Shown: positions 1-33,632 of the stretch, piece by piece
Position numbering within the stretch: position 1 is the first letter of the stretch
How the letters are laid out: every line of letters begins with the position of its first letter
From: Alphaproteobacteria bacterium
GTDB lineage: Bacteria > Pseudomonadota > Alphaproteobacteria > Micavibrionales > Micavibrionaceae
Direction: 5' to 3'
NCBI GenBank assembly: GCA_018063145.1
Contig: JAGOQV010000012.1
Coordinates: 1-33,632, forward strand
DNA: 33,632 nucleotides
Notes under the pieces: generated by a model
Databases searched by the model: none
What the model saw: only the letters and a program-made list of their open reading frames with translations
What the model was told of the DNA's origin: nothing
Translations under genes and position numbers: made by a program

Positions 1-2136
1 GACTGGATTATTGAGGTGGTCCTAGAAGACCTCAAAGTCAAACACGCAACCTATGAGAAGCTCAACGCTGTGCGTAAGACCGGATCAATTATTTCGTCAA
101 ACACATCAACCATTCCGCTGCACACCCTTGCGGAACCTTTCGGCGAAACTTTTGCCAAGGATTTTTTGATTACCCACTTCTTTAATCCTCCACGCTATAT
201 GCGTTTGTTAGAACTGGTTATCTCTCCCAAAACACGGCCAGACGCGGTACAAACCATTCGTGAATTTTGCGATGTCAAACTAGGAAAAGGTGTGGTTTCC
301 TGTCATGACACCCCGGGGTTTATCGCCAACCGCCTCGGTGTTTTCTGGATGCAGGCAGGAATCAATGCAGCTGTTGAAAAAAATGTTCCTATTGAAGTGG
401 CTGACGCTGTCATGTCCAAACCTGTAGGGATTCCCAAAACCGGTATTTTTGGATTGATTGATCTGGTCGGGGTTGATTTGATGCCAAAACTGGCAGATTC
501 CATGCTCTCTACCCTCCCCCAAAAAGACGAATACCGATCTCTTTACAAAGACTTTTCCTTTATTCACGAGATGATTAAAGCCGGATACACGGGGCGAAAG
601 GGCAAAGGCGGGTTTTACCGATTGGACGACAAACGTCGCAAACTCTCTTTGAATCTGAAAGCCTCCACGTTTGATGCGGTTTCTTCTTATGCCCCTTCGG
701 AAAAAGAGCCTTCTTTGCCCTCAATAGAAGCCGGAAAACAGGGACTTAAAGCTGTGGTCACTTCCCCTGATATGGGCGGGGTCTATGCGTGGGATGTTTT
801 AGGCCCGACTTTGGCTTACGCCGCCTCACTGGTTCCCGAGATTGCCGAGACGATTGCCGATGTAGATGAGGCCATGCGCCTTGGGTATAATTGGAAAAAA
901 GGCCCCTTCCAGATGATTGATGATTTAGGGCCAGCGTGGTTTGCTGAGAAACTTCGCGAGATGGGGCGGCCCGTTCCGGCATTACTCGAAAAACTTGGCG
1001 CAGGCAATTTCTACAAAATCGAGAATGGGACTCTCTACTATTTTGGAACAGATGGTCTTTACCACGAAGTTATTCGTGCCAAAGGGGTTCTACTTCTTGA
1101 GGACATCAAACGCGCCAACAAGCCCATCTTCAAAACATCTTCAGCAGCACTGTGGGACATTGGCGAGCGCGTTTTGTGCCTTGAATTTACCGGTAAGATG
1201 AATGCCATTGACGATCAAGTTTTTGCGGTCATTGACCATGCCCTGAAAATCACAGGCCCCGCAAAGGATTTTGCTGCACTTGTTGTTTACAATGAAGGCT
1301 CGGCCTTTTCAGCAGGTGCAAATCTGGGCCTTGCTTTGTTTGCCGCCAATATTGCTTTATGGCCGCAAATTGAGGAACTTGTTTCCGGCGGACAGCGTGC
1401 TTATAAAGCCCTTAAATTTGCTCCATTCCCTGTGGTTTCGGCCCCAAGCGGAATTGCTCTTGGCGGCGGATGTGAAATTTTGCTGCACTCTGACCATGTA
1501 CAAGCTCATGCAGAGACCTATTGCGGATTGGTCGAGGTCGGAGTTGGCTTTATTCCAGGCTGGGGTGGCTGCAAGGAAATGATCCTTCGCTATAGAGACC
1601 GTGAACAAGCCGCTTATGACACAGCGACCAAAGGACAAAAAATCTGGTTCTCTCCTAAAAATACTCCCATGGGAGCAATCCGCCAAGCCTTTGAGACCAT
1701 CGCAACAGCCAAGGTTGCCAAATCGGCTGCAGATGCCAAAGACATAGGGTATTTGCGGGAAAGCGATGGGATCACCATGAACCGTGATCGCTTGTTGTAT
1801 GATGCCAAAGTTAAAGCGTTGGAACTAGCCAAAGATTACGCTCCGCCCGTTATGAAGGAAGAAATTCGCTTACCCGGCCCATCTGGGAAAATGGCTTTAG
1901 ACTTAGCGGTTGCTGATCTCCGCAAATCCGGTAAGGCCTCGCCGTACGATGTTGTGGTTTGCGAGGCTCTCGCCCGTGTTCTCTCTGGAGGAGAAAAGGG
2001 AGATTGGACCAATCCGCTCAAAGAAGACGATATTGTTAAATTGGAACGGGACGAGTTCATGAAACTGGCTAAGAATCCGAACACCATCGACCGGATTGAG
2101 CATATGCTGAATACTGGAAAACCGCTGCGGAATTAG
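1..2136 (+). CDS. 3-hydroxyacyl-CoA dehydrogenase / enoyl-CoA hydratase fusion (FadN-like), 5' truncated
   Basis: Bifunctional fatty-acid beta-oxidation enzyme with the dehydrogenase first and the hydratase last, the order seen in Bacillus FadN rather than E. coli FadB. The reading frame is open to base 1 (DWIIE precedes the first in-frame GTG at 16), so the gene starts outside the window and most of the NAD-binding Rossmann fold is missing. Counting from the GTG, the dehydrogenase motif THFFNPP gives catalytic His54 with Glu66 in LLELV. Two C-terminal dehydrogenase helical domains follow (about 80-180 and 245-340). The crotonase domain (about 380-600) has the oxyanion-hole segments SAGANL (432-437) and ALGGGCE, and both acid residues expected of an active hydratase, Glu487 and Glu507. 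It therefore looks catalytically intact for both activities. It is convergent with the SPFH gene, with a stem-loop between them. Confidence 0.93.
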   Translation, partial: DWIIEVVLEDLKVKHATYEKLNAVRKTGSIISSNTSTIPLHTLAEPFGETFAKDFLITHFFNPPRYMRLLELVISPKTRPDAVQTIREFCDVKLGKGVVSCHDTPGFIANRLGVFWMQAGINAAVEKNVPIEVADAVMSKPVGIPKTGIFGLIDLVGVDLMPKLADSMLSTLPQKDEYRSLYKDFSFIHEMIKAGYTGRKGKGGFYRLDDKRRKLSLNLKASTFDAVSSYAPSEKEPSLPSIEAGKQGLKAVVTSPDMGGVYAWDVLGPTLAYAASLVPEIAETIADVDEAMRLGYNWKKGPFQMIDDLGPAWFAEKLREMGRPVPALLEKLGAGNFYKIENGTLYYFGTDGLYHEVIRAKGVLLLEDIKRANKPIFKTSSAALWDIGERVLCLEFTGKMNAIDDQVFAVIDHALKITGPAKDFAALVVYNEGSAFSAGANLGLALFAANIALWPQIEELVSGGQRAYKALKFAPFPVVSAPSGIALGGGCEILLHSDHVQAHAETYCGLVEVGVGFIPGWGGCKEMILRYRDREQAAYDTATKGQKIWFSPKNTPMGAIRQAFETIATAKVAKSAADAKDIGYLRESDGITMNRDRLLYDAKVKALELAKDYAPPVMKEEIRLPGPSGKMALDLAVADLRKSGKASPYDVVVCEALARVLSGGEKGDWTNPLKEDDIVKLERDEFMKLAKNPNTIDRIEHMLNTGKPLRN

Positions 2137-2152
2137 GGCAGTCCCCCCAACT

Positions 2153-2182
2153 CGCCCTCTCCCTAGAATAAGGGAAAGGGCG
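2153..2182. terminator. Stem-loop between convergent genes, possible bidirectional terminator
   Basis: Arms 2153-2164 and 2171-2182 pair over 12 positions with one C/A mismatch around a 6-nt loop. It lies in the 58-bp gap between two converging stop codons. Neither side has a good T tract, so it may stall polymerase or protect 3' ends rather than act as a classic Rho-independent terminator. Confidence 0.45.
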
Positions 2183-2194
2183 AAGAGGAAAAAG

Positions 2195-4219
2195 TTAAGC
2201 GGCGTCTTTGGATTTAACCATTTGTGCCAATAGGACTTGAACAAGACCGGATGTATCTCCTGCTCCGCCGCCTGTGGCCCCTGAAACCTGAATGTCAGGA
2301 GTAATTTTAAGGCCAGCTGCCGCAATTGATTTGACCACTTCAACCATTGTTACGCCCTGAGCCGTCAAAGCATCCACTTGGTCACGGTAAGCCTTGGCCT
2401 GAGCTTCCCCTTTCGAGCGAATGACCCCCGCCTCGGCATCACCCACCTGCGTGGTTTGCGTGGCTTCGGCTTCGGCCAGCATTCTCACTCGAGCAGCATC
2501 CCCCCGCGCCCGTTCTTCTGTTTGCCGTGCTTCGTGCTGAGCAACTTTGATCCCCGCTTCGGCTGTAATAATCGCCAATTGCTGATCAGCCTCCGCTTTG
2601 GTTTTTTCAAACTCAATCCGGCGTTGTTCGGCTTCTTTCTTGGCATCAAACATTGATTTCTCTTGCTCGGCCAAGTTCTTTTGCTGGGTTGTTTGCATCA
2701 AAGCTTCCGGCAAATGGATATTGGTAATCATCACCGAAACAACCTCGACGCGGTATTTGGTAAGATCTGCCCGAACAGCATCTTCGGCTCCCTTTTGCTC
2801 CTCAGCGCGGTTTTGCTGGTAAGAAATTGCTGGAGACCGCGAGACTTGCGCCCTAAAAATCCCGTCAATTTGAGGATGAATCACATTGCTTTCCAGTTCG
2901 GCAATCGACCCCAATTTCTGCACAATATACGGAGCATTTTCGGGTAAAATGCGATACTGGCAACGCACTTCGATTTGCATGGGAAACCCATCATGCGAAA
3001 CCACTTGGAAAGGATCAAAGGCTTTGACTCCCTCTTCTCTCCGACTGCGATCCCCTCCCCAATCGACCGAACGCGTTGTCGTAGGAATAATGATTGACGT
3101 ATAGGCTAGCGGATTGATGTTATACGCCCCGGGCCCCAGAACTTCTTTCTGAATTCCACGAAATCCCTTAGGGACAACGTGACGGGTCTTTCCACCTTCT
3201 TCCCATGTTGCATCGCCATGACTTGCTTCGGCAACGTATTCGGATGGGTCTTTGCCAATGTTGGAAATCAAAACGGCAACCTCTCCTTTTGAAACCTTAA
3301 TTTGCTCACGAATTGAGACCGAGAACAAATACGGGTTAATATAATAGGTCCCGGGGGTCAGGATGTTTTCTTGTGGACCACGAGAACCTCCATTGTTCAA
3401 GAATTCTTGGCCGTCTTGGAAGTTATTGTGCCCCTCTGGTGTTTTAACCACCACGTCAGAAACATTCATCGGCAACCCGTCTCGGGCCTCAACAATACCA
3501 ATTTCATTTTCGCCAATACTGACCGCATCGTGAATTTCAACTTTGAAAATTTCAGTGTTGATATTATAGGTCCCCGGGCGGAGAAAATCGATTTGAGGTC
3601 CTTTTTGGCCACCGTTTTTCAGAAAGGCATCCGCCCGTTGAAAAAGAGTATGGCCTTCAACGCTGTGACCCAACAACCGCCCAGTTGCAAGAGGTTCACC
3701 ATCCATGGCCGTTACCACACCAACTTGTCCTTCGCGAATGACTGTCTTTTTGATTTTGGTGACTTTGAACAAATAGGGATTGATCTTGAAGGTTCCATTG
3801 GTCAGAAAACGCAATTGCTTGCCGCGAATTCCTCCGTTTTTCAAAAACTCAACAGGATTCTGGAAGTTTCCATGCGTGTTGCCCGCTGGATCATCGGCAA
3901 AGATACGACCCGCCGAAAGAGGGGCGCCGTCCGTTGCTTCAATAATTCCCAACTCATCTGCGCCAATCGTCAGAAAGACGGGTTTTGAGACAACGCTTAT
4001 AATTGGCCACAAAATAAAATGGAGTCCCGGGGCAAGGTAGTTTGCCTTCAGCCCCACTTGATTTTCCATCGCAAAAACGCGTCCACTTTCCAGAGAAGAC
4101 CCAATGTATCTCTGTTCCATAACAGCAATCTCGTTGGAGCCAACATTAACCAGAAAACGGGTTAGAAGAAACCCAACAGCGAAAGCTGCTAAAAGATAGA
4201 GCATATACTCAACAAGCAT
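2195..4219 (-). CDS. SPFH/band-7 (flotillin-like) membrane protein with five tandem repeats
   Basis: A 674-residue protein. Residues 5-25 form an N-terminal hydrophobic segment likely to anchor it in the inner membrane. Residues 29-375 contain five copies of a roughly 65-75 residue unit (pattern: x-E-[IV]-[GA]-[IV]-[IV], DGxPL..GR, FL.NGG..GPQ, L.PGTY.INP..F.V). An SPFH-like domain follows at about 350-520. Next comes a long Ala/Glu/Lys/Gln-rich coiled coil (about 510-620) with flotillin-type AEAEA stretches, and a Gly-rich tail. SPFH proteins oligomerise into rings or cages on membranes; beta-repeat plus SPFH shoulder plus coiled-coil cap is also the domain order of the eukaryotic major vault protein. 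That comparison is from architecture only. It has its own promoter region in the AT-rich spacer upstream. Function is unknown; membrane organisation or stress protection is inference. Confidence 0.85.
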   Translation of the reverse strand: MLVEYMLYLLAAFAVGFLLTRFLVNVGSNEIAVMEQRYIGSSLESGRVFAMENQVGLKANYLAPGLHFILWPIISVVSKPVFLTIGADELGIIEATDGAPLSAGRIFADDPAGNTHGNFQNPVEFLKNGGIRGKQLRFLTNGTFKINPYLFKVTKIKKTVIREGQVGVVTAMDGEPLATGRLLGHSVEGHTLFQRADAFLKNGGQKGPQIDFLRPGTYNINTEIFKVEIHDAVSIGENEIGIVEARDGLPMNVSDVVVKTPEGHNNFQDGQEFLNNGGSRGPQENILTPGTYYINPYLFSVSIREQIKVSKGEVAVLISNIGKDPSEYVAEASHGDATWEEGGKTRHVVPKGFRGIQKEVLGPGAYNINPLAYTSIIIPTTTRSVDWGGDRSRREEGVKAFDPFQVVSHDGFPMQIEVRCQYRILPENAPYIVQKLGSIAELESNVIHPQIDGIFRAQVSRSPAISYQQNRAEEQKGAEDAVRADLTKYRVEVVSVMITNIHLPEALMQTTQQKNLAEQEKSMFDAKKEAEQRRIEFEKTKAEADQQLAIITAEAGIKVAQHEARQTEERARGDAARVRMLAEAEATQTTQVGDAEAGVIRSKGEAQAKAYRDQVDALTAQGVTMVEVVKSIAAAGLKITPDIQVSGATGGGAGDTSGLVQVLLAQMVKSKDAA
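3095..4135 (-). repeat. Five tandem protein repeats within the SPFH gene
   Basis: Copies correspond to residues 29-82, 88-153, 163-227, 237-302 and 311-375 (DNA 4135-3974, 3958-3761, 3733-3539, 3511-3314, 3289-3095). Copies 2, 3 and 4 are the most alike, sharing DG.P, GH..FQ or an equivalent, FL.NGG and GPQ or GKQ, L..GT...IN and F.V. Copy 1 lacks the central insertion; copy 5 is the most diverged and runs into the SPFH domain. Similarity is at protein level; DNA identity is modest, so the duplications are old. Confidence 0.8.
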
Positions 4220-4366
4220 GGCGTTGTCCTTTCGACAAGATCGGTTTGTAAAAATATATAATATTATATAACTATATATATTTTATGTTAAATTTATATT
4301 AAAATCAAAATTTATATATAATTAACTATTTTTGGGCAGTTTATAGATCAAGAAAGAGGTGGTTTT
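4220..4366. promoter_or_regulatory. AT-rich divergent promoter region
   Basis: The 147-bp gap between the divergent SPFH and RHH-like genes is dominated by A and T, especially about 4245-4332 with runs of TATATA and AAATTTATAT. Both genes must be transcribed outward from here. A consensus promoter cannot be placed because TATA-like hexamers occur throughout. AT-rich DNA like this is typically curved and attractive to nucleoid proteins (inference). Confidence 0.5.
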
Positions 4367-4657
4367 ATGACCAAGGATATGAAAAGCGTTTGTTTGGTAA
4401 TCCGCCACGACCAGTACGAAACCCTACATAACATGAACATCAATGTCAGTGGATTCATCCGCGATGTGATAGACGACCGTCTGAGCGACCATACCATTAT
4501 TCTAAATGTTCATCCAGAGACACGGGGTCTGTACGATCAAATTGTTTCCAATTCTCCGCAAGGTGACAGAGATATTGAGCCCTATTTACGCGAAGCCCTT
4601 AAGAAAATGCTCTCTGACCGAATTGAAGCTATGAAAGCCTTGCAAGAATCGTTGTGA
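4367..4657 (+). CDS. Small ribbon-helix-helix / CcdA-antitoxin-like protein
   Basis: A 96-residue protein with a good ribosome binding site (AAGAGGTGG) ahead of the ATG. The N-terminal 35 residues fit a ribbon-helix-helix DNA-binding fold: a short beta strand (SVCLVIRHD), a first helix, an INVSGFIRDVI turn and second helix. The NVSG stretch recalls the CcdA antitoxin family. The C-terminal half is helical and charged. No toxin-like CcdB/PIN/RelE gene lies next to it; the neighbours are the divergent SPFH gene and the EF-hand operon. It could be a solitary regulator, perhaps of the AT-rich spacer it faces, or an orphan antitoxin. The fold assignment is by eye and moderately secure; function is unknown. 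Confidence 0.6.
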   Translation: MTKDMKSVCLVIRHDQYETLHNMNINVSGFIRDVIDDRLSDHTIILNVHPETRGLYDQIVSNSPQGDRDIEPYLREALKKMLSDRIEAMKALQESL

Positions 4658-4716
4658 CAACATATTGATTCTACAATTCTGCGGGGGGAATTTCTGAAAG
4701 AATGCGTTATACCTAG

Positions 4717-4729
4717 GTACACTGTGTAC
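4717..4729. promoter_or_regulatory. Perfect 13-bp palindrome upstream of the EF-hand/sigma operon
   Basis: GTACAC-T-GTGTAC is a perfect inverted repeat centred on 4723, 37 bp before the ATG at 4766. Its position suits an operator or a 5'-leader hairpin. Just upstream are GGAA (4687-4690) and CGTT (4705-4708), which resemble ECF-type -35 and -10 cores, but the 14-bp gap is shorter than the usual 16-17. Confidence 0.4.
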
Positions 4730-4765
4730 AAAAATAGGATTTCTCCGACAAAAGGATTTTTATTT

Positions 4766-5197
4766 ATGAAAAAAACATCTTGTGCCTTGCTGCTGACGGC
4801 TGGCTTACTCGCTTTTTCCTCTCCTGTTATGGCTGAACCAACGGCAGATGCCCCGACTCCTCCTCCGGCAGACGGAGCAGGCGGCCCTCCCCCAACTGGC
4901 GGTCCAAACAGCCCAGACAGCAAAGCTAGACATGAAAAAATGTTTATGAAAGCCGATAAAAATGCCGATGGTTTTTTGACCAAAGAAGAGATGCTCGAAT
5001 CTCACAAAGAAAAAATTGACCAGATGTTTAATGATTCGGACAGTGACAAAGATGGCAAACTTTCCAAAGATGAAGTGGATAAGGGCCGCGAGGTTATGCG
5101 GGCCAAAATGAAAGATCGTTGGAAGAACCGAAACAGCCAAAAAGAGGGGGACAAATCTCCTGAAGGCGAGGCATCAGGAAAAGTGGGAGCCCCCTAA
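4766..5197 (+). CDS. Secreted EF-hand calcium-binding protein
   Basis: A 143-residue protein. The ATG at 4766 is chosen over an upstream in-frame GTG (4724) because it begins a clear signal peptide (MKKTSCALLL..., likely cleavage after VMA at 23) and has AAAGGA upstream. A Pro/Gly-rich linker (25-50) is followed by two canonical EF-hand loops: Asp64-Glu75 with D/N/D/G at positions 1, 3, 5, 6, and Asp92-Glu103 with D/D/D/G. Both keep the position-12 Glu, so calcium binding is likely. The tail is basic then hydrophilic. It probably works in the periplasm. Its stop codon is 3 nt before the sigma-factor ATG, so the two are surely cotranscribed, which suggests a link between periplasmic Ca2+ or an envelope signal and the sigma factor (inference). 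Confidence 0.88.
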   Translation: MKKTSCALLLTAGLLAFSSPVMAEPTADAPTPPPADGAGGPPPTGGPNSPDSKARHEKMFMKADKNADGFLTKEEMLESHKEKIDQMFNDSDSDKDGKLSKDEVDKGREVMRAKMKDRWKNRNSQKEGDKSPEGEASGKVGAP

Positions 5198-5200
5198 CTC

Positions 5201-5785
5201 ATGAGCCACGGAGACCACGGGCAACTTGCTCTTTGGTTAGAACAAACGGCGAAGGGCGATGACCGCGCCTTTCGCCAGCTTGTTCATGCCTTGGGACAAC
5301 GGATTTTCGGGCTCGCCTTCCGACTGTTACAAGGAGATCGCGCTCAGGCTGAGGATATCATGCAAGACGTTCTTATTAAATTGTGGCAGAATGCCCCAAA
5401 ATGGCAGGCTGGCGGATCAGTTCAGGCATGGGTGAGCCGTACCACTTATAATGCTTGCATGGACATTCACCGCAGTCCACGCAAACGATCCGTGGAGCTG
5501 CCAGAAGATTTACCCAGCCTTGCAGATACCGCCACCGACCAATTAAACCGCAAAGAACAACAGGACATTCTGCTCAAGGGGATCAAACACCTGCCAGAAA
5601 GACAACAAGAAGCTTTGCTCTTAACTTACTTTCACGAAAACAGTCGCAAAGAAGTCGCTCGCGCTATGGACACTTCTGAAAAAGCTGTTGAACATCTGGT
5701 AGCACGAGGACTTAAAACACTAGAGGCACACTTGCCTGCCAATTTGAATGGAGACCGTCATGACCGATACGCGCAATTATCTTGA
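5201..5785 (+). CDS. ECF-type RNA polymerase sigma factor
   Basis: A 194-residue sigma-70 family protein of ECF size. Region 2 spans about 20-90, with the core-binding and -10 recognition stretch around AEDIMQDVLIKLWQ and the W..RTTYNACMD helix. Region 4 spans about 130-178 (LPERQQEALLLTYF, then a helix-turn-helix in SRKEVARAMDTSEKAVEHLV) and reads the -35 element. Region 3 is absent, as usual for ECF factors. It lies 3 nt after the EF-hand gene and overlaps the next gene by 26 nt, an arrangement typical of a sigma factor with its own regulator downstream. Target promoters are unknown; autoregulation from the region upstream of 4766 is plausible. Confidence 0.93.
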   Translation: MSHGDHGQLALWLEQTAKGDDRAFRQLVHALGQRIFGLAFRLLQGDRAQAEDIMQDVLIKLWQNAPKWQAGGSVQAWVSRTTYNACMDIHRSPRKRSVELPEDLPSLADTATDQLNRKEQQDILLKGIKHLPERQQEALLLTYFHENSRKEVARAMDTSEKAVEHLVARGLKTLEAHLPANLNGDRHDRYAQLS

Positions 5786-6065
5786 CCCTGCCTATGGGCC
5801 GGTTGTGCCCATGATTCCCAAAGCTCGTCTGGATCAAATGCTAGATTTGGCTATAAAGCAGCCTCAACACAAATCCACACCGTTTTTCCTGAAACGGCAC
5901 CCCATGATCTGGTCAGGCGGCCTTGCAACTGCTGCATGCTTGATTCTCGTTGTTGCGTTTACGCTGCTCGGTTATGAACCGGCATCAGACGATCGGGACT
6001 TTTTCGATGACCCCAGCATGGAAGTCAGCGAATTGATCCTTGCCGAGGCCATGGACGATTTCTGA
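5760..6065 (+). CDS. Small single-pass membrane protein, candidate anti-sigma factor
   Basis: A 101-residue protein overlapping the 3' end of the sigma gene. The ATG at 5760 is preferred over 5748 because GGAG sits six bases before it. About 45 N-terminal residues are followed by one hydrophobic span (about 51-70, MIWSGGLATAACLILVVAFTLLG) and an acidic tail ending EAMDDF. The position directly after an ECF sigma gene and the cytoplasm-membrane-periplasm layout suit an anti-sigma factor. However, I see no zinc-binding HxxxCxxC motif and the N-terminal domain is short, so it does not match the common anti-sigma families. The role is inference. Confidence 0.7.
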   Translation: MTDTRNYLDPAYGPVVPMIPKARLDQMLDLAIKQPQHKSTPFFLKRHPMIWSGGLATAACLILVVAFTLLGYEPASDDRDFFDDPSMEVSELILAEAMDDF

Positions 6066-6112
6066 ACGTGGCCAGTTTCCGAAACTTGCACACCAGCAGA
6101 AAGAAGTGGTCT

Positions 6113-6823
6113 TTACAAACTTCCCGAAGGCTTCTCAGGTGACGTTTCAGGAGAAGATGCCGGTGGAGAAACCAAGTCCGTTGCGGGAACTGCCCCATCT
6201 GTTGAAGGTGTGGGAAGAGCAACTTCCCCACTGACTTCTTTCTCAGTTTCCTTCCCTTTACCTATATCAACATCTGCCCCATTCTGGGAATCGGGCATAG
6301 ACGGACTAGCAACCGGATTAGGAGACGGAGCGGGTATAATATCCTGAGAAGCTCCCTCCTGAGAAGTTGCCGGAGCCACCACTTCCTTTTTATCTCCACT
6401 CTCTTTCTTAGGTTCACCCACGGGAACAGGGGTCCCTTCCCGAGGAGGAATCTTTTCTTTGACAGAATCTTCGGTTGGTGAAGTGCCATCCTCAGAAATT
6501 ATGCCTTTATCCTCAGCCTGCTTGACTAGGTCAGCCACTTCTCCGGTATCAATCGGAACGGTATCAATTGATTCGTCTTTGAGTTCACCAATCAAAATAT
6601 CCGGCTCCATCGGCTCTTCCCCACCTGTCGAGTACATATGGTCAACATAAGCCTGCCCGCGCTCCTGATAGTGGGCGGCATAAGAGTCGACCTGTTCCTG
6701 ATGGCTTGCTCGCTGCTTAGGAAACAGGTTCATCACCTGATCATCTGCCTGAACGGGCGCAGTCACCAGAAAAACAAGGAAAGAGGCGGCCTTGAGCAAG
6801 TCGCGGGGAAAGAAGAAACGCAT
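6113..6823 (-). CDS. Secreted Pro/Glu/Ser-rich protein of unknown function
   Basis: A 236-residue protein with a strong ribosome binding site (GGAGG at 6829-6833) before the ATG. It has a signal peptide (hydrophobic about 8-22, cleavage likely after VQA). Residues 28-110 look partly ordered, with a helical QEQVDSYAAHYQERGQAYVDH stretch. From about 110 to the end it is low-complexity, acidic and rich in Pro, Ser, Glu, Val and Thr, so probably unstructured in the periplasm or envelope. I recognise no family. It converges on the sigma-factor operon. The shorter + strand open frames here are less convincing because they lack a start signal and sensible composition. Confidence 0.68.
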   Translation of the reverse strand: MRFFFPRDLLKAASFLVFLVTAPVQADDQVMNLFPKQRASHQEQVDSYAAHYQERGQAYVDHMYSTGGEEPMEPDILIGELKDESIDTVPIDTGEVADLVKQAEDKGIISEDGTSPTEDSVKEKIPPREGTPVPVGEPKKESGDKKEVVAPATSQEGASQDIIPAPSPNPVASPSMPDSQNGADVDIGKGKETEKEVSGEVALPTPSTDGAVPATDLVSPPASSPETSPEKPSGSL

Positions 6824-7007
6824 ATTAAAAAGCCTCCGTACATAGCAACAAGGGTTTAGGGAACGCCTAAACCGCTTCTCCTATTATGCGGGATCATAGA
6901 CTTCAAGAAAAGTCCCAATATTTGTCAAAAAACAAATTATGCAAGATTTATGGACATAGGTCAGAAATAAGTCTAAAAGTTCCATAATTCAAACAATCGA
7001 GGATTTC
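6824..7007. other. Divergent intergenic region between two hypothetical genes
   Basis: A 184-bp AT-rich gap separating the secreted Pro-rich protein gene and the orphan at 7008. It holds the 8-bp stem-loop at 6853-6873 and a second imperfect inverted repeat, ATTTGT/ACAAAT (about 6920-6937). Promoters for both genes should be here, but no box pair is convincing. Confidence 0.4.
6853..6873 (-). promoter_or_regulatory. Perfect 8-bp stem-loop in the leader of the secreted Pro-rich protein gene
   Basis: GGTTTAGG (6853-6860) and CCTAAACC (6866-6873) form a perfect 8-bp stem with a 5-nt loop, 30 bp ahead of the ATG at 6823. No T tract follows on either strand, so it reads as a leader hairpin or operator rather than a terminator. 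Confidence 0.4.
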
Positions 7008-7466
7008 ATGTTGAACAGCATACGTGTTTTATTCACATCCGCAGCTGATTTATACGCACACGCTATCAAAACTTGCTTAGAAGGCACGTTTGGCGAAGTC
7101 ATTGTTTTTCGGCCAAAAGGAAGACGCCACTTTGAAGCCTTCTTTCGCCATCCGGTTTATGAGGTAGACCAAAGAGGGACAGGCTTTGAAGGCAAACAGG
7201 TTATCGCGCAAGGAAAAAGCGAAAATGGGGCCCTTCTTGCCCTATTTCACCGCTGCGCCCTTCCCTCTTCAGGAACCCAGATATGGGCTTACAGGGAAGC
7301 AGACCGCGAACGCGAAAATCTCCATACCTATGACGTGATAGGTTTTAGCAATGGAAATTTTATCAAAATAAACGAACGACTCGCAGCAAACGCCCCAAGC
7401 TTTATTGCCGGAAAACCCGAACGAATCGAAACTATTCCGGCGTTTTTTCTGCGTTCAATAGACTGA
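7008..7466 (+). CDS. Hypothetical protein, no recognised family
   Basis: A 152-residue protein with a good ribosome binding site (CGAGGA) four bases before the ATG. No signal peptide, membrane span or known motif is visible. It opens with a Rossmann-like alternation (RVLFTSAADLYAHAIKTCL) and has a mixed alpha/beta, basic, aromatic-rich composition suggesting a soluble cytoplasmic protein. Its last 35 bases overlap the 3' end of the convergent rsmE gene, so the two messages are complementary at their ends. It stands alone between the secreted Pro-rich protein gene (divergent) and rsmE. The start signal and composition support a real gene; the function is unknown. Confidence 0.65.
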   Translation: MLNSIRVLFTSAADLYAHAIKTCLEGTFGEVIVFRPKGRRHFEAFFRHPVYEVDQRGTGFEGKQVIAQGKSENGALLALFHRCALPSSGTQIWAYREADRERENLHTYDVIGFSNGNFIKINERLAANAPSFIAGKPERIETIPAFFLRSID

Positions 7467-8187
7467 GCCCGTAAAGTGCCGCAGTTTCCGTCCGCAAGAT
7501 ACGCGGACCAAGACCAACGGGAATCACAAAGTTGCGGTTTTGCAGCAAAGTAAACTCCTCGGTGGAAAAGCCTCCCTCTGGCCCTATCAGAAAACCTCGA
7601 TCCCCTGAAGCGGACGAGCAGATATCTCTCAAGGAAACAATATCTTGCCGTTCAAGAGCTGCATAAAGAGGGACGGCTTTCCCCCATGTTTCCAGAAGCT
7701 GAACAAGTGGGGCAATAGGGGATAAAAGGGGAATATCTAGACGTTCGCACTGTTCCGTTGCTTCCTTAATTTGAGCTGTAACTCGCTCGAAATTCAGATC
7801 ACGATTCACGCTGTGCTGAGTCGTTACAGGGTGAAGATCAGTCACTCCCAGTTCCACCGCCTTTTCAATCAGGAAATCAAGACGATCCTTTTTAAGAAGA
7901 GGAAAAACCAGATGAAGACGAAAGGGGATTTTGGAAGGAGTACAAATTTGACGAAGCAGCAAAATAGAAACGCCTTTTTTCCCAACCCATTTAATTTCAG
8001 CCAGAAACTCACCACTTTCTGGGTAAAACACACGCAGCTCCGCACCATCTGGACGGCGCAGAACGGTTCTGAGATAATGCGCTTGATCGTCGGGCAAACA
8101 AATCTCGCCTTCGTCTTCCTTCACGGGAAAACTGAGAAGGAGTCTCGGTAAGCGGTAGTCAAAATTAAGGTCGGGAGTCATCATCAT
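7432..8187 (-). CDS. rsmE: 16S rRNA (uracil-1498-N3)-methyltransferase RsmE
   Basis: A SPOUT-class methyltransferase that modifies U1498 of 16S rRNA with S-adenosylmethionine. The C-terminal knot signature is clear: FLIGPEGGFSTEE and LGPRILRTETAAL, with the central HPVTTQHSV and EATEQCERLDIP stretches typical of RsmE. The N-terminal PUA-like domain contains the expected HYLRTVLRR. The frame extends to 8226, but those 13 extra residues are atypical, so I start at the first of three consecutive ATG codons (8187), giving 251 residues; the second or third ATG is equally possible. The 5' end abuts the divergent ubiA start, and the 3' end overlaps the convergent hypothetical gene. Confidence 0.92.
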   Translation of the reverse strand: MMMTPDLNFDYRLPRLLLSFPVKEDEGEICLPDDQAHYLRTVLRRPDGAELRVFYPESGEFLAEIKWVGKKGVSILLLRQICTPSKIPFRLHLVFPLLKKDRLDFLIEKAVELGVTDLHPVTTQHSVNRDLNFERVTAQIKEATEQCERLDIPLLSPIAPLVQLLETWGKAVPLYAALERQDIVSLRDICSSASGDRGFLIGPEGGFSTEEFTLLQNRNFVIPVGLGPRILRTETAALYGLSLLNAEKTPE

Positions 8188-9133
8188 GGAACATAGCCAT
8201 AGCATAAAGCCCAACACACCGCACACGGATATTCAATCCGGTGGATGGATTGAACAGAAATTACCTCCCCACGCTCGGCCTTTTGCGTATCTCATGAGAC
8301 TTGACCGTCCTATTGGTACGTGGCTACTGCTCCTTCCCGGGTGGTGGGCGATTTTAGCCGCAGCAGGTGGGCTCTCAGGCCTAGGCGTATGGGGCTGGTA
8401 TGTTTTGTTTCTCTTTGGCCTAGGAGCCGTCATTATGAGGGGGGCTGGCTGTGCCATCAACGATCTATGGGACCGCAAGATTGACCAGCAGGTCGAGCGC
8501 ACAAAATCACGCCCTCTCGCCGCCGAAGATATAACTCCCTTGCAAGCAGTCTTACTGATTTTGGTTTTGCTCTGGATGGGGCTTTTAATTCTTGTTCAAC
8601 TCCCCGCCTCCGCTATTTTGGTTGGAGTTGCCTCGCTTGGCTTGGTCGGGATTTACCCTCTGGCCAAACGGGTGATGCAGTGTCCTCAGCTGGTTTTGGG
8701 CCTCACATTCAACGTCGGGGCTCTTATGGGGTGGGCAAGTTTGCGCGGGGAAATCAATGCTCCGGCGATGCTGCTTTATGGCGCAGGAATATGCTGGACA
8801 CTTGGTTATGATACAATCTACGCCCATCAGGATAAACAAGACGATGCCCTTATCGGAATCAAATCCACGGCTCTATGGTTTGCCCAGCGCAGTCCTTTGT
8901 TCATTAGTGGTTTTTATGGAGCCGCTACCTTGATGATTTATTTCTCCGGTTGGTTAACCAACCAAGGTCCGTTTTTTTACGGACTATGGGCTATCGCAAC
9001 TTTTCACCTGATTCGGCAAGTTTCTCGCTGGGATCTGGATGATCCGGCAAGCTGTCTTGCCGTCTTTCGCTCTAACCGCGATTTTGGATTGCTTATCCTT
9101 TTCGCTTTCGCAACCGGAAGTCTTTTTAGTTAA
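8186..9133 (+). CDS. ubiA: 4-hydroxybenzoate polyprenyltransferase UbiA
   Basis: An integral membrane prenyltransferase that attaches the polyprenyl tail to 4-hydroxybenzoate in ubiquinone synthesis. The first Asp-rich motif is N92-D93-xx-D96-xxx-D100, followed by RTKSRPLA. The second is D209-T-I-Y-A-x-x-D216-K-Q-D219-D220, followed by GIKSTA. Both bind Mg2+ and the diphosphate. Eight or nine hydrophobic spans are evident. At 315 residues it is about 25 longer than E. coli UbiA because of an N-terminal extension (about 1-35), as in other alphaproteobacteria. The ATG at 8186 overlaps the first ATG of the divergent rsmE by 2 bp, so its promoter lies inside rsmE. Confidence 0.95.
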   Translation: MEHSHSIKPNTPHTDIQSGGWIEQKLPPHARPFAYLMRLDRPIGTWLLLLPGWWAILAAAGGLSGLGVWGWYVLFLFGLGAVIMRGAGCAINDLWDRKIDQQVERTKSRPLAAEDITPLQAVLLILVLLWMGLLILVQLPASAILVGVASLGLVGIYPLAKRVMQCPQLVLGLTFNVGALMGWASLRGEINAPAMLLYGAGICWTLGYDTIYAHQDKQDDALIGIKSTALWFAQRSPLFISGFYGAATLMIYFSGWLTNQGPFFYGLWAIATFHLIRQVSRWDLDDPASCLAVFRSNRDFGLLILFAFATGSLFS

Positions 9134-9158
9134 TTAATCAAGAATACCCGCTTGAAAA

Positions 9159-10742
9159 CTATTGCTTGTTAGAAGCAACATGAACTCTATCTTTGACCTG
9201 CAGAGCGTATTCTTCGTCAACACGGCGAATCATCTGGCGGAATTTCTTCATATCCTCGCCTTTAAGCGAAGTATCAACGGCAAATTTAACCGAGCGTGGG
9301 TTAACCTGAACTCCATTAACTAAAATTTCGTAATGAAGATGAGGGCCAGTTGAACGACCCGTTGTCCCAACATAACCAATCAATTGCCCTTGTTTAACAC
9401 GAACCCCGGGACGGATCCCTTTGGCATAGCGGCTCAAGTGCCCGTAGGCACTAGAAAGTTTCGAACTATGGCGAATACGAATATAATTACCGTAGCTGCT
9501 GAACCGGCTAGCTTTTTCAATCACCCCATCACCAGAAGCAAAAATCGCTGTACCAGTTGGAGCCGCAAAATCGACCCCTTTGTGCATTTTGGTATATCCA
9601 AGAACCGGATGAACCCGCACACCATACCCCGATGACATCCGGCCAAAAGCTACCGGCGTTTTCATCAGACCAGACGACTTACGAAGGCTTTTCCCTTCGG
9701 GGGTGTAGTAATCAACCTGTCCGTCTTTGGTCTTGTAACGGAAAAGCGTGTAATCCTTGCCGCCAACAACCATACGGGCAAAAACAATATCTCCAGTTTT
9801 GGCAACATAACCGTCTTCAGTGCTAAAGCTATCGTACATGACTTCCATACGATCACCCGAACGAATATCCCGCTGAAAGTCAATAGCGTAAGAAAAGAGA
9901 CGAATCGCCGTTGCCGTTACACGATCGGGAAGCCCCGCATGGTCAGCCGAACCATAAACCGATCCATCAATCACCACACGTTTTGATTCGCGGCGTTGAA
10001 CAACCCGTTTTTCATCAAGATGCGTGGCAAGGCTACCATCATCCGCCCGCTCCACATGAAGTGTTTTAAGCGGATCAACGATAAAGGAAACTTTGGAGAA
10101 GTTATAATCAGAGCCAGTGGAATCAGGCTCAAGCCGAAGATCCAGAGCCTGCCCTGCCCGCAAGGATTTCAGATTGAAATGTTTGGAAACAGCTTTGACA
10201 ACTTCTCCTGCTTCTCCGTTTTCCAACCCCGCATTCTCAAGCACGCCCGCAAGAGTGTCACCCTTGGCCACATGAATTTTCAGCTCCTTAGGAGTAAGAG
10301 GAGCTGGTTCCATTTCTGCTTTTTCAATCAAAGCAGCGGACTTAATTGTTTCCTGATCGCGGCGAATTTGGCCACTCGGATCACGAAAAGAATCGAGAGT
10401 CTCTTGTGCAAGAAAGGGGGAAGCATTCTGAAGAACGCCCCCAGCAGTTTCAATCCCCATTGAAGGCTCAAGAGAGGAAAACTCAGCCGCCAGCCTCATA
10501 GAATCTTGGGACGAAGCGGTAGGATGAATTTGGCCACCTGCATAAAGACCAAGCACAATAGCCAACCCGGAAAAACCGCTTACAACATAACGAAGACGCA
10601 ACCTGTTATGGCGAGTAAAAAAATCCCGCGTCCGAAGCCGCGCTGCATAGCCAAGCAAACGACCAGCGCGAACGCAAAGGTCGAGGACAGGCAAGGAAGA
10701 TGAAAGAAAACGCTGTAGATATGAAGGTGATGATGATGTCAT
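9159..10742 (-). CDS. M23 family murein endopeptidase (MepM-like)
   Basis: A 527-residue membrane-anchored peptidoglycan hydrolase. It has a basic cytoplasmic stretch, one transmembrane span (about 52-70) and a periplasmic low-complexity segment. A LysM/OapA-like region spans about 154-205 (HVAKGDTLAGVLENAG). A central beta domain follows, and then a LytM/M23 domain (about 362-490). Zinc ligands and active-site residues are all present: H387-xxx-D391, H435 in AYGH, and H468-L-H470. It should therefore be an active endopeptidase cutting cross-links, like E. coli MepM. Convergent with ubiA; its long upstream gap (10743-11061) presumably holds its promoter. Confidence 0.9.
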   Translation of the reverse strand: MTSSSPSYLQRFLSSSLPVLDLCVRAGRLLGYAARLRTRDFFTRHNRLRLRYVVSGFSGLAIVLGLYAGGQIHPTASSQDSMRLAAEFSSLEPSMGIETAGGVLQNASPFLAQETLDSFRDPSGQIRRDQETIKSAALIEKAEMEPAPLTPKELKIHVAKGDTLAGVLENAGLENGEAGEVVKAVSKHFNLKSLRAGQALDLRLEPDSTGSDYNFSKVSFIVDPLKTLHVERADDGSLATHLDEKRVVQRRESKRVVIDGSVYGSADHAGLPDRVTATAIRLFSYAIDFQRDIRSGDRMEVMYDSFSTEDGYVAKTGDIVFARMVVGGKDYTLFRYKTKDGQVDYYTPEGKSLRKSSGLMKTPVAFGRMSSGYGVRVHPVLGYTKMHKGVDFAAPTGTAIFASGDGVIEKASRFSSYGNYIRIRHSSKLSSAYGHLSRYAKGIRPGVRVKQGQLIGYVGTTGRSTGPHLHYEILVNGVQVNPRSVKFAVDTSLKGEDMKKFRQMIRRVDEEYALQVKDRVHVASNKQ

Positions 10743-11061
10743 GTGTGAAAATATGGACTGGGCTCAACAAAAAATCAGGAATGAAGAAGGTTCCTTTTTT
10801 CTTTTTTATGTCGTCGCTGTGGTTCCGTTTGTTTTTCGGTTTCTAACTATCAATCCCGCAACTAAAAAGTCTAGCAACAGGACCATCCGATCTGGCAGCC
10901 ACTCCGTGACTACCTCTACTTCTACTCTTTACGCCGGAGCATCCGGCAGAACCTCTAACTAGACCAACCAATGACAAAAGTCAACCATAGTGAATAAAAC
11001 TCCGGTGGAAAACATCTTTATGTTATGTCTAACAATGCCCCGTAACGGTGGTTTTTCTGAG
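10743..11061. other. 319-bp intergenic region upstream of the M23 gene
   Basis: I see no convincing gene here. The + strand frame starting at 10741 lacks a ribosome binding site and has poor composition. A perfect stem-loop (GCCGGA 10933-10938, 3-nt loop, TCCGGC 10942-10947) is present without a T tract. A purine-rich/T-rich stretch lies at about 10790-10810. It separates the aminotransferase stop from the M23 start on the same strand and probably contains the M23 promoter and leader. Confidence 0.5.
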
Positions 11062-12249
11062 TTACCGCAGAACCTTTTCCAGCCGATTCAACGCTTCTTC
11101 CATAACCTCTGGCGCGGCCCCAAAACACAAACGCAAGTAATCGGGACAGGAGCTTCCAAAAGATGCCCCGGGAGCAAGGCTCACTCCAGCTTCGTCAATC
11201 AATCTCCTTGCCAAACTCATGGAATCTGGCTCTCCCTCAACTTTGAAGAAGGCATAAAACGTAGCGGCTGGACGAGCCATACGCACACGAGGAAGCTCTT
11301 CAAATTTATTCATGACCATATCAAGGTTCTTTTCCCAGTGAGATAATTGCTCTTTGATAAACTCCTCACCATGACGAAGAGCGGCAAGAGCCCCATATTG
11401 GGTAAAAGCAGGGGGACCCATTGTTTCATACAGGATCAAATCGCGCAGCTTCTCTTCCGCATCGCTAGGACAGATCATCCAACCCATCCGCCACCCAGTC
11501 ATCGCCCAGCTTTTAGAAAAGCTATTCACGACATAAAGCCTATCATCAGGATAGGCTGAATCTAGAAAGCTGGGGGACCTTGTTTGGGTATACATACATC
11601 GCGCGTACACTTCGTCTGCAATAATCCAAATACCAAGATTTCTTGCAAATTCTTGAATATCCTTAATTTGTGAAGAGGACATAACCCAACCTGTTGGGTT
11701 ATTGGGGCTGACCAATAAAATTGCTTTCGTACGTGGCGTACAGGCAGAAAATAATTTTTCAGAGTCCAAAGACCACGCGCCATCTTCTTCATCCATACAA
11801 ACTTCCACCACCTTGGCTCTGGCCAGTTCCATCATACCAACCAGATTTTTCCAAATAGGGGTTAGAACAACAATCTCGTCCCCCGGGTCAATCAAGGACT
11901 GAATAGCAAGATGAACCGCCGTGGTCCCTGATGTCGTCACCACCACACGATTCAGGGGAATGTCATGGCCAAAAATGCGAGAATGGTACGAAGCAATCTC
12001 TTGCCGCAGAATAGGATTCCCCAAAACAGGTCCGTAATGGGTTTTTCCTTCCAGCAACGCCTGAGCAACAGCCTCTTGAATAAATCTAGGAGTTGGTGCC
12101 GTTCCTTCCCCTTGTGCGAGACTAATTGTTCCAAGCCGTTCCTTGCCGTACACCAGCAAATCTGCGGCCACGTTAGGGGTTAGGGTCTCAAAACACGCCC
12201 GATACAAAGAACGTGGAGAATGATGGTGCTGAGAGGAAACTGAATACAT
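11062..12249 (-). CDS. Class I/II pyridoxal-phosphate aminotransferase
   Basis: A 395-residue fold-type I PLP enzyme of the aspartate aminotransferase superfamily. Seen: SPNNPTG (181-187) with the PLP-contacting Asn, ADEVY with Asp212 pairing with the pyridine nitrogen, the Schiff-base lysine Lys246 in NSFSKSWAMTGWR, and a C-terminal substrate-binding Arg in YLRLCFG. Length and motifs match the AspC/PatA-like group that transfers amino groups between amino acids and 2-oxo acids. The exact substrate cannot be read from sequence. It is on the same strand as the SDR gene upstream, about 250 bp away, so cotranscription is uncertain. Confidence 0.9.
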   Translation of the reverse strand: MYSVSSQHHHSPRSLYRACFETLTPNVAADLLVYGKERLGTISLAQGEGTAPTPRFIQEAVAQALLEGKTHYGPVLGNPILRQEIASYHSRIFGHDIPLNRVVVTTSGTTAVHLAIQSLIDPGDEIVVLTPIWKNLVGMMELARAKVVEVCMDEEDGAWSLDSEKLFSACTPRTKAILLVSPNNPTGWVMSSSQIKDIQEFARNLGIWIIADEVYARCMYTQTRSPSFLDSAYPDDRLYVVNSFSKSWAMTGWRMGWMICPSDAEEKLRDLILYETMGPPAFTQYGALAALRHGEEFIKEQLSHWEKNLDMVMNKFEELPRVRMARPAATFYAFFKVEGEPDSMSLARRLIDEAGVSLAPGASFGSSCPDYLRLCFGAAPEVMEEALNRLEKVLR

Positions 12250-12302
12250 AGAGGTAACCGCCTGCGGCCTAACGGGCCAATTCTTAAGTGAACATCTTTG
12301 AT

Positions 12303-12428
12303 ATGAATGCGCTCTTCACGCGAATAAGGGGGAAAGTCGGTTCTGTGCGGGCTCAACCCGCCGCGGCAGCACTCGCGGAGATTGCTATAAAGGCAACAGA
12401 CCTGCCAGAAAATGAGAAAGAGGCGTAG
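12303..12428 (+). CDS. Possible 41-codon small ORF
   Basis: An ATG-to-TAG frame of 41 codons in the gap between the aminotransferase and SDR genes. The predicted peptide is Ala-rich and amphipathic in its second half (AAAALAEIAIKATDLPENEKEA). The local DNA is more GC-rich than its flanks and includes stems GCGGG/CCCGC and CGCG/CGCG, so it may instead be part of a structured leader or RNA. No good ribosome binding site is visible. I do not recognise it. Confidence 0.25.
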   Translation: MNALFTRIRGKVGSVRAQPAAAALAEIAIKATDLPENEKEA

Positions 12429-12499
12429 TTCATGTCTTTAAGGAAACAGGAACTCAGCAAAAATTGCAATAAAAATGTGCAACTGCGAATAAAAAACCA

Positions 12500-13273
12500 T
12501 CAAGAGCTGAATTTTGCTGGTTTTTCAGGCACTTTGGCCAAAAGCCGTCCCCGCAAAGCTGGCGGGACCGCAAGCAAAAGCCTCATCGCAAGAACCATAG
12601 GCCACGGAAAGCTGATTCGCATTTTTTTGGCTTCAAGGCCCTTGGCAATAAGGCACGCAGCCCTCTCCACCGAGAGAAGAAACGGCATCGGAAAAGGGTT
12701 GGCCGCCGTCATAGCACTTTCAACAAACCCCGGACACACAACACTGACATCAACACCGAAAGGTTTAAGGCGAGAATGCAACGCCTCACCATAGTAACGA
12801 ATTGCTGCCTTGGACGCTGAATACGCAGGGGCCCCGGGAAGAGGGACAATCCCCGCCAGAGAACTCATAATGACCAACTGTCCTTGCCCCCGCCGCATCA
12901 TAGCTGGCAGAACAGGGTGAATTGTGTTGAGGACTCCTTCAAAATTGACAGAAAAAATTTCTCTCGCCTGCGCAGGAAGCTCATCAACCACAATCCCACC
13001 CGTCCCACCAGAAATACCCGCATTGGCAATCACCATATCAAGTACAAACCGCCGATCCAGATCATGTATCCAACGGCCGACAATATCTGCCGAAGTCACG
13101 TCAATCAGAGCAGAGTGAACTTCTGCCCCCTTTGCTCGACATAGAACGGCCACTTCTTCAAGCCTTCCAAGGTTCCGGCCAGCCAGAGCAAGCCGAACCC
13201 CGTTTTTGGCATAATGAAGCGCAAGAGCGCGGCCAATTCCACTTGATGCCCCTGTAATCAAAATAGTTTTCAA
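12500..13273 (-). CDS. Short-chain dehydrogenase/reductase (classical SDR)
   Basis: A 257-residue NAD(P)-dependent oxidoreductase. It has the full classical SDR set: TGASSGIG (7-14) for the cofactor, NAG (84-86), catalytic Ser138 and the Y151-xxx-K155 pair in YSASK. The C-terminal 60 residues include a hydrophobic stretch (WPMVLAMRLLLAVPPALRG) that may contact the membrane, as in some SDRs acting on lipids. The substrate is unknown. Divergent from gmk with a 48-bp gap. Confidence 0.9.
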   Translation of the reverse strand: MKTILITGASSGIGRALALHYAKNGVRLALAGRNLGRLEEVAVLCRAKGAEVHSALIDVTSADIVGRWIHDLDRRFVLDMVIANAGISGGTGGIVVDELPAQAREIFSVNFEGVLNTIHPVLPAMMRRGQGQLVIMSSLAGIVPLPGAPAYSASKAAIRYYGEALHSRLKPFGVDVSVVCPGFVESAMTAANPFPMPFLLSVERAACLIAKGLEAKKMRISFPWPMVLAMRLLLAVPPALRGRLLAKVPEKPAKFSS

Positions 13274-13321
13274 AGACGGCTTCCCTGTTGCAGGAGAAAT
13301 GAATTTCTGTAGAATACGCGC

Positions 13322-13960
13322 ATGTTACTTCCAATCAATCGTCGTGGTTTGCTGTTTATTTTGTCCTCGCCGTCCGGTGCAGGAAAGACCACAATTACGC
13401 GTTCTTTGCTGGCAAATGATCCGGATTTAAGGGTATCGGTCTCTGTAACCACCCGCCCCCCCCGCCCGGGGGAAGTAGACGGCAAAGATTACCATTTTAT
13501 CAGCAAAGAGCAATTCACCGCGATGATTGACAATAACCAGTTGCTTGAGCACGCAAAAGTTTTTGGTAATTATTATGGAACCCCCCTCAAGCCTGTTGAA
13601 GAGGCCCTTGCAAATTCGCAAGACATTATCTTTGACATTGATTGGCAGGGAACCCAGCAGCTCAAGCAGAAACTGGTCAATGACCTTGTAACTGTTTTTA
13701 TTCTTCCTCCCTCTCAAGAAGAACTGGAAAGACGCCTCCGCTCCCGTCAACAAGACGATGAATCTATCATTCAAGACCGAATGCAGAAAGCCTCCGACGA
13801 AATTTCCCACTACAGCGAATATGACTATATCATCGTCAACACCAACCTTGAAAAATCCATCCAAAAAGCCCAGTCCATCTTGGAAGCCGAACGCTGCAAA
13901 CGGAGACGGCTCACGGCTCTAACCGATTTTGTTCGGGAACTAACCAATTGCGATGGGTAG
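13322..13960 (+). CDS. gmk: Guanylate kinase
   Basis: Converts GMP to GDP with ATP, an essential nucleotide-salvage step. The Walker A loop is SSPSGAGKTT (near residues 15-24). It is followed by the GMP-binding region with TTRPPRPGEVDGKDYHF, and HAKVFGNYYGTP, typical of guanylate kinases. DIDWQGTQQL and a lid with RLRSRQQD come next. At 212 residues it is family length. No strong ribosome binding site is near the ATG, but no better start exists in frame. It is followed by the TauE/SafE gene after 52 bp. Confidence 0.96.
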   Translation: MLLPINRRGLLFILSSPSGAGKTTITRSLLANDPDLRVSVSVTTRPPRPGEVDGKDYHFISKEQFTAMIDNNQLLEHAKVFGNYYGTPLKPVEEALANSQDIIFDIDWQGTQQLKQKLVNDLVTVFILPPSQEELERRLRSRQQDDESIIQDRMQKASDEISHYSEYDYIIVNTNLEKSIQKAQSILEAERCKRRRLTALTDFVRELTNCDG

Positions 13961-14012
13961 TATTTCTAAAAAAACGGCATGATCGGCCACCAATCCTCTC
14001 AAGGCCTGCGCT

Positions 14013-14792
14013 ATGACGGTTTTGTTGGGATTTTCATTCTTTGTGACCGCTTTGATTTACGCAAGCGTTGGCTTCGGAGGAGGATCAACCTATAGTGCCC
14101 TGCTAGCTCTAGCCAACACCGATCTAGCCATTTTTCCTCTCGTCTCACTGACTTGCAACATTATTGTCGTTTTTGGCGGAACGTTTGCTTTCTCCAAATG
14201 GCATCCCAGTTGTTTCAGGATGGTTATTCCGTGGGCAATCTCGTCAGTTCCCGCAGCATTGATCGGAGGGCAAATAGACATCTCAAAAACAGTTTTCCTT
14301 TTTCTTCTGGCCTTGTCCCTACTGATTTCTGCCGTATGTATGCTAAGAATACCGCAAAAACCTTTGTTGAATTCCTGCAACAAAAAATGGGGGCCCTCAC
14401 CCCTCAAGCTCTCTATTCCCGTAGGGTTTTGTCTTGGCCTATTGTCCGGAGTAGTTGGAATCGGCGGAGGCGTTTTTCTCTCCCCCCTTTTGTATGCTTT
14501 GGGAAAAAACCAAGAAAAAGAAATTGCTGGAATGTGCAGCATTTTTATTTTGCTAAATTCCACAGCCGGATTGATCGGGCATTTTATAAAAGCAGAAAAC
14601 ACAGAAAATACTGCGCACTCTTTGCTTGCTTACGGTCCCCTCTTTCTGTCCGTTCTGATTGGGGGACAAATTGGAGCGTGGTCAGGCGCACGGCTCATTG
14701 ACCCCAAGTGGATCAGGGTTACAACCGCAGTCCTTATTTTATATGTTTCGGCTCAACTTTTTCTTCGCTGGGCTACAACAATAGGACTGTAG
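14013..14792 (+). CDS. TauE/SafE family permease (sulfite exporter-like)
   Basis: A 259-residue membrane protein with about seven or eight hydrophobic spans and the two GxGGG-type repeats of the TauE/SafE family: ASVGFGGGSTYSALL near the N terminus and GVVGIGGGVFLSPLL near the middle. Family members export sulfite, sulfoacetate or other organic anions. The adjacent downstream gene encodes a SulP anion transporter, which makes sulfur-anion transport a reasonable guess, but it is not proven by the sequence. Confidence 0.87.
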   Translation: MTVLLGFSFFVTALIYASVGFGGGSTYSALLALANTDLAIFPLVSLTCNIIVVFGGTFAFSKWHPSCFRMVIPWAISSVPAALIGGQIDISKTVFLFLLALSLLISAVCMLRIPQKPLLNSCNKKWGPSPLKLSIPVGFCLGLLSGVVGIGGGVFLSPLLYALGKNQEKEIAGMCSIFILLNSTAGLIGHFIKAENTENTAHSLLAYGPLFLSVLIGGQIGAWSGARLIDPKWIRVTTAVLILYVSAQLFLRWATTIGL

Positions 14793-14850
14793 ATATATTT
14801 CGCACCTTCCACCTAAAATCGTTTGTTTATCGCATTACTCACATGAATTT

Positions 14851-14865
14851 GGTAATTTTATTACC
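14851..14865. promoter_or_regulatory. Perfect 15-bp palindrome upstream of the SulP gene
   Basis: GGTAAT-TTT-ATTACC is a perfect inverted repeat about 180 bp ahead of the SulP ATG and about 60 bp after the TauE stop. It could be an operator or a weak hairpin after the TauE gene; no T tract follows. Confidence 0.35.
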
Positions 14866-14972
14866 GGACAATTTTAGTGTGGACAAAGAAAAATCATCGT
14901 GGTTAATATCACCGCCCGTTGAAGTTGGCGCAAGAGCTAAGAGCTTACAACCTTTCCCATTACTCTGGAAAA

Positions 14973-15001
14973 TTTAACGGACCTATTGGGTGTTGTATAA
15001 A
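14973..15001 (+). promoter_or_regulatory. Possible sigma-70-type promoter for the SulP gene
   Basis: TATAAA (14996-15001) matches five of six bases of a -10 box. TTTAAC lies 17 bp upstream as a weak -35. It is 44 bp before the ATG, and AAAGGCGG ahead of the ATG serves as ribosome binding site. Confidence 0.35.
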
Positions 15002-15045
15002 AATTTCAAATAACGATTAAGACGGGTTAAAGGCGGACCACAAAC

Positions 15046-17256
15046 ATGAATATGACAATCAAATTTAAAAACGATACGCTTGTTGGGGACTTTTGGGGTG
15101 GTCTTGCCGCTATGCTGGTGGCTCTTCCTTCGGCCATCGCCTTTGGTGTGATAATTTATGCTTCAATTGGTCCGACTTACGCAGGACTTGGTGCCTTAGC
15201 TGGAATTCTCGGAGCAACGGCCCTTGGTTTAATTGCCCCAGCATTGGGGGGAACCAACCGCTTGATTACAGCACCTTGTGCCCCTGCTGCGGCTGTTTTA
15301 TCTGCCTTCGCCATTGAACTCGTGCAGCAAGGCATTGCGCCGACGACAATTGTTTTGATGCTAATGGCTCTTGGTCTTTTATCTGGTGTCGTACAAGTTT
15401 TACTTGGATTCATGAAAATCGGCAGCTTGATTAAATATATTCCTTTTCCAGTGGTGAGTGGCTACCTAACTGGTGTTGGTTTGATTATCATCAGCAGTCA
15501 GATTCCAAAGTTTCTTGGAGCATCCGGTTCTTGGTGGAAGGCCCTCCTTTCCCCTGAATTATGGCAGTGGCAAAGTGCCGTTATCGGTCTTGTCACAGCA
15601 GGAGTCATGGTTGGAGCTCCTTTGGTTACTCGTGTCGTTCCAGCCGCTATCATCGGCTTATTGGCAGGGGTTATTACTTACTTTGGTTTAGCCGCTGCCG
15701 ATCCTTCGCTGCTCATTCTCTCTGAAAACAAAATGGTCATTGGCCCATTGGGAGGAACTGCTTCGAGTATGTTAGAGGCTATTACCGGACGCTGGCAGGA
15801 AATAGGAGAGTTAAAGCTTAGCCAAATTGGAAGCCTGTTCGGAGTTGCCTTTACTTTGGCCATTTTGCTTTCGATTGATACCCTTAAAACTGCAGTTGTC
15901 CTTGATGCCCTTACGCGCAGCCGCCACGACCCTAACCGTGAACTTGTGGCCCAAGGTTTTGGGAATATGGCTTCGGCCTGCGTTGGAGGGATGCCAGGAG
16001 CAGGGCAAATGGGAGCCACAATGGTCAACTTGGCCAGCGGTGGACAAACCCGCATTTCAGGAATTATCGAAGGCGTATTATCTCTCGTAGCCTTTTTAGC
16101 CTTAGGTGCGTTTATTGCTTGGATTCCTATCAGTGCCCTTGCCGGAATTTTGATAGTTGTTGGAGCGCGAATGATTGACCGCCATAGCGTTCATCTCCTC
16201 GGGTCCCCATGGACAATTCTTGACTTTGTTGTCATTCTGGTCGTGGTTGCTGTAGCAGTTGGACACAGCCTGATTGCCGCCTCCGGTGTTGGGATCGCCC
16301 TTGCAATGGCTCTGTTCATTCGTGAACAGCTGAACAGCACCATTATTCGCCGCAAAATGAGCTGTAGTGGACGTTTTTCAAAATGGGTCCGCTTGAATCA
16401 CGAAATGGAGATTCTTGAGAAACAAGGTTACAAATCTATCATTTTCGAACTACAGGGGAGTATTTTCTTCGGCACCAAAGACCAGCTTTATATGGCTATT
16501 GAACCCGAACTTGAGAAACGAACCTATATCATCCTTGATATGCGCAGAGTCCAATCGGTCGATGTGACAGCTGTTCATCTCCTCCGCCAGATTCGTGATT
16601 CTTTGGCCGAACGGGGTGCCTATCTTATCTTCAGTAACTTGGCTCACCCGCTTCCGAATGGCCGCAACATCGCTGAGTTTTTCGAGCAAATGGAACTGAC
16701 AGTCGCCAGCGACCACACCAAAGTTTTCCGTGATCTGGATGATGCTGTCGAATGGATTGAAGACCAAATTCTTGGACAAAGCTCCACGAGTGAATCCAGT
16801 CTTCCACCTTTGGAAGTACAGGACATGGAGCTCTTCAAAGATCACAAAGAGGAAACTTTGAGCGATCTTGATTCTTGTCTTGAGAGACGTTCACTTTCTA
16901 AAAACGAAAAAGTTTATGCCTTTGGTGATCCAGGTAATGAGCTTTATATGATCCGTAAAGGTGCTGTCCGCATTACGCTTCCGTTGACAGGCGAAGACGT
17001 CGGGCTTCATTCTCTAACGTATGGACGGGGGGACTTTTTTGGTGGAATGGCGTTCTTGTCTCAAAAAGCTCGCTTCAATGATGCAACCGCCGTTGAAGAT
17101 ACTGAACTTTTTGTTTTGCGGCGGGAACAGTTTGTCAAACTTCGTGAAGAACATAGACGACTTGCCTGTACCCTCTTGGAGCAAATTGCCAAAGCTTTGG
17201 CTTTGCGGCTACGCTACGCAGACCGTGAGATCATGGCTATGCAGGATTCAGAATAG
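15046..17256 (+). CDS. SulP/SLC26 anion transporter with STAS and cyclic-nucleotide-binding-like domains
   Basis: A 736-residue protein. The SulP membrane domain spans about 10-430 (many hydrophobic helices, with a SulP-like segment around NRLITAPCAPAAAV). A cytoplasmic STAS domain spans about 450-570 (LDMRRVQSVDVTAVHLL is the STAS core). A cNMP-binding-type beta-barrel spans about 597-715 (GDPGNELYMIRKGAVRI... FFGGMAFLSQ). SulP proteins carry sulfate, bicarbonate or carboxylates. In the phosphate-binding cassette the usual Glu after FG is Gly (FGGMAF) and the usual Arg-Ser is replaced by Asn-Asp (FNDATA), so it probably does not bind cAMP in the standard way. A hairpin terminator overlaps its stop codon. 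Confidence 0.92.
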   Translation: MNMTIKFKNDTLVGDFWGGLAAMLVALPSAIAFGVIIYASIGPTYAGLGALAGILGATALGLIAPALGGTNRLITAPCAPAAAVLSAFAIELVQQGIAPTTIVLMLMALGLLSGVVQVLLGFMKIGSLIKYIPFPVVSGYLTGVGLIIISSQIPKFLGASGSWWKALLSPELWQWQSAVIGLVTAGVMVGAPLVTRVVPAAIIGLLAGVITYFGLAAADPSLLILSENKMVIGPLGGTASSMLEAITGRWQEIGELKLSQIGSLFGVAFTLAILLSIDTLKTAVVLDALTRSRHDPNRELVAQGFGNMASACVGGMPGAGQMGATMVNLASGGQTRISGIIEGVLSLVAFLALGAFIAWIPISALAGILIVVGARMIDRHSVHLLGSPWTILDFVVILVVVAVAVGHSLIAASGVGIALAMALFIREQLNSTIIRRKMSCSGRFSKWVRLNHEMEILEKQGYKSIIFELQGSIFFGTKDQLYMAIEPELEKRTYIILDMRRVQSVDVTAVHLLRQIRDSLAERGAYLIFSNLAHPLPNGRNIAEFFEQMELTVASDHTKVFRDLDDAVEWIEDQILGQSSTSESSLPPLEVQDMELFKDHKEETLSDLDSCLERRSLSKNEKVYAFGDPGNELYMIRKGAVRITLPLTGEDVGLHSLTYGRGDFFGGMAFLSQKARFNDATAVEDTELFVLRREQFVKLREEHRRLACTLLEQIAKALALRLRYADREIMAMQDSE

Positions 17257-17273
17257 GGGGTTGCTCCCCTTTT
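17255..17273 (+). terminator. Rho-independent terminator after the SulP gene
   Basis: AGGGG (17255-17259) and CCCCT (17266-17270) form a GC stem with a short loop followed by TTT and a pyrimidine run. The stem begins within the TAG stop codon. It separates the transporter from the glycosyltransferase gene. Confidence 0.55.
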
Positions 17274-17314
17274 CTCTCTGGACAATAAGAGGCTAGTTAT
17301 CTAGGATTTTCCTC

Positions 17315-18253
17315 ATGGATATTGCGGTCATTCTCCCTTGCCACAATGAGGAAGCTGCCATTGCGAAAGTAGTGGAAGATTTCCGCTTGGCACTGCCCAA
17401 CGCACGCATCTATGTATATGACAACGCATCAACGGACAACACATCTGAGGTCGCACGCGCCGCAGGCGCAATTGTTGGAAAAGAGCAACAAGCCGGCAAA
17501 GGCAATGTCATTCGCCGTATGTTCGCAGATGTTGAAGCGGATGTCTATTTGATGGCGGACGGAGACGGAACATACGATCCCTCCGTTGCACCCAAGATGA
17601 TTAAGACTTTGGTTGACGGAAACCTTGACATGGTTGTCGGGTCGCGTGTTCCAGTTAATTCTGATGAAGCCTATCGAAGAGGTCATGTTCTTGGAAATCG
17701 GTTACTAACAGGACTTGTTGTTTTGATTTTTGGGCGGGGGGTTACAGATATGCTTTCCGGATATCGGGCCTTTTCAAAACGGTTTGTAAAAACCTTTCCT
17801 ACCGCTAGCCGTAACTTCGAAGTAGAGACAGAAATGACAATCCACGCTCTTCAAATGTCTTTACCGATGGCAGAGATCTCCGCACCATATTTCAAGAGAA
17901 TTGAAGGCTCGCAAAGCAAACTCTCAACCTACAAAGATGGCTTCCGAATTCTGCGGTTTATTGCCCTTATGATGAAAGAAATCAAACCCCTTCTATTTTT
18001 TAGCTTACTCGCAGGTCTTTTTTCCTTCTTGTCCCTCGCTCTTTTTGTTCCGGTCATGGAAGAATACCTAAGCACTGGCTTGGTGCCACGACTGCCAACA
18101 GCAATTCTTAGTCTTGGTTTGATGCTCGCTGCCATTATTTTGCTGGTTTGCGGGTTGTTCCTAGATAGCATTGCGCGATTACGGCTTGAGCAGAAAAGAT
18201 TGGCATATCTTACCTTTCCTGCTCCCCTCAACAAGTCTCGGTCTTCTTCGTGA
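17315..18253 (+). CDS. Family 2 glycosyltransferase with C-terminal membrane anchor
   Basis: A 312-residue GT-A fold enzyme of the polyprenyl-phosphate glycosyltransferase type. The N terminus is VILPCHNEEAAI. YDNASTDNT contacts the nucleotide sugar, and ADGDGTYDP (about 87-95) is the metal-binding DxD region. GSR and an acceptor loop follow. Two hydrophobic spans near the C terminus (about 226-250 and 262-285) anchor it. It likely transfers a sugar to undecaprenyl phosphate on the cytoplasmic face. Its stop overlaps the GtrA-family start (GTGA), so the pair probably makes and flips a lipid-linked sugar, as in O-antigen glucosylation cassettes (inference). Confidence 0.9.
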   Translation: MDIAVILPCHNEEAAIAKVVEDFRLALPNARIYVYDNASTDNTSEVARAAGAIVGKEQQAGKGNVIRRMFADVEADVYLMADGDGTYDPSVAPKMIKTLVDGNLDMVVGSRVPVNSDEAYRRGHVLGNRLLTGLVVLIFGRGVTDMLSGYRAFSKRFVKTFPTASRNFEVETEMTIHALQMSLPMAEISAPYFKRIEGSQSKLSTYKDGFRILRFIALMMKEIKPLLFFSLLAGLFSFLSLALFVPVMEEYLSTGLVPRLPTAILSLGLMLAAIILLVCGLFLDSIARLRLEQKRLAYLTFPAPLNKSRSSS

Positions 18254-18636
18254 ACAGGGCACATGAGTTACTGAGCTTCGCAGGGGTCGGGGTTGCAGGC
18301 TTTGTGGTCGATGCAGGCCTTATGAATCTTATTTCCCACCTGTTCTTAATTCCAGATGCGCTGGCTAGAGTTCCTTCTTTTTGTGTTGCTGTTGTTGCCA
18401 CATGGCTACTCAATAGTCTTCTGACCTTCCGTGGCGTTGATCTTAGTTTTAGATCACTACAAAAATACTTTGGGACCAACTCAATTGGTTTTGTGACGAA
18501 CTGGCTGGTTTTTCTTCTGGCCACCCATTTTTTTGAAGCCGCTCACGCTTTCCCCACTGTTACCCTGGCCATCGCAGCACTTTTTTCTCTTCTGGTTAAT
18601 TTTACCCTCGCCAAAAGATTTGTATTCAAAAAGTAG
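18250..18636 (+). CDS. GtrA-family membrane protein (putative lipid-linked sugar flippase)
   Basis: A 128-residue protein with four hydrophobic spans and the GtrA features F.GVGVAGFVVDAGLMNL at the start and LLNSLLTFR midway. It starts at a GTG whose last bases overlap the TGA of the glycosyltransferase gene, indicating translational coupling. GtrA proteins are thought to flip undecaprenyl-phosphate-sugar to the periplasm or to organise a polysaccharide-modifying complex. The third member of a typical gtr cassette, a GtrB/specific transferase on the periplasmic side, is not adjacent. Confidence 0.9.
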   Translation: MNRAHELLSFAGVGVAGFVVDAGLMNLISHLFLIPDALARVPSFCVAVVATWLLNSLLTFRGVDLSFRSLQKYFGTNSIGFVTNWLVFLLATHFFEAAHAFPTVTLAIAALFSLLVNFTLAKRFVFKK

Positions 18637-18662
18637 AAAAACAAACGGATAGCGTTTAATTC

Positions 18663-18690
18663 AGGGGTTCTCTGCTAGCCCCTTTACCTT
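18663..18690 (+). terminator. Possible terminator after the GtrA-family gene
   Basis: AGGGGTT (18663-18669) pairs with AGCCCCT (18677-18683), with one G-U pair, followed by a T-rich TTTACCTTT. It lies between the GtrA stop and the DsbD-type gene. Confidence 0.4.
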
Positions 18691-18769
18691 TCGCGTTTCA
18701 GAACGAGGTTTGTTTTATTACGTTTTTGCGCTATGGTTGGTTCACGGCTCCCTCACCCTTTTCTTGGCT

Positions 18770-20929
18770 ATGAAAAACAATCAGTTCTTCCTCCTGTTTC
18801 TTTTTACTTTTGTCGCCTTGTGGGGCGTATATCACCCCTCCCATGCGGGGGGTATGCCGCCTGTTGGCCCTTTTGTTGAAGCGCGGCTGCTGTCTGAATT
18901 TAATGCCATCACCCCAGGGGAGCCTCTTCCCATCGCTTTGCACCAAAAAATAAGTGATGGTTGGCACATTTACTGGAAAAACCCCGGAGATTCCGGAGAG
19001 CCCACCAGTATGACATGGGATTTGCCCAAGGGTTTTACCTCTGGCGAGATTCTCTGGCCTGCCCCACACCAGATTCCTCTCGGCCCCTTGGTCAATTTTG
19101 GCTATGAAGGGGAAGTTACTCTTTTGACATCAATTCTTGTCCCCGAAATCATCCAAGGTGACAAAGTAACCCTAACCACCCATGTCGAATGGTTGGCGTG
19201 TAAAGATATTTGTGTTCCCGAATCGGTCGATCTCAGCCTAACTCTACCGATTTCTACAACAGGAACACCTGCTGTCCAGACAGCCCCAGATCTTTTTGCT
19301 TCTGCCAGATCCAAACTCCCCGCATCCACAAATTGGCAAGGTTTAATCGAGGAGCAAGACCAGACACTCACTCTGACTTTTCATCCTGATCCTGAAGAAA
19401 AATCCATTCTCGCACGGGCAAAAAAAATCACCTTCTTCCCCGAAGAATGGGGAATTGTTCAAAATGCAGCTCCTCAACAAGCTAGTCTGACCGAAGACAA
19501 ATTGATCCTTTCTCTACAAAGGGATACCCGCTCTTTGAGTGCTCTTTCCATACTTCAAGGCGTTATCACAGTGGAAAATGCAGAGGATCAGTCTGCCCCC
19601 CTCCTCTCATACAAGGTGGAACTTCCCATCACCTTACCCCAAAAAACTTCAACCGGAGATAATCAGGAAACCCTTGGAATTTCTTTGGGAAAAGCTCTTT
19701 TCTTTGCTCTTCTTGGTGGGCTGATTCTCAATCTCATGCCGTGCGTATTTCCTATTCTATCCATGAAGGCTCTTAGCCTTATCCGAATGTCCGCCAAGGA
19801 ACAAAAACACGCTGTCCTCCACGCCGGATTTTATACTGCCGGAATCATGACCTGCTTTGCGGGCATTGCTGCGGTTTTGATTGCCCTACAAACCGCTGGG
19901 GAGAAAATTGGCTGGGGCTTTCAATTGCAAAGCCCCATTGTTGTGCTGTTGCTCGCCTATCTTCTCTTTCTGATGGGGCTTAACTTATCTGGATTCTTTG
20001 AACTCAAAGGGCAGTTTTTCAGCAATCTTGGCCACAAACTAACCGAGAAACATGGCTATGCTGGAACATTTTTTACCGGAATGCTCGCAACCGTGGTGGC
20101 CACACCCTGCACCGCTCCTTTTATGGGGGCCGCTATGGGCTTTGCTTTAACCCAGCCAGAACCCATTGCCTTAGCAGTATTTATGGCGTTAGGATTTGGG
20201 TTGGCCCTTCCCTATATTCTTTTGTGTATTCTTCCCCCCTTGCGCCGCATCCTGCCAAGACCCGGGGCATGGATGGAAACCTTCCGGCAATTTTTAGCCT
20301 TCCCTCTTTATGCCTCAGTTGCCTGGTTAGTATGGGTCTATAACCAACAAACCCCCGGGTCTTACGGCGTTCTGTTAGCTCAAGGTGGATTGATCCTTAT
20401 TGCACTTTCTATCTGGATCGGACACCAAATACCGCACAAGAAGATATGGCGGCCTTTGGTCAAAGGCCTTGCGATTCTGCTTTTCCTTCTTGCCCTTTTC
20501 ATTGCAGCAATGAGTAGTGCCGTTATGCCGCCCGAAGCTAATTTGGAAAGCCCCAACCAAGAACACGTTGGAAACCACATTCCTTTCACCGCATCTGCCC
20601 TTGAAGACGCTCTTGCTGGTAATAACCCGATTTTTATCAACATGACCGCCGCGTGGTGCCTGACTTGCAAGGTTAATGAGCGTGTTGCCTTGGCAACAGA
20701 CTCCACGCAAGCCCTCCTCAAAGACCGCCATATTACTTATTTGCTTGGCGATTGGACCAACCGCAATCCAGAAATTACCGATTTTCTGGAGAAATATGGC
20801 CGAAACGGAGTTCCCCTTTACGTTTACTACGGTCCTCGTGACCTTCAATCAAACAAACGGCCAGACCCGATTGTACTTCCCCAACTTCTCACCCCGGGAC
20901 TGGTCGCCGATGTTTTAGGCGAAAAATAG
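18770..20929 (+). CDS. ScsB/DsbD-type transmembrane thiol reductant transporter
   Basis: A 719-residue protein moving electrons from cytoplasmic thioredoxin to periplasmic thiols. The ATG at 18770 is chosen over an upstream TTG (18710) because it begins a signal peptide (MKNNQFFLLFLFTF..., cleavage near SHA). Residues 30-290 form the periplasmic sensor domain with WLACKDICVPE, whose Cys144 and Cys148 are the ScsB-type pair. The membrane domain has NLMPCVFPILSMK (Cys325) and ATPCTAPFMG (Cys447), the redox pair of DsbD-beta. A C-terminal thioredoxin-like domain has the W-C-L-T-C-K active site (Cys630, Cys633). All three cysteine pairs are intact. The two-domain N terminus resembles ScsB more than DsbD. 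A hairpin overlaps the stop codon. Confidence 0.9.
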   Translation: MKNNQFFLLFLFTFVALWGVYHPSHAGGMPPVGPFVEARLLSEFNAITPGEPLPIALHQKISDGWHIYWKNPGDSGEPTSMTWDLPKGFTSGEILWPAPHQIPLGPLVNFGYEGEVTLLTSILVPEIIQGDKVTLTTHVEWLACKDICVPESVDLSLTLPISTTGTPAVQTAPDLFASARSKLPASTNWQGLIEEQDQTLTLTFHPDPEEKSILARAKKITFFPEEWGIVQNAAPQQASLTEDKLILSLQRDTRSLSALSILQGVITVENAEDQSAPLLSYKVELPITLPQKTSTGDNQETLGISLGKALFFALLGGLILNLMPCVFPILSMKALSLIRMSAKEQKHAVLHAGFYTAGIMTCFAGIAAVLIALQTAGEKIGWGFQLQSPIVVLLLAYLLFLMGLNLSGFFELKGQFFSNLGHKLTEKHGYAGTFFTGMLATVVATPCTAPFMGAAMGFALTQPEPIALAVFMALGFGLALPYILLCILPPLRRILPRPGAWMETFRQFLAFPLYASVAWLVWVYNQQTPGSYGVLLAQGGLILIALSIWIGHQIPHKKIWRPLVKGLAILLFLLALFIAAMSSAVMPPEANLESPNQEHVGNHIPFTASALEDALAGNNPIFINMTAAWCLTCKVNERVALATDSTQALLKDRHITYLLGDWTNRNPEITDFLEKYGRNGVPLYVYYGPRDLQSNKRPDPIVLPQLLTPGLVADVLGEK

Positions 20930-20948
20930 GTTCTTTTTGGCTTTTTTT
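20919..20948 (+). terminator. Probable terminator overlapping the end of the DsbD-type gene
   Basis: GCGAAAAA (20919-20926) pairs imperfectly with TTTTTGGC (20934-20941) and is followed by seven T residues (20942-20948). The stem includes the final codons of the gene, so the signal may be weaker than a GC stem. Confidence 0.45.
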
Positions 20949-21011
20949 CACAAAGTTCTATCCGTTTTTACTCTGGATATGTAACATGGATGGAATTATG
21001 ATTCGGTCAAA

Positions 21012-23072
21012 GTGTCCTCTATGCCGCCTTCAACAAAACCAAAATTTCTTGCTTCTACCACTGAACCTGTCGGTTCTCCTCCGGCAGAGAAGGCCCGTTC
21101 TGTTCGCCGGAAGAAAAAATCTGCTGCACATGCTCCATATTTGGTGATTTCTGAAAGTGGCCTTGTCGTTTTTGCCCATGACACACTAACCTCTTTGCTA
21201 AAGATTGAAGCCAAAGCTCTTGTTGGACAAGAAGCTCGCAAGCTTTTTGAATTCAAATATCCAGAAGATGCGCTGCACGACCGCCCCGGCCTTGGCGGCA
21301 AGGGCCTTGATCCTTGGGTTTCCTCGATTCTCACTGGTTGTCACGACATCCAGTTTCATGAAAGTCCTACCACAGAAGTTTCTTGGCACTTTGATCGGCT
21401 TGTTTTACCGGATGGCCGATCTTTTTTAATTGCCAGCGAAGCAGATGATTCTCTTTCTTTGTCTTTGCCAGAGCTTGAAGCCCTTTATTTACCCCGCAAA
21501 CGGAAGACCCGCAAAGCCTCTCCCTCCGCTCCCCCTTCCAAAACAGCAGCAGCTTTGTCACACGAGTCTGATCTGAGTGTTTTTCTCAACCTCAGCCACG
21601 ACCTCATGGCTTTAATGAATCAGGATGGCAAGATTCTTGAAACCAACCAAACCTTCCGCGATACGTTCGGGTATGATCCAGAGAATGAAAATCAGGAAAC
21701 ATTTCTAGACCTTGTTCATCTTGACGACCGCAGCCATGTTCGTCCGGTTTTTAAGAACCTGATGAACGGTGAGGGAGAGGATGGAGATTTAATCGCTTTC
21801 GAATGCCGCATGATTGGCAAGAACAAATCTGTTCGTTCGATTGAATGCCACCAGCAACGCGTAGGCAATAAAGTATACGCTGTTTTGCGAGATTTAACCG
21901 AAAGCAAGAGCCATGAAACCGCTCTGATACGCCAGCAAGAACAACTTTCAGAAGCGCAGGCCATTGGTCACATGGGACACTGGATCTGGAGGGTTGGCGA
22001 AAACGCTCTTGATTTTTCAGACGAAATTTACCGGATTTTCGGAACCAGCAAGGACAAATTTCACCCAACGTTGGATAACGTCAACTCCATGCTCCACCGC
22101 CGCGACCGAGGCCGGATGGCTCAAGCTTTCCAACGAGCCATGATTGAACAACGGAACTATGAAATGGAATTTCGTGTTCTTCGACCTAGCGGCGAATCAC
22201 GATTTATTTTGCTGCAGGGTCGCTGCGAACTGGACGAAGAAGGAGATGTTTCAGCCTTGTTTGGTATTATGCAAGATATTACCGAACGCAATCTTCACGA
22301 AAGAGAATTGCGCGAAGCTAAAGAAGCTGCTGAACGTGCCTATGCCGCTAAATCCCAGTTTCTTGCCAATATGAGCCATGAACTGCGCACCCCCCTTAAT
22401 GCCATTATCGGCTTTTCCGAGATGATCCAACGACAGATGCTCGGCCCTATCGGAACCGAAAAATACCTCGATTACATTGGCGGGATTCGTGAAAGCGGCG
22501 AACACCTCCTAGATTTAATCTGCGATATTTTAGATATGTCAAAAATCGAAGCCGGAAAATATCAACTGGACCTTGAAGAGTTTAATTTTCTCAAAGTCCT
22601 ACGCCTTGCAGCCCATATGATTGAAGGCCGCGCTCTTGACGCACAAGTCAAAGTAATCTCTGAAATTCCTGACGAAGAGGATTTCTTTATCGTCGGCGAT
22701 CGGCGCGCCATTATGCAAATGGCCCTTAACCTGCTTTCCAATGCGGTTAAATTCACCGAGCCAGGGGGCGAAGTCAAAATTGAATGGTTCCATTCTCCCA
22801 ACCAAACCGGAATGCGAATTACCGATACTGGTATCGGAATTCCGGCCAGCAAGCTGAAATATATAGCCAAACCTTTTGAACAAGCAGCCAACCACTTTAC
22901 CCGCAACCACGAAGGGTCAGGACTTGGCCTTGCCATCACCAAGGATTTGGCCGAATTGCACGGGGGAGAGATGGATATTCGTTCAACCGTTGGGGTAGGA
23001 ACCTGTGTGACCGTCACTTTGCCACTAGATGCTGGAAAAACCCGTAAAGACAAACCTGTTTCGGTATGTTAA
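21012..23072 (+). CDS. Soluble PAS-domain sensor histidine kinase
   Basis: A 686-residue cytoplasmic histidine kinase with no transmembrane span. It starts at GTG 21012, or at ATG 21021 three codons later; neither has a strong ribosome binding site. An N-terminal basic segment (RRKKKS at 32-37) is followed by three PAS-like domains (about 41-150, 185-300 and 310-428, the last ending in the PAC signature FGIMQDITERN). The HisKA helix spans about 446-515, with His456 in ANMSHELRTPLN. The HATPase domain has an N box at Asn577, DTGIGI (605-610) and GSGLGLAI (635-642). All catalytic motifs are intact. There is no receiver domain and no response regulator gene next to it, so its partner is elsewhere. 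A PAS-sensed cytoplasmic redox or ligand signal is inference. Confidence 0.92.
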   Translation: MSSMPPSTKPKFLASTTEPVGSPPAEKARSVRRKKKSAAHAPYLVISESGLVVFAHDTLTSLLKIEAKALVGQEARKLFEFKYPEDALHDRPGLGGKGLDPWVSSILTGCHDIQFHESPTTEVSWHFDRLVLPDGRSFLIASEADDSLSLSLPELEALYLPRKRKTRKASPSAPPSKTAAALSHESDLSVFLNLSHDLMALMNQDGKILETNQTFRDTFGYDPENENQETFLDLVHLDDRSHVRPVFKNLMNGEGEDGDLIAFECRMIGKNKSVRSIECHQQRVGNKVYAVLRDLTESKSHETALIRQQEQLSEAQAIGHMGHWIWRVGENALDFSDEIYRIFGTSKDKFHPTLDNVNSMLHRRDRGRMAQAFQRAMIEQRNYEMEFRVLRPSGESRFILLQGRCELDEEGDVSALFGIMQDITERNLHERELREAKEAAERAYAAKSQFLANMSHELRTPLNAIIGFSEMIQRQMLGPIGTEKYLDYIGGIRESGEHLLDLICDILDMSKIEAGKYQLDLEEFNFLKVLRLAAHMIEGRALDAQVKVISEIPDEEDFFIVGDRRAIMQMALNLLSNAVKFTEPGGEVKIEWFHSPNQTGMRITDTGIGIPASKLKYIAKPFEQAANHFTRNHEGSGLGLAITKDLAELHGGEMDIRSTVGVGTCVTVTLPLDAGKTRKDKPVSVC

Positions 23073-23119
23073 ACGAAGCAGACTAGTCAAACACACCGTC
23101 TTTAGATAGGGCAATTTCT

Positions 23120-23932
23120 GTGGATTTTTCGTCTTTTGTTCAGGCAGTCTTACTAGGCATTGTCGAGGGCCTGACTGAATTTATTCCGGTTTCTTCAACT
23201 GGACACCTGATTATTGCTGCCGATTTGCTTAATTTTGATCCAGCCGTACGTGAAGTTTTTGAGGTTGTGATCCAGCTCGGAGCTATTCTGGCTATTTGCG
23301 TTCTTTATTTTTCAAGATTGTGGAATGTTGCCAAAGGGTTGTTCCAAAAAAACCCAGCCAGCTGGAAGTTTACTCTGATTGTTCTCACTTCTTTCTTTCC
23401 ATCAGCTATCGCCGGATTTTTTTTGCATGACTTTATCAAAGACGTCCTTTTCTCCCCCGTTGTGGTGGGAATTTCCCTTATTTTGGGAGGCCTTGCCATG
23501 CTCGCTGCTGAAAAATTTCACCCGCCATCAGAAGTTCATGAAATTGAGGATTTTTCGTTTCCCCTCGCCCTTAAAATCGGTTTGGCCCAATGCCTTGCGA
23601 TGATTCCTGGGGTTTCACGCTCTGGAGCCACAATTATTGGGGCGTTATTAGTGGGAGTGAACCGCAAAACAGCCGCCGAGTTTTCATTTTTCCTCGCTAT
23701 CCCAACCATGGTCGGAGCCTCAACTCTAGATCTGTACAAAAACCAACACACTCTGACCGTTGACCACCTTGCCCTCATCGCGACAGGTTTTATCAGTTCG
23801 TTTGTAGTCGCCCTGTTGGTCGTGCGTTGGTTTGTCAGATTTGTTGGTTCCCGTGGATTTGGGATTTTTGCGTGGTACCGGATTTTGTTTGGGTTTCTAG
23901 TTTTAGCCTATACCTTCTGGGCAATGGAATAA
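23120..23932 (+). CDS. uppP: Undecaprenyl-diphosphatase UppP (BacA)
   Basis: A 270-residue integral membrane phosphatase that recycles undecaprenyl diphosphate for peptidoglycan and other envelope polymers. Motifs seen: GIVEGLTEFIPVSSTGHL at the N terminus (Glu and the SSTGH serine/histidine of the active site) and PGVSRSGATI in the middle (catalytic Arg). It starts at a GTG with AGGG upstream. Eight hydrophobic spans are evident. It lies 47 bp after the histidine kinase gene, and its 3' end converges on the SDR-like gene. Confidence 0.95.
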   Translation: MDFSSFVQAVLLGIVEGLTEFIPVSSTGHLIIAADLLNFDPAVREVFEVVIQLGAILAICVLYFSRLWNVAKGLFQKNPASWKFTLIVLTSFFPSAIAGFFLHDFIKDVLFSPVVVGISLILGGLAMLAAEKFHPPSEVHEIEDFSFPLALKIGLAQCLAMIPGVSRSGATIIGALLVGVNRKTAAEFSFFLAIPTMVGASTLDLYKNQHTLTVDHLALIATGFISSFVVALLVVRWFVRFVGSRGFGIFAWYRILFGFLVLAYTFWAME

Positions 23933-23952
23933 CCAGGTTCACCAGAGGCAAC

Positions 23953-24897
23953 CTAAATAATACTAGAAGAACCGGCCACTTCAGAAGCCCACGGGGGTCT
24001 TTCCCCCCGAACTGTATAAAACTTCTCCGCTTCCAAGCAGGCTTCAAGACCAACACGGTAATTGGGGCATTTCAGAGAAACCCCCAATTCTGACTTAATC
24101 AAATCGTTCTTGATCCTTTTGTTATCCGAGTAGAAGCTCAAAGTGATGGGAGCTAAATTGGCATCTTCAAAACGGATCATCGGTGGGGGCTCACGCCCTA
24201 ACAAACGAGCGGCATACGCAATCACCTCATGGCTGGAGGCCGCTTCGTCATCTGCCACATTGTAGATAGCCCCAGAACGAGGCTTTGCAAAAGAAGCTAG
24301 GATTGTCTGCACAATATCGTCAACGTAAACGCGAGAAAACGCGTGCCCGGGTTTATTGATCCGCCGTGCAATGCCAGCCCGTACCGAATCAATGGCACTG
24401 CGCCCGGGACCGTAAATACCCGCAAGACGAAAAATATGAATGGGAAGTCCCGCAGATTTGAACAAGGAAAGCCACTGTTTTTCTGCCATAGCCCTCCGTG
24501 TTCCACGGATCGTTGAGGGACGAATTTCCGATTTTTCGTCAACCCATGCCCCGTCACGGTCTCCATAAACTCCAGTTGTCGAGAGATACCCAACCCATTC
24601 CAGTTTCGGTAAGGCTAATAGATCCTCCGCATGGTAGCGAAAAACCATGTCTCCTTCCTGATCGGGAGGGGTAGAAATGAGGACATGGGTCGCCTCTGCC
24701 ATCATCTGCAACGGATCTCCCAAAGGTTTATCAATACCAAAAATATGGGCATCAACTCCGCGTGCACGCAAAGAAGCCCGTTTGGTCATATCGCGGGTAG
24801 TTCCTGAAACTTTCCAGCCAGGCAAGCCCTCAACTTCGCGACCCAGAAAGTCCGACGTATATCCATATCCAAAGCAGAATAGTTTTTTGTCTGTCAT
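23953..24897 (-). CDS. Atypical SDR / NAD(P)-binding epimerase-like protein (YeeZ-like)
   Basis: A 314-residue Rossmann-fold protein with an N-terminal GYGYTSDFLGREV nucleotide-binding loop, YLSTTGVYGDRDG and FRLAGIYGPGR stretches typical of epimerase-like extended/atypical SDRs. The classical YxxxK active site is replaced by a RGTRRAMAEK stretch, as in the YeeZ group, so it may bind nucleotide without classical dehydrogenase chemistry. The ATG at 24897 is preferred; an in-frame GTG at 24927 with purine-rich GGGGGAG upstream is an alternative. It faces uppP and runs in the same direction as the GST-like gene. Function unknown. Confidence 0.85.
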   Translation of the reverse strand: MTDKKLFCFGYGYTSDFLGREVEGLPGWKVSGTTRDMTKRASLRARGVDAHIFGIDKPLGDPLQMMAEATHVLISTPPDQEGDMVFRYHAEDLLALPKLEWVGYLSTTGVYGDRDGAWVDEKSEIRPSTIRGTRRAMAEKQWLSLFKSAGLPIHIFRLAGIYGPGRSAIDSVRAGIARRINKPGHAFSRVYVDDIVQTILASFAKPRSGAIYNVADDEAASSHEVIAYAARLLGREPPPMIRFEDANLAPITLSFYSDNKRIKNDLIKSELGVSLKCPNYRVGLEACLEAEKFYTVRGERPPWASEVAGSSSII

Positions 24898-25003
24898 TGT
24901 CCAACTTGTTAATCTTTGGAAAATCACTCCTTCTCCCCCTTCAAGAAGGGAAAATTAGAAACAGTTTCCATGGGTCTTCTTGGCATATTAGCCAGATTTT
25001 CTT

Positions 25004-25672
25004 CTAAAAATCTACGTTTTCGTAATGAGCGGCAGGAATAAACCCGGGAATACGATCTTCCAACAACGCCCTGAAGCTTGGACGAGATTTAATTCTGGAA
25101 TACCAATCCCGCGCCACTTGGTGTTCATCCCACGGGACATCGCCGTTATAATCAATTGCCGAAAGATGACTCGCCGCCGCAATATCTGCTAAGGAAAACA
25201 GATCTCCAGCCAGCCAGTTTCTTTTTTCAGTTAGAAACCCAATGTAATCAAGGTGGTAGTGAATATTGGCGTGTCCAGCCCGAATAGAAGGAGCATGAGG
25301 CTCACCTAGTTTAAGGAAGCGTTTCATGATTTTCTCCCCCACCAGATTATCTGTGACTTCGCGATTAAACTTAACATCAAACCAACTGACCAATCGGCGG
25401 GTTTCTGCACGCTGAATCGGGTCAGGACCAAGCAGGTCAACCGCACGGTAAACCTCGTCCAAATATTCGCAAATTACCCAGCTATTGGCCAAAGTAGTCC
25501 CGTCCGGTTCAACCAAGACTGGCACGTCCCCAGCCGGATTCAGGGCCAAAAACTCCGTCCGGCGTTCCCATATTTTCTCGATAATCAGGTCAAATTCCAA
25601 TCCTTTCTCGCTAAGGACCATACGGACCTTGCGAGAGAAAGGGTGCAGCCAGAGGTGATAGAGTGTTCTCAT
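25004..25672 (-). CDS. GST-fold protein, resembling the FtsZ-binding division factor FzlA
   Basis: A 222-residue protein with a thioredoxin-like N-terminal domain (MRTLYHLWLHPFSRKVRMVL..., then NPAGDVPVLVE) and an all-helical C-terminal domain (LAGDLFSLADIAAASHLSAIDYNGDVPW). The N-terminal HPFSRKVR lacks an obvious catalytic Ser/Cys at the usual position of active transferases. The middle FLALNPAGDVPVLVE and the C-terminal SRPSFRALLEDRIPG followed by HYENVDF match what I recall of alphaproteobacterial FzlA, which binds FtsZ and controls constriction. The FzlA assignment is from memory and tentative; GST-fold membership is secure. Confidence 0.85.
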   Translation of the reverse strand: MRTLYHLWLHPFSRKVRMVLSEKGLEFDLIIEKIWERRTEFLALNPAGDVPVLVEPDGTTLANSWVICEYLDEVYRAVDLLGPDPIQRAETRRLVSWFDVKFNREVTDNLVGEKIMKRFLKLGEPHAPSIRAGHANIHYHLDYIGFLTEKRNWLAGDLFSLADIAAASHLSAIDYNGDVPWDEHQVARDWYSRIKSRPSFRALLEDRIPGFIPAAHYENVDF

Positions 25673-25818
25673 GAGAAGACTTTACTCCAATATCAACCAC
25701 TGAGCCAGAGGGACCCGCTCAACAAATTTCGGTTTGTGAAAATTTTCTGACCCGTTTACTTTTTGCTCGAGAAGGCTCATCTTACGGTGAGAATGTTCCC
25801 AACCAAGCGAGAGGCCTC

Positions 25819-26391
25819 ATGACCAATTCTTACACCAGAACCGCCATTTTTCTTCATTGGGCAATGGCCTTTTTGATTTTTCTTGCCGTGGTAATTGGGT
25901 TGGTCATGGGAGAAGAAGACATCCTCCCACGCGAAGCCCGTATAGCCGCCTTCCAGTTTCATAAGTCTTTGGGGTTCAGCGTCTTGGCCCTTCTTATCAT
26001 GCGCCTATTTTGGAGATTTACACACCCCGTTCCTGAACTCCCTGCAGGAATGAAGCCAATTGAAGTCAAAATTTCTAAACTGACTCATGCCCTTTTGTAT
26101 TTTTTGATGTTCGCCGTCCCTTTCAGCGGCTGGGCCATTGTATCGTCCTCTTCTTACGGGATCCCATCCGTTTGGTTTGGGCTGTTTGAAATTCCCCACT
26201 TGCCCATTCTTTCCTCGCTAGAAAACAAAGCAGAGCTATCTGAGGGTTTCGAAGAAGTTCACGAGACCATCGCATGGGGGCTAGTTGGACTTGTTGTCCT
26301 TCACGCTGCGGCTGCCCTCAAACATCATTTTATTGAAAGAGACGACGTTCTAACCCGTATGATTCCGATTCTTAAACCCCTTAAGAAATAG
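25819..26391 (+). CDS. Cytochrome b561-family diheme membrane protein
   Basis: A 190-residue four-helix protein of the bacterial cytochrome b561 (CybB/YceJ) family. The four likely heme-ligand histidines are His13 (FLHWAMAF), His48 (FHKSLG), His148 (EEVHETIAW) and His162 (VLHAAAALKHHF); the 14-residue spacing of the last two is as in CybB. The family moves electrons between quinones and acceptors such as oxygen or superoxide. The next gene, yceI, is 11 bp downstream, as in the E. coli yceJ-yceI pair. Confidence 0.92.
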   Translation: MTNSYTRTAIFLHWAMAFLIFLAVVIGLVMGEEDILPREARIAAFQFHKSLGFSVLALLIMRLFWRFTHPVPELPAGMKPIEVKISKLTHALLYFLMFAVPFSGWAIVSSSSYGIPSVWFGLFEIPHLPILSSLENKAELSEGFEEVHETIAWGLVGLVVLHAAAALKHHFIERDDVLTRMIPILKPLKK

Positions 26392-26402
26392 GGGAGGATT
26401 CG

Positions 26403-26975
26403 GTGCGAACTTTACTCACCTTGTTTCTTTGCCTGTTTTTTCTTTTACCGCTATCGGCCTTTGCGTCTTCGCCAAGCTGGGAGGTTCTTGCAGAAAATAG
26501 TGAAATTCGTTTCAGCGGAAGCGGTTCCGAGATCGGAGACTTCTCTGGTGTTTTCCACAAATGGACTGCCAACATAGTTTTCTCCCCAGACAGCTTGGCA
26601 CAATCGAGCGTCACAGTCCGTATTGATACAGGATCTGCCGCTATAGGAGACAAGACCTATGACGGAGCGATGCGCGGCGGGGGATGGCTTGATGTCGCCC
26701 GCTTCCCGGAAGCTGTTTTTTCCGCAACACAATTTGAGGCAGGAAAAAACAACCATTACACGGCTCATGGAACCTTAACGCTTCACGGGATCAAGCGCCC
26801 ACTCAGTCTGCCATTTGAACTCAAGATTGACGGAAATACTGCCGTCATGACCAGCGCAACCGATTTGCCTCGCTCAGAATATGGTATTGGGGAAGAATCA
26901 GACAAGGCGGGAGAAGGGGACTCAGTTAGCCCACTTATCAAGGTAAACATCAAATTACAGGCTAAGAAACAATAG
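26403..26975 (+). CDS. yceI: YceI-family periplasmic lipid-binding protein
   Basis: A 190-residue secreted protein starting at GTG 26403 with GGGGAGGA upstream. The signal peptide is MRTLLTLFLCLFFLLPLSAFAS. The rest is the YceI lipocalin-like barrel (NSEIRFSGSGSEIGDFSGVF, then ARFPEAVFSATQFE and HGTLTLHGIKRPLSLPFEL). Family members bind polyisoprenoids, probably quinones, in the periplasm. Cotranscribed with the cytochrome b561 gene, so the two may exchange a quinone-type ligand (inference). Its last 14 bases overlap the 3' end of the convergent rsmD gene. Confidence 0.92.
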   Translation: MRTLLTLFLCLFFLLPLSAFASSPSWEVLAENSEIRFSGSGSEIGDFSGVFHKWTANIVFSPDSLAQSSVTVRIDTGSAAIGDKTYDGAMRGGGWLDVARFPEAVFSATQFEAGKNNHYTAHGTLTLHGIKRPLSLPFELKIDGNTAVMTSATDLPRSEYGIGEESDKAGEGDSVSPLIKVNIKLQAKKQ

Positions 26976-27534
26976 TTCCTGGCAAATTATAAGATAAAAA
27001 CGTCACTTTTGTGAGCCCATAGACCTTTTCTGCCCATATTTTCTCCGAAATACCGGATAGAACTTCTTCTTTTCCGGTCTCAACGACCATAATGGCCCCA
27101 TTTTTTAGCCAATTCCCCTCTATTAACTCACAAAAACACGGTTCAGATAGATTTTTGTGATAGGGAGCATCTAAAAAAACCAGATCAAAAGGAAGAAGAG
27201 AATCTGGGCGTACGCCTATCTTAACAGCGTCCCGCTGAAGAAACGTACACCGTTCCAGTAGCCCCAGATTTCTTGCGTTTTCTTTGGCCAACGCAAGAGA
27301 AACAGGAGAGATATCAAGAAACGTGCAATCAGCCGCCCCCTGCGAAAGAGCCTCAAGGCCCAACGCCCCTGTTCCACAAAATAAATCCAGCACACGCAAC
27401 CCATTAATCCCGCAATGGCTGGAAAGAACATTGAAAATAGCTTGGCGAACCTTATCTGACGTTGGGCGAATTTCCTGCCCTTCAGGTGTTTTCAAGACCC
27501 TTCCCCGATGGGAACCTGCAACAATCCGCATCAT
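26962..27534 (-). CDS. rsmD: 16S rRNA (guanine-966-N2)-methyltransferase RsmD
   Basis: A 190-residue class I methyltransferase. It starts MMRIVAGSHRGRVLKTPEG and has RPTSDKVRQAIFNVL, the AdoMet loop DLFCGTGALGLEALSQGA and the catalytic motif LDAPY in place of the usual DPPY. It modifies G966 of 16S rRNA. Its ATG overlaps the rluB stop by one base (TGATG), so the two are coupled; the second ATG, one codon on, is equally possible. The 3' end overlaps yceI by 14 bp. Confidence 0.93.
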   Translation of the reverse strand: MMRIVAGSHRGRVLKTPEGQEIRPTSDKVRQAIFNVLSSHCGINGLRVLDLFCGTGALGLEALSQGAADCTFLDISPVSLALAKENARNLGLLERCTFLQRDAVKIGVRPDSLLPFDLVFLDAPYHKNLSEPCFCELIEGNWLKNGAIMVVETGKEEVLSGISEKIWAEKVYGLTKVTFLSYNLPGTIVS

Positions 27535-28346
27535 CAGAACAACCGCGCCAAAATTTCTTCTGGCAAATGCTCTTTCAAAAGGTCTTTAATGGCTTTTGAC
27601 TTGATCTCAACCAAATCGCCGCGTTTGAGTGGCCCCAACTCAAAAGGTCCGTAGGAAAGCCGTATCAGCCGATTCACTTGTAAATTGAGAGCTTCCATCA
27701 CATTGCGGATTTCTCGGTTTTTCCCCTCGCTAAGCGACATGCGCAGCCATGTATTGGTTCCCTCACTCACACCCTCGGTCGTCGCGATAATAGATCCGTA
27801 ACGAACACCTTTCCACATAAGCCCTTCCTTAAGTTTTTCAAGTCGTTCTGGGTGTATGCGTCCATGTACGCGAACGCGGTATGTCCGCATCAATCCGCTT
27901 GATGGCAATTCGAGAGCACGTGACAATCCCCCATCATTGGTAAGTAAAAGCAAGCCCTCAGTGTTTAAGTCCAATCGTCCAACGCTAATCAGTCGCGGCA
28001 ATGTTTTTGGCAAAGTATCAAAAACCGTGGGTCGTCCCTCAGGATCTTTGGCCGAAGTAATCAACCCGGGAGGTTTATGGTACAAAAAAAGCCTCAAAGG
28101 CTCCCGCTTCCCCGCAGATTGCCCATCAACTCCAATTTTGTCGCTTGGTTGAACAAAAGTTGCAGGAGTCGTCACTGTTTCTCCGTTCAGTGTCACACGC
28201 CGCTCAGCAATCATCTTTTCAGCATCACGGCGAGAACATAGCCCAAGGCGAGCCATAACTTTGGCAATCCTCTCTCCCCGTTCCGGATCACTTTCTACAG
28301 CAGGGGAAGTAACTTTTTTAACAGGTTTTTTGCTTTTTTCATTCAT
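27534..28346 (-). CDS. rluB: 23S rRNA pseudouridine synthase RluB-type
   Basis: A 270-residue RsuA-family pseudouridine synthase. A Lys-rich start (1-20) precedes an S4 RNA-binding domain (about 24-70; LGLCSRRDAEKMI and VTLNG). The catalytic motif is GRLDLNTEGLLLLTNDG, with Asp as nucleophile, and LSEGKNREIRNVMEAL is near the end. The family includes RluB (U2605 of 23S), RsuA and RluE/F; RluB fits the S4 domain and the neighbour rsmD. It is divergent from tadA with only 17 bp between the starts. Confidence 0.9.
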   Translation of the reverse strand: MNEKSKKPVKKVTSPAVESDPERGERIAKVMARLGLCSRRDAEKMIAERRVTLNGETVTTPATFVQPSDKIGVDGQSAGKREPLRLFLYHKPPGLITSAKDPEGRPTVFDTLPKTLPRLISVGRLDLNTEGLLLLTNDGGLSRALELPSSGLMRTYRVRVHGRIHPERLEKLKEGLMWKGVRYGSIIATTEGVSEGTNTWLRMSLSEGKNREIRNVMEALNLQVNRLIRLSYGPFELGPLKRGDLVEIKSKAIKDLLKEHLPEEILARLF

Positions 28347-28363
28347 GACAGGTACAAACTCTT

Positions 28364-28828
28364 ATGCGTGATGATGACCTAGACCATACAAGAATGAAAG
28401 CCGCACTGGAAGAGGCACGTTCAGCCTTCCTGCGGGACGAAGTCCCGATCGGGGCTATCTTGGTTGACAGCCGAAGCGGCGAAACAGTTTCGCGGCAAGG
28501 AAACCGCAGCATTGAACAAAGCGACCCTACGGCCCACGCTGAAATTCTTGTTATTCGCGAACTCTGTGCCAAATTTGGAGTTCAGCGACTTCCAGAATAC
28601 GATTTATACGTCACGCTCGAACCCTGCCCAATGTGTGCGGCGGCCATTAGTTACGCCAGAATCCGCCGCTTGATTATCGGAGCAGAAGACCCCAAAAGCG
28701 GAGGGGTACTGCATGGCCCCAAACTCTACACCCACAGCCAACTTCACCACAAACCCGAAGTAAAAAGCTCTATTCTAGCTGAGGAAAGCACCGATCTGCT
28801 CAAATCTTTTTTTGCTGCAAAACGATAA
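28364..28828 (+). CDS. tadA: tRNA-specific adenosine deaminase TadA
   Basis: Converts wobble adenosine-34 to inosine in tRNA-Arg(ACG). The zinc-site motifs are HAE (TAHAEI, catalytic Glu) and PCPMC (LEPCPMCAAAI, two Cys). Downstream GAEDPKSGG fits TadA. At 154 residues it is family length. It starts at ATG 28364; a later ATG at 28394 would lose ten residues. The divergent tadA/rluB-rsmD arrangement is common in alphaproteobacteria. Confidence 0.94.
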   Translation: MRDDDLDHTRMKAALEEARSAFLRDEVPIGAILVDSRSGETVSRQGNRSIEQSDPTAHAEILVIRELCAKFGVQRLPEYDLYVTLEPCPMCAAAISYARIRRLIIGAEDPKSGGVLHGPKLYTHSQLHHKPEVKSSILAEESTDLLKSFFAAKR

Positions 28829-28847
28829 AGTAGATAAACAGAAAACA

Positions 28848-29519
28848 TTACGCCAAGCGTTCGCGAACCGCTGTCAGAGCCTGATCAAAAGCCACGTCAG
28901 GAGAAAGGGTCGATGTATCAAGAACAATCGCATCCGCTGCAGGAATAGTTGGTGAAACGCTTCGGCCAATATCCCTAGCGTCACGCTCCATCATATCTTG
29001 TAAGACCGTTTTATAATCAGCAGCGACTCCCTGTGCTTGGAGTTCTTTGGTTCGCCGTTCTGCCCGAACATCAACCTTTGCTGTAATGAAAAGTTTAGCA
29101 GACGCACTTGGACAAACCACTGTGCCAATATCCCGCCCATCAAGAACCGTCCCGTTATAGGGGCGTTGGTGAGCCCGAATTGGAGGGTGATTGGCAAAGT
29201 TTCGCTGAAGGTCAAGCAAGATGTCCCTCACTGGCGGAAACCGACTAGATTTTGAGGTTGCCACCGAAACTTCTTCCGTCCGAAGCGCGGAATCCTCCAA
29301 AAGATCCCAACTAAAATTCTCGCGCAAAAAGAAGGCTGCCTCCACACCCGCTTCCGGATCGTCAGGATCACGCCCCAAATCAAGAATCCGTTTGGCAACC
29401 GCTCGATAAATCGTGCCAGTATCAAGGTAAGCCAAATGAAGAGCTTCCGCCAACCGTCTGGCAATCGTTCCCTTGCCACTCGCCGCAGGCCCATCAATAG
29501 CAATGATAATATTTTCCAT
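28848..29519 (-). CDS. cmk: Cytidylate kinase
   Basis: Phosphorylates CMP and dCMP with ATP. The P-loop is DGPAASGKGT near residues 8-17, followed by YLDTGTIYRAVA and DGRDIGTVV, all family signatures. The start is set at ATG 29519, preceded by GGGAGATGG, rather than the TTG two codons upstream, giving 223 residues. It begins 2 nt after the aroA stop, so the two are cotranscribed. In many bacteria rpsA follows cmk, but here the convergent tadA gene does, so rpsA is elsewhere. Confidence 0.95.
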   Translation of the reverse strand: MENIIIAIDGPAASGKGTIARRLAEALHLAYLDTGTIYRAVAKRILDLGRDPDDPEAGVEAAFFLRENFSWDLLEDSALRTEEVSVATSKSSRFPPVRDILLDLQRNFANHPPIRAHQRPYNGTVLDGRDIGTVVCPSASAKLFITAKVDVRAERRTKELQAQGVAADYKTVLQDMMERDARDIGRSVSPTIPAADAIVLDTSTLSPDVAFDQALTAVRERLA

Positions 29520-29521
29520 GC

Positions 29522-30880
29522 TCAACCATCTCCCAGAGTAATTTCCTTGGCAACAATATTGGCCCCCAAGTCACACAGAATATCCACAAAACTTGGGAAG
29601 CTGGTAGAGATAGGAGAACCATCATCAATCGAAACAGGCTCTTGTGTAACCGTTCCCAACACCAAGAAGCTCATAGCAATGCGGTGATCAAGAGCTGTTT
29701 CAATCATAGCTCCTCCCTTAGGAGGAACCCCATTCCCGTGAATCGTCAACCAGTCATCGCCCATTTCCAGCTGGACACCACAAGCAACAAGACCCTTTGC
29801 CACTACCGCTAATCTATCGCTTTCTTTGACTCGCAGCTCTGCGAGTCCACTCATGCGCGTCGTCCCCACCGCACAAGATGCAGCAATTGCCAAAATAGGA
29901 AACTCGTCAATCATACTCGGCACGCGTTCAGGCGGAACATCAACACCATTTAGTGGTCCGGTTCCGTGTACAACCAATGTTGCAATCTGCTCACCAACTT
30001 CTTGCTGCGGACGCTCCACGCGAATATCTGCTCCCATTTCAAGCAAGGTTTGATAAAGGCCCGTCCGCCTAGGGTTTTGACCAATCCGTGGTAAGGTTAT
30101 TTGTGAACCCTCATGCAGCAATGCTGCTACCACAAGGAATGCCGCTGAACTAGGGTCCCCGGGAACATCCACCGAGCAACCCAGCAACCGCCCTCCCCCT
30201 GTCACACTGATAGATTCCGCTCCGTCTTCTATTTCAGACGTTGTCACAGATACCCCAAAATGACGCAGCATATTTTCGGAGTGATCGCGGGTAGGATGTG
30301 TTTCAATCACTGTAGTTGTTCCGTGAGCATTCAGCCCTGCAAGCAAAATAGCCGACTTAACTTGAGCCGAGGCTACTGGAAGACGATAGGTAATAGCCTT
30401 CGCCTCCCCCGTTCCCCTCATGGCAAGAGGCAACAACCCACCAGCACGAGAAAGAAACTGAGCCCCCATCATTTCCAGCGGTGTAATAACACGTCCCATG
30501 GGACGTTTAACCAAAGAAGCATCCCCGCTAAAGCACGCAGTGATCGGATGAGAAGCAACCAGCCCCATCAAGAGCCGCGTTGACGTGCCGCTATTGCCCA
30601 TATTCAAGACATCTTTAGGCTCTTGCAGTCCACCCAGTCCACGACCGTGGCAGTGCCACAATCCTTCATCGCCCTTGTAGAGTCTTGCCCCCAGCGCACG
30701 CATCGCATTGGCGGTATTAAAAACATCCTCGCCTTCTAGCAACCCGCTGATTAGGGTTTCTCCTTCCGCAAGTCCCCCAAACATCAGGGCGCGGTGAGAA
30801 ATAGATTTATCCCCGGGAATGCGTGCCGTTCCGATCAAGGGGCCCGAAAGTGAAGCAATAAGAGAAGAAGCCGTTTTCAT
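29522..30880 (-). CDS. aroA: 3-phosphoshikimate 1-carboxyvinyltransferase (EPSP synthase)
   Basis: The penultimate step of the shikimate pathway. It has PGDKSISHRALM (PEP and shikimate-3-phosphate contacts), NMGNSGTSTRLLMGL, SGDASLVKRPMGRV, and RVKESDRL near the C terminus. Much of the protein resembles the Agrobacterium CP4 type, but the residue matching E. coli Gly96 is Gly (NSGT), whereas CP4 has Ala there. I start at ATG 30880 (452 residues) because alphaproteobacterial AroA begins close to the PGDKSISH motif; the frame extends to an ATG at 30928, which has GGGAAAG upstream and could be used. Confidence 0.95.
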   Translation of the reverse strand: MKTASSLIASLSGPLIGTARIPGDKSISHRALMFGGLAEGETLISGLLEGEDVFNTANAMRALGARLYKGDEGLWHCHGRGLGGLQEPKDVLNMGNSGTSTRLLMGLVASHPITACFSGDASLVKRPMGRVITPLEMMGAQFLSRAGGLLPLAMRGTGEAKAITYRLPVASAQVKSAILLAGLNAHGTTTVIETHPTRDHSENMLRHFGVSVTTSEIEDGAESISVTGGGRLLGCSVDVPGDPSSAAFLVVAALLHEGSQITLPRIGQNPRRTGLYQTLLEMGADIRVERPQQEVGEQIATLVVHGTGPLNGVDVPPERVPSMIDEFPILAIAASCAVGTTRMSGLAELRVKESDRLAVVAKGLVACGVQLEMGDDWLTIHGNGVPPKGGAMIETALDHRIAMSFLVLGTVTQEPVSIDDGSPISTSFPSFVDILCDLGANIVAKEITLGDG

Positions 30881-31016
30881 AGGAAAACTTATACCCCAGT
30901 CTGAGTATAAAAAAAGCCTGTTTTTCATTGAACTTTCCCAAATGTGCTTTTAGACACACGCAAGAAGAGTTACAAGAAAGACTATATTTTCTAAAATAGC
31001 GGAAAAGAAGGCAATA

Positions 31017-32021
31017 ATGGCCGATTTATCAAAACTCTATTTCATCTCGTTTGGATTCGCCCTGCTCGGATTAACTGCTGTCTTGATGCTCGGGCTTCTC
31101 CCTGCGCTACTCGCAGGACTTTTGGTTTATCAACTGGTTGATTTCGGGGCTGAATCTCTCGCACGCTATGGCATAAGACGAAATATTGGCCGAATGTTCT
31201 TACTCTTCCTCGTGTCAGTTGTGGTTGTGTTCTCAATCTCGCTTTTGGTTATCATGCTGGCCTCTTATGTAACAGATGGTCCAGAAAGCCTTGTTGTTTT
31301 GCTGCAAAAAATGGCAGATGTAGTGGACACCGGAAAAAATTACCTGCCCTTGTGGGTTCAAGAATATATCCCATCAAACATGAACGAGGTGCAAACAGCT
31401 TCTTCCGAATGGCTGCGTAAGAACGCGGGAAATCTGAGTGTTATCGGAGGTGATATTGGTATCTTCCTCATCCACATCATTATTGGCATGATTATCGGCG
31501 GAATGATTGCTTTGCATCACGAAATACGTGGAGAACGAGGGATTTTTGCCCAAGCCCTAGGAGAACGCGTCGAACAAATTAGTCAGGCTTTCCGCCGCAT
31601 TGTTTTTTCCCAAGTCCGTATTTCCGCACTCAATACCGTTCTAACCGGAATTTTTCTGGTCTTGGTTATGCCTCTTCTTGGTCATCCACTCCCCTTAACA
31701 AAGGTTATGATCGCTGTAACTTTTGTGGCCGGATTGCTACCCGTCATTGGCAATCTGATCTCCAATTCAGTTATTTTTCTGATCGCGCTGAGCGTATCCC
31801 CAATTGCTGCTGTCGTTTCACTCATCTACCTAGTCGTTATTCACAAACTTGAATACTTTGTGAACGCCCGCATTATAGGGTCACAGATCGAAGCGCGCGC
31901 GTGGGAGTTACTGATTGCTATGCTCGTCATGGAATCGGCTTTCGGATTGGCGGGGGTCGTTGCGGCCCCCATTTACTACGCCTATATCAAGGGCGAATTA
32001 TCCTCGCGCCGCCTAATTTAG
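31017..32021 (+). CDS. AI-2E family (PerM/YhhT-type) membrane permease
   Basis: A 334-residue membrane protein with about eight hydrophobic spans. Between the early spans is a soluble stretch (about 95-135), then GGMIALHHEIRGERG, FRRIVFSQVRISALNTVLTGIF and a C-terminal GLLPVIGNLISNSVIFLIALSV, all typical of the AI-2E transporter/PerM family. Family members have been linked to small-molecule or ion export; the name does not prove autoinducer transport. It has AAGAAGG before the ATG. It converges on tsaC with 15 bp between stops. Confidence 0.87.
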   Translation: MADLSKLYFISFGFALLGLTAVLMLGLLPALLAGLLVYQLVDFGAESLARYGIRRNIGRMFLLFLVSVVVVFSISLLVIMLASYVTDGPESLVVLLQKMADVVDTGKNYLPLWVQEYIPSNMNEVQTASSEWLRKNAGNLSVIGGDIGIFLIHIIIGMIIGGMIALHHEIRGERGIFAQALGERVEQISQAFRRIVFSQVRISALNTVLTGIFLVLVMPLLGHPLPLTKVMIAVTFVAGLLPVIGNLISNSVIFLIALSVSPIAAVVSLIYLVVIHKLEYFVNARIIGSQIEARAWELLIAMLVMESAFGLAGVVAAPIYYAYIKGELSSRRLI

Positions 32022-32036
32022 CCATAACCAAAAGTC

Positions 32037-33026
32037 CTACTCTCCAGCAGCACGGGTCAAGCGGTCATTGATGGCAAAGCCAATTCCGGTGCGCGGAATG
32101 TCCATGACGGCAATCCGGCTGTGCTCTGGTGTATCAAGGGCGTGCAAATAAGCAAATAAATTGGCCGCAGCTTCAAACAAGTCTCCACTTTCGCTGAGGT
32201 TTTTGATTGAACCTTGCGGCAAGTCAGATAGTTTTCCGCCCCCACGAATCCCCATAAACTTTGTGGAACCAAACGCCAGCAAAGCCTCCCCGCGCTCGAC
32301 ATCAACAGCACGCAAGCGAACTGGCCGCGCAGGGGTGTAGTGGCACAAAAGTTGCCCGGGAGAACGTGGAAACTCTGTGGTTGTTTCGGTATGGTAGGAA
32401 ACAAGGCACCCCAAAACCTCACCAATATCTTCGGCAGTAATCGCTCCCGGGCGCAAAACTAGCGTTTCTGGTCCTGATAAATCAACCACAGTTGATTCAA
32501 GTCCAACCTTTGAAGGCCCTCCGGCAAGGATAATATCGACGGCCTCGCCTAGACTCTCAGCAACATAGTGAGGAGAAGTCGGACTCAAGGTTCCAGATCG
32601 GTTGGCACTGGGCGCAGCGATTGGAACGCCTGCTGCACGGATCAAATCAAGCGCAACAGGGTGGTCGGGAATACGCACAGCCGCAGTTGGAAGACCCGCC
32701 GAAACCAGCTCACTAAGAGTTGATGAGCTGTTCCTAGGAAGAATGAGAGTAAGAGGCCCGGGCCAGAAATGGGCCGCTAATTGTCGCGCCCGTTCGTCAA
32801 ATTCAACATGAGGAACAAGCATCGCCATATCTGAGGCATGAGAAATCAAAGGATTAAAACTAGGCCGGCCTTTGGCAGCAAAAATTCTGGCAACCGCCTG
32901 CCCATCCAGTGCATTCGCACCGAGCCCATAAACGGTTTCTGTTGGAAAAGCCACCAATTGGCCAGCTAGAATAGCATGGGCCGCGACCTCAATATTATCT
33001 TTGGTGGGGGCTAAAATTCGGGTCAT
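32037..33026 (-). CDS. tsaC: L-threonylcarbamoyladenylate synthase (TsaC/Sua5)
   Basis: Makes threonylcarbamoyl-AMP for the universal t6A37 tRNA modification. It has AILAGQLVAFPTETVYGLGANA, FAAKGRPSFNPLI and APSANRSGTLSPT, the YrdC-fold signatures. A C-terminal extension (about 220-329) is the Sua5 domain, so it is the long Sua5 type rather than short TsaC. The start is set at ATG 33026 (329 residues); 24 upstream residues in frame, with a Cys-rich stretch, look untranslated. Divergent from the ParA gene. Confidence 0.92.
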   Translation of the reverse strand: MTRILAPTKDNIEVAAHAILAGQLVAFPTETVYGLGANALDGQAVARIFAAKGRPSFNPLISHASDMAMLVPHVEFDERARQLAAHFWPGPLTLILPRNSSSTLSELVSAGLPTAAVRIPDHPVALDLIRAAGVPIAAPSANRSGTLSPTSPHYVAESLGEAVDIILAGGPSKVGLESTVVDLSGPETLVLRPGAITAEDIGEVLGCLVSYHTETTTEFPRSPGQLLCHYTPARPVRLRAVDVERGEALLAFGSTKFMGIRGGGKLSDLPQGSIKNLSESGDLFEAAANLFAYLHALDTPEHSRIAVMDIPRTGIGFAINDRLTRAAGE

Positions 33027-33132
33027 AGGGCAGGGAATTAGACAATTTTTACAGATTCCGCAACTCTTTGTTGCTAAAACCTTGTCAAAAGCCCCCATTA
33101 TCAGATAGAACTGGTTCTATTAAGAGGACAAC

Positions 33133-33632
33133 ATGGTCGGAAAAATTATCACGGTAGCCCAACATAAAGGGGGAGCCGGCAAAACAACGCTCACATCCCA
33201 ACTTGCTGCTGGATTCTCAGGAATCGGGGCCAAAGTCATGACCTTGGACGTAGATCCGCAGGGATCTTTGTCTGATTGGTACAAAACTCGGCAGGATACG
33301 ATGGGGCGACTCAACAAAATCCAGCATATGCAGTTGCAAGGCTGGAAAATGATGCGCGAGCTGCCGCAAATCGTCAAAGACTACGATTATGTGTTTATTG
33401 ATACCCCTCCACACGCCGAGAGTGAATCCTCGATTGCCATTCGCCAAGCCGATCTTGTGGTCATTCCTATTCAACCATCCCCCTTGGACATCTGGGCCTC
33501 TGGGCCGACTTTACAACTGGTCATGCAGGAAAAGCGGCCTTTGATGATTGTGCTTAATCGGGTTCCGCCAAAATCAAATCTGAACGGCACGATTATGGAC
33601 AGACTGGACCGTATGAATATTCAAGTCTCACG
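33133..33632 (+). CDS. ParA/MinD-type ATPase, 3' truncated by window end
   Basis: An open frame from ATG 33133 (AAGAGGA upstream) to the last base, 166 codons and incomplete. The N-terminal KGGAGKTT is the deviant Walker A box of ParA/MinD ATPases (the first Lys is diagnostic). The Walker A' region is DVDPQGSLSDW and Walker B is VFIDTPPH. Family roles are DNA or protein-cargo partitioning. Without the rest of the gene and a neighbouring ParB-like gene the cargo cannot be told. The short spacing of motifs suits the small ParA type without an N-terminal DNA-binding domain. Confidence 0.92.
   Translation, partial: MVGKIITVAQHKGGAGKTTLTSQLAAGFSGIGAKVMTLDVDPQGSLSDWYKTRQDTMGRLNKIQHMQLQGWKMMRELPQIVKDYDYVFIDTPPHAESESSIAIRQADLVVIPIQPSPLDIWASGPTLQLVMQEKRPLMIVLNRVPPKSNLNGTIMDRLDRMNIQVS

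What the first reader, a model, noticed from the sequence alone, without database searches (positions are those of the whole stretch)
2195..4219. SPFH protein with five N-terminal repeats: architecture reminiscent of the major vault protein
The protein combines five beta-rich-looking repeats of about 65-75 residues, an SPFH-like domain and a long Ala/Glu coiled coil. That order (repeats, SPFH shoulder, coiled-coil cap) is how eukaryotic vault particles are built, although here an N-terminal membrane anchor precedes the repeats. It may be a membrane-bound bacterial cage or dome.
Basis: partly seen in the sequence, partly recalled or inferred. Interest (0 to 1): 0.6.

Follow-up and report, generated by a model that had tools for sequence, protein, structure and literature searches.

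The report
Membrane-anchored bacterial vault-like cage protein
This bacterial gene encodes a membrane-anchored protein with the same kind of stacked wall domains as the eukaryotic vault particle, followed by the usual SPFH domain and coiled-coil cap; such domains were thought unique to vaults, and relatives occur in several bacterial phyla and in giant phages.

Summary
The gene lies on the minus strand (4219..2195, 674 aa): N-terminal helix, five beta repeats, SPFH (Band_7) domain, long coiled coil. The three middle repeats are unmistakable by sequence; the first and last are degenerate but fold alike. AlphaFold2 models the repeats alone at pLDDT 91. Searched against the PDB, that model's top 17 Foldseek matches are all major vault protein (MVP). 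VIA-align 2 superposes four consecutive repeats on MVP over about 190-200 residues (Z up to 11.3), against Z 5.9 over 44 residues for the best non-MVP match. It is not an MVP orthologue: no Vault Pfam match, five repeats instead of nine, a membrane anchor, and a canonical Band_7 domain. The family has 3-6 repeats and occurs in six or more bacterial phyla and a separate jumbo-phage lineage; extra repeats arose by separate duplications. [quoted passage not shown] Most likely it forms a cytoplasmic half-vault on the inner membrane that encloses a membrane patch; oligomerisation and cargo are untested. Shared ancestry with the vault wall is plausible but undecided.

The parts
2195..4219 (-). whole gene, 674 aa, single open frame ATG..TAA
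   Evidence: homologues
4263..4291 (-). candidate sigma-70-type promoter TTAACA-17-TATAAT (11 of 12), about 44 nt before the ATG
   Evidence: consensus match only; the flank is very AT-rich
4154..4216 (-). N-terminal transmembrane helix, residues 2-22
   Evidence: model; hydropathy and flanking charges in 78 homologues point to N-out, rest cytoplasmic
3986..4150 (-). repeat R1, residues 24-78, degenerate; like the SPFH1 N-subdomain of prohibitin/erlin
3752..3985 (-). repeat R2, residues 79-156, core repeat 1
3530..3751 (-). repeat R3, residues 157-230, core repeat 2
3308..3529 (-). repeat R4, residues 231-304, core repeat 3
3080..3307 (-). repeat R5, residues 305-380, degenerate, fused to the SPFH domain (takes the place of the SPFH1 N-subdomain)
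   Evidence: (prohibitin aligns from residue 306)
2708..3079 (-). SPFH / Band_7 core, residues 381-504 (Pfam Band_7 356-532, E 8e-25)
   Evidence: stomatin SPFH domains 1.7-2.6 A over 104-113 residues
2369..2707 (-). long Ala/Glu-rich coiled coil, residues 505-617 (low-confidence break near 548-577)
2198..2368 (-). C-terminal tail, residues 618-674, with a conserved KITPDI-V motif and a last short helix 657-669

Best explanation
The gene encodes a membrane-anchored SPFH protein whose wall is extended by MVP-type repeats. The N-terminal helix sits in the inner membrane with the rest in the cytoplasm (inferred from charge). The five beta repeats stack end to end as staves (modelled), packing side by side with neighbouring subunits as MVP repeats do in the vault wall (inferred). 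The SPFH domain forms the shoulder and the coil forms the cap, as in the solved SPFH complexes (inferred). The result would be a closed-top, open-bottomed dome, in effect a half-vault whose waist is anchored in the membrane instead of joined to a second half. It would enclose a membrane patch with its proteins, and each added repeat would raise the roof to make room for taller cytoplasmic parts. It most likely works as a sequestering or quality-control chamber, like flotillin, stomatin, QmcA and prohibitin, but taller. Which cargo it holds is not known.
For: Fold: repeat-only model pLDDT 90.9/pTM 0.80. Foldseek ranks 1-17 are all MVP (E 3.9e-5 to 0.28; all 13 hits below 0.001 are MVP); the first non-MVP hit is at E 0.7. 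VIA-align 2: MVP Z 7.7-11.3, 180-201 residues, 2.9-4.1 A across four consecutive repeats; the next fold is prohibitin, Z 5.9 on 44 residues. Whole protein: ranks 1-12 MVP, E 1.9e-16 to 4.3e-12, and 4v60 aligns co-linearly, model 23-553 to MVP 217-696. Sequence: a profile of the repeat junction scores 22.4 against human MVP, above 250 unrelated proteins (max 18.0) and 200 shuffles (max 18.1), in structural register (PGTY...I..N). Oligomeric SPFH part: Band_7 E 8e-25; prohibitin Z 17.6 over 199 residues. Anchor and topology: mean positive charges 0.13 before and 2.13 after the helix in 78 homologues. Modular wall: 1-4 core repeats by clade, extra repeats gained separately. SPFH complexes solved so far share a domed ring structure (PMC12624060).
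Against: No oligomer was predicted or tested; only monomers could be folded. Two of the five repeat-only models were good (90.9, 86.9), three were worse (73, 68, 42). Whole-chain TM-scores to MVP are low (0.2-0.37), presumably because long chains differ in curvature. The coil has a low-confidence break at 548-577, so cap geometry and ring size are uncertain. No conserved partner gene was found across clades, so cargo is a guess. AlphaFold2 was trained on MVP structures.
Confidence: 0.66

Rival explanations
1. Same unit, separate history. The repeats arose by duplicating the N-terminal SPFH1 subdomain within a bacterial SPFH protein, independently of the duplication that made MVP. The likeness to the vault wall is then parallel evolution from a shared building block. 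The protein could still work as a taller dome.
For: R1 superposes on the prohibitin SPFH1 subdomain at 1.0 A (44 residues, 23% identity). R1 and R5 profiles match PHB1 (20.3, 24.2) as well as or better than MVP (18.5, 21.0). Within the family repeats were duplicated more than once. MVP has no detectable Pfam-level match.
Against: The core-repeat junction profile prefers MVP R3-R5 (22.8) over PHB1 (18.5) and QmcA (11.9). The relative placing of four successive repeats also matches MVP, which a single shared unit does not dictate.
Confidence: 0.45
2. A periplasmic dome that works like HflK/HflC: the repeats and SPFH domain lie outside the cytoplasm and control FtsH or another membrane protease.
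For: SPFH part aligns to HflC (Z 13.8). HflK/C and prohibitins act this way (PMC12624060).
Against: Positive charges lie on the C-terminal side of the helix in 78 homologues. No protease gene is linked to it.
Confidence: 0.12
3. A membrane scaffold of flotillin type that clusters in the membrane without forming a closed cage; the repeats act as spacers or as binding sites for partners.
For: RefSeq calls its relatives 'flotillin family protein'. The coil is flotillin-like in sequence.
Against: Solved flotillin is itself a cage (9bq2, 9l3g). The repeat stack matches a wall-forming chain.
Confidence: 0.15
4. An ordinary SPFH protein; the vault likeness is an artefact of model bias.
For: AlphaFold2 knows MVP; whole-chain TM-scores are low.
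Against: No templates were used. The repeat-only search returns MVP alone below E 0.7, sequence evidence is independent of the model, and ordinary SPFH proteins have one such unit, not five.
Confidence: 0.05

Closest known systems
Major vault protein (MVP), eukaryotic vault
   Same: Tandem beta repeats of the same fold, then SPFH, then long coil; whole-protein Foldseek ranks 1-12 and repeat-only ranks 1-17 are MVP; inter-repeat geometry fits over four repeats.
   Different: Five repeats, not nine; repeats longer (73-78 aa) with an inserted FQDG..FL..GG..GPQ segment; membrane anchor at the end where vault halves join; canonical Band_7, no Vault/MVP_shoulder Pfam match.
Prohibitin / erlin / stomatin / QmcA / HflC (membrane SPFH complexes)
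   Same: N-terminal membrane helix, SPFH domain, coil; prohibitin Z 17.6 on residues 306-553, QmcA Z 12.5.
   Different: They have one SPFH1 unit between helix and SPFH core; this has five. It has no NfeD partner, unlike the other SPFH gene of the same genome.
Flotillin (prokaryotic FloT/FloA, eukaryotic FLOT1/2)
   Same: Long Ala/Glu coil; relatives annotated 'flotillin family protein'; likely cytoplasmic side.
   Different: NCBIfam FloT only E 0.53 on the coil; no tandem repeats in flotillins.

Membership tests
MVP (vault) family | Repeats with the MVP repeat fold | tested here: met
   Repeat-only model: Foldseek ranks 1-17 MVP; VIA Z up to 11.3, 196 residues, 3.7 A
MVP (vault) family | Domain order repeats - SPFH shoulder - coiled-coil cap | tested here: met
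   (co-linear with 4v60)
MVP (vault) family | Match to Vault / MVP_shoulder Pfam models | tested here: not met
   none in 34 homologues at E up to 10; human MVP gives no hit to the repeat HMM either
MVP (vault) family | Nine repeats and no membrane-spanning helix | tested here: not met
   five repeats, TM helix 2-22; nine in MVP per PMC13100048
MVP (vault) family | 39-fold half shells joined at the N-termini into a 78-mer barrel | not testable with these tools
   no oligomer prediction available
SPFH (Band_7) superfamily | Band_7 domain followed by coiled coil | tested here: met
   PF01145 E 8e-25; stomatin and prohibitin folds; coil 505-617
SPFH (Band_7) superfamily | Membrane association upstream of the SPFH domain | tested here: met
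   predicted N-terminal TM helix in window and homologues; prediction only
SPFH (Band_7) superfamily | Oligomeric domed ring | not testable with these tools
   inferred from solved relatives (PMC12624060)
Flotillin (FloT/FloA) | Match to the curated flotillin model | tested here: not met
   NCBIfam FlotScfldFlot 9.3 bits against a cut-off of 700
HflC/HflK | Match to curated hflC model | tested here: not met
   TIGR01932 12 bits against a cut-off of 134.4
SPFH-NfeD pairs (paraslipin/QmcA type) | Adjacent NfeD gene | tested here: not met
   the only NfeD match of the genome lies beside the other Band_7 gene on contig C109

The most novel reading that the evidence does not exclude
Bacteria and giant phages possess membrane-bound half-vaults, and the eukaryotic vault descends from such a protein: the MVP wall repeats arose in prokaryotes by duplication of the SPFH1 subdomain, and the vault arose by losing the anchor, adding repeats and joining two half-shells where the anchor had been.
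Probability: 0.3. Interest if true: 0.92.

Novelty: new variant of a known kind. Interest (0 to 1): 0.68.

Why it matters
The origin and function of the vault are long-standing open questions, and a 2026 cryo-ET study (PMC13100048) lists MVP domains as unique to the vault and the lack of a membrane motif as what sets it apart from other SPFH cages. A protein that has both the MVP-type wall and the membrane anchor is the intermediate that this picture lacks. It occurs in culturable bacteria (24 of 101 sampled Flavobacterium species), so vault architecture could be studied by bacterial genetics. Wall height varies naturally (3-6 repeats), which allows a direct test of whether repeats set cage height. 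A jumbo-phage lineage of the same protein raises the question of what a virus does with such a dome.

Tried and rejected
Vault Pfam model in 395 Bacteroidota genomes: no match and no control rang, so nothing follows about bacterial MVPs. Single core repeat profile against MVP: 14.2, no better than the shuffles (mean 12.7, max 19.9); the signal appears only with a profile centred on the repeat junction or the whole array. phmmer and profile searches of PDB sequences found QmcA, prohibitin and flotillin through SPFH and coil, not MVP. Conserved neighbours: none across clades; only local synteny. Weak Pfam hits (SHIPPO repeat, MutE, SutA) rejected as composition or motif chance. PADLOC: no defence model for the protein. 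CAGE complex (PMC12485934) considered as a similar hollow particle: unrelated folds. Ring size from the CC1-length regression of PMC12624060 (y = 0.1782x + 10.22): 19 if the coil breaks at 554, 30 if it runs to 617; too uncertain to claim.

Full report
What is there. The reported stretch holds one gene on the minus strand, 4219..2195, 674 aa. The plus strand is not open. The gene is under purifying selection: against locus L001 (85% identical protein) the three codon positions differ at 13.6, 8.0 and 56.5%. A good sigma-70-type promoter match lies 44 nt upstream. It is alone: the gene downstream is convergent (3-hydroxyacyl-CoA dehydrogenase/enoyl-CoA hydratase) and the one upstream is divergent. 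No neighbour is conserved across the family.

Anatomy. The AlphaFold2 model of the full protein (34-row alignment, no templates) shows a helix 2-22, five beta units (24-380), an SPFH domain (to 504), a coil 505-617 and a poorly predicted tail. Pfam sees only Band_7, residues 356-532, E 8e-25, and no family credibly covers the repeats even at E 10 in 34 homologues. R2-R4 are clear repeats by sequence (z 25-33 over shuffles); R1 and R5 are degenerate. In a repeat HMM R2-R4 score 110-120 bits, R5 17, R1 under 3.

Fold of the repeats. The repeat stretch was folded alone (residues 23-306, 23 homologues): pLDDT 90.9, pTM 0.80; two of five models good. Against the PDB by Foldseek, all 13 matches with E below 0.001, and ranks 1-17, are MVP chains, led by the R1-R7 crystal fragment 3gf5 (E 3.9e-5). 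The first non-MVP match, flotillin, has E 0.7. VIA-align 2 superposes four consecutive repeats on MVP R3-R6 or R4-R7 at Z 7.7-11.3 over 180-201 residues with 2.9-4.1 A. The next fold is prohibitin at Z 5.9, but over 44 residues at 1.0 A. Two things follow. The unit is the N-terminal SPFH1 subdomain, which ordinary SPFH proteins have once. And, among solved structures, the tandem arrangement of several units was found only in MVP. With the whole protein, ranks 1-12 are MVP (E 1.9e-16 to 4.3e-12) and the alignment to 4v60 is co-linear, model 23-553 to MVP 217-696. TM-scores over the whole chain are low (0.2-0.37), as expected for long curved chains.

Sequence link to MVP. It is weak but above background. 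Human MVP letters, verified against the PDB, were compared with a profile centred on the junction of two repeats (73 non-redundant units). The score is 22.4; 250 unrelated proteins reach 18.0 at most and 200 shuffles of MVP 18.1. The match lies in structural register (PGTY, then the strand into I..N..) at the MVP R3/R4 junction. So the core repeats lean towards MVP and the two outer ones towards ordinary SPFH proteins. This does not settle common descent of the arrays against parallel duplication.

Family and distribution. Homologues at 70-85% are in Alphaproteobacteria and Bdellovibrionota MAGs. At 31-45% they are in Elusimicrobiota, Bacteroidales, Flavobacterium, Chitinophagaceae and Armatimonadota. 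At 25-30% they are on plasmids of Rhizobium, Novosphingobium, Paraburkholderia and Streptomyces clavuligerus, annotated 'flotillin family' or 'SPFH domain-containing'. The gene is patchy: 6 of 11 genomes of the window's genus, 1 of 26 of the rest of the family, 1 of 21 of the order, 1 of 190 of the class at a strict cut-off, 24 of 101 Flavobacterium species. The window's genome has one other Band_7 gene, beside an NfeD gene as usual; this one has no such partner.

Wall length evolves. Core repeats number three here, four in Bacteroidales, two in Flavobacterium, Armatimonadota, Rhizobium and most jumbo phages, one in Vibrio phages. In a tree of single repeats, the last and the next-to-last core repeat form two family-wide groups (96 starred, though only 74 columns, quick method). 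The extra repeat of the window's clade falls with the last one, and the extra repeats of Elusimicrobiota and Bacteroidales with the next-to-last. So a four-repeat ancestor (R1, two core, R5) was probably lengthened at least twice independently. Change by whole repeats is what one expects if repeats set a wall height; this is inference.

Phages. A 642-kb phage genome and 80 IMG/VR contigs, many of 250-508 kb, carry full-length versions. All ten large contigs tested also encode a terminase large subunit. Most of the viral rows sampled form their own lineages in the tree of the SPFH part, beside and not within the bacterial ones (quick method). Ackermannviridae Vibrio phages have a three-repeat version.

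How it probably works. Shown by computation: the fold of the repeats, the SPFH fold, the order, the anchor helix. Inferred: topology (positive charges follow the helix in 78 homologues, so the body is cytoplasmic); ring formation, because the solved SPFH complexes are domed rings (PMC12624060); and lateral wall packing as in the vault. The product would be a half-vault standing on the inner membrane with its open end down, enclosing a membrane patch. The anchor sits where the two vault halves meet. PMC13100048 describes the vault as differing from other SPFH cages by MVP domains 'unique to the vault' and by the lack of a membrane motif; this protein combines the two. The likely role is sequestration or quality control of membrane proteins with bulky cytoplasmic parts. 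Cargo is unknown, and no partner gene points to one, except a single suggestive case: in Streptomyces clavuligerus the gene follows two TIR-domain genes with a 33-bp gap. It is one species and should not be leaned on, though a 2026 preprint reports a TIR-like NADase (TEP1) inside the vault (PMC13174449).

Membership. It is an SPFH protein with vault-type repeats, not an MVP: the Vault Pfam models, repeat number and lack of anchor were tested and not met. It works like an MVP half-shell, if the inference of ring formation is right.

Novelty. The held literature has no account of MVP-type repeats in bacteria that I could find. The 12-subfamily survey of prokaryotic SPFH proteins, searched by key word, does not mention vaults, and nothing found there described such repeats (PMC2636767); other papers call vaults absent from prokaryotes (PMC9778704). 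Subscription papers and most preprints were not searchable, so prior notice cannot be excluded; from memory, a few bacterial MVP homologues have been reported in gliding bacteria, which I could not recover here.

Noticed in passing
L084, L091-L170 (IMG/VR contigs, e.g. L094 476 kb, L096 482 kb, L159 508 kb): A separate lineage of this vault-like SPFH protein, mostly with four repeats, is common in jumbo phage genomes; ten of ten tested contigs also carry a terminase large subunit.
   Followed up: partly
L088:1669-5671 (Streptomyces clavuligerus plasmid): A family member lies 33 bp downstream of two overlapping TIR-domain genes (TIR_2; the second also GUN4-like), an operon that recalls the TIR-like NADase TEP1 inside the vault. 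All 16 Streptomyces plasmid hits are one species, so the link is not independent.
   Followed up: partly
L085:3884-5530, L086:3893-5536, L087:3815-5455: Vibrio phages 207E48.1, Kuja and SUMAE encode a three-repeat version, next to nrdA/nrdB in 207E48.1.
   Followed up: partly
window 4367-4657 (+): Divergent 96-aa ORF (weak CcdA match, E 0.036, below cut-off) belongs to a small cluster kept beside the gene in close relatives (five loci including the window); possibly a small regulator.
   Followed up: partly
window 4766-6065 (+): EF-hand protein with an apparent signal sequence, an ECF-type sigma factor and a small ORF overlapping its end (possible anti-sigma factor) in a row.
   Followed up: no
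BFVD A0A3G5A4K1 (Harvfovirus, 802 aa): The best match among predicted viral structures is a giant-virus protein of 802 aa called prohibitin-domain protein, about MVP size; it may be a viral vault-like protein.
   Followed up: no
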